From: Candidatus Poribacteria bacterium
GTDB taxonomy: Bacteria > Poribacteria > WGA-4E > WGA-3G
NCBI GenBank assembly: GCA_026702755.1
Contig: JAPPBX010000007.1
Location: 1 to 54,591 of the forward strand
Direction of reading: 5' to 3'
Length of the DNA: 54,591 nt
Position 1 is the stretch's first letter, and each line of letters opens with the position of its first letter. Made by a program: the position numbers and the translations under genes. This document shows positions 1 through 54,591 of this stretch, piece by piece. The notes under the pieces were generated by a model. It did not search any database. It saw nothing but the letters and a program-made list of their open reading frames with translations, and was not told where the DNA came from.

Positions 1-2
1 GC

Positions 3-92
3 CAGAGACTCGACATCCCGTTTGAATGTGCTGAGAATGTGCTTGCTGGTTTGGAGGCGAAGGGGATTATTGAAGACGACCACGTGCTTTGA
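3..92 (+). CDS. C-terminal fragment of an unidentified protein, cut by the window edge
   Basis: An open frame runs from the left edge to a TGA at 90-92 and gives 29 residues ending in EAKGIIEDDHVL. The acidic 'G-x-I-x-D-D' ending is faintly like the DD region of RusA-type resolvases, but that is too little to assign a family. No other gene follows in this direction before 1654. It is accepted as a probable gene end because the frame is open to the edge and the composition is protein-like. Confidence 0.4.
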   Translation, partial: QRLDIPFECAENVLAGLEAKGIIEDDHVL

Positions 93-144
93 TGATTGTC
101 TGAATTGAGATTTATGGGGTTTGGGTAATTTTTACAGATGCCCA

Positions 145-217
145 GTGCGGTTAGGAATGCAGGTCGCATTTGGGGTTTTTGCTGGGGTGTTTCTTCGCGT
201 ACGCCGCAAAACCGCAC
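145..217. repeat. inverted repeat, GTGCGGTT / AACCGCAC arms
   Basis: Eight-base arms at 145-152 and 210-217 are separated by about 57 bases; the right arm is followed by CTACC. Short palindromes ending in CTAC recur in intergenic gaps of this window, so this is probably a member of the same class of REP-like elements. It lies between the tail of the left-edge gene and the end of the SOD-like gene on the other strand. Confidence 0.4.
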
Positions 218-273
218 CTACCGAGCCTGGGTGGACAGTGTGGTTAATGCAATCTAAATTTTTAGAAACGGTA

Positions 274-1488
274 TTATTCTATCAACACAATCATACCGCA
301 ACCGATGCGGGCACCACCGCCTGCTCTTACTTGTACCTCTTTAAGCACCGCAACAATCCATTCACCGAAGGCTGTATCGTCCCCTTGAAAATAGCCTAAC
401 ATCCACGCGGTCGTCCGATCATCCAGAAACGTAATGAGAAGTTGATTATAGCCCGCTAAGTCAACAGGGTTTTCAAAATCTATGCCCGATGAAATGTAGA
501 GATGTGTTAACCTCATCCGCATCTCCGGCTCAAATGTTTCGGGTGCTCCAGTGGGAAAGGTACGTCGATATTGGTTTGTAAAGAAATCGGGATCTATGGG
601 TGCACCTTTAGAGAGAAAAAAGTCGTGGTAGGCAGCTAAACTGCTCGGTCCGGTTTCCAAAAACGCTTGATATTCGGGCGATTCTGTCAGCTGAATCACA
701 GCCAAAAATGCAAGATCCAACAATTGCTCAGGCGTAAAGAAACAACTCAGCAGCAGCTCCAGCGGATCATGGCTATGCGGATCCACTACTTGATCTGGAA
801 GATGGTGTTCCATTTCTAAGTCAATCTGCTGCCCGAGCACTACCAGTGTACAAGCATGGGTGGCTTCTACCATTCCCATTTCCATCTGCATCTGCCCCAT
901 ATTATGAGTATGAATGCCTGTATGGGGGGTGGGGATTTCTAACATTCCCATTGCGGTATGATGCCCATGTGGATTGGTTTGGAACGTATCACCTGTTTCG
1001 TGGATAAGTAACAGTTTACCGAGGATGTCGGTCCCCGGGGTACCACCAAGAGACCAGAGTGGTGTTGTAAATTCTAAAACCCCTGTACCGTCCTCGCCAA
1101 CTGGGATGTTGCCGATTTCACCGACACCGATAGGCGGCATGTCAGGTGTCGCTTCAGCAACAGGAACGCCGATAGTACCTGCTGGAACCGCCATAGGATG
1201 CCAGTGTGGTCCTACATCGGTACAGCTGCCAATGTGGAGGTGTGCCGCGTGCAAACCTGGGGATGCATTCTGAATTTCAATCCGGACGTGAACTGTTCCA
1301 TCTATTTCTGCGAACATGGCTTCGCCAGTCAGACCGCTCCCGTCTTTTTCAGAGATCAGGGCAACTGCGACTTTGTCAATAGGTTCCACAGTGAGCATCT
1401 GTGTTGAAATCTCTTCACATCCGGTCACAAGGCATATCACCACCATAAGGGTTATTAGCACTGCGTACGTAGGGGGTCTGATGTTCAT
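274..1488 (-). CDS. Cu/Zn superoxide dismutase-like lipoprotein with a ~200-residue insertion
   Basis: 404 residues. A lipoprotein signal with lipobox LVTGC (Cys24) suggests membrane anchoring outside the cytoplasm. Residues 55-181 follow the Cu/Zn SOD fold: HLH (His83, His85), Cys89, GPHWHP (His95) and LIHE (His163) match the copper ligands and the first disulfide Cys. The zinc region is poor: the usual H-V-G-D reads G-V-G-E. The C-terminal SOD signature (GGGARIGCG, Cys397) is at the very end, after an insertion of about 200 residues (roughly 182-386). The insertion starts with a His/Met-rich stretch (189-206) and continues as a probable helical domain. SODs of this family are normally about 150-200 residues. 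The start has AAAGGAG upstream. The fold is well supported; activity is uncertain because of the insertion and the altered zinc site. Confidence 0.8.
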   Translation of the reverse strand: MNIRPPTYAVLITLMVVICLVTGCEEISTQMLTVEPIDKVAVALISEKDGSGLTGEAMFAEIDGTVHVRIEIQNASPGLHAAHLHIGSCTDVGPHWHPMAVPAGTIGVPVAEATPDMPPIGVGEIGNIPVGEDGTGVLEFTTPLWSLGGTPGTDILGKLLLIHETGDTFQTNPHGHHTAMGMLEIPTPHTGIHTHNMGQMQMEMGMVEATHACTLVVLGQQIDLEMEHHLPDQVVDPHSHDPLELLLSCFFTPEQLLDLAFLAVIQLTESPEYQAFLETGPSSLAAYHDFFLSKGAPIDPDFFTNQYRRTFPTGAPETFEPEMRMRLTHLYISSGIDFENPVDLAGYNQLLITFLDDRTTAWMLGYFQGDDTAFGEWIVAVLKEVQVRAGGGARIGCGMIVLIE

Positions 1489-1591
1489 AGATGTACAAAT
1501 TGCTCCTTTCGGTGTGGTATTGAAGGTATTGTATTACATTTCAGTGCCAAAGTCAATTAGTCTTGCTATTCAGAAACCGGACGATTCGTAC

Positions 1592-1619
1592 TTGACATTC
1601 TGCCTCACACTGATACAAT
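1592..1619 (+). promoter_or_regulatory. sigma-70-type promoter for the acetoacetate decarboxylase-like gene
   Basis: TTGACA at 1592-1597 and TACAAT at 1614-1619 are 16 bases apart and upstream of the start at 1654. Transcription would begin near 1626, leaving a short leader that contains the GGAGG ribosome site. Confidence 0.7.
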
Positions 1620-1653
1620 AAAGACATACTATCCAAAACATGGAGGGAATGAG

Positions 1654-2502
1654 ATGGGATATAAATTAGATCCGAACGCAATGTATCGGATGCCGACACA
1701 TTTTGGACCGAGGACAGGACCGAGATTTGGACCCGATGGCAGAAAATTTGAGTGTAAAGATAATCCGAAATCGACATCAGTTTCAGTGAGTTTCCTGACA
1801 AACAGCGAACAACTTGAGGCTTTTCTACCGCCAGGTTTCTCGCTTAACGGTGAACCCGTCGTGTCTGTGTCCGCCGGCTATATGAAAGAAATTGAGTGGT
1901 TGGCAGGACGCGGCTACAATACGCTCGGTGTCAGTTTCCCAGCGGTTTTTGAAGGTGAAGTGGACAGGGCAACTGGATCCCTCTTGACAGTGCTGTGGGA
2001 AAACCTGACTGATCCGATTTTGACAGGACGTGAGGAATTAGGCTTCTCCAAAATCTACTGCGAACTGCCAGATCCGCTAACGTTTAACGGCGAAACACAC
2101 TGCACTGCCAGTTGGCTCGGTTTTAAGTTCATGGATATGCACGTGAGAGCGACAGAGCAAGTTCCGATACCAACCCCGTCTTCATCCCCGCAACAGACGA
2201 GTGGTGAACAACCGCTCACCGGTACACTCCACTACAAATATATGCCGAGAACGGGTGAATGGGGGACTGCCGACATTGCATACGCAGTGCTAACACCTGC
2301 AAGCACACCGAATCGAGTTGTACAGGAGCATTGGCGCGGTGAAGGAACGGTGGAATTCCACAAATCACGTTGGGAAGACCTACCGACGCAGTATAACATT
2401 GTCAACGCCTTCCACGAGTTGGAAGTCAAAGAGTGGCGTGGGGCATCTATTGTCAAAAGCGTCGGTGGAAAGGACCTGAGCGATCAACGGATATTGCGTT
2501 AA
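1654..2502 (+). CDS. acetoacetate decarboxylase-family protein
   Basis: 282 residues, in the size range of the ADC family. The segment TGREELGFSKIY (125-136) matches the family's conserved region, in which a lysine after 'G-[FY]-[PS]' forms the Schiff base with a beta-keto acid; here that is Lys133. The N-terminus carries the usual beta-rich 'L-P-P-G-F-S-L-N-G-E-P' segment (58-68). The start is preceded by GGAGG with good spacing and lies downstream of a near-consensus promoter. The gene converges on the SDR gene, with only three bases between their stop codons. ADC-like proteins act on varied small carbonyl substrates, so actual acetoacetate decarboxylation is not implied. Family assignment is firm, substrate unknown. 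Confidence 0.75.
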   Translation: MGYKLDPNAMYRMPTHFGPRTGPRFGPDGRKFECKDNPKSTSVSVSFLTNSEQLEAFLPPGFSLNGEPVVSVSAGYMKEIEWLAGRGYNTLGVSFPAVFEGEVDRATGSLLTVLWENLTDPILTGREELGFSKIYCELPDPLTFNGETHCTASWLGFKFMDMHVRATEQVPIPTPSSSPQQTSGEQPLTGTLHYKYMPRTGEWGTADIAYAVLTPASTPNRVVQEHWRGEGTVEFHKSRWEDLPTQYNIVNAFHELEVKEWRGASIVKSVGGKDLSDQRILR

Positions 2503-2505
2503 TTC

Positions 2506-3342
2506 TTAGTCCATCACTGAGCCGCCTGAAACGGTGATGGAAATCCCTGATAGGTAGGCGGCTTCGTCTGAGGCGAGGAAAGCAGCCATTTTGGCGACAT
2601 CTGCTCCCTCAGCGAGTCGCCCGATGGGTACGGCTGCTTCAGAGCGGCGTGCGTATTCCGCGAGTTGTTCATCAGCAGAAAGATTCTGAGGCATTAGCAC
2701 AGACGCGAGATGTCCAAATCGCTCTGTATCCACAAGTCCAGGGCAAATAGCGTTCACGTTGACCTGATAGGGTGCGAGTTCACACGCGAGCGATTGCGTG
2801 AAGCCGATCACGGCGAATTTTGAGGCACTGTATGCAGCGAAGCGCGCCGATCCGCGTTTCCCGGTAACAGAAGACATATTGATAATTTTGCCTCCCGTTC
2901 CTTGCGCGATGAGATGCCGTGCCACCGCTTGAGAACAGAGGAATACACCTTTCACATTGACCCGTTGCACTCTATCCCAATCCTCTTCAGCCAGATCTAC
3001 GACAGGCACGCGATCCTTACCAGCGATTGTCCCTGCGTTATTGACGAGAATATCAATTTTCCCAAAATGCGAAACGGTCTTGTCCACCATCTCGCGGACC
3101 TGATCTGCATCCGAAACGTCCGCAACGACGCTGATGGCACGTTGTCCCATCGCCTCAATCTCACGGACGACATCGGGTAATCCTTGCCAATCCCCTTGAT
3201 CTGCAGCATAGGGATGCTCGGTAATGTCGTTGACAGCGACATCGGCACCCTCTTTCGCCAAACGGGTCGCAATTGCACGCCCGATGCCGTTCTTGCCTCC
3301 CGCACCTGTTACCAAGGCGACTTTTTCATTTAAGTTGTACAT
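2506..3342 (-). CDS. SDR-family NAD(P)-dependent oxidoreductase
   Basis: 278 residues, a classical short-chain dehydrogenase/reductase. The cofactor loop is TGAGGKNGIG (12-21), NNAG is at 101-104, and the catalytic triad is complete: Ser158 in INMSS, Tyr171 and Lys175 in YSASK. An Asp near residue 39 at the end of the second strand suggests a preference for NAD. The start has AGGAG upstream. It is a stand-alone gene between two genes on the other strand, so context gives no substrate. It contrasts with the SDR at 13015-13803, which lacks the triad. Confidence 0.85.
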   Translation of the reverse strand: MYNLNEKVALVTGAGGKNGIGRAIATRLAKEGADVAVNDITEHPYAADQGDWQGLPDVVREIEAMGQRAISVVADVSDADQVREMVDKTVSHFGKIDILVNNAGTIAGKDRVPVVDLAEEDWDRVQRVNVKGVFLCSQAVARHLIAQGTGGKIINMSSVTGKRGSARFAAYSASKFAVIGFTQSLACELAPYQVNVNAICPGLVDTERFGHLASVLMPQNLSADEQLAEYARRSEAAVPIGRLAEGADVAKMAAFLASDEAAYLSGISITVSGGSVMD

Positions 3343-3420
3343 TCAGGTATAACTCCTATGAATTGAATAGAGCAGAGTATAACAGATTTTAGAGAAGATG
3401 TCAAATTTGACAATTTCTTC

Positions 3421-3449
3421 TTGTCTTCTAATACCAAACATGCTATTAT
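3421..3449 (+). promoter_or_regulatory. promoter of the restriction-modification gene, placed for a leaderless mRNA
   Basis: TTGTCT at 3421-3426 and TATTAT at 3444-3449 are 17 bases apart. The expected start of transcription, about seven bases downstream of the -10 box, coincides with the ATG at 3456. No purine-rich ribosome site is visible between the -10 box and this ATG. Confidence 0.6.
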
Positions 3450-3455
3450 GCCCCT

Positions 3456-6400
3456 ATGCCAAAGTTGAATCTAAAACCCACTCACAAACCGATCCGAGAT
3501 TACTACACCACCCTGCAGCAATATGACCGACACAATGCTACCCATGAAGGTGCAGTCAGCAATCCTTTTGCCTTTTTGCTGGATACTTGTGCAAAACAGG
3601 TGAACGCCACGCTTATTCCGCAATATGCGATGCGCACAGCAAAGGGAAACCGTATCGTTATTGATGGCGTGGTCCTCGACGAATACGGACTCCCCTTCGC
3701 CTACTGGGAAGCGAAAGATATAGATGACGACCTCGCTAAAGCCATCCAAGGTAAACGCGATGCTGGCTACCCGTTTGACAATATCCTCTTCCAAACACCG
3801 CACCGCGCCATTTTATACCAAAACGGACAGAACGCCTTGGACGTGGACATCACCGAACCGGCATGCTTGATTGCTGCACTTCAATATCTGTTCTCTTACG
3901 TCCCTCCCGCGCTCGACAATTGGCAAACGGCTGTCTCCGATTTCAGAGAGTATGTACCTGACCTCGCAAGCGCGTTGAAAGTACTCATCGATCAACGCCA
4001 CGAAACAGATCCAGCGTTCAAGGAGGCGTTCACCGATTTCTATGAAATCTGCCGCACCTCTATTAACCCTGAACTCTCACAAGATGCTGTTGAGGAGATG
4101 CTCATCCAACACATCCTCACGGAGCGCATTTTCCGTACCGTTTTCAATAGGTCAGACTTCACCCTGCGAAATATTATCGCCCGTGAGATTGAAAACGTCA
4201 GCCACGCGCTCATGCGGCATGAAGTGAGTCGCGACGTGTTTCTTGAACCGTTAGATCGGTTTTACATTGCTATTGAGCAAGCAGCGACGCTCTGCAAAGA
4301 CTTCTCCCAAAAACAGCACTTCCTCAATGCATTCTATGAGAAGTTCTTTCAAGGGTTCTCTGAAGATGTGGCGGATACACACGGCATCGTCTATACACCA
4401 CAACCGATCGTCGATTTCATGGTGAATAGCGTTGAACATATCTTGAAAACCGAGTTTGACAGGTCTTTGTCGGATACCGGCGTACATATCATCGATCCTT
4501 TCGTCGGGACGGGGAACTTCATCGTTCGGCTCATGCAGGACATTCAAGGCACGGCGTTAGAAGAGAAATACCGCCATGAGCTGCACTGCAACGAGGTGAT
4601 GCTCCTGCCCTACTATATTGCGAGTCTGAACATCGAGCAGGAGTACTTTCAACGTACAGGGACATATCTGCCGTTTGAAGGTATCGCGCTTGCAGATACG
4701 TTTGAGTTGCTTGAGCAGCAGCAAACGGAACTTTTTACACGCGAAAATACAGAACGGGTGGAGAGACAGAAAGCAGCGGATATGTTTGTCGTTATCGGCA
4801 ATCCACCCTATAACATGGGACAGATTAACGAAAACGACAACAACAAAAATCGGAAGTACGAGACAATGGACGCGCTGCTAAAAGAGACGTATTCACAAGA
4901 CTCAAAAGCAACGAATAAAAACGCGCTTTCGGATCCATACATAAAAGCGATACTGTGGGCATCAAAACGGATTGGGAACGAAGGCGTTGTCGCGTTTGTG
5001 ACGAACAACGGTTTTCTCGACGGTATTGCGTTTGACGGGATGCGGAAACATCTCGGACAGGATTTCACCAAGATTTATCACATTGACCTCAAAGGGAATG
5101 CCCGTACTTCCGGTGAACGCCGACGAAAAGAGGGCGGTAACGTTTTTGATGACCAGATTCGGGTCGGTGTTGGTATCAGTTTTTTTATCAAAAAGGCGGC
5201 GGCGACCTCTGCACCTGCTGAGGTCTGGATCTATTCCGTTGACGACTACTTGAAAGCCCGCGAGAAACAGAAACTTTTAGCCGACTTCAGGGACTATACA
5301 AACGTTCCAATGAAGCAAAGAACGATTGATGCAAAGCATACATGGTTGACGGAAGGTCTCCACGCTGAGTTTGACACTTTTGTCCCAATAGGAACGAAAG
5401 AAGCGAAGGCAGAGAAAGGAACGGCATCGGATGTAATTTTCAAAACCTATAGTCGTGGTGTTGTAACCTGCCGTGATGCCTGGGCTTACAATTTCAATCA
5501 AGATATGCTGACTGAGAATATAAATAAAATGATTGAAAATTACAACGCGGAAGTGGCACGATGGACACAACGGAAAACCCGGGAGGCAAACGTTGATAAT
5601 TTTGTGGTGAGTGATGACACAAAAATCAGTTGGAGTGAGGCACTAAAACGGAACTTACAAAGGGGAAGAACCGCTGCCTTTTTGGAAGAAAATGTGAGGG
5701 AATCTCTTTACCGGCCATTTACCAAATCAAACCTCTATTTTGAGCGAATGCTGACCGAGCGAGTATATGTTTTCCCCTCGATCTTTCCTACACCTGAAAC
5801 GGAAACAGAAAATCTGGTAATTTGCGTCAGCGGCATAGGAAACAAGGGGCCTTTTATGCCGTTGATGACAAAGATAATTCCATGTCTTGGCTTACTCGGT
5901 TCAGATCAATGCTTTCCCTTCTACACCTACGATGAGGACGGCACAAACCGACGAGAAAACATCACCGATTGGGTGTTGACAGCGTTCCAAACCCACTACG
6001 GCGATGACACCCTCACCAAGTGGGACATCTTCCACTATACCTACGCCCTCTTGCACCATCCCGTTTATCGTGAGAAGTATGAGATGAACCTCAAGCGCGA
6101 TTTACCGCATATCCCTTTTGCTGAAGACTTTTGGGGTTTCTCCAAAGCGGGTGCGGCGTTGGCGGACCTCCACGTCAACTATGAATCCGTTCCGAAATAC
6201 GATAAACTCCGAAAGGTTGAAACCCCCGACATGCAAGTCAATTGGGATGTTGAGAAGATGAAACTCTCTAAAGACAAAACGCAGTTGAAATATAACGATT
6301 TTTTGACGTTGGACGGCATCCCCACAGAAGTTTATGACTATAAGTTAGGGACGCGTTCTGCTTTGGAGTGGATCGTGGATCAGTATCGTATCAAGGTAGA

Positions 6401-6530
6401 TAAACGGAGCGGTATTAAAAACGACCCAAACCGCGAGGATGAACCGCGGTATATTGTGGACTTAATTGCGCGTGTTATCAACGTGAGTCTAAAGACGGTG
6501 GAAATCGTCGAAAATTTGCCTAAATTGTAG
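3456..6530 (+). CDS. single-chain restriction-modification enzyme (type IIG/ISP-like)
   Basis: 1024 residues in one chain. An N-terminal PD-(D/E)XK nuclease site is visible as Asp70 and EAK (85-87). A gamma-class adenine methyltransferase core follows, with SAM motif DPFVGTGNF (347-355) and catalytic NPPY (449-452). The C-terminal third, including 'YRIKVDKRSGIKNDPNRED' near the end, resembles the specificity domain of type ISP enzymes. No helicase motifs are seen, so it is shorter than true type ISP proteins (about 1500 residues) and closer to type IIG. It would recognise one DNA site, methylate it and cut unmodified DNA such as phage. It is a lone gene with its own promoter and a likely leaderless start. 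The recognition site cannot be read from the sequence. Confidence 0.85.
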   Translation: MPKLNLKPTHKPIRDYYTTLQQYDRHNATHEGAVSNPFAFLLDTCAKQVNATLIPQYAMRTAKGNRIVIDGVVLDEYGLPFAYWEAKDIDDDLAKAIQGKRDAGYPFDNILFQTPHRAILYQNGQNALDVDITEPACLIAALQYLFSYVPPALDNWQTAVSDFREYVPDLASALKVLIDQRHETDPAFKEAFTDFYEICRTSINPELSQDAVEEMLIQHILTERIFRTVFNRSDFTLRNIIAREIENVSHALMRHEVSRDVFLEPLDRFYIAIEQAATLCKDFSQKQHFLNAFYEKFFQGFSEDVADTHGIVYTPQPIVDFMVNSVEHILKTEFDRSLSDTGVHIIDPFVGTGNFIVRLMQDIQGTALEEKYRHELHCNEVMLLPYYIASLNIEQEYFQRTGTYLPFEGIALADTFELLEQQQTELFTRENTERVERQKAADMFVVIGNPPYNMGQINENDNNKNRKYETMDALLKETYSQDSKATNKNALSDPYIKAILWASKRIGNEGVVAFVTNNGFLDGIAFDGMRKHLGQDFTKIYHIDLKGNARTSGERRRKEGGNVFDDQIRVGVGISFFIKKAAATSAPAEVWIYSVDDYLKAREKQKLLADFRDYTNVPMKQRTIDAKHTWLTEGLHAEFDTFVPIGTKEAKAEKGTASDVIFKTYSRGVVTCRDAWAYNFNQDMLTENINKMIENYNAEVARWTQRKTREANVDNFVVSDDTKISWSEALKRNLQRGRTAAFLEENVRESLYRPFTKSNLYFERMLTERVYVFPSIFPTPETETENLVICVSGIGNKGPFMPLMTKIIPCLGLLGSDQCFPFYTYDEDGTNRRENITDWVLTAFQTHYGDDTLTKWDIFHYTYALLHHPVYREKYEMNLKRDLPHIPFAEDFWGFSKAGAALADLHVNYESVPKYDKLRKVETPDMQVNWDVEKMKLSKDKTQLKYNDFLTLDGIPTEVYDYKLGTRSALEWIVDQYRIKVDKRSGIKNDPNREDEPRYIVDLIARVINVSLKTVEIVENLPKL

Positions 6531-6721
6531 GGATGGTCCGCGGGGTTTGTCCGGCTCGGTTTTGTTGGGTTTCACTCGACATATTTCATACCATAGCCTA
6601 TTGGAAAAGTGAAAGTGGGATTTCTATTGAGGAATATACCTGTTTTTCCGTTCAACCCAACCTACACACAGATTATGTTGAAATCGCATTCAGACAGGAG
6701 TCTCCGAAGATGTGCAAACCG

Positions 6722-8650
6722 CTAAGGCGACCAGAGTACGTACGTCGGGATGTTAAACAGTGTGCCGAGCAGTGCCCACATTCCGACGAATACATAATCA
6801 CCCATCACTAACCCTAAAAAGAAGGGGATCGCTCGTTGATGTGCCCGTAAACCGAAGATGGTAACAATGATGAACTTTATCAACCAACCGAGGAAAACTG
6901 AGAACCAGAAATCCGCAAGTCCGCCCCACGTTGCCGCTGTCATTACATACCCGATCGGATGGAAGGGCCACCAGATAAATTTATGGCGCAGGAAGTAGAG
7001 GATCCATGTCATCACTGCCCCCATCCCCATGGATTGCGTTCCGCCCCAGTTTGGACCGATGGGGTTGTTAATCCACCGTTGCAAGCGTCTCCCGAAGACC
7101 TCGTTGCCGATACCGACGACGTATCCATGCACCGCCAGTGCGCCTGTGTCGTAGAGGAGATAGAGAAATGCCCAAAACGAGGCGAGCGTCCCGATGACGA
7201 TTGAGAACATCATCACCCAGACCAGTTTTCGGCTGTTAATACCGGAACGCTCAGCAAGCTTGAAACCTTCTAATTGATTGGGCATCGGATGCGAGACGTT
7301 GAGTCGATTCAACCAGTAGTAGAACGAGATAATTGTGAGGTTACTGGTACCGACAAACCGGGGTCCGAAGGTCACTGCCATCAACCGCGCTGGATCCAGT
7401 GCGAGAATCTCATGTGATGGCGGACCGAATTCGGCACGTACGCGCGTTACACCGAGTGCCATCAAGAGAAAAATAATGATAAAGCCGAGGACACCGACCA
7501 AGGTCATCCCCGCCTGCACTGAAAATATAGTGAGCCCGATGCCTCCGAAGACCAATCCAAGGACAGCAGTCCGGTAAGACATCGGTTCGTTTGAATCGTC
7601 AAACGCTTGCCTGTTCGTAAAGCAATTCTTCACGACATCGCGCAGATGGCGTCGAGTTCCCCACAACGCGAGAACACCGACAGCAAGCCACGCGCCACCG
7701 GCGCGCTCCGCAAAATAGAGTTCACCTTCACCTAACATCCCGACGCGGATAATCCGCTCCGCTTTACCGAATAGATAGAAAAACCACGCCGACATCGAAA
7801 TATCCAACGGCACGAAAAACGTTAACCCTATGATAAAAGGATAGGCAGATAGCGATACCCACCCGACAGCGTTCCACGGTTTATCGGTAAATAGATGCGT
7901 GATGGAGTAATAATTGAGTTGGATAGAAGGGACTTGGGGAAATAGATAACTTAATCCTGCGAGGAGTTCAATAAATGCGGCGACCGAAAAGCCTATCCAC
8001 ATCGTGCCGTTTTTGTAAAAGCTTTTCCGCCCCTGTGCCATCTGGAGGGGTAACTGGATGATTGGATATGCCAACTTTTCACGCTCGGTCCATTGGACGC
8101 GGATAAGCGTAATGAGGCATATCAGCGTGAACCAGAGCAGGGCAACGAACCCTGTCCAGACAAGAATCGGTACTGCCCAACCGCGCAGATGCTTTGCGAG
8201 ATAAAAGGTTGAATCGCCCTCAAAATAGGCATCTAAGGCACTGTTATCAGGAACGAACCACGTTGGAATGTAACGCCAGAACAGATCTGCCCATTCGTTT
8301 TCCGGGGTCGCAAATCGGAACGGATGTGCCAACGTGCCGATCAGGAATGTCATCATGGAATGACCGCCGATCGTCGATACCATGACGACCATGATATAGA
8401 TAACGAGGAGTTCTCGTGTGGTCAGTGCACTGCTGGGTGAAAGTTTCTTCCACGCCAGGTTGAAGCCAATAACGGCAAAAAGCGTGAAAATAGCATTGAA
8501 GAAGAGCGAGACGAAGTTGAGGAGGAACTGCGGCTGGATCATTTCCGCAGCGTAGGCAAGCCAATAGGCGTTCCCAATAACGAGAAGTGTCCCAATCAGA
8601 AGTGCACGGAGCGTAATTCCAGATGTAAAGGAAGTACGAGATTCTGGCAT
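6722..8650 (-). CDS. polytopic membrane protein, DUF6785/DUF6784-like, function unknown
   Basis: 642 residues with about a dozen hydrophobic spans, for example 13-32, 40-62 and several in the C-terminal half. The order of features (N-terminal helices, 'GGHSMM' loop, conserved 'FGPPSHE' segment, C-terminal helices) resembles bacterial proteins annotated DUF6785/DUF6784, distantly reminiscent of oligopeptide transporters. Transport is therefore possible but unproven. The ribosome site upstream of the ATG is weak. It lies downstream of the CBM9-like gene on the same strand, separated by about 150 bases of repeat hairpins, so it is probably transcribed separately. Confidence 0.65.
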   Translation of the reverse strand: MPESRTSFTSGITLRALLIGTLLVIGNAYWLAYAAEMIQPQFLLNFVSLFFNAIFTLFAVIGFNLAWKKLSPSSALTTRELLVIYIMVVMVSTIGGHSMMTFLIGTLAHPFRFATPENEWADLFWRYIPTWFVPDNSALDAYFEGDSTFYLAKHLRGWAVPILVWTGFVALLWFTLICLITLIRVQWTEREKLAYPIIQLPLQMAQGRKSFYKNGTMWIGFSVAAFIELLAGLSYLFPQVPSIQLNYYSITHLFTDKPWNAVGWVSLSAYPFIIGLTFFVPLDISMSAWFFYLFGKAERIIRVGMLGEGELYFAERAGGAWLAVGVLALWGTRRHLRDVVKNCFTNRQAFDDSNEPMSYRTAVLGLVFGGIGLTIFSVQAGMTLVGVLGFIIIFLLMALGVTRVRAEFGPPSHEILALDPARLMAVTFGPRFVGTSNLTIISFYYWLNRLNVSHPMPNQLEGFKLAERSGINSRKLVWVMMFSIVIGTLASFWAFLYLLYDTGALAVHGYVVGIGNEVFGRRLQRWINNPIGPNWGGTQSMGMGAVMTWILYFLRHKFIWWPFHPIGYVMTAATWGGLADFWFSVFLGWLIKFIIVTIFGLRAHQRAIPFFLGLVMGDYVFVGMWALLGTLFNIPTYVLWSP

Positions 8651-8669
8651 GTTTAAATAGGGGTTGGCT

Positions 8670-8743
8670 ATCGGCTTTCAGCAATCAGTAAAGAGGTTTT
8701 CGACATATCTAACCCTTATACTGACTGCTGATTGCCGACGGCT
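8670..8743. repeat. imperfect inverted repeat, TCGGC..TCAGTA arms
   Basis: The left arm (near 8674-8694, TCGGCTTTCAGCAATCAGTA) pairs imperfectly with TACTGACTGCTGATTGCCGA (near 8719-8738). It abuts the second hairpin at 8741-8800. Both lie in the gap between two genes on the minus strand. Confidence 0.6.
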
Positions 8744-8800
8744 TTAACCATCAACTCGTCTACAGATACTTTTGCGAAGGCACGAGTTGATGGTTAAGGC
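8741..8800. repeat. hairpin repeat with TTAACCATCAACTCGT arms, copy 1
   Basis: Perfect 16-base inverted arms at 8744-8759 and 8782-8797 enclose a 22-base loop. A second copy with the same arm sequence and a different loop lies at 53717-53769. There is no T-run after either arm, so it is not an ordinary terminator. A small non-autonomous mobile hairpin is the best guess. Confidence 0.7.
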
Positions 8801-8803
8801 TTT

Positions 8804-9574
8804 TTATTTTTTAAGGGATCCCCAGAGCACAGCGAGTTTGCCTGAAGGTTCAACGGCTAATATCTCATCATCAAAAGTGAGGTCGCCATAAGCGAGACCG
8901 TCCCATGCGCCGCCGGGTATCCATCCGATCTGATGTTCGCGTCCGCCGTTCTCACAATCGTTCATGTGGAAACTGAGCCCAATCGTCAACCCGTCTTTCG
9001 CTTTGAAGTTCTTCCCTTCCCCCGGGTTTGCGAACGCCGGATTACCGCGCGGTTTCGTCGGGTCAATGGCGACTTCGTAGATGTAATCATTCCCATTCTT
9101 CACTAACACCCATTCGGTGTTCTCTTTTGAGGCGGCGGCGGATAAGTCCTTGCCATTGGCACCAAGTGTCCACTGGACGAGGGTGTCCCGCACCATGCCG
9201 TTTTTGAAATCAAACATAAACTCGACGCTATCGTCTTCCCACCATTTGGCATCAGGCGGATTAATGTCTTGGAGTTCATCGTCCGTAATTTCAACAGCGA
9301 AATAGATACGGGTCGCGTCTTGTGAACTCCATGCGACTCTGCCTTGACCGGTAAAATCATTAGCTTTCGGGATACCATCCCCGACATCTTTCAATTCATC
9401 AAAGGCAACGATTTCGGCGCGTTTCCATTCGTCAAGTTTTCCATCTATTTTAATGTTTCTAATCTGTTTAGCAACGTACTGTTTATCACGCTTCGCAAAG
9501 GCGGTAGGATGCGTCAAAAAGCACATCAGTGCAACCACTGTTATTATCCCAACCGCAAACTTCAACGTCTTCAT
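8804..9574 (-). CDS. exported CBM9-like sugar-binding protein with the WG-LK tail
   Basis: 256 residues. A signal peptide (about 1-27, ending AFA) is followed by a carbohydrate-binding family 9-like jelly roll that begins IDGKLDEW (44-51) and contains the usual 'AWSSQDATRIYFAVEITDD' strand pair and 'WWEDDSVEFMFD'. The last 17 residues, AVEPSGKLAVLWGSLKK, match the tail of six LamG or jelly-roll proteins in this window. The start overlaps the methyltransferase stop (ATGA), and GGAGG lies inside the upstream gene, so translation may be coupled. It is probably secreted or surface-held and binds sugar polymers; no catalytic domain is visible. Confidence 0.8.
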   Translation of the reverse strand: MKTLKFAVGIITVVALMCFLTHPTAFAKRDKQYVAKQIRNIKIDGKLDEWKRAEIVAFDELKDVGDGIPKANDFTGQGRVAWSSQDATRIYFAVEITDDELQDINPPDAKWWEDDSVEFMFDFKNGMVRDTLVQWTLGANGKDLSAAASKENTEWVLVKNGNDYIYEVAIDPTKPRGNPAFANPGEGKNFKAKDGLTIGLSFHMNDCENGGREHQIGWIPGGAWDGLAYGDLTFDDEILAVEPSGKLAVLWGSLKK

Positions 9575-10944
9575 TGGAGAGTTCCTCCGTCTTTCAACTT
9601 CTGAATTAGTTGTTCCTGCGTGCCATACCCCTTCATTAACTTACATCCACTACACAATAACTGAAGATTGTCGGGAGTTTCGGCACCTCCTTTGGATTTC
9701 GTTAGAATATAGTCAACTGTCATATTAGAAAACGGAAATAATATTTGGCAACCGTTGCACCTGCCATCTTGGCACCCGAACAATGTGTGCTTATAGGTTC
9801 GATCCTGTTGGTAAAACTCAGGGTTACCCTTTCGGTGGATAACCCGTTCGACGATACCGCGTTGTTCAAGACGCGATTTGACGAGTTGAAAAGATTTGTG
9901 GCTCAAATCAATGCCTATCCAATGGCGCTGTAGGTGTTCCGCAGCAACACATGTGGTAGCGCACCCGCAAAACGGATCAAGCACCATGTCCTCCGGATTG
10001 CTACTGGCACGAATAATTCGTTCTAACAGCGCAAGCGGTTTCTGTGTGGGATACCCAATCCGCTCTTTACTTCTTGCCGTTAAGTTTGGTATATCAACCC
10101 AAATATTGTTCAGCGTTTTGCCTTTTTGTTCATCAAGATACCGTTTATATCGAGGAACATTTCCGGGACTTGTTTGTACAACACGTCCTGCTTCAATCTC
10201 TTTCAGCATTCGCGTTTTCGCCCATCGCCATGTCCTGACGACTCCCATCACTTCATAGGTAAGATGCGAATCAGGATCTTGGATCTGAGCGGTTATAGAG
10301 GTATGTGAAACGAGTCGTCCAGTTTCCGGTTCAACGTAATAATATTGGCGTTTGGTTTTTTCATCCAAATCCGACATATCATAAGGAATTGTAACAGCCT
10401 CAGGGTTCCATACAAAGTCGTTGCTTTTTGAATAACGGAAGATGAGGTCCGAATCTCGCGCTAACCCTTTTTTAAGGTTTCCCTTGCTGGTTGCAGCCCT
10501 TTGCCAAACAATCTCGTTCCTAAAATTGTCTTTCCCAAAAATGCCATCCATCATCACTTTGAGATAGTGGCTTGCGTTATCATCACAGTGGAGATAGATA
10601 GTTCCTGTCGGTTTCAGGATGCGATGCATCTCCAGCATTCGGATACCCATCATGATGAGATAGGCTTTCATGGACTTTCCATGACTAAACGCGGCGGAAC
10701 TGATGGCATAGTAAAGCGGAGGGTCTCTTTCCGCCAGTTCACCGTGCGATGCTTTATCCAAATCGCTTAACGTCCATGAATCTTTGAATGCTGCGCCCGC
10801 TGCCTCGCTCTCCACCGGTGCCTCAAAGGTTCGATTGGAATTAAAGGGTGGGTCGAGGTAGATCAGGTCTATAGTGTCTGTGTCAAGACCGCGAAGTACA
10901 TGCAGATTGTCCCCTTCAAAGATGGTTCGGTTCTCGACATTCAT
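9571..10944 (-). CDS. beta-class site-specific DNA methyltransferase with degenerate HNH tail
   Basis: 457 residues from the ATG at 10944. An upstream in-frame ATG would add 31 residues translated from a repeat hairpin and the 3' end of the neighbouring LamG gene, so it was rejected. Catalytic DPPF (31-34) precedes SAM motif DPFCGCATT, the beta-class order, so the target is adenine-N6 or cytosine-N4. The C-terminus has a CNGC...CSGC zinc-ribbon/HNH layout, but the usual 'VDHI' reads VDYI and the 'CN' of the last motif reads CK, so nuclease activity is doubtful. The gene overlaps the CBM9-like gene by four bases. No restriction partner is adjacent. Methyltransferase assignment is firm. Confidence 0.85.
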   Translation of the reverse strand: MNVENRTIFEGDNLHVLRGLDTDTIDLIYLDPPFNSNRTFEAPVESEAAGAAFKDSWTLSDLDKASHGELAERDPPLYYAISSAAFSHGKSMKAYLIMMGIRMLEMHRILKPTGTIYLHCDDNASHYLKVMMDGIFGKDNFRNEIVWQRAATSKGNLKKGLARDSDLIFRYSKSNDFVWNPEAVTIPYDMSDLDEKTKRQYYYVEPETGRLVSHTSITAQIQDPDSHLTYEVMGVVRTWRWAKTRMLKEIEAGRVVQTSPGNVPRYKRYLDEQKGKTLNNIWVDIPNLTARSKERIGYPTQKPLALLERIIRASSNPEDMVLDPFCGCATTCVAAEHLQRHWIGIDLSHKSFQLVKSRLEQRGIVERVIHRKGNPEFYQQDRTYKHTLFGCQDGRCNGCQILFPFSNMTVDYILTKSKGGAETPDNLQLLCSGCKLMKGYGTQEQLIQKLKDGGTLQ

Positions 10945-10968
10945 TCTATTGCCTATAAATAGAGTCAT

Positions 10969-10994
10969 GTAGGCACGCTTAAAGACGCGCCTAC
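10969..10994. repeat. REP-like hairpin GTAGGC-GCG / CG-GCCTAC
   Basis: Nine-base arms at 10969-10977 and 10986-10994. The single mismatch is a G-U pair when read as minus-strand RNA, so the hairpin would form in the methyltransferase leader, 25 bases upstream of its start. Confidence 0.5.
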
Positions 10995-11009
10995 GAAGGG
11001 CATAGCGTT

Positions 11010-11801
11010 TTATCGGCGCGCTTTGAGCGTGCCCCATGTTACAGCGAGTTTTGCCTTGGGATCAACAGAGAGTCCTTTGTCAGATTTGAAGTTTTGATTG
11101 ACCTCGGCTTCTTCAAGAATGCGGTCATAAACGCTAAATTCGTCAATGATGCCGGTAAACACACCGAACTCGCCATCAGCTCTACCATCCAAACCAATGA
11201 AAATATGACTTTCAAAATCCTCTTCAGGAAATTAGGCGAGGTTGAGTACTCCCTCGGTTGTCGCTTCGCCATCAACAAAGAATTGGACCTTACTATCCTC
11301 AGGTGTGCCTGCGACAGCGATGTGGTGCCACTTGTTGTCATCAATGTTGTTTCCTACGTCTTCAACATTGCCTACCCAACCGGTGTCAAGGTTGAGGACG
11401 CTATTGCGAACCCACAAGGTCTTGGGTCCCTTATCATCGGTCCCTGGGCCACCGGTTTTCGCGAAAATGACACCCGGACCCGAGTTGTCGGTTTTTATCC
11501 ATGCCGTCCAAGTGAAGTCGCTGTTGAAATCAAAGTCTTCAGGACTATCAATCTCGACGAAGTTCGCTTCGTTTCCATCAAACTCTAACGCATCGCCAAT
11601 TTTACCAGTAACCTTTTTCAGGTTCCCGTTGATAGTCCCGTCGTAATTACCTGTCCCATCCGTAACGGTCTTTCCGCTAATGTTGTTTGCATCGAAACTC
11701 CAATAACCCACCAATCCATCCTCAACAATTTGGGCAGATAGGTTGGTCGCGATTAGACTAATAGTGAAAATTAATATCACAAAGTTAACTTTCTGTAGCA
11801 C
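11010..11801 (-). pseudogene. exported LamG-domain protein interrupted by an in-frame stop
   Basis: The start is GTG at 11801, eight bases after AAAGGAG. It encodes a signal peptide (about 1-24, ending LSA), then a LamG/concanavalin-like domain beginning GLVGYWSFD. The frame reads through to NLA and then TAA at 11232-11234. The same frame continues without any shift as FPEEDFESHIFIGLDGR and on to the tail SVDPKAKLAVTWGTLKARR, so 263 residues are specified apart from the stop. The missing part would hold the last LamG strands and the conserved tail. A nonsense mutation, a base-call error or stop readthrough are all possible. Without readthrough the product is a truncated, tail-less LamG protein. 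Confidence 0.75.
11015..11033. repeat. palindrome inside the tail codons of the LamG gene
   Basis: GGCGCGCT and AGCGTGCC arms flank the loop TTG. The palindrome lies exactly in the codons for WGTLKAR of the conserved C-terminal tail. A similar palindrome lies in the tail of the next gene (12160-12176). Confidence 0.5.
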
Positions 11802-11867
11802 AATTAAATCTCCTTTGATTTGGTAGAATATGGAAATCTGCAAGTCGTATGCCACAGTGTGGCACCC

Positions 11868-12035
11868 TCATCCATTAAAAATCTTCCTGAGAATTAGAAA
11901 CGCGCCGCCGACAACGATGATAAACAGCGCGACGGAAAAGACGAAGGCGAAAATTGCTTGCAAAATTTGGAAGAGAATCAGGATACATACAACAAATATG
12001 AATATCCCGAAAATGATGAGTAAAATTTTTCCCAT
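11868..12035 (-). CDS. small two-helix membrane protein
   Basis: 55 residues starting MGKILLIIFGIF and ending RKIFNG, almost entirely hydrophobic, with two spans (about 4-27 and 30-48) and a basic C-terminus. An in-frame stop lies just upstream of the ATG at 12035, which fixes the start, but no clear ribosome site is visible. It sits between two exported LamG-type genes on the same strand. Function unknown; confidence is limited by its size. Confidence 0.45.
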   Translation of the reverse strand: MGKILLIIFGIFIFVVCILILFQILQAIFAFVFSVALFIIVVGGAFLILRKIFNG

Positions 12036-12082
12036 ACGTTAATGTATGTGGATATGGATCCACGTGTTGCAGCTTATCAAGA

Positions 12083-12103
12083 GGCGCGCTTAAAAAGCGC
12101 GCC
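12083..12103. repeat. REP-like hairpin, GGCGCGCTT / AAGCGCGCC arms
   Basis: Perfect nine-base arms with an AAA loop, 50 bases beyond the stop of the 12154-12927 gene. It closely resembles the palindrome in that gene's own tail codons. There is no T-run to make it a clear terminator. Confidence 0.6.
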
Positions 12104-12153
12104 CGGTTGTTATTGTTCACATCAATCCATCGTCCTATTAGAGATGGATTGCT

Positions 12154-12927
12154 TTAGTAGCGCGCTTTGAGCGCGCCCCAAACGGTTGGAAGTTTGCCAG
12201 TTGCCTGAATGGCAAGAATTTGTTTTGGTGTGCAATCGTCAGGCGTATCGCAAATTGCCCAATTGTCAAATGAAACAATGGTTAGCGCGGGGGGACCTCT
12301 GCTTGAACCCCCGTTAAGACCAACTTGTCCACTCTCAGGTCTGACATTTCCAAAGTCGAGTTTGCTTTCAAGAAGCCACTTTTTGGGTTCTTCTTCGCCA
12401 TCTTCCCAGATTTTACCGGTAAACCCTTTGTCGGATATTTCGGCTTTCATCCAGTACCATTTACCGATTTCTACGATATCAAACGGAGGTTTGGTATCGT
12501 TCTGTTTCCAAGCGAGATGGTCATTGAGGAATTCCATGTTATTGAGGAAATGATGAATCAGAAAGGCGTAACCCGAGGCATCTCCCGGATCAAGACGAAA
12601 CCCAAGTCCACAACGGGCAAGATCGTGGTCTCCCCATTCATCAACACGAATCATCACCAATCCAGTATGCGGTTCTTTAAAACCACCATCAAGAACAAGA
12701 TAGGTGTGATCGCCCGGAGATTCGTGGGTTTGGCTGATAACGCCGCCCTCTTCTACCCATTTGCCTTCATGGTTCTTAAATTCATATTTACCATCAATTT
12801 TCCCATCGTCAAAATTGTCAAGGTATAAAACCTTACCAAAGCTGCTGGAAGTCCAGACAAAAATGGCGGCATATACCAGCGTGAAGAGGAGATATTTGTG
12901 GGTTGATAAACTCTTAACAACGTTCAT
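12154..12927 (-). CDS. exported jelly-roll (3-keto-disaccharide hydrolase-like) protein with the WG-LK tail
   Basis: 257 residues from ATG 12927, eight bases after AAGGAGG; a TTG six codons upstream would start inside the ribosome site. The signal peptide (about 1-31) ends near SSSFG. The body starts VLYLDNFDDGKIDGKYEF and reads as a concanavalin-like fold of the DUF1080/LamG type, with 'GKWYWMKAEI' and 'SFDNW' strands. The tail AIQATGKLPTVWGALKARY fits the shared motif. Cys pairs near the end (ICDTPDDC) may form a disulfide. A role in binding glycans outside the cytoplasm is inferred from fold and export only. Confidence 0.7.
   Translation of the reverse strand: MNVVKSLSTHKYLLFTLVYAAIFVWTSSSFGKVLYLDNFDDGKIDGKYEFKNHEGKWVEEGGVISQTHESPGDHTYLVLDGGFKEPHTGLVMIRVDEWGDHDLARCGLGFRLDPGDASGYAFLIHHFLNNMEFLNDHLAWKQNDTKPPFDIVEIGKWYWMKAEISDKGFTGKIWEDGEEEPKKWLLESKLDFGNVRPESGQVGLNGGSSRGPPALTIVSFDNWAICDTPDDCTPKQILAIQATGKLPTVWGALKARY
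12160..12176. repeat. palindrome in tail codons, GCGCGCT / AGCGCGC
   Basis: Perfect seven-base arms with a three-base loop inside the codons for GALKAR of the C-terminal tail. It is nearly the same sequence as the intergenic hairpin at 12083-12103. Confidence 0.55.
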
Positions 12928-13014
12928 CGGAACAACCTCCTTCAAGGTAGCATCTTGTTGATTTAGTTTCCTAATGTTGGATCAAGAGTTCTCGTCCGAA
13001 TAGATTTTTTATTC

Positions 13015-13803
13015 TCACGGGGTTGCGCGGCGTTTGCCACCGTCCATATAAAGCGTACTCCCAAACATATAGGAGCAAGCCTCAGAGGCTAAGAATGTCA
13101 CGACATTCGCCACCTCCTCCGGCTCTGCGATACGTCCTGCAGGCAGTTCTTGTCCAAGTTCCTGCAATAATTCCTCAACATCGCGTCCTTCACGCTTGGC
13201 TCTTGCACTTTGCTGCGTGCGTGCTCGACCAGTATTGGTCAACCCCGGGCAAACAGTATTGACCAAGATTCCGTCACCTGCGACAGCATCAGAGAGTGCC
13301 CGTGTGATGTTCAGAATAGTGATATTCGCAGCTCCTGTCGGTATGTTACCACGGGTGGGACTCGTGCCAGCGGCACCTGCTATATTGACAATTCGTCCCC
13401 ACTGATTCTCCCTCATATACGGAATAACCAGTTGTGACATTCGTAGATAACTGTAGGTTTTCAATGAAAGTGCTTCATCAATCATTTTCGGCGACAGCCC
13501 TAAAATATCAGCGTTCCGCGCAGCACCGACATTATTGACGAGGATGTCAACACCGCCAAAACGGTCTATCGTCTCCTGCACCACTTTTTCACAACTCGCT
13601 TGTGTAGTTAGATCCACCGCAACGGTATGTCCTTTTCCGCCGGTCTGCTCAAGTTCCACAAGGGTTTGATTGAGTATGTCTTCAGTCCGGGCAGCAATGC
13701 AAACGTGAACACCTTCAAGTGCGAGTGCAAGCGCGCACTGTTTACCAATGCCGCGACTACCGCCGGTAACAATTGCACGTTTTCCGCGGAGTCCTAAATC
13801 CAT
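13015..13803 (-). CDS. SDR-family protein lacking the catalytic Ser-Tyr-Lys
   Basis: 262 residues with an SDR Rossmann fold: TGGSRGIG (13-20), NNVG (90-93), and the late 'CPG' and 'YMFGSTLYMDGG' segments. In place of Y-x-x-x-K it has T-G-A-A-N (Thr156, Asn160), and the catalytic Ser position reads IAGAAG. Cofactor binding looks intact but classical dehydrogenase chemistry is not expected. The start follows GAGGA. It lies between LamG genes on the same strand but has its own leader. It could be a regulator, an isomerase-like SDR or an enzyme using other residues. Confidence 0.8.
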   Translation of the reverse strand: MDLGLRGKRAIVTGGSRGIGKQCALALALEGVHVCIAARTEDILNQTLVELEQTGGKGHTVAVDLTTQASCEKVVQETIDRFGGVDILVNNVGAARNADILGLSPKMIDEALSLKTYSYLRMSQLVIPYMRENQWGRIVNIAGAAGTSPTRGNIPTGAANITILNITRALSDAVAGDGILVNTVCPGLTNTGRARTQQSARAKREGRDVEELLQELGQELPAGRIAEPEEVANVVTFLASEACSYMFGSTLYMDGGKRRATP

Positions 13804-13912
13804 GGATCAACTGTCCTCATACATTTCACTTAGTCTGTATAAGATAAGATAAGATGTCCACCTCAATTGGTAGACATCTCATTTTCAACACGATGCGTGT
13901 CTCAAAGGATAC

Positions 13913-14755
13913 TTATTGGGAGGACTTAAGTGAACCCCAAGTTGTTGCTATTTTCCCAGCGGCTTCAACGGCTAATGCGCCTTCAATACCCTCACCGAGT
14001 TTTGCTACGTCATCATCAGAGAGTACTGTGTCAAAGACAACGACTTCATCAATGATACCGTTCCACTGACAGCGTTTGCCACAGCCTGGGTCAGCACCGA
14101 TATAGACCTCTTCGGGAGATGCCCACGGTGGTCCTTTTGCATCCTCGGAGTTTTGCAGTTTGCCGTTAACATAGACATGGAGTCGTGATCCATCCCATGT
14201 GCCAACGAGATGAATCCACTCTTTAGCAGGAAGTTCATCACCGAGGACCTCAAGTTTCGCGCCCCCGTTGGCAACACGGATGTGAAAGGCAGCCTGCGTG
14301 CTATTTTGCCCGTTTTCATGTGCTCCGGTTCCGAGTAAGAACTGCGACCACGTCGAACATCCAAGCCCTTTCCATATCACACATTTCCCATTCGGGTCTT
14401 CCGCTGCATAGACCCAAGAATGGACTGAGAACCCTTTGGAATCTTTGAAATCCAAGGCGGCTAACGTTTTGTCTTCACCCTTGGTACCGAGTTTGACCCA
14501 AGTGTCTGCACCGTTAAATTCCAACCCACCGCCGAATTTGCCTTTCGCCCATTTCAGGTCGCCGACAAATTCACCGTCGGTTCCGTTACCGGAAAGATCC
14601 TTTACCTCTTTACCTTTACCTTCTTCAAAGGTCCACATCCCTGCAATGTCGTCTTCATCAAACGCGGCGTGGCTTGTAGCCATCACAGCGAAACCGAGAG
14701 CAATGATAGCAACTGCAGTCAGTATGTAATTCAGATAGCGTTTTGCCAAAAACAT
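13913..14755 (-). CDS. exported LamG-domain protein with the WG-LK tail
   Basis: 280 residues. The signal peptide (about 1-30, ending SHA) is followed by a LamG_3-type domain: 'IAGMWTFEEGKGKEVKDLSG' and, near the end, 'WNGIIDEVVVFDTVLSDDD'. It ends with AVEAAGKIATTWGSLKSSQ. Two Cys pairs (CVIWKGLGC, CGKRC) suggest disulfides outside the cytoplasm. AGAGG precedes the ATG. The LamG fold usually binds glycans or proteins; no catalytic residues are visible. The next gene on the same strand (14800-15558) is a paralogue 44 bases upstream, so the two may share a transcript. Confidence 0.8.
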   Translation of the reverse strand: MFLAKRYLNYILTAVAIIALGFAVMATSHAAFDEDDIAGMWTFEEGKGKEVKDLSGNGTDGEFVGDLKWAKGKFGGGLEFNGADTWVKLGTKGEDKTLAALDFKDSKGFSVHSWVYAAEDPNGKCVIWKGLGCSTWSQFLLGTGAHENGQNSTQAAFHIRVANGGAKLEVLGDELPAKEWIHLVGTWDGSRLHVYVNGKLQNSEDAKGPPWASPEEVYIGADPGCGKRCQWNGIIDEVVVFDTVLSDDDVAKLGEGIEGALAVEAAGKIATTWGSLKSSQ

Positions 14756-14799
14756 ATTTATTTCCTCTCTGGAAAAGTGATTCGGTGATCACTTCTCCG

Positions 14800-15558
14800 T
14801 TATTTCTTGAGACTGCCCCATGTGACAGCCAATTTCTCTTTTGCGTCCACAGCGAGCGTTGTTTCCAAACCGTCATTCATAACCGCTTGGATATCGTCTT
14901 CGTCGAGAACGGTGTTGAAAATAATGAACTCGTCTATCAACCCTTCCCACTGTCTTGATTGACCCCAGTCACCAATCCGAGCTGGGTCGAGGACCCCGGG
15001 GTTTCCACCCCAATCGTTTTCGATATCGAGTTCGCCGTTAACGTAAAAACGAATTTTCTTTTCCGTCGCGCTGTAGGCGGTGGCGATGTGGACCCATTTG
15101 TCCATCTGATCCCCTGCTAACATATAGTTCGCAAAGGTATCATTCCCACCTGGATTACTGTGAATGGAGAACTCAACCTTATTATTCGGGTGCATCTGGT
15201 AATGGATGTCCCCGGCTTTCCAACCGTTGACGTTGAAGAAAACACGCCATGCTGCCTCGCGTCCAGTGGATTTGACCCAATGCGTGAAGGTAATTTCTTC
15301 AAATTCGCCGATCCGTTTCGGAATTTCGACCCATTCGTCTGAGCCGTTGAGTTCGAGCGCGTCCCCGATTTTGCCTGTAACAAATTTGCCACCTTTTACT
15401 TCGCCATCAAATCCGTTTCCAGACACGTCCTCGGCATCGCCTTCAAACAACCATGCCGCTGCAATCATATCTTCGTTGATCTCAGCAGAACCAGTTAGAC
15501 TCACACTCAACATGAGCATCAGGCTGAGAATAATTGTTATACCTCTTGCGTTTAACAA
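14800..15558 (-). CDS. exported LamG-domain protein with the WG-LK tail, TTG start
   Basis: 252 residues. The start is TTG at 15558, six bases after GGAGG; no ATG fits. The signal peptide (about 1-25, ending GSA) is followed by a LamG domain ('AAAWLFEGDAEDVSGNGFDG' region, 'WEGLIDEFIIFNTVLDEDD') and the tail AVDAKEKLAVTWGSLKK. It is probably secreted. A perfect stem-loop lies just upstream of the ribosome site (15575-15592). It may head a two-gene unit with 13913-14755. Confidence 0.8.
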   Translation of the reverse strand: MLNARGITIILSLMLMLSVSLTGSAEINEDMIAAAWLFEGDAEDVSGNGFDGEVKGGKFVTGKIGDALELNGSDEWVEIPKRIGEFEEITFTHWVKSTGREAAWRVFFNVNGWKAGDIHYQMHPNNKVEFSIHSNPGGNDTFANYMLAGDQMDKWVHIATAYSATEKKIRFYVNGELDIENDWGGNPGVLDPARIGDWGQSRQWEGLIDEFIIFNTVLDEDDIQAVMNDGLETTLAVDAKEKLAVTWGSLKK

Positions 15559-15574
15559 ATCTACCTCCTACGTG

Positions 15575-15592
15575 TTACCGGAAGACCGGTAA
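15575..15592 (-). promoter_or_regulatory. stem-loop in the leader of the TTG-start LamG gene
   Basis: TTACCGG and CCGGTAA arms with an AAGA loop, five bases upstream of the GGAGG ribosome site. The position would suit an operator or a leader hairpin that affects translation; no factor can be named. Confidence 0.35.
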
Positions 15593-15712
15593 ATCGTGTA
15601 TATTTTCCGGTTCTTCCGAAATATTCTTATGCTGCGCATAGTTTAACCAATTGTAACATAAAAAATATGGAAATACCACCTCTTTTTAAGACTGGAAATG
15701 TTCACCGAAGGG

Positions 15713-16564
15713 TTAAACAAATCTATCCTTATGTGGACTGGCTTCCCATTGGGCACGCCACGTCTGCCACGGCGTTGGACATTGCCGAGCTGTGCTTTCA
15801 CGCGCAGGGCATGCGATCGCTTCGTGCCAAAGCCCATCAAGTGAAGTGGCAGTCGGGCTGAACCGAAAATCCACCGACCATCGGATGATGTCGCTGCGGT
15901 TGAATAGCGACCGATGGAAGACCAGATTGTTGAAAACAAGCAGGTCACCCTTCTTCATCTCTAAGGTGTGAATGTCGGTGTCAGATGATGTGGGAGAGAG
16001 CTCCGGCACAGCGAATGCCTCACCGGGAACACGGTGATAGGTTTGAAGACCCGACTTATGGCTTCCGGGCAGGAATTGCAAAGCACCGTTTTCCGTTTTG
16101 ACATCGACGAGTGGAAGCCAAACGGTGAGATGCGTATCTGTTTCGGTGTTCGGCATATATGCGCTGTCTTGGTGCCATGGGAGTGTCGTCAACTTTTCGT
16201 TTGGAAGTTTTGGACGTACCCAAAAGTCGCCGTTGAACTGAATATCACTTCCGATAAGGGATTCTAAGACATCTAGCACCTTTGGATGGGTTATCAGATC
16301 AAAGAGTGCTTCGCTGAAGACAAGCGTATGCCAGCCAAAGACCTCGTTCTCTCTGCCACAGGCTTTTAGGACAGCATGCCAACGGTGTTCAAAAGACATC
16401 TCTTTGTATGTATCCGAGATGACACCTTCGTTATAGAGTTCAGTAGCGCGTGCATCAACGACTTCAGAGATAACAGCAATTAACGGAGCAAGATCAGACT
16501 CAGCCAGTGCCGATTGGACGACAAGGTACCCCTGTTCCGTAAATTTTTCAGAATTCGTTCCCAT
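15713..16564 (-). CDS. phytanoyl-CoA dioxygenase (PhyH)-family protein
   Basis: 283 residues from ATG 16564; an earlier in-frame ATG at 16597 lies inside the upstream LamG gene. The iron site is visible: H-x-D in WHQD (His131, Asp133) and a distal His217 in VFHRS, with Arg228 placed to bind 2-oxoglutarate. Family members are Fe(II)/2-oxoglutarate hydroxylases; the bacterial substrate cannot be told from sequence. It starts five bases after the stop of the LamG gene at 16570-17298, with no clear ribosome site of its own, which suggests translational coupling. The same LamG-then-PhyH order recurs at 50313-52224. Confidence 0.85.
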   Translation of the reverse strand: MGTNSEKFTEQGYLVVQSALAESDLAPLIAVISEVVDARATELYNEGVISDTYKEMSFEHRWHAVLKACGRENEVFGWHTLVFSEALFDLITHPKVLDVLESLIGSDIQFNGDFWVRPKLPNEKLTTLPWHQDSAYMPNTETDTHLTVWLPLVDVKTENGALQFLPGSHKSGLQTYHRVPGEAFAVPELSPTSSDTDIHTLEMKKGDLLVFNNLVFHRSLFNRSDIIRWSVDFRFSPTATSLDGLWHEAIACPARESTARQCPTPWQTWRAQWEASPHKDRFV

Positions 16565-16569
16565 TGTTT

Positions 16570-17298
16570 TTAACGTAGCGTTTTGATTGCCCCCCAAGTA
16601 GTCGTTAGTTTTCGTCCCGGTTTCACAAGAAGTGGGTCCATAGCGTCCTCAACAGCGATGGCTTCGTCCCAGAATGCGACCTCGTCAACAGCACCACCAT
16701 AATGGTTCTGACCATTGCGACTGCCGATCGTAAAGGGTAAGCCCTCAGTGATATGAACGGCATCATTACTGGGCATCTCGCCTTCCAGCTTTCCATCAAC
16801 GTAAGCCTTCACGGACTTACCGTCATAGGAACCGAAAATGTGATACCACTTTCCAATCTCAAGCGCAAAATTGCCAACACAACAGACGAGATTGTTGCCA
16901 GGACCAGTGGAGACGTAAAAGGAGAGTGTCCCGTCAGGTTCAATGAAAAAACCGTAACTCCAGTTGAGATGGATACCCTTTTCAGCAACCGCTACCCACG
17001 AACCAAGTTTCGTTGGATTAATCCATGCCGACATAGATAGTGCTTTTAATTCAGAAATTGCCGGTGCGTCCGGTATTTCAACATAGTCCGTGCTGCCGTT
17101 GAATTCTAATGCCTCACCGAATTTTCCGGCTATCACCTTCGGATTTCCACGGATAACGCCATCGTGACCGTTCCCACTCAGATCGTTCGCCTCGTCTGCC
17201 TCGTCAAAAGACCAATACCCCACCAATCCTGCATTTGCTGTGAGACTGACAATGCCAGATAGGAAGAAGATCAGACACACAATTTTTGAAAGGGACAC
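16570..17298 (-). CDS. exported LamG-domain protein with the WG-LK tail, GTG start
   Basis: 242 residues. GTG at 17298 follows GAGG; no ATG fits. The signal peptide (about 1-23, ending NAG) is followed by a LamG domain ('LVGYWSFDEADEANDLSG', 'KWYHIFGSYDGKSVKAYVDG', 'YGGAVDEVAFWDEAI') and the tail LVKPGRKLTTTWGAIKTLR. A CC pair (LVCCVG) is unusual for this group. It is the first gene of a probable two-gene unit with the PhyH enzyme. Confidence 0.8.
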   Translation of the reverse strand: MSLSKIVCLIFFLSGIVSLTANAGLVGYWSFDEADEANDLSGNGHDGVIRGNPKVIAGKFGEALEFNGSTDYVEIPDAPAISELKALSMSAWINPTKLGSWVAVAEKGIHLNWSYGFFIEPDGTLSFYVSTGPGNNLVCCVGNFALEIGKWYHIFGSYDGKSVKAYVDGKLEGEMPSNDAVHITEGLPFTIGSRNGQNHYGGAVDEVAFWDEAIAVEDAMDPLLVKPGRKLTTTWGAIKTLR

Positions 17299-17339
17299 GA
17301 TTATACCTCAATTCAAGTGAGCATATGGCGAGGTTCAGA

Positions 17340-17360
17340 GGCGAGGATACAATCCTCGCC
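17340..17360 (+). repeat. REP-like hairpin family A, copy 1 (stem GGCGAGGAT)
   Basis: Nine-base arms GGCGAGGAT and ATCCTCGCC with loop ACA, followed by a GCGGCGGT flank. Six copies of this family occur in the window, all in gaps. Confidence 0.75.
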
Positions 17361-17441
17361 CGCGGCGGTTGCGGTTCAATAAGGTGATACGCGCTTGTAA
17401 GACACCCCACGACGGTTCGCGAAGACGTGACAAAGCGTCCA

Positions 17442-18479
17442 CTATAGTTTTTCTCTCAGTTTATCCATCAGTCCATCCGGTGGGTCAAACGGGAGATCAA
17501 TCACTTCGTTAGTGATACCGCTATAGTAAATTCCCAAAAGCAGATTGAACTCTGCAAGCGACTGTTCAAGATGCGTGGGATGTACCTTGCTTTCGTCGTC
17601 CAACCAATCGAAGACCGCCTCGGTGAGGTTGCCTTGCGCGATGACATCCTGTTCTCCATAACTGAGTGGACCGCCTTCATAACCGCCCTCATGGGTTGAG
17701 CGTTCCCAACTGCTGAATCGCCAATGCACGAACCCTGTCGTCCCCACGACAAAAACGCGTTTGTGGAAGAAGACAACCGGATCGTCGGACGCGGTCGGTG
17801 CGATGGCTGTCCCGAACGCAACAGAAACATGAAGTCCGTTCTCGTACTGGACGCGCGCGCTCGCATATTGCGGTGAGGGTTGGGCTGAATCTAAGTGTTC
17901 GGCACCAGATATCTGACCGAGCACTCGTACCGGACGGGAGTTGTCAATATAGGAAGACACCAATTGCAACACGTGCGGACCTTGGTCAACGGGTGTGCTC
18001 CGTGCGCTCGCATCAATGAACTTAATCTCCCCGATACGTCCCGCTGCCACATCTGCTTTTAATTCAAGGTTTTGTGGGTGGAAGTTGAGTTGTGTGTTGA
18101 CGACGAACTTCGTTTTCGTCTCTTTGGAAAGTTCGGAAATTTGTTTCCAATCCTCGCTTTCAACGGCGATCGGTTTCTCGACGATCGCTGCTGGAACACC
18201 CGCATCGGATGCTTGTTTCATCAGCGGGTAACGAATGCGCTCGTTGCTACCCCGCAGCACCGGTGCTGTGACGATATGGAGGACATCGGGTTTCTCTTTT
18301 TCAAGCATTTCGTCCAAGTCAGTGTAGCGTGATGAGATGTCGAAATCGTCTCCGAATTTGTTGAGTAATTCTTCGTTCATGTCGCAGATTGCGGCGAGTT
18401 TACCGCCTTTGACGAAACGGTAAGCATCGGCGTGCGCACGGGCGCGGCCACCACACCCTAACATTGCGGTTTTATACAC
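17442..18479 (-). CDS. Gfo/Idh/MocA-family dehydrogenase, paralogue 1 of 4
   Basis: 345 residues. The N-terminal Rossmann motif is LGCGGRARAHADAYRF (8-23); EKPIAVE (about 139-145) carries the family's catalytic lysine; a C-terminal alpha/beta domain follows. Members oxidise or reduce sugars, inositols and related polyols with NAD(P). It is almost identical in its ends (MYKTA..., ...PPDGLMDKLREKL) to three other genes at 19882, 21224 and 22476. It differs mainly in a short loop after VAFGTA (SDDPVVFFHKRVF). An Rpn-type module separates it from the other three. AGGAG precedes the start. Substrate unknown. Confidence 0.85.
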   Translation of the reverse strand: MYKTAMLGCGGRARAHADAYRFVKGGKLAAICDMNEELLNKFGDDFDISSRYTDLDEMLEKEKPDVLHIVTAPVLRGSNERIRYPLMKQASDAGVPAAIVEKPIAVESEDWKQISELSKETKTKFVVNTQLNFHPQNLELKADVAAGRIGEIKFIDASARSTPVDQGPHVLQLVSSYIDNSRPVRVLGQISGAEHLDSAQPSPQYASARVQYENGLHVSVAFGTAIAPTASDDPVVFFHKRVFVVGTTGFVHWRFSSWERSTHEGGYEGGPLSYGEQDVIAQGNLTEAVFDWLDDESKVHPTHLEQSLAEFNLLLGIYYSGITNEVIDLPFDPPDGLMDKLREKL

Positions 18480-18570
18480 AGAAATGTCTCCTTTAATATT
18501 TTGTAAACCAAGGTAAATGAAAGTTAGTAGGAAAAATATAGGATAACTTGTGGAAAAACTACAGTACGGT

Positions 18571-18840
18571 TTATTCGTCGTTTTCGTTCAATGCCTGCGT
18601 GAAATCTGCCGGCGTTTCCACCCGCATTGCAACACTGAACAATTGCTCGAGGCGTTGCAGATCATCAATCGCATCCAGCGTTGATTTGAAGGTCTGCGCT
18701 GCATCAAACTGGAATCGAAATTTTAGAACCTTGAGGATACACTTGCGACTGGTTTTTTGAGCACCTTGCTGGAACCCTTGCTGAAATCCTTGTTCGTATG
18801 CTTTTTTCTTTAAATATTCAACAATAGGCGGTTGTTGCAC
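18571..18840 (-). CDS. stand-alone copy of the Rpn C-terminal domain (RpnS-like)
   Basis: 89 residues from GTG 18840, with GGAGG five bases upstream. The sequence (MQQPPIVEYL... to ...FTQALNENDE) is a clear duplicate of the last 81 residues of the neighbouring nuclease gene, whose internal ATG also has GGAGG exactly five bases upstream. It has no nuclease motif. Its 'EQGFQQGFQQGAQ' stretch is longer than in the parent. In E. coli the corresponding C-terminal product of rpn genes is an intragenic antitoxin. Here it would be a separate gene in the same role; this is inference. Confidence 0.7.
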   Translation of the reverse strand: MQQPPIVEYLKKKAYEQGFQQGFQQGAQKTSRKCILKVLKFRFQFDAAQTFKSTLDAIDDLQRLEQLFSVAMRVETPADFTQALNENDE

Positions 18841-18873
18841 AGTTTCCTCCAATCAGCAACACGGTGCAGTGGT

Positions 18874-19755
18874 TCATTTGTTTTTTTCGTTCAACGCTTG
18901 CGTGAATTCTTCAGGACTTTCCACCCGTAATGCGGTGCGAAAGAGCTGCTTGAGACGCTGCAGATCCTTAATTGACTCCAAATCAGATTTAAAAGTCTCT
19001 GCAACTTCAGGTTGTAATTGAAATGCAAGTATCTCAAGGATATTCTCACGAGTGGTTTCTTGAGCACCTTGTTCGCGTGCTTGCGGTGCTAAGTATTCAG
19101 CGATGGAAGATTGTTGCATGGTTTCCTCCGAAATAATCTCTAAAATCGTTTGCGCATCGTAAACTAAATTTCCCAAGACAGCGAGACTCCCAAGATACTC
19201 CGGCTTGTTGGGGACATCAATGCCATCCGCAGTTTGGACACAACGGCGAAGCCACTCTTCTTCATTTATATCCACTGGGCGTTTCATGAGCGGCGTGAAG
19301 GGTATCAATCCCACAGGCTTCAAATCAAGAATTTCCTGTCCATCCATCTCAATTAGACGAAAAACCTGATATTCAATCGAAATATTATGACCTTCCAGAT
19401 TTTGCGCAAATTTTCCCGGGTCCTTATTACCTGCATCAGGACGCAGGTAGATAACATTGGAATATACCGGTAACCGATAGACTTCAATGGCTCGAATGAT
19501 ATAACCCGCCATTCGGAGTGGCATTTCAGGATTGTAACTATCGGTAGTTTGAAACTCGAAATGCACCAGTACCTCTTGACCATCACGCAGTACTTTAATG
19601 AGCGTATCTGCTTGGTGCATCTCAACGGTAGGTTGCTCGGGTGTAACAACCTCCAGGACAGTGATATTTGTCAATCCGAATTTGAAGCAGAGATTTACGA
19701 AATCTTGAGGATTTGTTTCGATCTGTTTCTTAGAGGCAGTATCAAAACTTGCCAT
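18874..19755 (-). CDS. Rpn-type PD-(D/E)XK nuclease with internal start for its C-terminal domain
   Basis: 293 residues. The PD-(D/E)XK-like core shows Asp50 (QADTLIK) and E-x-Q (HFEFQ, Glu67, Gln69), as in the PDDEXK_2/Rpn group. The C-terminal helical part (213-293) follows an internal ATG at 19119 that has GGAGG at 19125-19129. The stop is 33 bases before the GTG of the duplicate gene. Rpn proteins are DNA endonucleases in recombination and phage defence, restrained in E. coli by a short form made from an internal start. The module interrupts a tandem dehydrogenase array, which suggests insertion. Confidence 0.75.
   Translation of the reverse strand: MASFDTASKKQIETNPQDFVNLCFKFGLTNITVLEVVTPEQPTVEMHQADTLIKVLRDGQEVLVHFEFQTTDSYNPEMPLRMAGYIIRAIEVYRLPVYSNVIYLRPDAGNKDPGKFAQNLEGHNISIEYQVFRLIEMDGQEILDLKPVGLIPFTPLMKRPVDINEEEWLRRCVQTADGIDVPNKPEYLGSLAVLGNLVYDAQTILEIISEETMQQSSIAEYLAPQAREQGAQETTRENILEILAFQLQPEVAETFKSDLESIKDLQRLKQLFRTALRVESPEEFTQALNEKNK
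19117..19129 (-). promoter_or_regulatory. internal ribosome site and ATG inside the Rpn nuclease gene
   Basis: GGAGG at 19125-19129, five bases of spacing, then ATG at 19119-19117 in frame at codon 213. The same 'GGAGGAAAC + start + CAACAA' arrangement opens the duplicated small gene at 18840, supporting real use as a start. Confidence 0.6.
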
Positions 19756-19881
19756 CCGACTCCTTTCTCGGTTTTAGTGCATCTCTTTTTGGAAATTATA
19801 GCACAAGTTGGGGGGTATGTCAATTTTTTGAAGGAGTCTGCGGCAGGATGATGTCTCACCTGCCGCTATACTTGTCAGCGT

Positions 19882-20919
19882 TTACAACTTTTCTCGAAGC
19901 GAGTCCATCAAGCCATCAGGTGGTTCAAACGGTAGATCAATAATCTCGTTTGTTATCCCACTATAGTAAATCCCTAAGAGTAAATTGAACTCTGCGAGTG
20001 ATTGCTTGAGATGCGTTGGGTGTACGTTGTTCTCATCGTCGAGCCAATCAAAGACCGCCTCCGTGAGATTGCCTTGTGCAGCGATGTCCTGTTCGCCATA
20101 GTTGAGTGGTCCACCTTCGTAGCCACCCTCTGGGGTTGCACGTTCCCAACTGCTGAAACGCCAATGCACAAAACCTTTCGTCCCGACGACAAAAACACGT
20201 TTATGCGCAACAGTGCTCTCACTGTCCGATGCCAACGTTCCCATGCCAGTGCCAAACGCAAGAGAGACGTGGAGGCCGTTCTCATATATGGCTTGTCCAG
20301 CGGCATGCATGGGAGACGGCTGCGCCGAGTCTAACTGCTCTCTCCCCGCGATTTGACCCAGCACCCGTACTGGACGCGAGTTATCAATATAGGAAGACAC
20401 CAACTGCAGCACATGCGGTGCTTGATCAACGGGCGTACTGCGCGCACTCGCATCAATGAACTTAATCTCGCCGATACGTCCTTCGGCGACATCCCGCTTC
20501 AATTCAAGGTTTTGTGGATGGAAGTTAAGTTGTGTATTGACGACAAACTTCGTTTTCGTCTCTTCCGCTAACTCAGCAATCTGTTTCCAATCTTCGCTCT
20601 CGACAGCGATCGGTTTCTCTACAATCGCCGCAGGAACACCGTGGTCGGATGCTTGCTTCATCAACGGATATCGGATACGCTCACTCGTCCCACGCAGCAC
20701 TGGTGCGGTGACGATGTGGAGGACATCCGGCTTCTCTTTCTCAAGCATCTCATCAAGGTCAGTGTAGCGTGAGGAAACGTCGAAGTCGTCCCCAAAACTG
20801 TTGAGGAGTTCTTCATTCATATCGCAGATTGCGGCGATTTTGCCGCGTTTGACGAAGCGGTAGGCACTTGCATGGGCACGGGCACGACCCCCACACCCTA
20901 AGAACGCTGTTTTATACAT
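19882..20919 (-). CDS. Gfo/Idh/MocA-family dehydrogenase, paralogue 2 of 4
   Basis: 345 residues from ATG 20919, after AAGGAGAC; an upstream in-frame start would add nine residues in front of the ribosome site. Same layout as its paralogues: LGCGGRARAHASAYRF, EKPIAVE, NTQLNFHPQNLELK, and a C-terminal PPDGLMDSLREKL. The variable loop after FGTG reads MGTLASDSESTVAHKRVF. It is the copy just upstream of the Rpn module. Cofactor fold is certain, substrate unknown. Confidence 0.85.
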   Translation of the reverse strand: MYKTAFLGCGGRARAHASAYRFVKRGKIAAICDMNEELLNSFGDDFDVSSRYTDLDEMLEKEKPDVLHIVTAPVLRGTSERIRYPLMKQASDHGVPAAIVEKPIAVESEDWKQIAELAEETKTKFVVNTQLNFHPQNLELKRDVAEGRIGEIKFIDASARSTPVDQAPHVLQLVSSYIDNSRPVRVLGQIAGREQLDSAQPSPMHAAGQAIYENGLHVSLAFGTGMGTLASDSESTVAHKRVFVVGTKGFVHWRFSSWERATPEGGYEGGPLNYGEQDIAAQGNLTEAVFDWLDDENNVHPTHLKQSLAEFNLLLGIYYSGITNEIIDLPFEPPDGLMDSLREKL

Positions 20920-21223
20920 AAAATGTCTCCTTACGATATTAAGCAAGTTTGAATTATAGTAAAATCTACAATTAATTAGACGTTATGGAAGGGCGAGGTT
21001 ACAAACCTCGCCAGCGGTGGTGAAGTGTTTTGTGTTTTCCAAAGTGTCCTTTTATTTTCGGATTTCACCATAAATGGACGTTTTTGATCTTCATAAGCGT
21101 TGGAAAGTTGGAAGTCTGGAAGTTCAAAGGACAGCGAACACGGTATTTCTTTCAACCTTGCTCCTCTTCCACACTTCCTCAAAACCTAAGATTGCTTAAC
21201 AGGAAAAAATATCGGTTAACGTT
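20920..21223. other. gap without a gene: REP hairpin and GGAAG/CTTCC repeat
   Basis: No credible reading frame. It holds a family A hairpin (20992-21012) and a purine-rich stretch of repeated TTGGAAG-like units (from about 21098). These face a pyrimidine-rich CTTCC-rich stretch (to about 21180) and would fold into a long imperfect hairpin. The second half is repeated almost unchanged downstream of paralogue 4 (22350-22475). Confidence 0.6.
20992..21012 (+). repeat. REP-like hairpin family A, copy 2 (stem GGCGAGGTT)
   Basis: Arms GGCGAGGTT and AACCTCGCC with loop ACA, followed by AGCGGTGGT. Compared with copy 1 the last stem base pair is swapped on both sides, so pairing is kept. Confidence 0.75.
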
Positions 21224-21235
21224 TTATAGCCTCTC
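21095..21235. repeat. intergenic direct repeat, copy 1 (ends in paralogue 3)
   Basis: From GTTGGAAAGTTGGAAG through the stop of the gene at 21224, this block recurs near 22350-22487 with few changes. Both copies share AAACCTAAGATTGCTTAACA and AACGTTTTATAGCCTCTCTC. It was duplicated together with the dehydrogenase genes. Confidence 0.7.
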
Positions 21236-22267
21236 TCGAAGTACATCAATTAACCCATCGGGTGGCTCAAATGGTAGATCTATAATCTCATTTGTTACAC
21301 CACTATAGTAGATTCCGAGAAGTAAGTTGAACTCCGCAAGCGATTGCTTGAGATGTGTCGGATGCTGCTTGTTGTCATCATCTAACCAATCGAAAACGGC
21401 TTCGGTGAGGTTACCCTGTGCGACGACATCCTGCTCTCCGTAGTCAAGCGGACCGCTTTCGTAACCACCCTCTGGTGTGGCGCGTTCCCAGCTGCTAAAC
21501 CGCCAATGCACAAATCCTTTCGTTCCTACAACAAAAACGCGTTTGTGGGTGTGATTACCCGCATCCGGCTCTTTAGGCACTTTCTGACTTACACCTGTCC
21601 CGAATGCAAGAGAGACGTGAAGGCCGTTTTCATATAGGGCTTGCGCAGCAGCATGCATAGGGGAGGGCTGCGTGGAATCCAAATCCTGAGCACCAGAAAC
21701 CTGTCCAAGTACCCGCACCGGACGCGAGTTGTCAATGTAGGAAGAGACGAGCTGTAATACATGGGGTGCCTGATCGACCGGTGTGCTGCGCGCACTGGCA
21801 TCAATAAACTTGATTTCACCAATCCTGCCCTCTGCGACATCTCGCTTCAATTCTAAGTTTTTCGGGTGGAAATTGAGTTGTGTGTTGACGACAAACTTCG
21901 TTTGTGTTTCCTCCGCTAATCCAGCAAGCTGCTTCCAATCCTCGCTTTCAACGGCAATCGGCTTTTCCACAATCGCTGCTGGAACACCGGCATCGGATGC
22001 CTGTTTCATCAGTGAATACCGAATACGTTGATTGGTTCCGCGCAGCACCGGGGCAGTGACGATGTGAAGCACATCCGGCTTCTCCTTTGCAAGCATCTCG
22101 TCTAAGTCGGTATAACGCGATGAAACTCCAAAGTCGTCTCCGAAACTGTTGAGGAGTTCTTCATTCATATCGCAGATTGCGCCGATCTTGCCGCGTTTGA
22201 CGAAGCGGTAGGCATCTGCATGCGCACGGGCACGACCCCCGCACCCTAAGAACGCTGTTTTATACAT
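21224..22267 (-). CDS. Gfo/Idh/MocA-family dehydrogenase, paralogue 3 of 4
   Basis: 347 residues. LGCGGRARAHADAYRF and EKPIAVE are unchanged from paralogues 1 and 2; the C-terminus is PPDGLIDVLRERL. The variable loop after FGTG is longer and more polar (VSQKVPKEPDAGNHTHKRVF). AAGGAGAC precedes the ATG. About 200 bases of repeat-rich gap separate it from paralogue 4, so each copy may be transcribed alone. Confidence 0.85.
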   Translation of the reverse strand: MYKTAFLGCGGRARAHADAYRFVKRGKIGAICDMNEELLNSFGDDFGVSSRYTDLDEMLAKEKPDVLHIVTAPVLRGTNQRIRYSLMKQASDAGVPAAIVEKPIAVESEDWKQLAGLAEETQTKFVVNTQLNFHPKNLELKRDVAEGRIGEIKFIDASARSTPVDQAPHVLQLVSSYIDNSRPVRVLGQVSGAQDLDSTQPSPMHAAAQALYENGLHVSLAFGTGVSQKVPKEPDAGNHTHKRVFVVGTKGFVHWRFSSWERATPEGGYESGPLDYGEQDVVAQGNLTEAVFDWLDDDNKQHPTHLKQSLAEFNLLLGIYYSGVTNEIIDLPFEPPDGLIDVLRERL

Positions 22268-22349
22268 AAAAATGTCTCCTTAAAATACTATTAGCGAAAA
22301 TAGGTTAAACAAGTATAAGTCTTAATATTCAAGTTTTGCATTCCCAATT

Positions 22350-22487
22350 GCGTTGGAAGTTTGGAAGTCTGGAAGTTCGGAAGACAGCGAACACGGTATT
22401 TCTTCCAATCTTCCTCCTCTTCTACACTTCCTCAAAACCTAAGATTGCTTAACAGGAAAAATATAAGTTAACGTTTTATAGCCTCTC
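22350..22487. repeat. intergenic direct repeat, copy 2 (ends in paralogue 4)
   Basis: Matches 21095-21235. It includes four TTGGAAG-type units facing CTTCC-type units around the shared centre ACAGCGAACACGGTATTTCT, giving a long imperfect hairpin just past the stop at 22476. Confidence 0.7.
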
Positions 22488-23519
22488 TCGGAGTGAGTCC
22501 ATCAACCCATCTGGCGGCTCAAATGGGAGATCAACAATCTCGTTTGTTATCCCGCTGTGGTATATCCCTAAGATGAGGTTATTCTCAACGAGGGACTGTT
22601 TGAGATGCGTCGGGTGCACCTTATTCTCATTTTCTAACCAATCAAAAATGGCTTCGGTGAAGTTCGCCTGCGCGACGACATCTTGCTCCCCGTAGTTCAG
22701 TGGACCGCCCTCATAGCCACCGTCCAATGTTGAACGTTCCCAACTGCTGAAACGCCAATGTACGAAGCCCTTCGTTCCGACAACAAACACACGTTTGTGC
22801 CCGTAGATACCCGGGTCATCGGATGCCATTTGTGCCATCTCCGTACCAAATGCAATAGAGACATGGACACCGTTCTCATACAAAGCCTGAGCGGCAGCAT
22901 GCGTCGGACCGGGATGCCCACCCGCAGAATTTAAATGCTCGCTGCCAGCGATTTGGCCAAGAACCCGGACCGGATGCGCGCCGTCAATGTAAGAGGACAC
23001 CAACTGTAGCACATGTCCTCCCTGCTCGGCGGATCTACTACGCGCACTGGCATCAATAAACCTAATCTCGCCGATACGTCCTGCTGCGACATCTTTTTTT
23101 AAGTCCAAGTTTTTCGGGTGGAAGTTGAGCTGTGTATTGACGACAAATTTCGTCTGCGTCTTTTCTGCTAACGCCGCAATCTGTTTCCAATCTTCGCCTT
23201 CAATAGCAACCGGTTTTTCAATAACCGCCGCTGGCACGCCGTGGTCGGATGCCTGTTTCATCAACGGATAACGGATCCTTTCGTTGCTGCTCGGAACCAC
23301 AGGACTTGTGACGATATGCAAGACATCCGGCTTCTCTTTTTCAAGCATCTCATCCAAATCAGCGTAGCGTGAAGAGATACCGAAGTCAGCACCGAAGTTG
23401 TTGAGTCGTTCTTCGTTCATATCGCAGATTGCGGCGAGCTTACCGCGTTTGACGAAACGATACGCATCTGCGTGCCCACGGGCGCGACCACCGCACCCTA
23501 ACATCGCAGTTTTATACAT
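22476..23519 (-). CDS. Gfo/Idh/MocA-family dehydrogenase, paralogue 4 of 4
   Basis: 347 residues. It is the most divergent of the four: LGCGGRARGHADAYRF, EKPVAIEGEDW, and ENNLILGIYHSG in place of EFNLLLGIYYSG. The variable loop reads MAQMASDDPGIYGHKRVF after FGTE. GGAGG precedes the ATG. As the first copy in the direction of transcription it may be the ancestor of the array. Substrate unknown; neighbouring sugar genes suggest a polyol or sugar. Confidence 0.85.
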   Translation of the reverse strand: MYKTAMLGCGGRARGHADAYRFVKRGKLAAICDMNEERLNNFGADFGISSRYADLDEMLEKEKPDVLHIVTSPVVPSSNERIRYPLMKQASDHGVPAAVIEKPVAIEGEDWKQIAALAEKTQTKFVVNTQLNFHPKNLDLKKDVAAGRIGEIRFIDASARSRSAEQGGHVLQLVSSYIDGAHPVRVLGQIAGSEHLNSAGGHPGPTHAAAQALYENGVHVSIAFGTEMAQMASDDPGIYGHKRVFVVGTKGFVHWRFSSWERSTLDGGYEGGPLNYGEQDVVAQANFTEAIFDWLENENKVHPTHLKQSLVENNLILGIYHSGITNEIVDLPFEPPDGLMDSLRERL

Positions 23520-23600
23520 GGAACCGCCTCCTTAGTATCCGAGGTTGTATCAGATTAACAGCAGAAACTGTTTTTGTCAACGTTATTTCAGGATTCCCTG

Positions 23601-24641
23601 CTACGAGGAAATGTCCACTTTTTCGCCACTCTTCGCGCTGTCGTAGAGTGCATCTAAGATTTGCATGAAGACATAAGCATCTGGCGCAGAAACATCGGGT
23701 GCGACCTCACCGGCTATCGCCATGCCGAAGTGGTTCAGTTCATAATAGAAGACATGTACCTCTTCAGGCAATTCACCGTGGTCAACCTCAAGCGGTTCAT
23801 CAATTGCTTCTCGGACAAATTCACCATCTTTGAAGCGAGATATACCTCCGTTTGTGATTGCGCCAGCGGTGCCGTAAAGCTCCACGGCACTCGCGGAGTC
23901 CGAGTGGCTCATCCGAGAACAGTCGATTTGGATGGTTTTTCCACCTTCGCATCCGAGGAGACCAGTAAAATAGTCCTCCGCTGCGCCTTCGGGCCCGTCA
24001 TACTGCGGGTAAAGCACATGCTTTGCAGCAAATGCCCATTCCGGCTTCGGGCATCCCATCCACCACCACGTCAGGTTGAGTTCGTGTGAGTAGTGCTGCC
24101 CCAACGAACCGCCTTTCTGTCCATAGACATGCAGCCAACGACTGTTGGCATCGAAATCAGGGATGAAGTTGTATTTCCCGAAGACGCGGGCGTGATACAG
24201 GTCGCCTATTGCACCGTTGAGGACAGCGCGCCGAATCTTTCGGTTGTTTGGGAAGTGGCGCATAAAGTAGCAGAATTGGAGCGTCTTTCCGGCTTCTTGT
24301 GCGGCTGTCTCCATCTCTAAAATTTCTGGGGCGCGGATTGCGTGCGGTTTTTGGACCAAGACATGCTTACCCGCATTGAGCGTATCAAGTACCTGTTGCA
24401 GCCGACCATCAGGAGAAGTCGCGAGATAGACGGCTTCAACATTGGGATTCTCAAGCAGTTCTTGATAATCAGCATAGCGGTGTGGCACAGCATTGTCGTC
24501 GCCTGCTTGTTCACGACGGGTTGGATCACGCTCTGCGATTGCGATAACGTTCAGTCGAGATGTCGCATTGGCAGCTTCGATAGCCCGGCAGCCTGCCCAT
24601 CCACACCCAACGACTCCTGTTTGAATGCGTTTGTTCGTCAT
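23601..24641 (-). CDS. Gfo/Idh/MocA-family dehydrogenase, divergent from the tandem four
   Basis: 346 residues. The Rossmann motif is VGCGWAGCRAIEAA (9-22), and QKPHAI (about 98-103) stands where most members have EKP, keeping the lysine. A WWWMGCPKPEW stretch is typical of the subfamily's substrate domain. It is clearly a different subgroup from the four tandem copies, in both ends and loops. GGAGA precedes the ATG. It lies directly upstream of paralogue 4 on the same strand (81 bases). Likely an NAD(P) sugar or polyol dehydrogenase. Confidence 0.85.
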   Translation of the reverse strand: MTNKRIQTGVVGCGWAGCRAIEAANATSRLNVIAIAERDPTRREQAGDDNAVPHRYADYQELLENPNVEAVYLATSPDGRLQQVLDTLNAGKHVLVQKPHAIRAPEILEMETAAQEAGKTLQFCYFMRHFPNNRKIRRAVLNGAIGDLYHARVFGKYNFIPDFDANSRWLHVYGQKGGSLGQHYSHELNLTWWWMGCPKPEWAFAAKHVLYPQYDGPEGAAEDYFTGLLGCEGGKTIQIDCSRMSHSDSASAVELYGTAGAITNGGISRFKDGEFVREAIDEPLEVDHGELPEEVHVFYYELNHFGMAIAGEVAPDVSAPDAYVFMQILDALYDSAKSGEKVDISS

Positions 24642-24674
24642 AAGTGTCGTCTCCGATACTTTTCTGGAAACTGT

Positions 24675-25454
24675 TTAAAAAAGTTGTGTTAACTCCGAAA
24701 CACTTTCAAGGACCCATGTCGGTTTCGCGACAGGATTTTCCAATTGATTGAGTTTAAACTTTCCAGTCTTAACCAAGATACTCCGCATCTCCATTGCCTG
24801 TGCTCCAACGATGTCGGAAGTGATGTCATCACCCACTACAATCACTTCACTTGGAGAGCATTGAAGACTCTCAAGTGCTAACTTGAAAAACGTCTCACTT
24901 GGCTTACCCATGACCTTGGCGGTTTTGCCCGACGCTGCTTCCAGAAGCGTCACAAATGCACCGCAATCTAAGAACATCCCCTCAGAAGAAAACCAGTAGA
25001 GTTCCTTCTGCAACGCTATCAACTCAGCCCCATCCATCAGCAGGCGAAAGGCATGATTTAAAGCGTGAAAGTCGAACCCCTCGCCGTAGTCTCCGACAAC
25101 GACAAAATCAGGAGCGTTGTCATCTACTGGTATCTCCTTGAAAAACGTTTTGACGGCATCGTCAACCATAAAGTGACAACGGTTCTTAGATTGCGAACGT
25201 AAGTATTGGAGACAGGCGTAAGTTGCATTGAAAATCTCATTTTCATAGATATCAAAGCCTAACGCTTGCATCTGTGCGTGAAGCATCTTTGGCGTTTTGG
25301 CAGTCGTATTCGTCAAAAACCGGAGTTGGTACTTCTCCTGACGCAAGTAGTTGACAGTTTCGATCGCGCCGGGACAAGGTTCGCCTTTAAAATAGAGCGT
25401 CCCATCCAAATCGATCAAAAAAGCCTTCGGGTGCGTTGGTGATATTTTCTGCAT
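24675..25454 (-). CDS. HAD-superfamily phosphatase (NagD/HDHD2-like)
   Basis: 259 residues. HAD motif I DLDGTL (15-20) with Asp15 and Asp17; motif II TNTT; a lysine in the 'MGKPSE' segment; motif IV VVGDDITSDIVGA. The cap domain sits between motifs II and III, as in the type IIA (NagD) group, which hydrolyses small phosphomonoesters including sugar and nucleotide phosphates. AGAGGG precedes the ATG. It is 33 bases upstream of the dehydrogenase at 23601, so the two may be co-transcribed. Exact substrate unknown. Confidence 0.85.
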   Translation of the reverse strand: MQKISPTHPKAFLIDLDGTLYFKGEPCPGAIETVNYLRQEKYQLRFLTNTTAKTPKMLHAQMQALGFDIYENEIFNATYACLQYLRSQSKNRCHFMVDDAVKTFFKEIPVDDNAPDFVVVGDYGEGFDFHALNHAFRLLMDGAELIALQKELYWFSSEGMFLDCGAFVTLLEAASGKTAKVMGKPSETFFKLALESLQCSPSEVIVVGDDITSDIVGAQAMEMRSILVKTGKFKLNQLENPVAKPTWVLESVSELTQLF

Positions 25455-25469
25455 TGCCCTCTCTGTGTG

Positions 25470-26648
25470 TTACGGTTCCACAACTTTGTAGTGTTTGACC
25501 TGTCCATCCTGAATGACTTGAATTGTGAGGCTTTTGACGGGGTGGCGGTTTGCATCGTAATGCGAAATGGTTGTTGCCCCCTTGTAATCACTGACCTTTG
25601 CGAACGCATCACGAACAGCCATCGGATCAAGCGAACCCGTTTTCTCTATTGCACGTGCTAAGAGTCGCATCGCATCGTAGCCCGACGCGGCGATACCATC
25701 TGGTGGACTTCCGAAGAGTGCTGTGTACCCACTCACGAATTCCTGCACATCCGCGTCCGGTGTCGCAACCGAGAAATTAGTCGGATAATAACTGCCATCC
25801 AATATACTATTATCCTCTAATATGCTCAGGAAGCGTTCCCTATCATCCCATGCGCTGCCACCGAGGAAGGTCGCTGTGATGCCGATCTGTCGCGCTTCAT
25901 TTATTAACAGTGGGACCTCGGGTTGAAAACCGGGACAGAAGATGACATCGGGGGCGGCAGCCTGAATTTCTGTGAGCAGTGTCGTGAAAGTGTTATCGCC
26001 GACGGGATAGGCACCGCTGTAAACAATTTCGCCGCCGATTTCCTGAAAAGCTGCCTCAAATGCTTGCACGAGATCTGTCGTGTAGTCATCGCCTTGCTCA
26101 AGAATAGTCGCTGCGGTTTTCGCGCCAAGTTCATTCGGGCTCATGGCAAAATTTGCCATCACTTTTCCTTGAAATGGGTTTGGCACCGTAATGAGAAAGA
26201 CATAATCTCCAGTTTCAGGGACGTTTGAACCACTGGAACCGGGAAGCATAAGCCGTTGTGCCTGTTGCGCAACCGGCCCGACTTCGACGGAATTAGTGGA
26301 GTAAACGGGACCTAATAGTGCGAAAACGTTCTCCACTTCAATCAGTTCCTTTGCGGCAGTAACGCTGGCTTCCGGCGTTGGCGGCTCAGTCGACACGGGT
26401 TGATTGTTTTGACTGATAAATTCTACCTGCATACCGAGCACCCCTCCGTTTTCATTAATTTGGGCGCGCGCGGTTTCAGCACCTTGGCTGAAGGTAGTAA
26501 AAGTGTTCGCCGGTTGAATTACGCCAATTTTTAATGCTGTTTCGGTCGGAGCGGTAGCATCGGGTTGAACCATCTGACCTACCCGTTCACATCCTGTCAA
26601 GGCGGCGAGTAGAATAACCGAAATTAGGATAAAAATTCTCATAGACAT
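25470..26648 (-). CDS. periplasmic-binding lipoprotein, branched-chain amino-acid type
   Basis: 392 residues. Signal with lipobox LTGC (Cys about 19), then a Peripla_BP_6 fold: KIGVIQPANTFTTFSQG at the first strand, 'AQINENGGVLGMQVEFI', 'ALLGPVYSTNSVEVGP' and 'GYDAMRLLARAIE'. Such proteins capture amino acids, amides or similar solutes for ABC transporters. No permease or ATPase gene lies near it, and a paralogue with the same C-terminal segment is at 29792-30940, also alone. AAAGGAG and a good promoter (26734-26762) precede it. Confidence 0.85.
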   Translation of the reverse strand: MSMRIFILISVILLAALTGCERVGQMVQPDATAPTETALKIGVIQPANTFTTFSQGAETARAQINENGGVLGMQVEFISQNNQPVSTEPPTPEASVTAAKELIEVENVFALLGPVYSTNSVEVGPVAQQAQRLMLPGSSGSNVPETGDYVFLITVPNPFQGKVMANFAMSPNELGAKTAATILEQGDDYTTDLVQAFEAAFQEIGGEIVYSGAYPVGDNTFTTLLTEIQAAAPDVIFCPGFQPEVPLLINEARQIGITATFLGGSAWDDRERFLSILEDNSILDGSYYPTNFSVATPDADVQEFVSGYTALFGSPPDGIAASGYDAMRLLARAIEKTGSLDPMAVRDAFAKVSDYKGATTISHYDANRHPVKSLTIQVIQDGQVKHYKVVEP

Positions 26649-26733
26649 AACACAGATTTTCTCCTTTGGTGAAAATGCTTGAAAAATATTTGGATTTGTG
26701 GTAAGTTCTTACCTGTGTTCTAAAACATGATAA

Positions 26734-26762
26734 AAAATAGCATACACAACTGATTTTGTCAA
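26734..26762 (-). promoter_or_regulatory. promoter of the binding-lipoprotein gene
   Basis: Minus strand TTGACA at 26762-26757 and TATTTT at 26739-26734, spacing 17. The -35 box overlaps a plus-strand TTGTCA (26756-26761) that could serve the small gene at 26818 with TATATG at 26780-26785. Confidence 0.55.
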
Positions 26763-26817
26763 GTTTCCAAAATATATCGTATATGATGTCCGCAAATTTT
26801 TGTTCTGGAGACACATT

Positions 26818-27030
26818 ATGCCTAACGGCGATCCCATTTATTACCATGTTCATAAGATACTTGAAGCTCTTGGTCTTGACCTTGAGGCCTACCCTGATGA
26901 GGAAACTATTAGCCATCTTGAGTACATTCTGATTCACCTTTTGCTCACTGAAGGGCCCCGTTGCTCGGATTACAGGGATCGTATACGCGGGCTTGAATTG
27001 CATTTTGAAACCGAGAGGGATGGAAGATAA
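26818..27030 (+). CDS. small hypothetical protein
   Basis: 70 residues from ATG 26818, which follows CTGGAGA. The sequence starts MPNGDPIYYHVHKILEALGL, is mostly helical with a negative bias, and has no signal or membrane segment. It is divergent from the binding-protein gene and is followed by two tandem 50-base repeats. I recognise no family. Protein-like composition and the ribosome site support it. Confidence 0.5.
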   Translation: MPNGDPIYYHVHKILEALGLDLEAYPDEETISHLEYILIHLLLTEGPRCSDYRDRIRGLELHFETERDGR

Positions 27031-27044
27031 GTTTTCGCAGACGT

Positions 27045-27144
27045 ATTTCTATAGAGATTTCGCCTCTACGGGACTGAAGAGGTTTGGGATATCCATTTCT
27101 ACAGAAATTTCGCCCTACGGGGCTGAAGAAGGTTTGGGATATCC
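27045..27144. repeat. two tandem imperfect 50-base repeats
   Basis: Copy 1 is 27045-27094 and copy 2 is 27095-27144. Both run ATTTCTA..., through a GCC..TACGGG block, and end GGTTTGGGATATCC. They lie between the small gene and the LLM-type gene. Confidence 0.75.
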
Positions 27145-27186
27145 AATAGTAGTTTAAAAATTTGCAACCCACAAAGGAGCCTTTTC

Positions 27187-28245
27187 ATGGAACTCGGTTT
27201 TTTCACAATGCCTTTGCATCCACCCGGTAGCGACACCACCAAGACGCTTGACCACGATATTGAGCAGATGGTAGTATTAGACGAGTTAGGCTACAAGGAA
27301 GCGTATGTTGGCGAGCATTTCACATTTACATGGGAGAATATTCCGTCCCCAGATCTCTTTATTGCAAAAGCGGCTGCGATGACAGAGAACATTATTTTCG
27401 GCACGGGAATCACCTGTATGCCGATACACAATCCCGCTGTTGTGGCGCATCGCATCGCGCAACTGGACCATCAAACGCACGGACGTTTTCATTGGGGTGT
27501 CGGTTCCAGTTCCACACCGAGCGATGCGGAGATGTTCATGGCTGGCGAAGACAGGCGTAGATCAACACGTGAAGGGATTGATGCCGTACTCAAGATTTGG
27601 ACAGATCCAGAACCCGGACATTATAAGACCGATTTCTGGGAATTTAAGATCCCCGAGTACCGTCCGAACATTGTAAGTATGCACATGAAGCCTTATCAGA
27701 AACCGCATCCGCCAATTGCGTTGGCGGGGTCTTCCGCAAGGTCGGACACGCTCATCTTCGCTGGTGAGCGAGGCTGGATTCCGATGAGTATTAATTTAGC
27801 GCATGTTTCTACCATTAAAACACACTGGGACGCAGTGGAAGAGGGTGCGGAAAAGACTGGCTTATCGCCATGTCGCTCGACGTGGCGCATTGCCCGTGAG
27901 GTTTACGTTGCGGATACGACTGAACAGGCGCGAAAAGAAGCACTCGAAGGCACGCTCGGACGCGATTTTACGGACTATTGGTTCAAGTTATTTAGCCCGG
28001 GGAACTTCAAACCGGATCCAGATATGGACGATGCCGATATGACCCTCGAGCATCTGTTAGATACCTTGTGGATCGTTGGAAGTCCGGATCACGTTGCCAA
28101 TCGTTTACGCGAACTTTACGATGAAGTCGGTGGTTTTGGAGTCTTACTCGCCATGGGACACGAATGGGAACCGAAGGAGCAGTGGTTGAACTCAATGACA
28201 CTTCTCAAGAACGAGGTGATGCCGCAACTCACGGATTTGACATAA
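27187..28245 (+). CDS. LLM-class flavin-dependent monooxygenase
   Basis: 352 residues, a luciferase-like TIM barrel: 'MELGFFTMPLHPPG' at the first strand, 'EAYVGEHF' (38-45), 'GTGITCMPIHNPAVVAHRIA' and 'GRFHWGVGSS'. The family uses reduced FMN to oxidise small organic molecules. The start follows AAAGGAG with good spacing. The next gene on the same strand (28415) is separated by 169 bases, so an operon is uncertain. The natural substrate cannot be read from the sequence. Confidence 0.85.
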   Translation: MELGFFTMPLHPPGSDTTKTLDHDIEQMVVLDELGYKEAYVGEHFTFTWENIPSPDLFIAKAAAMTENIIFGTGITCMPIHNPAVVAHRIAQLDHQTHGRFHWGVGSSSTPSDAEMFMAGEDRRRSTREGIDAVLKIWTDPEPGHYKTDFWEFKIPEYRPNIVSMHMKPYQKPHPPIALAGSSARSDTLIFAGERGWIPMSINLAHVSTIKTHWDAVEEGAEKTGLSPCRSTWRIAREVYVADTTEQARKEALEGTLGRDFTDYWFKLFSPGNFKPDPDMDDADMTLEHLLDTLWIVGSPDHVANRLRELYDEVGGFGVLLAMGHEWEPKEQWLNSMTLLKNEVMPQLTDLT

Positions 28246-28414
28246 GAGTGTTGGGTTTTACTGGGTTTCTGGTTGAGGCGGTGCTTCCGGTGGCAAGTTG
28301 CTTTTCTATGATTTCTTAGGGTTTTGAGAGTATCCGTTCTATCCAATCTACGGAACTGACTTAAGAGTAATCAACACACATCCTGCGTCGTAATGTCGGA
28401 CAAGGAGTAATTTC

Positions 28415-29659
28415 ATGGATACCCTCATGGCAGGTGCAGCCGAGACTGTGATTACCTCCATAAAGGACAAGCCCGAAGTTTACGCCGAACTGTATGCGCG
28501 AGCATTGGTGCTTGCCGATGGCGAAAAACAGCTCGCTATTGTGACAGCCGACTACGGACAGTTTCCACTCCAGTACAATAAAGCACTACTCGATGCCATC
28601 CAGAAAGCAACAGATATACCGCCAGAGCATATTGTTATCAACTGCAGCCATACACATAACGCCCCGGGTGTTGATGGACGGTGGATAACAGAGGCATCCG
28701 AAGCGTGGTTGGCGACGTGTCTTGCCGGATTGGTAAAAGATGCGATAAACGCACTTGAACCTGCAACATTGCGGTCAGGACGCGCGCCTGTCCAAATCGG
28801 CTACAATCGTCGCCTGATGAACGAAGACGGCTATATTACAATGGCACCGAACCCGGAAGGTCCCGTTGTGCCGTGGGTTGATGTGTTAGGTGCCTATGAT
28901 GAAAACGGAGATATCATCGCGGTATTATTCTCACATGCGGCACATCCGGTGATTGTCCACTGGTCGAGCGAGGAGATGGGTGCGGACTTCCCCGGTTATG
29001 CCGTTGAACATCTGCGCAATTTCTTGGACCTGAAGCCGGGAAGTGTTTTGCTGTTCGCACAAGGCTGCGCGGCAGACATCAACGGGTATCCATTGCGAGG
29101 TGGTTTTGATGCGTGCGATGTCGCTGGATTCGCACTCGCATTTGCGACACACCAAGCGTTAAAGACTGCGAAGGAGATCCCAGCAGCACCCCTTAAAGCG
29201 TGTTCTAAACTCGTCAATTTGCCGTTCCGAGATCCACCATCGGTTGCAGAATGCAAGCAGTTAATCGAAGAATTCCCCGATGACGAACGCTATGTTGCTT
29301 TATTGGAGGTCGCTAAAAGTGGCGAGAAACGCACCTTACCCTTCCCAATGAGTGCGTTTGCAGTCGGCGATGCGCTCTGCTTTCTGTCTGTATCGCACGA
29401 ACTCTTTTCGGAGTACCAACTTTTTGTAGAGGAAGTGTCCCCGTTCTCACACACATTTGTTTTTGGATACACAAACGGCAGTGAGGTCTATATTGCGACC
29501 AGAGCGGCTTACGAGTTGGGGTTGAAGGCGGGTTATGAGGCGGGTCCGCGGAACCATGCGCTTAGTGGTCCGTATCGGTTGGCGTTGTTGCCAGCGGTTG
29601 AAGAACAGATTCATGCGGAGATGACGGATCTGTTGGCGCGACTTAAAGTTCGCGCTTAA
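28415..29659 (+). CDS. neutral/alkaline ceramidase-like amidohydrolase
   Basis: 414 residues matching the catalytic domain of neutral ceramidases: zinc-site SHTHNAPG (His79, His81), 'LFSHAAHPVIVHWSSEEMGADFPG' (with further His), 'FAQGCAADINGYP' and a late 'YTNGSEVYI' segment. It lacks an obvious signal peptide and is shorter than secreted ceramidases (about 650 residues), so the C-terminal immunoglobulin-like domain is missing. It probably hydrolyses an amide bond of a lipid or other small substrate. AAGGAG precedes the ATG. Its role could be the use of host or food lipids; that is inference. Confidence 0.8.
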   Translation: MDTLMAGAAETVITSIKDKPEVYAELYARALVLADGEKQLAIVTADYGQFPLQYNKALLDAIQKATDIPPEHIVINCSHTHNAPGVDGRWITEASEAWLATCLAGLVKDAINALEPATLRSGRAPVQIGYNRRLMNEDGYITMAPNPEGPVVPWVDVLGAYDENGDIIAVLFSHAAHPVIVHWSSEEMGADFPGYAVEHLRNFLDLKPGSVLLFAQGCAADINGYPLRGGFDACDVAGFALAFATHQALKTAKEIPAAPLKACSKLVNLPFRDPPSVAECKQLIEEFPDDERYVALLEVAKSGEKRTLPFPMSAFAVGDALCFLSVSHELFSEYQLFVEEVSPFSHTFVFGYTNGSEVYIATRAAYELGLKAGYEAGPRNHALSGPYRLALLPAVEEQIHAEMTDLLARLKVRA

Positions 29660-29791
29660 CTATACATTTGTGGAAAATGGGGTTAAGCAATTTTGATTAA
29701 ATTTACGTTGCAACGTTATAGAGCGTTTTTTCAACAGAATATTAGACTGTCCTGCGCTAGGCGCGTTGGTCTAAAAACACAGGAGTAGTTT

Positions 29792-30940
29792 ATGAATCCG
29801 AAAATTTTTAGGTTAACACTATGCGTATTACTCGTCCTCTCAGTCGCTTACCTGTCTGTGGGGGTGAGAGCGGAAGATGTCGGAATAACTGAAGAACCGA
29901 TGCCTACACTTAAAGTGGGCCTGATTCATCCGTTGCTAAATTACGCTACTTTTGGCGACGGAGCAAAACTCGCCTTAGCCGAAATCAACAAGGCAGGGGG
30001 TGTTCTTGGGCGGCAAGTAGAACTTATTTATAAAGTAGAAACAGGAACGATTGCTGATTCTGCAAGAGAATTAGCTGAAATGGAAAATGTTGTGGCTATA
30101 TTAGGTCCGATGTTTTCAAGTAGTGCTGTTAAAGTTGGACCGATCATCAATATCCCTGTCATTGTGGGTGCAACAGGTGCCGACGTGACGAATACTGGGA
30201 ATGATCCGAGAGATTTTCTCTTTCTGGTGGCGAATTCAAATGCCTTGCAAGCGAAAGTGATGGCAGGTTTTGTGGTGAACGACCTCGGCAAGAAAACTGC
30301 AGCGATGATTTGGCAGAACGGGGATGTCTACTCTAAAGGTTTCGTTAACGCATTTGATGAGAATTTTCAGAAACTTGGTGGTCGCATTGTTGCCAATCAA
30401 ATCTATGAACAAGGCGATATAATGTTTGATGGGCAACTTGGGATTATCAAAGAGGCAAACCCTGATGTCCTGCTTCTGGCAAGTTTTCCGCCAGAGAGTC
30501 CGATGATAGTGAAACAGGCACGAGAGATGGGCATTAAGTCGACGTTTATCGGCAGCGATGGTTGGGATGATTCGTTGATGTTAGATATTTTAGAGGATAA
30601 CACGCCTCTTGAAAATTCCTACTATTGTAGTATCTCGGATGAACTTGCTGCAAATTTTATGGATGCTTATGAAACCATGTTTAAAAATCAGCCTATTGGT
30701 ATTGCTCCGTTAGGTTACGATGCGATGAAGTTATTGGCAATAGCGATTGAAAACGTGGAATCAACAGACCCTATTATGATTCGGGATGCAGTTGCTGCTA
30801 TCACTGACTACCAAGGGGCGACAATTATTTCGAGCTTTGATGGTAACCGTCATCCTGTCAAACCTGCTTCGGGTATCCGCGTGTTGAAAATTGTTGACGG
30901 TCAACCGCAGCAATACACTATTGTGAAAGCGAGTGAGTAA
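29792..30940 (+). CDS. periplasmic-binding protein, branched-chain amino-acid type
   Basis: 382 residues, Peripla_BP_6 fold with a Sec signal (about 1-27, ending VRA) and no lipobox. Strands match the lipoprotein at 25470-26648 throughout: KVGLIHPLLNYATFGDG, 'INKAGGVLGRQVELIY' and 'NRHPVKPASGIRVLKI'. The two are paralogues on opposite strands about 3 kb apart, and neither has a transporter gene beside it. ACAGGAG precedes the ATG. It probably binds a small polar solute in the periplasm. Confidence 0.85.
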   Translation: MNPKIFRLTLCVLLVLSVAYLSVGVRAEDVGITEEPMPTLKVGLIHPLLNYATFGDGAKLALAEINKAGGVLGRQVELIYKVETGTIADSARELAEMENVVAILGPMFSSSAVKVGPIINIPVIVGATGADVTNTGNDPRDFLFLVANSNALQAKVMAGFVVNDLGKKTAAMIWQNGDVYSKGFVNAFDENFQKLGGRIVANQIYEQGDIMFDGQLGIIKEANPDVLLLASFPPESPMIVKQAREMGIKSTFIGSDGWDDSLMLDILEDNTPLENSYYCSISDELAANFMDAYETMFKNQPIGIAPLGYDAMKLLAIAIENVESTDPIMIRDAVAAITDYQGATIISSFDGNRHPVKPASGIRVLKIVDGQPQQYTIVKASE

Positions 30941-30996
30941 GTCGAGGAGTATTCAGTTTTAGATAAATTATACGTTGAAATACCCACGTGAAAACT

Positions 30997-33204
30997 CTAC
31001 CGAGTCTGGGGATTAACGACTGGTTGTGGCGTGAGAAGTAACGTCATGCGACGATCCTCGGTTAGGTATCGGTTGACGGCGGTGGCAACATCAGCGGCGG
31101 AGACATCGGCGAATGCACTCGCGAGCTGCGATAAGTTCCCACCAAATTGGTATTCTATTGTTCCCCAACGCACACCGAGCTGAAGGAGCATCAGAGCCTC
31201 CGGCACATTCTCTGGTTTATATTGCATGAGCGTTTTCATGTCCGGCGGTGCACCGAGTTCCTTGGAAAGGGACTGGGCAACCATAGGGACCTGCGTGTTG
31301 TTTTCCGGTTGTTTTAATGGGTTCATCAACTGCCGTACCCGCTGCTTAACCTTTTCTATATCTGTACCCAGTTTGAGTGAGGCACTGACGTATAAGTAGA
31401 CCTGTTCAGGTGTAACGAGATCAACACCACAGTGAATGTAACCTGTCAATTCCTTCAATTGGGCATCCTGTGTGCAGGCTAACCGCCACATCAGACTCGC
31501 TATATAGAGCGCGGGGTAGTCTTTGTTTTCAGGGTGAGGAATTGGGTAGGTTTCCATGTAATGGGTTACATTGATATCCCAAGTAGCATTTTGATCTTTT
31601 GCTATTTCTGGAGGGACTGTTGGCGTGGGAAAGGCTTTCTCGGTTAAGTTAATAGTTCCGAGTTGTGTTTCCATAGTGTCTTTCAGTGTCTCGGGATCAA
31701 CACCACCAATGACGCACAAAAGGACGCTATCAGCTTGGACGAGATGCTGATCGCGATAGTCTTGGAGTTCACTGAGTTGTGCTGATTGAATGCCTCGGCG
31801 CATCGCTATATCGGTTTCACCATGTCGAAAGACTTGATTCCACGCAACATCTGCCAACTTATGCGTTGCCAAGTTCGTTTCGATATAGTCAAACTGGGAC
31901 AAGACTCTTGGGAGTTCCTCAGCAAGACTTTCTGCTGAAAACGGCAGTCTGGAAAGCCATTTCGCATGTCGTGCTAAACTCTGGGTCCATGTATCTTTCC
32001 CGCCCCAAGACTCTAAGCGCATGTTATCAGCCATTGTTTCGGCGTTACTTGTTTTGAAATCAATGGGTCCTGTGGTTCGGACGGTCAGATGATTAATGAG
32101 ATGGCTCCAATATGCCCTTGCTTTCCCATCAGTGACGAGTCCAAGGGGCAGATAACTGAAAATACCGACATCCGTGGAATTTTCGACATGGAGATTGACA
32201 ACTCGGATACCGTTGCTTAACGTAAAGCGCGTCACTTTAGGTGTGGTATTAGCACTAAGCAGATTAGGGAAGTCCTCTGATGCATTAGGTGCTAAGACTT
32301 CCTCAGAGATCTGTGAGTCTACACTACTGTTTTTACCGGGGGTGGCAGCCTGCCCGATTTGATTTCGCACAGCCGGTTTTGCGTCGGTTTCAAGAACAAC
32401 AGCCGCCTCAATAATTTCAATAGTAGGCTCGGCTTGCGCCTCAAAACTATACGGTCGCTGGAATCTGACGAGGTATTGATGACCTGCACCGAGCAGCAAT
32501 ATAATCAAAACCGTAGCTGCACCCAAAGACACCCATGGCAGTAACGGTTTTCCGGTCGGAGAAGCTCCCGGTTCTATGTCAACAACTTGCCGCATGATGT
32601 TTTCAAGTAGGTTACCAGACAATTGCAAGCCGCCAAGCGTTTCGTTAATCAAGAGTTCTTCCGACGCTTGTAAACGCTCCCGCGCCCGTTGGAGCCGACT
32701 CGTAATCGTATTCACTGATACCCCAATGAACTTGCTAATTTCCCTTGTAGACATCTCGCCGAGATAGTAGAGTGTCACCACAGTCCGCTCGCTCTCTGGC
32801 AATTTTTCCAGAAGTTGCTTGACGATTTCATGACGACGCTCGGTTGCTTCTGTCTCGCGTTGTTCCAACATATAACGCTCATAAGTTAGTTTATCTATTG
32901 CTTTCACAGACGCGTCCCCCAGCGGTTGCATCGCAGGTCTCTTCTTTCGGAGCCAATCGGTGCATAGATTATTTGTAATGACATAGAGCCATCCAGCAAA
33001 TTGATGGGGATTCTTGAGTGTGGAGAGTTTTTCATAAGCTTGAAGGAAAGTGTCTTGCGTAATTTCCTCAGCATAATGAAAATCACCGATCTTCCGCCAT
33101 GCGAGGGCGTGAACACTCTTTTGGTATTTTTGAACCAAGGTGCTGAACGCCTCATCGTTGCCAGACAAGATGCTGTGAATCAACTGAACGTCATTCTTCT
33201 CCAT
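30997..33204 (-). CDS. ECF sigma factor fused through a membrane helix to a degenerate M16 peptidase domain
   Basis: 735 residues. Residues 1-185 are an ECF sigma factor: region 2 about 20-90 (EEITQDTFLQAYEKL) and region 4 about 125-180 (LPESERTVVTLYYLGEMS, a helix-turn-helix). One hydrophobic span lies at about 224-243, and the rest is an M16-type domain, probably outside the membrane. The zinc motif HxxEH reads HLINH (368-372): Glu is replaced by Asn, and the downstream Glu reads Gln. It is therefore probably catalytically dead. The next gene (33260) is the intact paralogue of this domain. The likely role is a membrane-bound regulator that senses something through a pseudopeptidase; that is inference. 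A G-rich ribosome site precedes the ATG. Confidence 0.85.
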   Translation of the reverse strand: MEKNDVQLIHSILSGNDEAFSTLVQKYQKSVHALAWRKIGDFHYAEEITQDTFLQAYEKLSTLKNPHQFAGWLYVITNNLCTDWLRKKRPAMQPLGDASVKAIDKLTYERYMLEQRETEATERRHEIVKQLLEKLPESERTVVTLYYLGEMSTREISKFIGVSVNTITSRLQRARERLQASEELLINETLGGLQLSGNLLENIMRQVVDIEPGASPTGKPLLPWVSLGAATVLIILLLGAGHQYLVRFQRPYSFEAQAEPTIEIIEAAVVLETDAKPAVRNQIGQAATPGKNSSVDSQISEEVLAPNASEDFPNLLSANTTPKVTRFTLSNGIRVVNLHVENSTDVGIFSYLPLGLVTDGKARAYWSHLINHLTVRTTGPIDFKTSNAETMADNMRLESWGGKDTWTQSLARHAKWLSRLPFSAESLAEELPRVLSQFDYIETNLATHKLADVAWNQVFRHGETDIAMRRGIQSAQLSELQDYRDQHLVQADSVLLCVIGGVDPETLKDTMETQLGTINLTEKAFPTPTVPPEIAKDQNATWDINVTHYMETYPIPHPENKDYPALYIASLMWRLACTQDAQLKELTGYIHCGVDLVTPEQVYLYVSASLKLGTDIEKVKQRVRQLMNPLKQPENNTQVPMVAQSLSKELGAPPDMKTLMQYKPENVPEALMLLQLGVRWGTIEYQFGGNLSQLASAFADVSAADVATAVNRYLTEDRRMTLLLTPQPVVNPQTR

Positions 33205-33259
33205 CAGAACCCCCCATAATGCATCAACACAACGACTGAATTTCTACTAATGCCTCATA

Positions 33260-34567
33260 TCACTCCAACGTCCGCGGTGTGAGAAGCAATGTCATCCGTT
33301 CATCTTCGGTCAGATACCGATTGACAACATCGGCAACATCCGCCGCGGAGATATTGGCAAACGCCTTCGCCAGGTGCGGTAAAGTATCGCCATATTGATA
33401 TTCAAGCATACCCCACTGTAAACCGATATTCCCAAGCATCATAGTTTCTGTCATACCTGCAGATTTGTATTGCTGCATAACCATCGTTATGTCCGGCGGT
33501 GAACCGAGTTCCATCGAAAGTGCCTGGGCGTACATCGTTACCTGCGCGTTGTTCGCTGGTTGCTTTAGTTGGTTTATCAACTCTCTAATCCGCTGCTTAA
33601 CGTTTTCTATATCTGTATCCGGTTTGAGCGAAGCACTGACATATAAGTATATCTGTTCAGGCGTGATAAGGTCAACCCCACAGAAAACGAGTCCAATCAA
33701 TTCCTTCAATTGCACATCTTGCATGCAGGCTATTCGCAACAGCAGACTCGCCATATAAAGTGCTGGGTAGTCTCTGTTCTCAACGTTGGGTATCGCGTAA
33801 GTTTCCATGTAGTGGGTTACGTTGATATCCCAAGTGACAACTTGGTCATTCGCTGTCTCCGATGCTGCTGTTGCTGGCGGAAGTGTTTTTGCCATTAGGT
33901 TGATAGATCCGAGTTGTTCTTCGATTACTGGCTGTAGTGTTTCCGCCTTAACTCCACCGATGACACATAAAAGCACCCGATCCGCTTGGAGCAAGTGTAG
34001 ATCTCGGTATTCCTGTAATCCACGCAACTGTGCTGATTGAACATCACCGCGCATTGATATGGCGGTTTCACCATGTCGAAAAACTTGATTCCATGCAGCG
34101 AACGCCCATTTGTGCGTCGCTAATCTCGTTTCAGTAGCGTCAATCTCGGACAAGGCCTTCGGTAACTCCTCGGCTAAACTTTCTGCTGAAAATGGCAATC
34201 CAGAAAGCCATTGTGCGTGTCGTTTCAAACCCTGTGTCCAATTATCGGTGTTACCGATGAAATCCAAGCGCATGTTATCAGCCATTGTTTCTGCGCCACT
34301 CGTTTTGAAATCAATGGGTCCTGTGGTTCGGATTGTCAAGTGTTCAATCAGATGGCTCCACTGTGTTTTTGCTTTTCCATCCGCAACAAGCCCAAGGGGC
34401 AAATAACTGAAAATCCCCACATCTGTGGAATTTTCAACATAGAGATTGACAACCTTAATGCCGTTGCTTAATGTAAAGCGTGTCACCTCAGGCGGTGCAG
34501 CGGAAGCGAGAGAAAAATTGGCAAGGATAAGGAATGCGACGATGGCGTGTTTAATTCTGTTAATCAT
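33260..34567 (-). CDS. exported M16-family metallopeptidase, intact HxxEH
   Basis: 435 residues from ATG 34567, which follows GGAGG; a longer frame starts 26 residues earlier without a good site. Signal peptide about 1-23 (ending SAA). HLIEH (72-76) is the M16 inverted zinc motif, and ELPKALSEIDATE about 65 residues on may supply the third ligand. It lines up along its whole length with the M16 part of the sigma fusion directly downstream (55 bases). M16 enzymes cut short peptides inside a clamshell, and many work as pairs of active and inactive halves. It may process a signal for its sigma-fused partner. Confidence 0.8.
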   Translation of the reverse strand: MINRIKHAIVAFLILANFSLASAAPPEVTRFTLSNGIKVVNLYVENSTDVGIFSYLPLGLVADGKAKTQWSHLIEHLTIRTTGPIDFKTSGAETMADNMRLDFIGNTDNWTQGLKRHAQWLSGLPFSAESLAEELPKALSEIDATETRLATHKWAFAAWNQVFRHGETAISMRGDVQSAQLRGLQEYRDLHLLQADRVLLCVIGGVKAETLQPVIEEQLGSINLMAKTLPPATAASETANDQVVTWDINVTHYMETYAIPNVENRDYPALYMASLLLRIACMQDVQLKELIGLVFCGVDLITPEQIYLYVSASLKPDTDIENVKQRIRELINQLKQPANNAQVTMYAQALSMELGSPPDITMVMQQYKSAGMTETMMLGNIGLQWGMLEYQYGDTLPHLAKAFANISAADVADVVNRYLTEDERMTLLLTPRTLE

Positions 34568-34671
34568 CTTTTTACCTCCAAGTGTTAGGTATCCAAAATC
34601 TTGTAGGACCACGTTAGCACATAGGGTATTTCCCCATGTCTTCAATCGTCCCTCACGTTAGTTTAAAGGGT

Positions 34672-35247
34672 TTACCCATACACCTTCTTAAATTTTGGGA
34701 GACAGCGGGTAAACAGTGCAACAGCCTCTATATCTTGACGTTCAGGTGAAAACTGATAAACATCGTTGCCTTTTCTTTCATAGGAAAGCGCGTAGAGTCC
34801 GCTTGCCTGCCGACCGATCGCTATAACTCCAAAAGCATTTCCACCGACCCGAGGGGTTACCCCAGTTGAACCTGTAGAAATAGCGATAAGCCCAACAGCA
34901 GCGGCATTTCCAAAAGCGAAACCCCCCGCGGATATTACACCGATCGAGATGATCCCGCAAGATACGGTGCCAATAGCAATCACACCACAAGAAACAGCAC
35001 CAATCGAAACAACTCCAAAAGAGACCGCTCCGAAAGAGACAATACCGGATGAAATTGCGCCAAAAGTTATGTCACCCAATAGAAATGGCGTAATTTCGGT
35101 TTTGACAAGTTCTAAATATGCCGCTATGCCGTACGCCAAGAAAGGCAAGAAAGCCAAAATCAATAAAACTGCTTCCGATATATGCCACCTTAGAATGTAC
35201 GCGTCAAACGTTTTTTTGAAAGTTTCCGAGTTAAAAGTTTTTGACAT
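34672..35247 (-). CDS. membrane protein with glycine pentad repeats
   Basis: 191 residues from ATG 35247, after AGGAGAAAAAAG. A hydrophobic span (25-46) is followed by eleven five-residue units (62-116) of the form x-G-[AIV]-[VI]-[SA], for example FGAVS and CGIIS. A hydrophilic C-terminus (150-191) follows. The pentads are unlike classic A-[DN]-L-x-x pentapeptide repeats but could build a similar beta-helix, or a tight glycine-packed membrane stack. It is upstream of the M16 gene on the same strand (104 bases). I do not know the family. Confidence 0.6.
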   Translation of the reverse strand: MSKTFNSETFKKTFDAYILRWHISEAVLLILAFLPFLAYGIAAYLELVKTEITPFLLGDITFGAISSGIVSFGAVSFGVVSIGAVSCGVIAIGTVSCGIISIGVISAGGFAFGNAAAVGLIAISTGSTGVTPRVGGNAFGVIAIGRQASGLYALSYERKGNDVYQFSPERQDIEAVALFTRCLPKFKKVYG

Positions 35248-35764
35248 CTTTTTTCTCCTATTTATAGGACTGTAGAATTCAGGTAAACCACATAAATACT
35301 GAAGCAAAACACATAGTATCGTTAAAACGAAACGATTGTTTTACCCTTTGATTGTCTAATGACGTAATTTGGGTACTGAAAACGTGCATAATCTGAAAAA
35401 AAATGAAAATTATCTGAATTTTTTAGCCGTTTTTCTCCAAAGGTCGGATTTCAAACGCGCAATAAACCGCCGACTGCGTAGGGACCCGGAGCACTCACAT
35501 ACAATACCACAGATGTTGTTATTTTTTTCTTAGATGTTGATTAATGAGGACGAGACAGGGACGAGATCCAAAATATTAACAACACTGTGCCGATTGAAAT
35601 CATATATTAAGTATTCTGGATTCAAATGGTTAAAAGGAGTGTGGGATTTGAAATTCGGTTGCTACCGAGATAACGTTCATCTATAGTAAACGATACACGT
35701 CAATCGGCGCGCCTACAAAGCGCGCCTACCAGTGGGTGTTCATGTAATTTTAACGTGAATTCGC
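35248..35764. other. 517-base gap, no clear gene, one REP-like hairpin
   Basis: The region is AT-rich. A 50-codon plus-strand frame (35534-35686, from an ATG without a ribosome site) is not convincing. A GGCGCGC / GCGCGCC hairpin followed by CTACC lies at 35706-35726, close to the end of the isomerase gene. It probably holds the leader and promoter of the minus-strand gene at 35247, but no consensus pair stands out. Confidence 0.5.
35706..35726. repeat. REP-like hairpin GGCGCGC / GCGCGCC
   Basis: Seven-base perfect arms around CTACAAA, followed by CTACC. The same arm sequence is found in the tail codons at 12160-12176 and in the hairpin at 12083-12103. Confidence 0.6.
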
Positions 35765-36523
35765 TTAAAAGTAGGTCTCTAACTTCGCACGCGCGTTCGC
35801 GACACCCTCAACAATTGGCTGCGGTGTTTCTGCCTGCAATCCCAAATAGATGAGCATGATTTCCTCAGTGTAGCCGACACGCTCTATCTCCTGACAAATG
35901 GCAGGAAAATCCATCTCCGGTGCCCAGAACGGTTCGCTTCCTGTCTTTGAATCCACACCGCAGTTGAAATAGACACTGAACAACCGTTCTGACAAGGTGC
36001 GCAAGGCAACAACCGGATCGTCTCCGGCGCGATGGAAATGAAACGGACTGTAGTAGAAGCCGAAATTTTCGGAGGGGATCGCACTGAGGATCTGCTGCGT
36101 GCGTTCAAGGTTGTAAGCCAAGCTCCCTTCGTGCGCGTAGAGCATAAGAGTTAGATTCCGAGCCTGTGCTTCTTCAGTGACCGTTTTGAGATGACCGATG
36201 ATCGTTTTAATCTCGCGAGTCGCGGCGGTCTCGTTCCCACCACTTGCGATGCTGACCATTGGAATAGAAAGCCTCTGGGCAGTGTCGAGAATAGAGATTA
36301 ACGCCTCAAGCCCGTCCGGCGCATCAACCGCTACCGTGCTCAGCATAGATTTGAAACGGACTCCGGTCTCTTCTCGAAGCGCGTCAATCGTTTCGGCTTT
36401 CACATCCGAGAAATGGGATTGGGCGAGTTCAATGGCAGACACGCCTTTTTGGGATAACTCGCCGACAAACTCCGCTAAAGGAAAAGGGGAGAATGGGAGG
36501 GTGCTTGCACAATAGGTTCTCAT
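35765..36523 (-). CDS. sugar-phosphate isomerase/epimerase-family TIM barrel
   Basis: 252 residues of the xylose isomerase-like barrel family: 'QKGVSAIELAQ' at strand 2, 'SIPMVSIASGG' at strand 3 and 'RNLTLMLYAHEGS' at strand 5. Metal ligands are partly atypical: where others show E-x-N-H it has YAHEGS. Family members isomerise sugars or keto acids, or dehydrate inositols. CAGGAG precedes the ATG. It is one of three such barrels within 4.5 kb (also 36737 and 39246). Confidence 0.75.
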   Translation of the reverse strand: MRTYCASTLPFSPFPLAEFVGELSQKGVSAIELAQSHFSDVKAETIDALREETGVRFKSMLSTVAVDAPDGLEALISILDTAQRLSIPMVSIASGGNETAATREIKTIIGHLKTVTEEAQARNLTLMLYAHEGSLAYNLERTQQILSAIPSENFGFYYSPFHFHRAGDDPVVALRTLSERLFSVYFNCGVDSKTGSEPFWAPEMDFPAICQEIERVGYTEEIMLIYLGLQAETPQPIVEGVANARAKLETYF

Positions 36524-36624
36524 TTTATCACTCCTGGGATGCCTTCTTCTACAGGCATATCACCTCTACAGGGTCCAAGAACAAACTTATGGTAAAGGGC
36601 AGCATTATTTGACGATTATAGGAA

Positions 36625-36645
36625 GGCGAGGATACAATCCTCGCC
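36625..36645 (+). repeat. REP-like hairpin family A, copy 3
   Basis: Arms GGCGAGGAT and ATCCTCGCC with loop ACA, then AGCGGCGGT. Copy 4 lies 59 bases further on in the same gap. Confidence 0.75.
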
Positions 36646-36683
36646 AGCGGCGGTGAGGCGTTTGTTCCATACACCAACATAAG

Positions 36684-36704
36684 GGCGAGGATACAATCCT
36701 CGCC
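36684..36704 (+). repeat. REP-like hairpin family A, copy 4
   Basis: Arms GGCGAGGAT and ATCCTCGCC with loop ACA, then AGCGGTGGT. Two copies in one gap, 59 bases apart in the same orientation, suggest local duplication. Confidence 0.75.
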
Positions 36705-36736
36705 AGCGGTGGTATGGGTGTTTTTGCTGCTGATGG

Positions 36737-37513
36737 CTATTTACCCATCGCTTTTAGCGCGCTTAGGCAGCGTTCAACAGCCTCAAGCGGTGGGTAGGCA
36801 TCGCTTTCATACTCGACGATATACCACTTCGTGCCACCGGTGGTTTCGCAGACTCGGAAAATTTCATCCCACGGCACGCTGTCTTCACCAATAATAGGAC
36901 GGAAACCGGCGTGTCTGTCCGCTTCGCCTGCTGATTCGGTGTACGGTTTGAGATGCACTGTACCAGCACGTCCGGGGTATCTCTCCAGAATACCGACGAG
37001 ATCAGCACCGCCAGACAGCGCATTGCCCATATCCAGTTGCATCACAACGCCTTCGTTCGTGCTACCGAAGAAGGTATCCCACGGTTGTTCGCCGTCAAGC
37101 GGCGTAAATTCGACGTGATGGTTATGATAGCCGGTTACCATATCGTGCGCTGCGAGTTTATCGGCGATTCCATTGAAAACATCGGCTAATTTTAGCCAAT
37201 CCGCGCGCGATTGACGAAGTTCACCGGGGATACCGGGAACGATGACATACGGGTTTTCTAAGACCTTGTTGAATTCAATCGTCTCATCAAGCGTGTCTTC
37301 TTGGACGAGGTTGAAGGGTGTGTGCCACCCACAGCAGATTAAGCCAAACTCGTCAAGATAACCTTTTAGTTCTTGGGCGGAATGTTGCGGTGGACCGGCG
37401 AATTCAACGCCTTCATATCCCATCTCAGCGACTGCCTTTATTGTGCCGCGAACATCTTCTGCCAACTCATTTCGGACGGAGAATAGTTCTAAACCAATCG
37501 GTACTCTTGCCAT
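36737..37513 (-). CDS. sugar-phosphate isomerase/epimerase-family protein
   Basis: 258 residues. Typical barrel: IGLELFSVRNELAEDV (6-21), 'GYEGVEFAGP' (33-42), 'TGYHNHHVEF' with the conserved Glu and His region, 'QLDMGNALSGG' and 'TVHLKPY' at the metal-binding strands, and 'WYIVEYESDAYPP' at the end. These residues fit the inosose dehydratase/hydroxypyruvate isomerase branch. AAAGGAAAA precedes the ATG. It is more canonical than the neighbour at 35765. Substrate unknown. Confidence 0.8.
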   Translation of the reverse strand: MARVPIGLELFSVRNELAEDVRGTIKAVAEMGYEGVEFAGPPQHSAQELKGYLDEFGLICCGWHTPFNLVQEDTLDETIEFNKVLENPYVIVPGIPGELRQSRADWLKLADVFNGIADKLAAHDMVTGYHNHHVEFTPLDGEQPWDTFFGSTNEGVVMQLDMGNALSGGADLVGILERYPGRAGTVHLKPYTESAGEADRHAGFRPIIGEDSVPWDEIFRVCETTGGTKWYIVEYESDAYPPLEAVERCLSALKAMGK

Positions 37514-37545
37514 GATTTTCCTTTCTTTTATACTGAAACACCAAC

Positions 37546-37561
37546 GGGCGATAAATCGCCC
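37546..37561. repeat. hairpin GGGCGAT / ATCGCCC
   Basis: Perfect seven-base arms with loop AA, followed by TACTAC. It belongs to the general class of short hairpins followed by CTAC seen through the window. Confidence 0.6.
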
Positions 37562-37587
37562 TACTACAAACGTTTCTATTAGTCTCT

Positions 37588-39009
37588 CTATCGTGCAGTG
37601 TAATTGGGTGTGAGTGGACAGGTTCGGTGAAGTGCCAATAACGCCACTCGTGCTAAACCGTGAATCAGGAACGCTGCTCCCATCTGTGATTCATACCAGT
37701 CAATCCCTGATGCACCGTACGGAAGCGTCTCTGGGAAATAGACTTCTAACACTGTATCGGCAAGTTCAATGCCGCCTTCTAACCATACCGATTCACCTGT
37801 GATGCCGTAGAGATCGGCGAACAACTCCAGCGTAAGACCTGCATCCGATGCCGGAATCTTAAACGCTTCCGTCTGAACGCGATCAACCGGAAATTTCTCA
37901 TCAAGATAGGTCGTGCCAACGGTGCGTGCGTATTCCATCAATTTTTCATTCTGTGTCAATCGCCAACCAGCAAGACAAAGCACCCCCGTGCTGCAGGAAG
38001 TCCCGGCACCGTAGACACTCCCCCAAACAGACATACGTTCAACAACTCGATTCGTCTTACACTGGCATAAACTGATGAATTCACGAGTTTCAAGATTATG
38101 CGGGGCAGCGAGGAATCCGTCAATGTAAACCAAGCCGTATTTCCGCATCTGGTCTGCCAAATCTGGTTGGAGCGATTCTATCAACGCTGCGGATTCAAGT
38201 AAACTAATCCCCAACGAGAACGTTTGCGTGGGAGCATTATTCTCAAAAAAACGTTCATCGTCCTTCGGTGAGCGACTCTCAATACGTAAAAGCCCACGGT
38301 CATCCCGTTTTTCCCACCAGTAATCGGTATAATTCTGAATCTGTTGAAGGGTTTCTGGACGCTGGTCTTGCGTATACGCGAACGCCAAATCGAAGATGTA
38401 AAAACCTGAGTGCCTCGGAAAATCACAGGCGCGACTCCCGCGAACGAGATGCGCTTTTGTGTCGATATTCGCATGACGGATGTATTCAAGCCCGTCGCCT
38501 TCGGTCCAATGATAGTTCAACCCATCGGCGAAACTTTGGACACAGGCAGGGTTAAACGTATTCAATTTTTGCCAGATCCAGAGTGGTACCTTGCGAAGAT
38601 GATCGTGAATTGCGGCACCACCTGCCGGATTCCGCGAACACCCGACCCGTTCCTCAATCAGTTGCCAAAAGGAATGCTCGCCCCAAGGGAACAATCCTGT
38701 TGTCGTATTCGTGCAATTCTGAGCAAAGTGCGCCAAATACCAATCCACGGCTTCAACGTACTCCGGTTTCGATTCAGTTTCAGCGAGCGCGTTCATCGTG
38801 GCGAGCAACGGCTCATCATGGATCAGATTAGAACCGCGGTGTGCTCGGTCTCCATCTCTTTGTCCGGGAATCTTCGTCGGCTTCTCCGTTAGCATCTCAC
38901 CCGTCTGCGGATGCAGAATGGACGGGAACAGCCCTTTGTATGGTTTACTGCTTTCGATGATCAGATCAATAGCGTTGCATATTTTGTTTATCATTGTTTC
39001 GGGTTTCAT
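37588..39009 (-). CDS. probable (alpha/alpha)6-barrel protein, glycosidase-like, unassigned
   Basis: 473 residues from ATG 39009 after GGAGG; the frame is open 15 residues further without a site. No signal peptide. Repeated helical hairpins with aromatic/acidic loops (GLFPWGEHSFWQ, NYHWTEGDGLEYIRH, DWYESQMGAAFLIHG) are typical of six-hairpin glycosidases and lyases (for example unsaturated glucuronyl hydrolases or epimerases). I cannot place it in a named family. It follows the sugar isomerases and converges with none of them. A role in breakdown of a glycan is the likely inference. Confidence 0.6.
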   Translation of the reverse strand: MKPETMINKICNAIDLIIESSKPYKGLFPSILHPQTGEMLTEKPTKIPGQRDGDRAHRGSNLIHDEPLLATMNALAETESKPEYVEAVDWYLAHFAQNCTNTTTGLFPWGEHSFWQLIEERVGCSRNPAGGAAIHDHLRKVPLWIWQKLNTFNPACVQSFADGLNYHWTEGDGLEYIRHANIDTKAHLVRGSRACDFPRHSGFYIFDLAFAYTQDQRPETLQQIQNYTDYWWEKRDDRGLLRIESRSPKDDERFFENNAPTQTFSLGISLLESAALIESLQPDLADQMRKYGLVYIDGFLAAPHNLETREFISLCQCKTNRVVERMSVWGSVYGAGTSCSTGVLCLAGWRLTQNEKLMEYARTVGTTYLDEKFPVDRVQTEAFKIPASDAGLTLELFADLYGITGESVWLEGGIELADTVLEVYFPETLPYGASGIDWYESQMGAAFLIHGLARVALLALHRTCPLTPNYTAR

Positions 39010-39175
39010 CAGAAATGATACCTCCGCACTGTTGAATGGAAAACATAGTATCATGAATGCATTAAAAGGTCAAATGTAGAGCCATTTGGTTCCAGGTTCG
39101 TTTAGTTTTCTCTTTTGTAGCGTATCCTGTTAGGTTGCGCTAATTGATGCGAAGTATCCAAAGTTCATTATTACC

Positions 39176-39204
39176 TTGTCATTTGATGTTTCGTGTTGTA
39201 TAAT
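39176..39204 (+). promoter_or_regulatory. sigma-70-type promoter of the isomerase gene at 39246
   Basis: TTGTCA at 39176-39181 and a perfect TATAAT at 39199-39204, spacing 17. Transcription would start near 39211, giving a leader of about 35 bases with AGGAGA before the ATG. Confidence 0.75.
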
Positions 39205-39245
39205 CACCATATAGTTTGGCGATTTTTGATTGATAGGAGAGACTT

Positions 39246-40046
39246 ATGCACGTTGGACTTATGGTTGGGACGATTCGGCGGAAAACGCTCGGGGCGACCT
39301 TGGACGCTATTGTGGAACACGATGTCCACCATCTACAATATCATGTGCCTGCGGGGCTGTCGCTTGCGGAGGTTCGCAAGGAGATAGACGACCGACAGAT
39401 TACGATCTCGGCACTTGGGGGCACCTATAACATGATTGATCCCGATGTTGAGAAACGCCACGCCGGTTTACGGATGCTGCGTTCCGTTGCCGAGCAATGC
39501 GCGCCGATGGGAACATCGGTAATCACGATCTGCACCGGCTCACGTGACCCGGACAGCATGTGGCGCGCCCACCCCGATAACAATACACCGGAGGCGTGGC
39601 GTGATCTCGTTGAATCTATGAAACAGGCACTGGAAGTCGCGGAGGAATACGAGGTGACGCTCGCACTCGAACCCGAAGTGGCGAACGTTGTGGATTCTGC
39701 GCAGAAAGCGCGGCGTTTGCTCGACGAGATGCAATCGCCCTACCTGAAGGTTTGTATGGACGGTGCGAATATCTTCCATAAAGGTGAACTGCCGAAAATG
39801 AAAGAAATCCTTGATGAAGCATTCGCACTGCTCGGTGATGACATCGCGCTTGCACACGGGAAAGACTTGGATCGCGATGGGCAGGCAGGACACCTCGCTG
39901 CTGGGACAGGGCTGCTGGATTATGATCAGTATCTCGGTTTGCTAAAGGAGAGCGGTTATGACGGTGCTGTTGTGCTGCACGGTTTGTCAGAAGAGCAGGT
40001 GCCGTATTGCACGGGATTTTTGCGAGAGAAGATTGAAGTATTATAG
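39246..40046 (+). CDS. sugar-phosphate isomerase/epimerase-family protein
   Basis: 266 residues. Barrel start MHVGLMVGTIRRK; 'LALEPEVANVVDS' supplies the metal Glu; 'KVCMDGANIF' the Asp/Asn; 'IALAHGKDLD' the His; 'DGAVVLHGLSEEQV' the last strand. This is the complete metal-site pattern of the xylose isomerase-like family. It is divergent from the barrel glycosidase-like gene and has its own strong promoter. AGGAGA precedes the ATG. It may act on a sugar or polyol; the substrate is not determined. Confidence 0.8.
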   Translation: MHVGLMVGTIRRKTLGATLDAIVEHDVHHLQYHVPAGLSLAEVRKEIDDRQITISALGGTYNMIDPDVEKRHAGLRMLRSVAEQCAPMGTSVITICTGSRDPDSMWRAHPDNNTPEAWRDLVESMKQALEVAEEYEVTLALEPEVANVVDSAQKARRLLDEMQSPYLKVCMDGANIFHKGELPKMKEILDEAFALLGDDIALAHGKDLDRDGQAGHLAAGTGLLDYDQYLGLLKESGYDGAVVLHGLSEEQVPYCTGFLREKIEVL

Positions 40047-40093
40047 AAAACGTATTGTTTCGTCAAGTGGCAAAATGAGGTATATTGAAAATC

Positions 40094-40195
40094 AACATTG
40101 TGGTTACGGCACGACGGAGCGTGCCTACTACTTTTAATCTCAAAAACATTGTGGTTACGGCACGACGGAGCGTGCCTACTACTTTTAATTTCAAA
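40094..40195. repeat. two tandem 51-base repeats, each with a GGCACG / CGTGCC hairpin
   Basis: Copy 1 is 40094-40144 and copy 2 is 40145-40195. They are almost identical, each with AACATTGTGGTTACGGCACG and a CTACTAC after the hairpin. The second copy contains the stop codon of the minus-strand gene (40191-40193), so the repeat extends into coding sequence. They lie between two convergent genes and may act in termination. Confidence 0.8.
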
Positions 40196-41831
40196 CTGTT
40201 CCTGACATCCGTTCTGCCAATCGCGCAAGTGCAGGTGAAGTGTCCAACTTGTCAAGTTCTGCTTCAATCACGGTAAAATGTTCTGTCTCATCAAGAGCAG
40301 TTCTGATGGCTTCATCAAATTCGCCTTCGGTCCGGACATGGAATCCGCGTCCGGTACTGAAAAGTGTTGGCATGCAGCTATAGTTCCAAGCCCCAATATC
40401 GTTAAAGGAACCTTCAAGGAGATGTCGTTCCGTACCGTACCCGTGGTTGTTTAAAATAAGGACAATCGGATTGAGTCCGTAACGTGCAACTGTTGAGAGT
40501 TCAGTGCCTGTCATTTGGAAGGCACCATCCCCGACAATAACGAGACATCGGGTGTTTGGCATGCTGAATTGCGCGCCAACGGACGCTGGCACCGCGAACC
40601 CCATTGAGGTGTAGTAGGCAGGACTGATAAAATTGGTGTGTTGATGAATTCGCAACTCCACAGCACCGAATAAACTATCACCAACATCAGCGATAACCGT
40701 TAGTTCATCATTGATGAATTCATTGAGATGTTGGAAGAGTCGGCGCACTGTTAGAGGTGCCTTGGGTTCGACCTCGAAAGGTCCCGCATCTGGCAATGCC
40801 CATCCTAAATTCGGTTTCCTGCGTCTTCGGAGTTTTGGCGAATTGATGCCATCAATAAAGTCATCAAACATTACCTCTTCATAGGTATGATAGCGGACTG
40901 AGATTTTTTCCGAGGTGGCGTAGATGGAATGGGCGCGGTCAAGGTTCGCGGTGTAAATTCCAAGATTCACGTCGGTCATGAAAGCACCGAGGATAATCAC
41001 ACAGTCCGAATCCTCAACAAATTCCCTGACCTCGTTCCTTCCCATTGCGCCTTCATAAATACCCAAGTAAAGCGGGTGTGCTTCCGGCATCACCGATTTT
41101 CCGAGGAGCGTCGCTACCACCGGAATCCGCTTTTCTTCGACGAGTCTAAGCAATTTATTTTGATAGCCGAATCTGTGGAGTTCTACTCCCGCGAGGATGA
41201 CAGGTCTTTTACTGTGATTAATGAAATCAACAGCCTCTTCAACAGCAACATCCAATGTTTCTGGGTCGCTGAGGTGTCCACCGGTTGAAGGACGCTGGTA
41301 GAGCGTGCCGCGGACATCTACCATGTCGCGTGGAAGTTCAATATAGCCGGGGCGTTTATAGCGATACACAGCATCAAGCACGCGATCAATTTCATTGAAA
41401 GCCGTAAAGGGTTCATCGAGTAATGCCGTTGCGACGGTTATCTCGTCGTAGATCCGTTGCTGTGTATGGAAGTCTCGAACCTTGTGGTGTAGAAGTGCAT
41501 CCTTCCCGTGTTCTCTAATGCCGGGTGCACCACTAATAACAACAACGGGCGATTTCTCGGCATAAGCACCTGCAACGGCGTTCACCATCGATAGCCCCCC
41601 GACACAATAGGTGACACAAGCCGCACCCATGCCTTTTATCCGCGCGTAGGCATCCGCTGCATAGCCTGCTGCGTCCTCGCGCGTCATGCCGATGTGCTGA
41701 ATTGAACTCTGTTCAATAAGGTTATAGAACCGCAGCACATAATCGCCGGGGATGCCGAAGATATGTTCAATGTCGTAGCTCTCCAGTTTTCTGATTAGAT
41801 ATTCGCCGATGGTTGGGGGTCTGTTGAACAT
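40191..41831 (-). CDS. thiamine-diphosphate 2-keto acid decarboxylase (PDC/indolepyruvate type)
   Basis: 546 residues, three ThDP-enzyme domains. Glu52 (REDAAG) activates the cofactor; the His pair HH (115-116, LLHHKVRDF) is the mark of pyruvate/indolepyruvate decarboxylases; the ThDP motif starts GDGAFQMTGTE and ends ILNN. The product would be an aldehyde and CO2 from pyruvate or an aromatic keto acid. GAGG precedes the ATG. The HH pair argues against acetolactate synthase. Such decarboxylases are uncommon in bacteria. Nothing adjacent shows which keto acid is used. Confidence 0.85.
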   Translation of the reverse strand: MFNRPPTIGEYLIRKLESYDIEHIFGIPGDYVLRFYNLIEQSSIQHIGMTREDAAGYAADAYARIKGMGAACVTYCVGGLSMVNAVAGAYAEKSPVVVISGAPGIREHGKDALLHHKVRDFHTQQRIYDEITVATALLDEPFTAFNEIDRVLDAVYRYKRPGYIELPRDMVDVRGTLYQRPSTGGHLSDPETLDVAVEEAVDFINHSKRPVILAGVELHRFGYQNKLLRLVEEKRIPVVATLLGKSVMPEAHPLYLGIYEGAMGRNEVREFVEDSDCVIILGAFMTDVNLGIYTANLDRAHSIYATSEKISVRYHTYEEVMFDDFIDGINSPKLRRRRKPNLGWALPDAGPFEVEPKAPLTVRRLFQHLNEFINDELTVIADVGDSLFGAVELRIHQHTNFISPAYYTSMGFAVPASVGAQFSMPNTRCLVIVGDGAFQMTGTELSTVARYGLNPIVLILNNHGYGTERHLLEGSFNDIGAWNYSCMPTLFSTGRGFHVRTEGEFDEAIRTALDETEHFTVIEAELDKLDTSPALARLAERMSGTV

Positions 41832-41903
41832 GAGAGCACCTCGTTGTGTGTAATTGTTTTTAGTAGTTTATCGTATTGCACCGTTATTAGCACGGCTCGG
41901 GGT

Positions 41904-42692
41904 TTATGATTGTTTCAGTTTTTCGATTTCTGTTGCTGTGAGACCCGTTGTTCGTGTAATAACGTCGGTGCTTATGCCTTCGCTAATCAGTGCGCGTGCA
42001 ATATCTTCCTTTTCTTTCTGCCTCACATCTATGAGAGTATCTTCCCAAGACTCTTCATCTTTGAGGACCCTGCGCTCCGCTGGTGAGATGTTGTCCCGTT
42101 TAACCGCCTCAATCACCCTCTCGAAAATTGGGGAGTTGTAGTGGCTTTCATCTATCTCACCATCAAGGGAATCCAACACGAGTTCCAACCACGTTTTGAT
42201 GCCAGATGGCGTTTTTTCATTAACCATACGTGGCACTACAAACACAAGTTGATGCGGATAGACTTCGACTTTACGGCTAAATTCGTTGATTGGATTGAAA
42301 TCTGTGATGGCAACACTAAAGTCAATTTCGCTCTCACTATACGGACTTGTTAGGACGACAATTGTGTAAACTGTCCGATCAAACTGGTACGCTTTGCTGT
42401 TTTTTACCTGTTCGACGAGGTTAATAAGATGATAATATAGGAAACGGTCATAGAAGTGTCGCTCTTTGACATGTTGTATCTCAACGACAATACGAGATTC
42501 CTGGTCCTCAGCAAACAGATCGTATTCAATATCAACCTGCCCAATGGGTTCAAGGAATTTGTAGCCGCGATGTACCTCATCGGTATGGAATTTGATACCT
42601 AAGACATCTTCGGCAAATTGACAGAAGATCTCTGGTTGGCTGAACGCTTTTTTAAAAGCGGTGTCGTATCTTAAGGGGATAACTTGCGTCAT
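41904..42692 (-). CDS. Rpn-family PD-(D/E)XK nuclease/transposase-like protein
   Basis: 262 residues of the PDDEXK_2 type. RYDTAFKKAF (8-17), QVDIEYD (52-58) and VVEIQ (69-73) match the family's D-x(n)-E-x-Q core, followed by 'YDRFLYYHLINLVEQV'. The C-terminal helices carry a short recognition-like end ('TGLTATEIEKLKQS'). It is a different branch from the Rpn gene at 18874 and has no separate C-terminal copy beside it. AAGGAAG precedes the ATG. These proteins are known as recombination-promoting nucleases and are often found near mobile or variable DNA. Confidence 0.8.
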   Translation of the reverse strand: MTQVIPLRYDTAFKKAFSQPEIFCQFAEDVLGIKFHTDEVHRGYKFLEPIGQVDIEYDLFAEDQESRIVVEIQHVKERHFYDRFLYYHLINLVEQVKNSKAYQFDRTVYTIVVLTSPYSESEIDFSVAITDFNPINEFSRKVEVYPHQLVFVVPRMVNEKTPSGIKTWLELVLDSLDGEIDESHYNSPIFERVIEAVKRDNISPAERRVLKDEESWEDTLIDVRQKEKEDIARALISEGISTDVITRTTGLTATEIEKLKQS

Positions 42693-42802
42693 TTTGTCTT
42701 CCTTTTTATAAAATTACATCTCATCACCAAATAAATTTCAGACGGGTTCCTTCCGTGTTTTTTCTATTAAGTAACCTAAGTTGCCACCTGTTTGTGTACA
42801 TA

Positions 42803-42819
42803 GCACTCCGCTGGAGTGC
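42803..42819. repeat. REP-like hairpin family B, GCACTCC / GGAGTGC
   Basis: Seven-base perfect arms with loop GCT. An identical copy lies at 45376-45392, and a variant with swapped base pairs at 42854-42868. Confidence 0.7.
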
Positions 42820-42853
42820 AAGAAGTTGTGGACCCCAGTTTCTATAGATATAC

Positions 42854-42868
42854 CACCCCGCTGGGGTG
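42854..42868. repeat. REP-like hairpin family B variant, CACCCC / GGGGTG
   Basis: Six-base perfect arms with the same GCT loop as family B. The T-A pair of the standard copy is C-G here on both sides, so the stem is kept by paired changes. Confidence 0.65.
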
Positions 42869-42899
42869 CGGAAAACACCTAAACCCCTCGTTGGAACGT

Positions 42900-43691
42900 T
42901 CAGAATTTGTTAGTAGCAACTTGGGTTATTAAGTATTTCCCCGACTTAAGTCTATCAAGTGCGAATTCGTAATATGCTGGCACGATCTCGAAGCCTATGT
43001 AATGCCGTCCCTTCATTTTGCTGACAACAGCAACCTGTCCGGAACCTAAAAACGGATCCAGAACAACATCTCCTTTTTCACTGGAATAATCAAGGATTTT
43101 ATCTATGAGTTCTGCTGGCAATTTCGTTGGCGTTTTGACTGCACCTTGCCAATATTCTCTCTTGATTTCCCAGACATCCTCTTTGTCCTTGTAGTGTGCC
43201 GACCCACCATTTTCAGTTTTTGCGTCCTTGTCAAATCGACGATAGGGATAAAATTTTCGTTTCTCATCGTTTTTGCACAAGAAAAGACAGTGGTAGTGAG
43301 AGGTTACGTACTTACGTTTCGTAACAACACCAAACTGGTATTTCCAAATGAGGTGATTGACTGTGATAAGTTGACACTGATCAATTGCTATGAGAAGGTC
43401 TTTTAGATAGTTCCAACCGGAAAAGATGTACATACTACCAGAATCCTTTAGGACTCTTGTTGCAGCGGAAAGCCAGTCAAGCGTAAAAGCAAGATAATCC
43501 CTTCCTTCAATTTCGTTGTAACCCTGAAGGACACGATCCCCTTTTCGGTTATAGTTGTGGCGAGTCGCTTTGAAGTCGATGGCAAAGGGCGGATCCGTTA
43601 TGATGAGGTCAACACATTCATCCGGCATTTCGGACATCAACGCGATGCAGTCGCCCTGCTTGATGGTGTCAATGTATTCAGGATGTTTCAT
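42900..43691 (-). CDS. beta-class site-specific DNA methyltransferase
   Basis: 263 residues: catalytic DPPF (33-36) comes before SAM motif DPFLGSGQ (about 214-221), the beta-class order; adenine-N6 or cytosine-N4 methylation is expected. There is no HNH or restriction partner. The ATG lies inside the end of the kinase gene: the two overlap by 14 bases, with AAAGG upstream, so translation is probably coupled. It may be an orphan regulatory methyltransferase or remain from a lost restriction system. Confidence 0.85.
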   Translation of the reverse strand: MKHPEYIDTIKQGDCIALMSEMPDECVDLIITDPPFAIDFKATRHNYNRKGDRVLQGYNEIEGRDYLAFTLDWLSAATRVLKDSGSMYIFSGWNYLKDLLIAIDQCQLITVNHLIWKYQFGVVTKRKYVTSHYHCLFLCKNDEKRKFYPYRRFDKDAKTENGGSAHYKDKEDVWEIKREYWQGAVKTPTKLPAELIDKILDYSSEKGDVVLDPFLGSGQVAVVSKMKGRHYIGFEIVPAYYEFALDRLKSGKYLITQVATNKF

Positions 43692-44367
43692 TTCCTTTGC
43701 CTTTTTCCCGAAGCGCGCGTTCGGTTGCTAACGATGTGTGTACTGTCCACAATCCTTCCTCGAAGGTAGCAGCGATGTCAGCGTTTTGCTTTGGTAAATC
43801 TCGATGTATATGGTAATCCTGAGCTGGCAGACATCTATTTTCATAAACGCGTTGCACGGTCCGTTCATCACCGAAGTATTCCTTATCACGCTTGATCGCT
43901 CGATTCATAATCACAGAGGTGTCCACCTCTAACCAGACCGTAAGATTCCACCAGTGATAAAGTTCTTTCCGCAGCAAAAAGACCCCTTCAACGAGAACAA
44001 TGTCAGGTGTGTCCTTGGCTACACTGTTTGGATCGATTGAAGGCATAGGATACCTCACAGCTTTAAGCGTCTCCACAAGCGTGGGATAGTCAAAAGCACA
44101 CTCAAAATACTCCATGAATTCGGGCGTTTTTGGTGTCCGAAGATGTCGGGGAATTAAGAAAGCATCCATTGACAACAATTTTACGCTCATGGTCAAATCA
44201 AGACGATCCAGTTGCTTGCACACATCAACAGCGAGGGTTGACTTTCCTGCACAATCAGGCCCGCTTAGTGCAACCAATTGTGGAGCACGAGATTGTGAAG
44301 AGCAGGTCTGGATTTTCTGCGCGATGTACGCTGCGAACTCATCTTGGGACATCTGCTGATCTGCCAT
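43678..44367 (-). CDS. uridine kinase-like P-loop kinase
   Basis: 229 residues. P-loop GPDCAGKST (36-44), 'LLSMDAFLIPRHL' as the substrate/Asp segment, 'VLVEGVFLLRKEL', and an Arg-rich lid (NRAIKRDKEYFG). The layout matches uridine kinase/phosphoribulokinase-type enzymes, which phosphorylate a sugar hydroxyl of nucleosides or vitamins. No strong ribosome site is visible. It overlaps the DNA methyltransferase gene downstream by 14 bases. The exact substrate is unknown. Confidence 0.8.
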   Translation of the reverse strand: MADQQMSQDEFAAYIAQKIQTCSSQSRAPQLVALSGPDCAGKSTLAVDVCKQLDRLDLTMSVKLLSMDAFLIPRHLRTPKTPEFMEYFECAFDYPTLVETLKAVRYPMPSIDPNSVAKDTPDIVLVEGVFLLRKELYHWWNLTVWLEVDTSVIMNRAIKRDKEYFGDERTVQRVYENRCLPAQDYHIHRDLPKQNADIAATFEEGLWTVHTSLATERALREKGKGNETS

Positions 44368-44390
44368 CTGTATTTATAATCATTCCACCT

Positions 44391-45356
44391 CTACGTGGCT
44401 GTTAAGATTTCGAGGAATGCTGTCATGTATCCGATGGCGTATGCGCGTCCGCGGTGTCCCCAGCCTGTATCATCGACAATGTGAGGGACATGGTCGGTAA
44501 TCATGAAGCCTGTAAAGCCGACCTCTTTGAGTGTGCGCATCACGTCAAACATATCGCAATTGCCGTTGTTAACGAAGGATTCAGCGAATTTTGGGACATG
44601 CCCCTGGACATCTCGGAAATGGACGTAGAAGATTTTATCACGCTCGCCGAAGTAACGGATTGCGTCCGTAACACCCGGTCCCATCTCTGACCAGGAACCG
44701 ACACAGAAGTCGAGTCCATGTATCGGGCTGTCAGCGATTTCCATTCCGCGTTTGAAACCTTCAAAGTTACGGAACAGGCGAGGCACCCCCGCAAGGGATT
44801 CCACGGGTGGATCGTCGGGATGGAGTGCGAGTTTAACGCCTGCCTCTTCTGCGACCGGTAGGATGGCGTTCATGTAGTACTCGTAATTCTCCCACATTTC
44901 GGCTTCACTGTAAACACGGCCGTGCGTTAAAGGCGCGTCTTTAACTTGCTCCATATCGAAACTGGTAACGGCGGCACCGCCTCTCCCCGGCGTGGTTCGG
45001 GAGGTTCGCCAGACTTCATTGGGCATCCAGTGGTATCCGAAAATCTCAACACCCGCCTTACCGATGTTCTGAATCGTCGTTGCCATGTTCTGAATCTGTT
45101 CGTCTCGCCCGGGCAAACCGAGCATCGCTTTGTCGTAGAATGAGACAGGCACATTCTCAAGTGCCGCTAATCGCAGTCCAGCATCTTCTACCTCTGTCCG
45201 AAGTTGAAGGATGTCCATAAACTCCCACCGCTCTGTGCCGGGAAGTTGTGCTGTGTTGAGCAGCACATCTTCGACACCGAGTTGTTTGATAAACTTCAAT
45301 CGCTCTTCGCTGAGTTCACTGAATTGACCTAAACCGAGACGCATTTTCCGAGCCAT
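44391..45356 (-). CDS. mannonate dehydratase (UxuA)-family protein
   Basis: 321 residues from ATG 45356 after AGGAG; six residues of upstream frame were left out because they precede that site. UxuA family hallmarks: HPDDPP for the substrate carboxylate, 'LDFCVGSW' with the metal-binding Cys, and 'YVHFRDVQG'. UxuA converts D-mannonate to 2-keto-3-deoxygluconate in uronate breakdown. A family B hairpin lies 20 bases upstream of the ATG. It is somewhat shorter than E. coli UxuA (about 394 residues), so a relative acting on another acid sugar is possible. Confidence 0.75.
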   Translation of the reverse strand: MARKMRLGLGQFSELSEERLKFIKQLGVEDVLLNTAQLPGTERWEFMDILQLRTEVEDAGLRLAALENVPVSFYDKAMLGLPGRDEQIQNMATTIQNIGKAGVEIFGYHWMPNEVWRTSRTTPGRGGAAVTSFDMEQVKDAPLTHGRVYSEAEMWENYEYYMNAILPVAEEAGVKLALHPDDPPVESLAGVPRLFRNFEGFKRGMEIADSPIHGLDFCVGSWSEMGPGVTDAIRYFGERDKIFYVHFRDVQGHVPKFAESFVNNGNCDMFDVMRTLKEVGFTGFMITDHVPHIVDDTGWGHRGRAYAIGYMTAFLEILTAT

Positions 45357-45375
45357 GGTTACTCCTATAGACATA

Positions 45376-45392
45376 GCACTCCGCTGGAGTGC
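45376..45392. repeat. REP-like hairpin family B, in the mannonate dehydratase leader
   Basis: Same sequence as 42803-42819. It lies about 20 bases upstream of the ATG at 45356, close to the ribosome site, where pairing in the transcript could affect translation. Confidence 0.65.
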
Positions 45393-45428
45393 TTTTAAGG
45401 AAGAATTGAGTGATAAACCTATGCGGGT

Positions 45429-45878
45429 TCAAAATTGTTTGTCGCTATCCAATAGAATGGTGACGGGACCGTCATTAATGAGTTCCACATCCATCATTGC
45501 CTGAAAGGTGCCACCGTGTGTTGGGACGTTCTGCTGTTTTAGGATAGTGATGAACTGCTCATAAAGTGTGTTCGCGACTTCGGGACGGGCAGCGTTGATA
45601 AAACTCGGTCGCCTGCCTTTGCGGCAATCGCCGTAGAGCGTGAATTGCGAAACGACAAGGGCAGCCCCTCCGGTTTCGAGAAGTGAGCGATTCATTTTGC
45701 CTTCTTCGTCCTCAAAGATGCGCAGATTAGCGACTTTGTTAGCGATATATTCCAGTTCCGTTGCGGTATCGTCATGGGCAATGCCGAGGAAGACAAGTAC
45801 CCCCACCCGGATTTCAGAGACGAGTTCACCCTCAACTTTAACACTCGCTGATTTGACACGCTGGACAACTGCTCGCAT
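45429..45878 (-). CDS. dtd: D-aminoacyl-tRNA deacylase (DTD)
   Basis: 149 residues, the normal size. Both active-site signatures are present: SQFTLYG (77-83) and [10 protein letters not shown] (135-144), whose Gly-cisPro forms the specificity site. The enzyme removes D-amino acids from mischarged tRNA in the cytoplasm as a homodimer. AAGGA precedes the ATG. It sits upstream of the mannonate dehydratase-like gene on the same strand, with no functional link visible. Confidence 0.95.
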
Positions 45879-46063
45879 TCTTTTAATTTTCCTTGCGGAT
45901 AAGTAACGGGGTTTAAGGCTTTGACGTTTTCTGTATTCAAGCCGTCCTCCACTACGTTACGGACTACTGATTAGTTCATATTGGACGGGGGGATGGACTC
46001 TGATTGCGGGATACTGCTTACATCTTTATTAATTTTTCCTTGATAATTCTCTCGATTTTTACC

Positions 46064-47089
46064 CTAAAAGAGCAGGTTTCCCTCATCAATCGACTGTGCT
46101 TTCTCGCCACCGAAGGTTAAGTTGAACAGGAACCCGGGTTGGCTGTTGAATCCGAGTTGAAACGCAAGTGTATTTGAGATTTCATAGCGGAACGCGAACC
46201 CAATGAGGTTGGTTACGTGTACACCTGCATACGGGAGTTCGCGTGAGAAATCAGCGACCAACCACATGTTATCTGAGACAGCGATTTCACCACCGACTTG
46301 CCAGTTAAGGGTGAAAAAATCCGTTGTTTTGAGTGCTTTTGACGTTAAGAAAATCCCAACACCGCCATGGAGTTTAAAAAGACTGCCGATCCTTTGGCTT
46401 CCTACCAAATAGGTATTGATGCCTAAAAATGGAAACCCATCGGCGGGACTATGGTCAAGGAATTCATTGTCCGAATTGAGCCGATCATCAGCGGTGAACC
46501 CAAACTGTGCATCTCCACCAACAGAAATACTGGGTAAGTTATCATTCCGATCGGGTTTGATATTATACTTGAGTCCGATGACACCGTCAAACAACGGTTG
46601 ATCGTAGACGCGACGATTGATGTTTGGATCGTCAGCGGTTTCAGTAGCAGTATTATAGAAATCGTGGACAATTTTCCTCACGCCATTGCCTGTTGAAAAT
46701 GTCCCTCCGAGCAGGAGATCAAGTTCGTCGCTTAAGCCGTAAGTGAATCTGACGGGTATAAGGAACGTCTCAATCTCAAGTGTCACGCGATGGAATTCCT
46801 CAAATCCACCGATATCGACCTTTTGTTTTAGATCCGGTAGTAGGTCTACCTTGCTGTACTGAAGTATCCCAAACGAAGTGCTATAGCCGCCCTTCCCCAT
46901 CGGTTCTGCGGTTTGGATCGTACTGAGATGCGAAATGGCTGGCAACTGTGCCCAAAGCGGTGTCGCTGCTGTACCAATGAAAAGAACTAAGGTAAAGATA
47001 ATACGAAAGAAGACTTGTGTGTGGTGCGGTTTGTTTTTTCGAGCGTGACTTGTGCGCTCAAAACTTTCTCCAGAAAAATTAGGGTACAT
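46064..47089 (-). CDS. probable outer-membrane beta-barrel protein
   Basis: 341 residues. An N-terminal signal with a long basic start (cleavage near LWA, about residue 48) is followed by alternating hydrophobic/polar strands (for example GGYSTSFGILQYSKVDL and LAFQLGFNSQPGFLFNLTFG), each of about ten residues, and a Phe at the C-terminus, a mark of barrel assembly. No family is recognised. AAGGAT precedes the ATG. It is the last gene of a likely operon with 47247 and 48428 (157- and 65-base gaps). It may be a surface channel or adhesin. Confidence 0.65.
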   Translation of the reverse strand: MYPNFSGESFERTSHARKNKPHHTQVFFRIIFTLVLFIGTAATPLWAQLPAISHLSTIQTAEPMGKGGYSTSFGILQYSKVDLLPDLKQKVDIGGFEEFHRVTLEIETFLIPVRFTYGLSDELDLLLGGTFSTGNGVRKIVHDFYNTATETADDPNINRRVYDQPLFDGVIGLKYNIKPDRNDNLPSISVGGDAQFGFTADDRLNSDNEFLDHSPADGFPFLGINTYLVGSQRIGSLFKLHGGVGIFLTSKALKTTDFFTLNWQVGGEIAVSDNMWLVADFSRELPYAGVHVTNLIGFAFRYEISNTLAFQLGFNSQPGFLFNLTFGGEKAQSIDEGNLLF

Positions 47090-47163
47090 AGATTTATCCT
47101 TTAGCGTATATCGTTTAGGACTTACGCAATTTTTTTATGAATCCCGATATATTACGTGCATCT

Positions 47164-47184
47164 GGCGAGGTTACAAACCTCGCC
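47164..47184 (+). repeat. REP-like hairpin family A, copy 5 (stem GGCGAGGTT)
   Basis: Arms GGCGAGGTT and AACCTCGCC with loop ACA, then AGCGAAGG. It belongs to the swapped-pair version with copy 2 and lies within the envelope operon. Confidence 0.75.
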
Positions 47185-47246
47185 AGCGAAGGGGCTGCGT
47201 AAGTTCTGTAGTTATTTTCAAGTGCTTTGCCGAAGTGGTCTAACTC

Positions 47247-48362
47247 CTATTGCGATCGCGCCTCTACGCGTGCACTTTCGTCCCGTCGTCCATCAGGTCC
47301 AGGTGTATTGTCAAAAGCGGTTATGTAGTATCGCCTAAATTCGAGTGACTGCCCGACAAGAATCGGGTCTTCACCGGGGATAGTGAAGGAGCGATCTTTA
47401 GGTCCGACTGCGGGACGCGGGAGCAATTTCCCATCTGCATCCACAGTATAGAGCTGATACCCAGCGAGATCCGGTTCGGTGTTTGGTGTCCACGAGATGA
47501 CTGCATCGTATTTCGTGTTAAAGAGCGAGCGCGCTAAGTAACGTACCCGAACGTTCTTCGGGGGAGCCGGTGGCACATTCGGCACTGCCGCAGTGATCGT
47601 CGTGATCGCCTCCGCTCCAAATTCATCAACGCCAGCAACACGATAGACTTTTCGAGTGCCATCGACCTTGAAATCGTTGTCAAAATAATAGAGCCTATCT
47701 CGCTTCGGTTCGGCAACTAACCTAAAACGGAGCGGTTTGTCGTCTTCGGTGTCAAGTGCAGCGTAGACACGAAAAATAGAAAAATCGTAAGGGAATTCAT
47801 AGCCTTCCCAAAAGAGTTTAATAGTGAGATCCGTTGGATCACCGAGGGTTACAGTTGGCGCAGGCGGCGGAACACTCGGTGTTGCGAGAGCAGTTTTCCA
47901 GACGCGGAGCGGTTCTTCATTTTCAGTAGGTGGATTTGCTGGATCTGGGGTTTCAACACCATTGATATCAACATAAGTGATGCGATATTCGTAAGCAAGG
48001 ATCCGTCCAGCCGCATCGCGCCGATCGTTTTCAAGTCCTTGCGTATCAATAAATTCATCTGCGGGGGCATCAATAGATCCAACTTGCGTGAACGCTGTGT
48101 CTGTGCCACCTGTGGAACGTCTGTAGATACGGTATGCCTTAATGCCTTCTTGTCCGGTATCGTTCCACGTGACCCGCACCTGCTTATCCCCTGCGTAGAG
48201 TGTGAGACCGTCCGGTGCACCAGAGGTCCGTAGGTTCTCAGGATCAAGGGGGTTGGCGAAATCCTCACCACCTGTGCAGGCACTAAACAGAAGAAACGCA
48301 AAGCATACAAAAAGGCTTAGCACAGCAATCTTACCGTTGAATAATCTACTGAATAGACGCAT
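47247..48362 (-). CDS. lipoprotein with fibronectin type III repeats
   Basis: 371 residues from ATG 48362 after AAGGAGA. Lipobox LFSAC (Cys29) is followed by three FnIII-like units (about 45-150, 165-260 and 265-365), each with an early 'V-x-W' and a late 'Y-R/Y' strand, for example VRVTWNDTGQ and YEYRITYVD. It is tethered outside the inner membrane or at the surface and probably mediates binding. It is the middle gene of an envelope operon with a small membrane protein upstream and an outer-membrane barrel downstream. No catalytic domain. Confidence 0.75.
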   Translation of the reverse strand: MRLFSRLFNGKIAVLSLFVCFAFLLFSACTGGEDFANPLDPENLRTSGAPDGLTLYAGDKQVRVTWNDTGQEGIKAYRIYRRSTGGTDTAFTQVGSIDAPADEFIDTQGLENDRRDAAGRILAYEYRITYVDINGVETPDPANPPTENEEPLRVWKTALATPSVPPPAPTVTLGDPTDLTIKLFWEGYEFPYDFSIFRVYAALDTEDDKPLRFRLVAEPKRDRLYYFDNDFKVDGTRKVYRVAGVDEFGAEAITTITAAVPNVPPAPPKNVRVRYLARSLFNTKYDAVISWTPNTEPDLAGYQLYTVDADGKLLPRPAVGPKDRSFTIPGEDPILVGQSLEFRRYYITAFDNTPGPDGRRDESARVEARSQ

Positions 48363-48427
48363 AACTTTTTTCTCCTTAAAAAGACTTACCATAACCAACG
48401 TTCTTCAGACGGGGCGAAAATCCAATC

Positions 48428-48958
48428 TTAAAAAGATCGTAGAAGACTTAGACTCGCGCGCCGTGTTTGAAAATCATAGTGTGGACGCAACTGGAACGAG
48501 GTATGTGGAAGTAGCAAATTTGTATTACCAGAGAGATGATTTGCGAAACTGCTGAGGCGTGTTGGTAGGATTGGTAAGTCATAAACTGAAGAGACCGATT
48601 CATCCACAGATTCTGGTGTATTCAACTGGCTATAAATTGAGAGAAGCACGGCAAGCCCTATACATCCAAAACCAACGCGCGACACGATAGTGCTGGCATT
48701 TTTTCTCGCGAGGTAGGCATCCTTGTGTGCTTGGATGTCTGCTTGGATTGCGGCGTTGAGGTAGGCATCATAACGATCTTGGGCGGAGGCGTTGAGAAAA
48801 TTTCCCCCAAATTGGAGACCCATACCGGAGGCAAAGAGTGCTATTGATAACACACGTGAGCGACGTGCAGCGTCCGCATGCTGCGTCGTTAGGATGAAGA
48901 TGAAGACACAACTGCACGCAAATGCAATGTATTTTTGAACGGGATTATAACGTTTCAT
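48428..48958 (-). CDS. small exported/membrane protein of unknown function
   Basis: 176 residues. A cleavable-type signal (about 1-30, ending ADA) is followed by a short hydrophobic stretch (37-50), a second hydrophobic span near 95-108 and a polar Ser/Leu-rich C-terminus. AGAGG precedes the ATG, and a TTGACT-17-TAAACT promoter lies at 49019-49047. As first gene of the envelope operon it may be co-expressed with the FnIII lipoprotein and the barrel protein. I recognise no family. Confidence 0.6.
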   Translation of the reverse strand: MKRYNPVQKYIAFACSCVFIFILTTQHADAARRSRVLSIALFASGMGLQFGGNFLNASAQDRYDAYLNAAIQADIQAHKDAYLARKNASTIVSRVGFGCIGLAVLLSIYSQLNTPESVDESVSSVYDLPILPTRLSSFANHLSGNTNLLLPHTSFQLRPHYDFQTRRASLSLLRSF

Positions 48959-49018
48959 GTTGAGTCTGTTCCTCTGACGAAAAAAGATTCTATTTTCGTA
49001 ACGATTCTGTTTCTATAA

Positions 49019-49047
49019 AGTTTACCTTATCTTTTGCTGGAAGTCAA
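49019..49047 (-). promoter_or_regulatory. promoter of the envelope operon
   Basis: TTGACT at 49047-49042 and TAAACT at 49024-49019 on the minus strand, spacing 17. Transcription would start near 49012, about 55 bases ahead of the ATG at 48958. Confidence 0.6.
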
Positions 49048-49085
49048 CGCTTTTTGTTATACCGCCAGCGGCATTCAGTTTACGG

Positions 49086-49183
49086 GCACCCACAAGGGGT
49101 GCCCCTACAAGATGTCCGCTTTCACCATAAAACAGCACCCACAAGGGGTGCCCCTACAAGATGTCCGCTTTCACCATAAAACA
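49086..49183. repeat. two identical tandem 49-base repeats with GCACCC / GGGTGC palindrome
   Basis: Copies at 49086-49134 and 49135-49183 are identical; each has GCACCCACAAGGGGTGC, then CCCTACAAG, then TGTCCGCTTTCACC. The palindrome plus CTAC ending fits the other REP-like elements. Confidence 0.8.
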
Positions 49184-49387
49184 GGGGAAAAACCGACTGG
49201 TTCCGCCGTAACAACGATTTCTATTGACATTCGGCAAATTATGGAGTAAAATTAACGTGAACCTTTTTACAATAGAGATTGTCTTACTTGCAAATGGATG
49301 CTCATGCATGATCTATAAATGTGCTTCTTATGAAGTGGTGCGTTTAAGAAGTGTACCTCAAAAATGGAAACAACGGGGGAAAAGCAA

Positions 49388-50230
49388 ATGAAATTAAAAA
49401 GTGTTAATAACCGGGCAGGTCTCATTACAAAACTTGGAATCGGTTGCGTTGTATGCCTCTTCCTCGGTTTTGGGATACTGCTCTACGCGCAAGATAAAAC
49501 AAAAGCGGAGTTTATCGGTACAAAACCGGAAATGAACGCTGCTAAAATGGAAGAGATGAATGCCGCCAAAATGGAGGCAATGGCTAAAGCGAAGGAACAA
49601 GCCGCGCCACAACGCAATAGAGCCTGGGGACGGCAAAACCGTGGTAGAGCGGAAGTAGACTTCGGAGAGAACGAGACGTTTTACAAAACAATTATTGACA
49701 ACAATCTCTTTCGACCTCTGGGGTGGACCCCACCAAACAACGAACCCGCATACAGTTTAGTCGGGACGGCTGTTGACGCAAACGGCAGAATATCACAGGC
49801 GACACTCCTTGAAAAGAGATCCAACCGATACCACTTTGTGAGGATAGGCACAAAACTCGGTGATATGACGGTAAAGGACATCCAAGCTGAACAGGTAATC
49901 TTGGACAAAGCCGGAAAGCCAGTCACACTGAAAGAGGGGCCCGTACAGTTTCTGACAACGAGTCGGGGACGTGAGGGCGGTAGAGAAGGTGGACGCAGCG
50001 AAGGCGATTCCGAAAAAGCAGGTAATGATGGGCGAAACCGAGGCAATCAGATGGATGCCGCAAAGCGCAGGGAAATGGAGATGAAAGAGCAGGCTGCTAA
50101 TCAACAGAAATGGAGACAGGAAATGATGGAAAAAATGAAGGAAGCTTCAGGAGAGGAACGACGAGAGATGATGGAGCAGTTCCGTAGGCGACGCGGTGAA
50201 AACAGACGAGGACGTGGACGCGATAGATAG
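49388..50230 (+). CDS. GspC/PilP-like membrane protein with charged Arg/Gly/Glu tail
   Basis: 280 residues from ATG 49388, which follows GGGGG; a frame eight residues longer is less likely. One N-terminal membrane helix (about 15-34), a linker with an eight-residue repeat MNAAKMEE/MNAAKMEA (49-64), then a small beta domain (103-185): DNNLFRPLGW, YSLVGTAVD, YHFVRIGTKLGD, AEQVILDKAGKP. This matches the homology region of type II secretion GspC and pilus PilP. The last 90 residues are Arg/Gly/Glu/Met-rich. No other secretion genes are nearby. A strong terminator follows. Confidence 0.65.
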   Translation: MKLKSVNNRAGLITKLGIGCVVCLFLGFGILLYAQDKTKAEFIGTKPEMNAAKMEEMNAAKMEAMAKAKEQAAPQRNRAWGRQNRGRAEVDFGENETFYKTIIDNNLFRPLGWTPPNNEPAYSLVGTAVDANGRISQATLLEKRSNRYHFVRIGTKLGDMTVKDIQAEQVILDKAGKPVTLKEGPVQFLTTSRGREGGREGGRSEGDSEKAGNDGRNRGNQMDAAKRREMEMKEQAANQQKWRQEMMEKMKEASGEERREMMEQFRRRRGENRRGRGRDR

Positions 50231-50269
50231 GTGCTTGGTTACTCCAAGATTTATGTGGACGGAAATAAG

Positions 50270-50302
50270 AAGGCGCGATTTGAAACCGCGCCTTTTTGTT
50301 TT
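50270..50302 (+). terminator. Rho-independent terminator after the GspC-like gene
   Basis: Arms AAGGCGCG (50270-50277) and CGCGCCTT (50287-50294), then TTTTTGTTTT. It lies 40 bases past the stop at 50230 and before the convergent dioxygenase gene. Confidence 0.8.
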
Positions 50303-50312
50303 AACCGAATAA

Positions 50313-51131
50313 CTATGCTGCTTCTTGGGTATTCTCTGGCATGTTCTCGAGTCGAGAGAGCCAGTATCCGATATCAAACGAATCATCACCGATAAGGAAA
50401 CGCCACTGCTTGATGCGGTTGACGATCTCAAGCCGTACATCGTTCCCATACCATCTGTGGTTCCTGCCCAAAGCACCGTGGACCCCCGCTGTGTCCATAT
50501 CGTCCGTGTTCCAGAGTTGACACTGCCGGACTGTCGGATTGAGGCGGAGTTTGAACATATAGCGTGTCTGATCCGTCAGATTTGGTTGTGCACAGTGCCA
50601 CATCCCGTGATGTACAACAAAAAGCGTCCCTGCCTTACAAGCAATGGGTAGCTGCCCAAGGAAGTTTTGATAACGCGCGATGTCTGTCTCACAGACGCGG
50701 CGATAATGGCTCCCCGGCAGAATCATCGTTCCCCCCATTTCGCGCGGCGTGTCGTGCGAAAAATAGAAGAATTGGATGTCGAAATGCATCCGCAAGTCAA
50801 TTATCGCATCGGCATGCCAAATTTGTCCTATCTCATTTTGGGGACGCACGATATGAACGGCATGATGATCGTAGAGTGGGTTTTCACCGACCAGACTGTG
50901 GATAATACCCTGTACTTCTGGAAGTCGGAAGACTTTGCCGACTGCGGAGTCATCATCCCAGACTTCGTCTAAAACTGTGCCGCCGCGCCCCCGCACAATA
51001 ATCCCTTCTTCCATTTCCACATGTGCGGCTTCATTTAATTCGCGAGGGATCAATTCATCGAAGCGAAGGTAACCGTCCGCAACGAAGTTCGCCATCTGTT
51101 CCGTATTGAGCAAATACTTTTTGTCAATCAT
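50313..51131 (-). CDS. phytanoyl-CoA dioxygenase (PhyH)-family protein
   Basis: 272 residues. H-x-D in WHADA (His106, Asp108), distal His179 in GMWHCAQ, and Arg190 in TRYMFK placed for 2-oxoglutarate: a complete Fe(II)/2-oxoglutarate site. It is only distantly similar to the PhyH gene at 15713. The ATG overlaps the upstream 92-residue gene by four bases (ATGA), so translation is coupled. Upstream of that is a LamG gene with the shared tail, giving a LamG/small gene/PhyH unit. Substrate unknown. Confidence 0.85.
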   Translation of the reverse strand: MIDKKYLLNTEQMANFVADGYLRFDELIPRELNEAAHVEMEEGIIVRGRGGTVLDEVWDDDSAVGKVFRLPEVQGIIHSLVGENPLYDHHAVHIVRPQNEIGQIWHADAIIDLRMHFDIQFFYFSHDTPREMGGTMILPGSHYRRVCETDIARYQNFLGQLPIACKAGTLFVVHHGMWHCAQPNLTDQTRYMFKLRLNPTVRQCQLWNTDDMDTAGVHGALGRNHRWYGNDVRLEIVNRIKQWRFLIGDDSFDIGYWLSRLENMPENTQEAA

Positions 51132-51406
51132 TGGATTTCCTCCAATTTCTCAAGGATATATTCAAACCTGAGATATGAGGTATGATATTCCATGCCTGGA
51201 TAGGCAGGAAATTGCTGTGGAAACTGAATCACCCGCCAACCGTCTCGCATAGCTTCCACAACCGAGCTATAGGGCGGTGCCTCGCTGTCACCTGTCGTAT
51301 ACCGTTTTTCACCTGTACCATCGTACATTGCCCAAGCGACAACACCGCTATTTAAGTCAGGTGTGTGCAGATGGAGTACAAGCAATTGTTGTCTTAATTC
51401 AGACAT
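51128..51406 (-). CDS. small hypothetical protein coupled to PhyH
   Basis: 92 residues, soluble, with aromatic and mixed alpha/beta pattern (LLVLHLHTPDLNSGVVAWAM... DGWRVIQFPQQFPAYPGM). No signal, membrane helix or known motif. GGAG lies upstream of the ATG. It starts 33 bases after the LamG stop and overlaps the dioxygenase start, so it probably belongs to a three-gene operon. Function unknown. Confidence 0.7.
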   Translation of the reverse strand: MSELRQQLLVLHLHTPDLNSGVVAWAMYDGTGEKRYTTGDSEAPPYSSVVEAMRDGWRVIQFPQQFPAYPGMEYHTSYLRFEYILEKLEEIQ

Positions 51407-51438
51407 AGTGTGAGTGTATTCTCCTTATCTGTTGGTAT

Positions 51439-52224
51439 CTACCGAGTCGCTTGTGCTTTAATTTGGCTCCAAGTTGTCACCAGTTTCCCGCCGGGTTGAA
51501 CGTCTAACGTAACCAACATCCCATCCGCTATTAACTCGCTGATTTCCTTTTCGCTGAGGGCTCTGTCATAAAGCACGACCTCGTCAATAGTGCCGGTCAT
51601 CCAGTAGTTACCAATGTTGCACCCACCAATAAAAAGAAAATTATCGTGGTTGTCGGGTTTTGTGCCTGGCGACACTTGTGCATCGATGCCGCCATCAAGA
51701 TAGAATTTGAAGTCAGAACCGTCATAAGTGCCTGCCACATGATGCCATTCCCCATCCGTTGCCACGGTTTTGGCATCAAAGGATTTCCATCCGGAGTTCG
51801 TTGTGAAAGAGTAATGGATAACCCCGGTGTTAATATGCCCGAAGAGTCCGTAGTTTCTACCGGTCGGATTGCGGTTTTCTTTGGAAGCGATGATTTGCCA
51901 CGCGCCAGAGACTTTTGGGATATTTATCCATGCGGCAATTGTGAATTCTTCTAAGTCGAGAGCGTCATCATCATCGACCGTCACCATATCCGACCCTCCG
52001 AATTCCATTGCGCCATCAAATTTGCCTTTAACCCATTTCGGTTTGCCTTGTGCGATTTTTCCGTCCAATCCGTTCCCGGAGGAATCCTTAACGGCTTCCC
52101 CTTTGCCTTCATCCAGCAGCCATACACCGACAAGGCCGTCCGTATCCAATGCCATGACATGCGTTGCCATAAAATGTGTTAGCGCGAAAAGACTCAAGAC
52201 CAAAAATGTTAGTACTCTGCACAT
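51439..52224 (-). CDS. exported LamG-domain protein with the WG-LK tail
   Basis: 261 residues. Signal peptide (about 1-25, ending VMA), LamG domain (GVWLLDEGKGEAVKDSSG, 'WHHVAGTYDGSDFKFYLDG', 'MTGTIDEVVLYDRALSEKE') and a tail DVQPGGKLVTTWSQIK followed by six more residues. Here the G after W is Ser, showing that the position tolerates change. GGAGA precedes the ATG. It is upstream of the small gene and PhyH on the same strand. Expected outside the cytoplasm. Confidence 0.8.
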   Translation of the reverse strand: MCRVLTFLVLSLFALTHFMATHVMALDTDGLVGVWLLDEGKGEAVKDSSGNGLDGKIAQGKPKWVKGKFDGAMEFGGSDMVTVDDDDALDLEEFTIAAWINIPKVSGAWQIIASKENRNPTGRNYGLFGHINTGVIHYSFTTNSGWKSFDAKTVATDGEWHHVAGTYDGSDFKFYLDGGIDAQVSPGTKPDNHDNFLFIGGCNIGNYWMTGTIDEVVLYDRALSEKEISELIADGMLVTLDVQPGGKLVTTWSQIKAQATR

Positions 52225-52265
52225 AAGAAATTCTCCGTGTTATATTACTTATACACCAACGCAAC

Positions 52266-52286
52266 GGCGAGGATACAATCCTCGCC
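52266..52286 (+). repeat. REP-like hairpin family A, copy 6
   Basis: Arms GGCGAGGAT and ATCCTCGCC with loop ACA, followed by AGCAACGGTGAGG. It is between glgC and the LamG gene on the minus strand. Confidence 0.75.
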
Positions 52287-52311
52287 AGCAACGGTGAGGC
52301 GGTAAATAACC

Positions 52312-53595
52312 TTAGACGACGGTATCGGGAAGTATCGTTGCATCCTTTGGCACAATAACGATCCCGTCGCGAATGTAGTAGTTCTTACCATCGTAATTAT
52401 CAATTCCCTCTCGGTTGACAAGTACCGAATTATCACCGATACGCGCATTTTTGTCAATGATTGCATTCTGAATCAGGCACTTTTGACCTATGCCGATGTT
52501 AGGTATGCCTGCTCGTTTGCTCTCCGTCCCTGATTCATAGTAGTCCGCTCCCATGAGTACAGACTGGTAAATTCGACTGCCGTTGGAGATAACACTTCGG
52601 ATACCGACGATTGTCCTATCAATCTCGGAATCATCAATAATAGACCCTTCAGCAAGGATGGAGGAGCGAACACTACTGCTATTGACTTTTGTGCTCGGTA
52701 GATGTCGCCGGTTGGTATAAATGGGTGCCTGTTCATCGTAGAAATTGAACGCCGGGGCGGTATCAGTGAGTGCGATATTTGCTGAATAGAAAGAACGTAT
52801 CGTCCCAATATCCTCCCAATAGCCATCGAAAAAGTATGCGGAGACCGGACGCGTCTGAATACTTTTTGGGATAATATCCTTGCCGAAGTCTACGTTTGCG
52901 TCATCTTGAAGTACTTCTTGGAGGACTTCGCGGTTAAAGATATAAATTCCCATTGAGGCGATGTATTCCCTTCCGTGCGGTTCGATGCCCCGCGAGGTGA
53001 AAACTTCGGGGTCAACGCGTAGTCGCTGAAGTTCCTCCTCTGTTTGTGGCTTTTCAACGAAATCGACGATCCGTCCGTTTGCATCTGCTTGGAGAATGCC
53101 GAGTCCACTGGTGTCTTCTTTTTTTACCGGAATGACAGACACAGTGATAGCTGCATTAGATTCGGTGTGAACCTGCAGCATTTTTCGGTAATCCATCCGA
53201 TAGAGGTGGTCACCGGCAAGAATTAGAACATAGTCGTCTTTGAACCGTGGATTCAGAATGTACGGTTCATTGTGCTTGATGGCATCCGCTGTTCCTTGAT
53301 ACCACTCTTCGCCCATCAGCGTCTGTTGCGCTGCGAGGATTTGGACGAATCCGCGGCGGTATGTATCAAAGCGGTATGTCTGTGCAATATGTCGATTCAA
53401 GGAGACGGAGTTGAACTGGGTCAAGACATAGATTTTCTCCAGTCCTGAATGTAGGCAATTGCTAATCGGTATGTCCACGAGTCGAAATTTGCCTGCGATT
53501 GGGACACTCGGCTTCGCTCGGTCGCGTGTCAACGGAAATAAGCGGGTGCCGCGGCCGCCTCCAAGAATAACTGCAATAACGTTTCCGTTACTCAT
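52312..53595 (-). CDS. glgC: glucose-1-phosphate adenylyltransferase
   Basis: 427 residues, full length. The nucleotidyltransferase start GGGRGTRLFPLTRDRAKPSV (12-31), FRLVDIPISNCL with substrate-binding residues, 'AGDHLYRMDYRKM', and the C-terminal left-handed beta-helix with hexapeptide repeats (SSVRSSILAEGSIID) identify ADP-glucose pyrophosphorylase, the first committed step of glycogen synthesis. AAAGGAG precedes the ATG. The usual partner glgA is not in the window. Expected to be cytoplasmic and allosterically controlled. Confidence 0.95.
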   Translation of the reverse strand: MSNGNVIAVILGGGRGTRLFPLTRDRAKPSVPIAGKFRLVDIPISNCLHSGLEKIYVLTQFNSVSLNRHIAQTYRFDTYRRGFVQILAAQQTLMGEEWYQGTADAIKHNEPYILNPRFKDDYVLILAGDHLYRMDYRKMLQVHTESNAAITVSVIPVKKEDTSGLGILQADANGRIVDFVEKPQTEEELQRLRVDPEVFTSRGIEPHGREYIASMGIYIFNREVLQEVLQDDANVDFGKDIIPKSIQTRPVSAYFFDGYWEDIGTIRSFYSANIALTDTAPAFNFYDEQAPIYTNRRHLPSTKVNSSSVRSSILAEGSIIDDSEIDRTIVGIRSVISNGSRIYQSVLMGADYYESGTESKRAGIPNIGIGQKCLIQNAIIDKNARIGDNSVLVNREGIDNYDGKNYYIRDGIVIVPKDATILPDTVV

Positions 53596-53716
53596 AAACG
53601 TGCTCCTTTTAATAGTTATCGGTTCTTAGTTTTCAGTTAAGAGACTGTTTGGCAAAATCACCTGCGTCCGGCGAGCGCCAAGCGTACGTGAATTGTTACA
53701 GGAACTTCTCTTAACC

Positions 53717-53769
53717 TTAACCATCAACTCGACTCCGTTATAAATGTTAAAGCACGAGTTGATGGTTAA
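53717..53769. repeat. hairpin repeat with TTAACCATCAACTCG arms, copy 2
   Basis: Perfect 15-base arms at 53717-53731 and 53755-53769 with a 23-base loop. Arm sequence matches the copy at 8741-8800; loops differ. Flanking sequence forms an outer imperfect inverted repeat (GTTATCGGTT... / ...ACTGGTAACTAT). It lies between glgC and hisB. Confidence 0.7.
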
Positions 53770-53785
53770 AACTGACAACTGGTAA

Positions 53786-54373
53786 CTATAAACTTCCTTT
53801 GGTGGATAGGACACCGGTAATGTGTTCATCAAGGCGTGTAGCAACATGCAATGCTTTCGCCACTGCCTTAAAGATGGCTTCAATGATATGATGTTGATTT
53901 GTGCCGTAAGGGACGTTGATGTGTAAAGTTGTTCCGCTATGGTTGACAAACCCGTGAAAAAATTCTTCTGCAAGTTCGCTATCAAAATCGCCGACTTTTC
54001 CGTAATGAAGTGGTGTTTCAAAGTGGAGATAGGGGCGTCCGCAGACATCCAAGTCAACCTTAGCGAGGGATTCATACATTGGGACGCTGAAACTGCCGAA
54101 CCGGCGCATCCCTGCTTTGTCGAGTACTGCTTTTTGGAGGGCTTGTCCTAAACAGATACCGACATCTTCGGTGGTATGGTGTGCGTCCACATGTAAATCG
54201 CCTTTCGCTTCGACCGCTAAATCAAAGAAACCGTGTTTGGCAAAGAGTTCTAACATGTGATCTAAGAATCCGACCCCGGTATTGATATCAGAGGTTCCAG
54301 TCCCGTCAAGGTCGAGGCGGAGTCGGATACGGGTTTCTGCTGTTTCGCGGTTAATTTCTGCTGTTCTGTCCAT
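53786..54373 (-). CDS. hisB: imidazoleglycerol-phosphate dehydratase
   Basis: 195 residues, the normal size of monofunctional HisB. The metal/active-site motif HHTTED (65-70) and the second conserved region NQHHIIEAIFKA (near 158) are intact, with GVGFLDHM (33-40) at the N-terminal domain. It catalyses dehydration of imidazole glycerol phosphate in histidine synthesis. CAAGGGA precedes the ATG and a good promoter lies at 54492-54520. No other his genes are in view. Confidence 0.95.
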   Translation of the reverse strand: MDRTAEINRETAETRIRLRLDLDGTGTSDINTGVGFLDHMLELFAKHGFFDLAVEAKGDLHVDAHHTTEDVGICLGQALQKAVLDKAGMRRFGSFSVPMYESLAKVDLDVCGRPYLHFETPLHYGKVGDFDSELAEEFFHGFVNHSGTTLHINVPYGTNQHHIIEAIFKAVAKALHVATRLDEHITGVLSTKGSL

Positions 54374-54491
54374 GTTTTAATTGTCCCTTGCGGTTCGGTC
54401 AGGTTGGTGTTTTTGCTTGGGTATTTCTGCGGATTTTCCCAAGGATCTCACGTTCCTTCCCGTATATTCGCTTTCTACTTGCGTACTCTTA

Positions 54492-54520
54492 ATTATACAA
54501 TTAAAAATGGTTTGCAGCAA
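54492..54520 (-). promoter_or_regulatory. promoter of hisB
   Basis: TTGCTG at 54520-54515 and a perfect TATAAT at 54497-54492 on the minus strand, spacing 17. The transcript would start near 54485, with a leader of about 110 bases before the ATG at 54373. Confidence 0.65.
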
Positions 54521-54591
54521 CGCGAAAACATTAGTTTTAAGAAATTATCGGATTTCGCACTTTGTTTAGACGAGCCGGAGCGGTTTTATGA

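Follow-up and report, generated by a model that had tools for sequence, protein, structure and literature searches.

In Candidatus Poribacteria, an enzyme copy fused to an ECF sigma factor is catalytically dead while its stand-alone counterpart is intact, and this holds for at least three unrelated enzyme families in every genome checked. The generality of the rule suggests that these cells use dead enzymes as receptors. In the 54.6-kb window (i.e., the whole stretch of contig JAPPBX010000007.1 that was analysed) the rule is represented by an M16 pair, whose features are the following:

30997..33204 (-), gene of the 735-aa fusion, joining an ECF sigma factor, one membrane span and an M16 pseudopeptidase
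32650..33204 (-), residues 1-185 of the fusion, ECF sigma-70 domain with both region 2 and region 4 intact (Pfam r2, r4_2)
32488..32544 (-), membrane span, residues 221-239 (hydropathy 2.25 across 19 residues)
32356..32475 (-), conserved extracytoplasmic juxtamembrane segment, residues 244-283, common to TM-type fusions
31021..32244 (-), M16 pseudopeptidase domain of the fusion, residues 321-728
32089..32103 (-), HLINH (368-372) replacing HxxEH in the fusion
31894..31896 (-), Gln437 replacing the third zinc-ligand Glu in the fusion
33260..34567 (-), 435-aa exported M16 peptidase (stand-alone copy), upstream of the fusion gene with 55 bp between the two
34499..34567 (-), residues ~1-23 of the stand-alone M16, signal peptide (sequence, hydropathy peak)
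34340..34354 (-), HLIEH (72-76) of the stand-alone M16, an intact zinc-binding and catalytic motif
34145..34147 (-), Glu141, third zinc ligand of the stand-alone M16 (aligned with HP1012)
34672..35247 (-), small membrane protein with Gly/Ser-rich repeats, upstream gene (ATG at 35247 assumed as start)
35361..35388 (-), ECF-type promoter-like motif TGCACGTTTTCAGTACCCAAATTACGTC

Both open reading frames of the pair, the 735-residue fusion and the exported M16 gene beside it, lie where the preliminary description had placed them. In the fusion, Sigma70_r2 is matched at residues 23-89 (E = 6.5e-14) and Sigma70_r4_2 at residues 126-178 (E = 4.7e-16), both nearly at full length (Pfam), and the sigma part matches TIGR02937 (E = 1.8e-29). 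According to the profile matches, regions 2 and 4 are there while regions 1.1 and 3 are missing, as in ECF sigma-70 factors; region 4 is not degraded, and the sigma factor assignment first made is upheld. One hydrophobic span follows, as had been claimed, though at residues 221-239 and not 224-243. The linker between the two (residues 186-220, i.e., 35 residues) contains no Cys or His and has no anti-sigma Pfam match, thus the ZAS of ECF48/52/53-type sigma factors is missing from it.

The Peptidase_M16_C match of the fusion is just below the curated cut-off (22.0 vs. 23 bits); the stand-alone protein is above it (34.8 bits), and its N-terminus is a hydrophobic signal-like stretch. The two M16 domains align along their length, as expected from the preliminary description, with 69% identity over 413 residues and one gap. 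The replacements it had reported are also found: HLIEH (72-76) of the stand-alone copy becomes HLINH (368-372) in the fusion, and Glu141 becomes Gln437. Glu141 aligns with the VVxE glutamate, i.e., the third ligand, of Helicobacter pylori HP1012. The first His and the third ligand are 69 apart in each copy of the window, compared with 76-80 in several known M16B proteins (PMC12731061). The AlphaFold model of the stand-alone M16 (pLDDT 84.6) has the two-domain M16 fold, and its best Foldseek matches are M16B peptidases (E down to 4.5e-19), with subunits of PA0371/PA0372, TTHA1264/1265 and SPH2681/2682 among the matches. The model of the full fusion (pLDDT 44.6) was set aside. As to the Arg/Tyr pair that we take to be the canonical substrate-binding pair of M16, placed by eye, Lys288 is invariant and position 295 variable. 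Since this pair was not seen in either M16 copy, the peptidase activity of the stand-alone protein is only putative.

The host is a member of Candidatus Poribacteria, and the relatives with a 91% identical protein are metagenome-assembled genomes of the same phylum; these bacteria are sponge-associated and uncultured. The M16 protein was matched in 37 of 85 genomes of the phylum, all belonging to one family and two genera. The M16 loci were fetched from the matching genomes and the motifs were taken from the alignment of 28 intact fused and 30 stand-alone copies. The catalytic Glu of HxxEH is missing in all 28 fused copies, being replaced by Asn (19), Met (7), Ser (1) or Thr (1), while HLIEH and Glu141 are kept in the 30 stand-alone copies. 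The third-ligand position of the fused copies is mostly Gln or Gly, Glu being kept in 7 of 28. Since the states of the catalytic Glu recur without exception in both groups, the pattern is not due to chance.

It had been asked whether an HxxEH paralogue always adjoins such fusions. This is so in most cases: 23 of the 28 intact fusions lie directly downstream of a stand-alone M16 on the same strand (gap ≤170 bp in 22), and two further ones are at contig ends. The other three have no adjacent stand-alone M16. In genomes G083 and G084, each a single contig, the fusion is there and a stand-alone M16 is found nowhere; in G040 the stand-alone copy is on a different contig from the fusion. Conversely, G081 (three contigs) has the stand-alone M16 only. 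A fusion that combines the lack of a neighbour with a kept HxxEH, the case that would speak against a dead sensor partner, was not found among the 28 intact fused copies.

The dead M16 domain is under purifying selection, with dN/dS (0.10-0.22) as low as that of the stand-alone M16 (0.12-0.26); the values for the ECF sigma domain of the M16 fusions are 0.05-0.21. Fused and stand-alone copies have 52 invariant columns in common, and position 75, i.e., the catalytic Glu, is the most discriminating of 406 comparable columns (Jensen-Shannon 1.0). In the tree of the N-terminal half, a branch (SH-aLRT 95) separates all fused copies from the stand-alone ones, whereas the two groups are mixed in that of the C-terminal half. 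The full-length tree requires two changes, and a single clade is rejected by the AU test (p = 0.027). A single origin of the fused M16 was therefore dropped as a conclusion from the whole-domain tree, since one clade is rejected there and the two halves disagree. In one genome pair, dS is 0.22 in the ECF part vs. 1.2 in the fused M16 part. Because the N-half separates the groups while the C-half mixes them, recombination between neighbouring or related M16 copies, with the catalytic asymmetry kept, would seem to be the simpler reading.

Upstream regions gave the motif TGCA-N3-TTT-N13-15-YGTC, whose spacing we take to be that expected for an ECF promoter. It is found upstream of 25 of 30 M16 operons and of 22 of 27 redoxin fusions, and upstream of none of 27 M61 fusions. 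Within 400 bp, it accompanies 13 of 53 fusions vs. 7 of 309 control ORFs (Fisher p = 1.2e-7). In an M16 operon this promoter-like motif reads TGCACGTTTT...CGTC. The window contains a single match (0.30 expected by chance) at 35361-35388(-), 114 bp upstream of the small gene. This lone match is not significant; the conserved position across genomes is. The motif is thus a predicted ECF-type promoter of the M16 operons, to be read as a conserved promoter-like motif only. The small Gly/Ser-rich gene sits between it and the stand-alone M16 gene, and is probably in the same transcription unit as the M16 pair.

The M16 fusion belongs to a large family. Searched with the fusion, the same genome yielded some 50 additional ORFs that have residues 1 to ~300 in common with it; once fragments were removed there are 47 ECF fusions, of which 36 have a membrane span. 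In TM-type fusions the shared module carries the juxtamembrane segment YLxRFQxPYSFxAxSExTvEIIDApiVLD..KPdxRNQ, whatever the exodomain. Among the domains found at the C-terminus are BNR/sortilin-like, WD40, kelch, PD40 and two-component-regulator propellers, M16, GHL15, M61 and redoxin, besides unassigned ones. For 18 of the 47 fusions, a stand-alone gene homologous to the fusion's own C-terminal domain lies nearby, in all 18 cases on the same strand (up to 7 kb was allowed, and a few matches are partial). Exported partners generally accompany TM-type fusions; many members of the family bear non-enzymatic propellers and have no adjacent partner. ECF factors fused to copies of DnaN, FtsZ and DnaE are also present in this genome. 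The DnaE fusion was considered as a further dead case (PDIDIDF is PDIFIDF here) and dropped, the motif being kept in most orthologous fusions.

The rule was tested in three enzyme families beyond M16, namely M61, redoxin and GHL15. HExxH of M61 is missing in 29 of 29 fused copies and kept in the 22 stand-alone copies that cover the site. CxxC of redoxin is missing in 25 of 25 fused copies and kept in all 18 stand-alone copies covering the site; one redoxin sequence that seems to deviate is part (the second half) of a frameshifted fusion. In both families the catalytic site varies freely among fused copies. Neither the M61 nor the redoxin fusions have a span, thus the rule is independent of the membrane. 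In the case of GHL15, all 32 stand-alone copies have the Asp of DGxxxD, and 4 fused copies carry Ala at this position. GHL15 was nevertheless rejected as a clean fourth case: the Asp persists in an LRR-GHL15 fusion that was seen in one genome as two loci (L117 and L135), and its catalytic role is itself only putative. Chance or a sequencing artefact is ruled out by the recurrence of the M16, M61 and redoxin states in dozens of genomes. It must be noted that the changes on the trees are few (one for M61, two for redoxin, one or two for M16), so that the independent evidence amounts to roughly four losses or a little above that, all of them subsequently retained in many genomes.

These results can be read in several ways. 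We regard as evenly balanced between right and wrong the proposal that the fused pseudo-M16 is a dead-enzyme receptor for what the enzyme acts on and that the sigma factor induces its own operon. The ECF sigma factor would be tethered in the membrane, its exodomain being an inactivated copy of the adjacent M16 peptidase. We infer that sensing is done by this dead domain: it would bind the peptide that the active enzyme cleaves without hydrolysing it, because losing the Glu stops hydrolysis and leaves the fold, and in many cases the His ligands, in place. Ligand binding would change or release the sigma domain via the conserved juxtamembrane segment; release would probably occur by site-2 protease cleavage, a possible route given the site-2 protease gene of this genome (one strong M50 match). 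The freed or rearranged sigma factor would then transcribe its own operon, and the exported active peptidase would destroy the ligand and end the signal. In favour of this reading are the consistent absence of the Glu from fused M16 copies and its presence in stand-alone ones, the low dN/dS of the dead domain, the tandem genes on one strand, the promoter-like motif before the operons, the recurrence of the rule in M61 and redoxin, and the exported partners that generally go along with TM-type fusions. Since the fusion occurs without a stand-alone M16 in G083 and G084, feedback by that enzyme is not universal. The dead domain might also sense the stand-alone enzyme instead of its substrate. Also against the receptor reading are (i) the propeller fusions without adjacent partner, (ii) the GHL15 fusion keeping its Asp, (iii) the M61 fusions without span or motif and (iv) the redoxin fusions without span.

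The preliminary description had proposed a two-protein device in which an active and a dead M16 control a membrane-tethered sigma factor. Its components (tethered sigma factor, dead exodomain, active-type exported M16) are indeed conserved as a unit. The active/dead heterodimer as working principle is weakened. According to it, the exported active M16 would pair with the dead fused one at the membrane to give an M16B-type heterodimer, and its assembly, its occupancy or a cleavage within it would control the sigma factor. The adjoining genes agree with this, as do the heterodimeric nature of most prokaryotic M16B peptidases, which carry HxxEH on one chain (PMC12731061), and the subunits of such pairs among the best matches of the stand-alone model. 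However, the fusion is alone in G083 and G084 and the stand-alone copy alone in G081, thus the two genes are not always together as for an obligate M16B heterodimer. Moreover, M61 and redoxin follow the same dead/intact rule and do not use M16-type pairing, which cannot be its reason there. We therefore hold the heterodimer to be unlikely.

A slightly less probable reading takes the fused copy as a mimic: it would monitor agents acting on the exported enzyme (inhibitors, attackers, failure of export or folding) and not the substrate, the sigma factor then making more enzyme. That many fused C-terminal domains copy an adjacent gene whatever its fold, including kelch, WD40-like and PD40 propellers, would fit such a decoy, and in the fusions to DnaN, FtsZ and DnaE copies substrate sensing is less natural. 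Yet no attacker is known, and catalytic loss in three enzyme families is better explained by a need to bind without turnover. Finally, the fused M16 could be no more than a tether or a relic. A promiscuous ECF-TM module would have captured the peptidase, which then decayed to a functionless domain, and regulation would reside elsewhere in the protein. The same module is indeed joined to many unrelated C-terminal domains, and the M61 and redoxin sites are free to vary in fused copies. This is highly improbable in view of the low dN/dS across the dead M16 domain, the invariant columns in common with the stand-alone M16 and the conservation of the fused M16 in two genera.

Extended to the other families, the receptor reading would define a general class of pseudoenzyme-receptor sigma factors in Poribacteria: the ECF(-TM) module would have repeatedly taken local enzyme copies, with catalysis lost and fold kept, each sensing the target of its intact neighbour and switching on its operon directly, without a separate anti-sigma factor. 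This generalization is tentative, and we place it a little short of an even chance.

Comparable systems share parts of this arrangement. ECF sigma factors carrying a membrane-spanning extension at the C-terminus are known, i.e., ECF48, ECF52 (e.g., SCO4117), ECF53 and IutY (ECF243), and proteolytic release has been shown for IutY (PMC8999054). As here, sigma factor, span and extracytoplasmic part are on one polypeptide. Those proteins have a ZAS zinc-finger or a fused anti-sigma region, whereas the M16 fusion carries a dead copy of the neighbouring enzyme and a linker without Cys or His. RsgI of Clostridium thermocellum has variable extracellular sensor domains, including glycoside hydrolase and peptidase-like ones, and is cleaved by RseP (PMC12203970). 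Transmembrane control of a sigma factor by variable enzyme-like extracellular domains would be common to both; RsgI differs in being a separate anti-sigma protein for sigma-I, and a family-wide dead copy beside an intact one is not described for it in the text consulted. In BlaR1/MecR1, an extracellular sensor related to class D beta-lactamases captures the substrate and switches on the gene for the active enzyme (PMC9834060, PMC5957439). The Poribacteria pairs have a catalytically impaired enzyme domain and an adjacent active-type enzyme, and induction of the latter is predicted. The output of BlaR1/MecR1 is, however, a metalloprotease acting on a repressor and not a fused sigma factor, and the sensor has not been copied recently from the enzyme encoded beside it. 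BlaR1 and RsgI are precedents that enzyme-like sensors can work this way (PMC9834060, PMC5957439, PMC12203970). M16 pseudopeptidase partners are already known (PMC11266112, PMC12731061). In the M16B pairs SPH2681/2682, TTHA1264/1265, PA0371/0372 and MPP, an active and an HxxEH-less M16 of the same fold are likewise encoded together; the described pairs have no fused sigma factor, and the Poribacteria copies can each occur alone.

In the open-access literature, whose coverage is incomplete, we found no account of Poribacteria ECF-pseudoenzyme fusions, no fused dead copy beside an intact copy, and no paper naming both Poribacteria and ECF sigma factors. The Poribacteria arrangement of a fused dead enzyme beside its intact copy is thus probably new. 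Signal specificity is undefined for most ECF factors. Here each pair predicts its own ligand (i.e., the target of the neighbouring enzyme) and its own promoter, which makes this specificity directly testable. The pairs also offer a comparative test of pseudoenzyme function, with one operon, the fold kept and only catalysis lost. Receptors built from dead enzymes have been known from individual systems, e.g., BlaR1; in Poribacteria, one lineage appears to use them routinely, with the sensor joined directly to the sigma factor and the intact adjacent enzyme as a built-in control.

A small gene lies between the promoter-like motif and the stand-alone M16 gene of the window; this motif is likewise found some 750-870 bp upstream in several M16 operons. 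Some stand-alone M16 genes (five loci) have an extra C-terminal stretch of ~250 residues, for which a clear Pfam match was not found. The features concerned are:

Window 34672-35247 (-): gene for a small membrane protein that contains repeats rich in Gly and Ser
L123:6720-8774: C-terminally extended stand-alone M16
L125:6002-8056: same
L127:5747-7948: same
L132:6651-8720: same
L143:9090-11147: same

In one genome, a fusion seen as two loci (L135:4526-7198 and L117:1285-3957) has LRR-GHL15 in place of M16 on the ECF-TM module (i.e., ECF sigma factor plus membrane span), and the gene upstream of it is a stand-alone M16. The module of this fusion is 82% identical to that of the window: this is an exodomain swap. 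The putative catalytic Asp is retained in its GHL15 part. It must be added that a fused M16 gene appears to be split by frameshifting (L126:2881-5036).

In the genome hosting the window, at least 7 ECF-TM fusions are arrayed in ~30 kb (L034 and L035, G000 C17:136000-169665), most of them propeller-type. In the same genome, a complete DnaN sliding clamp is joined to a same-family ECF factor (L053:5567-7288, C24); this DnaN part is 58% identical to the stand-alone DnaN. An ECF of a different subfamily carries FtsZ plus a truncated DnaE (L058:3454-7497, C51, 1347 aa) or a truncated FtsZ (L053:11963-13183, 406 aa), and dozens of family genomes contain ORFs similar in length to these fusions. The dead-enzyme rule (i.e., fused copy without catalytic residues, stand-alone copy intact) does not apply to ECF-FtsZ-DnaE, since the catalytic PDIDIDF is intact in the majority of the DnaE parts.

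As for redoxins, one fused gene appears to be split by frameshifting (L175:8684-10958). The stand-alone redoxin L047:9024-10763 has a strong hydrophobic stretch at its N-terminus and the neighbouring fused copies are devoid of membrane span; thus, the two may occupy different compartments.
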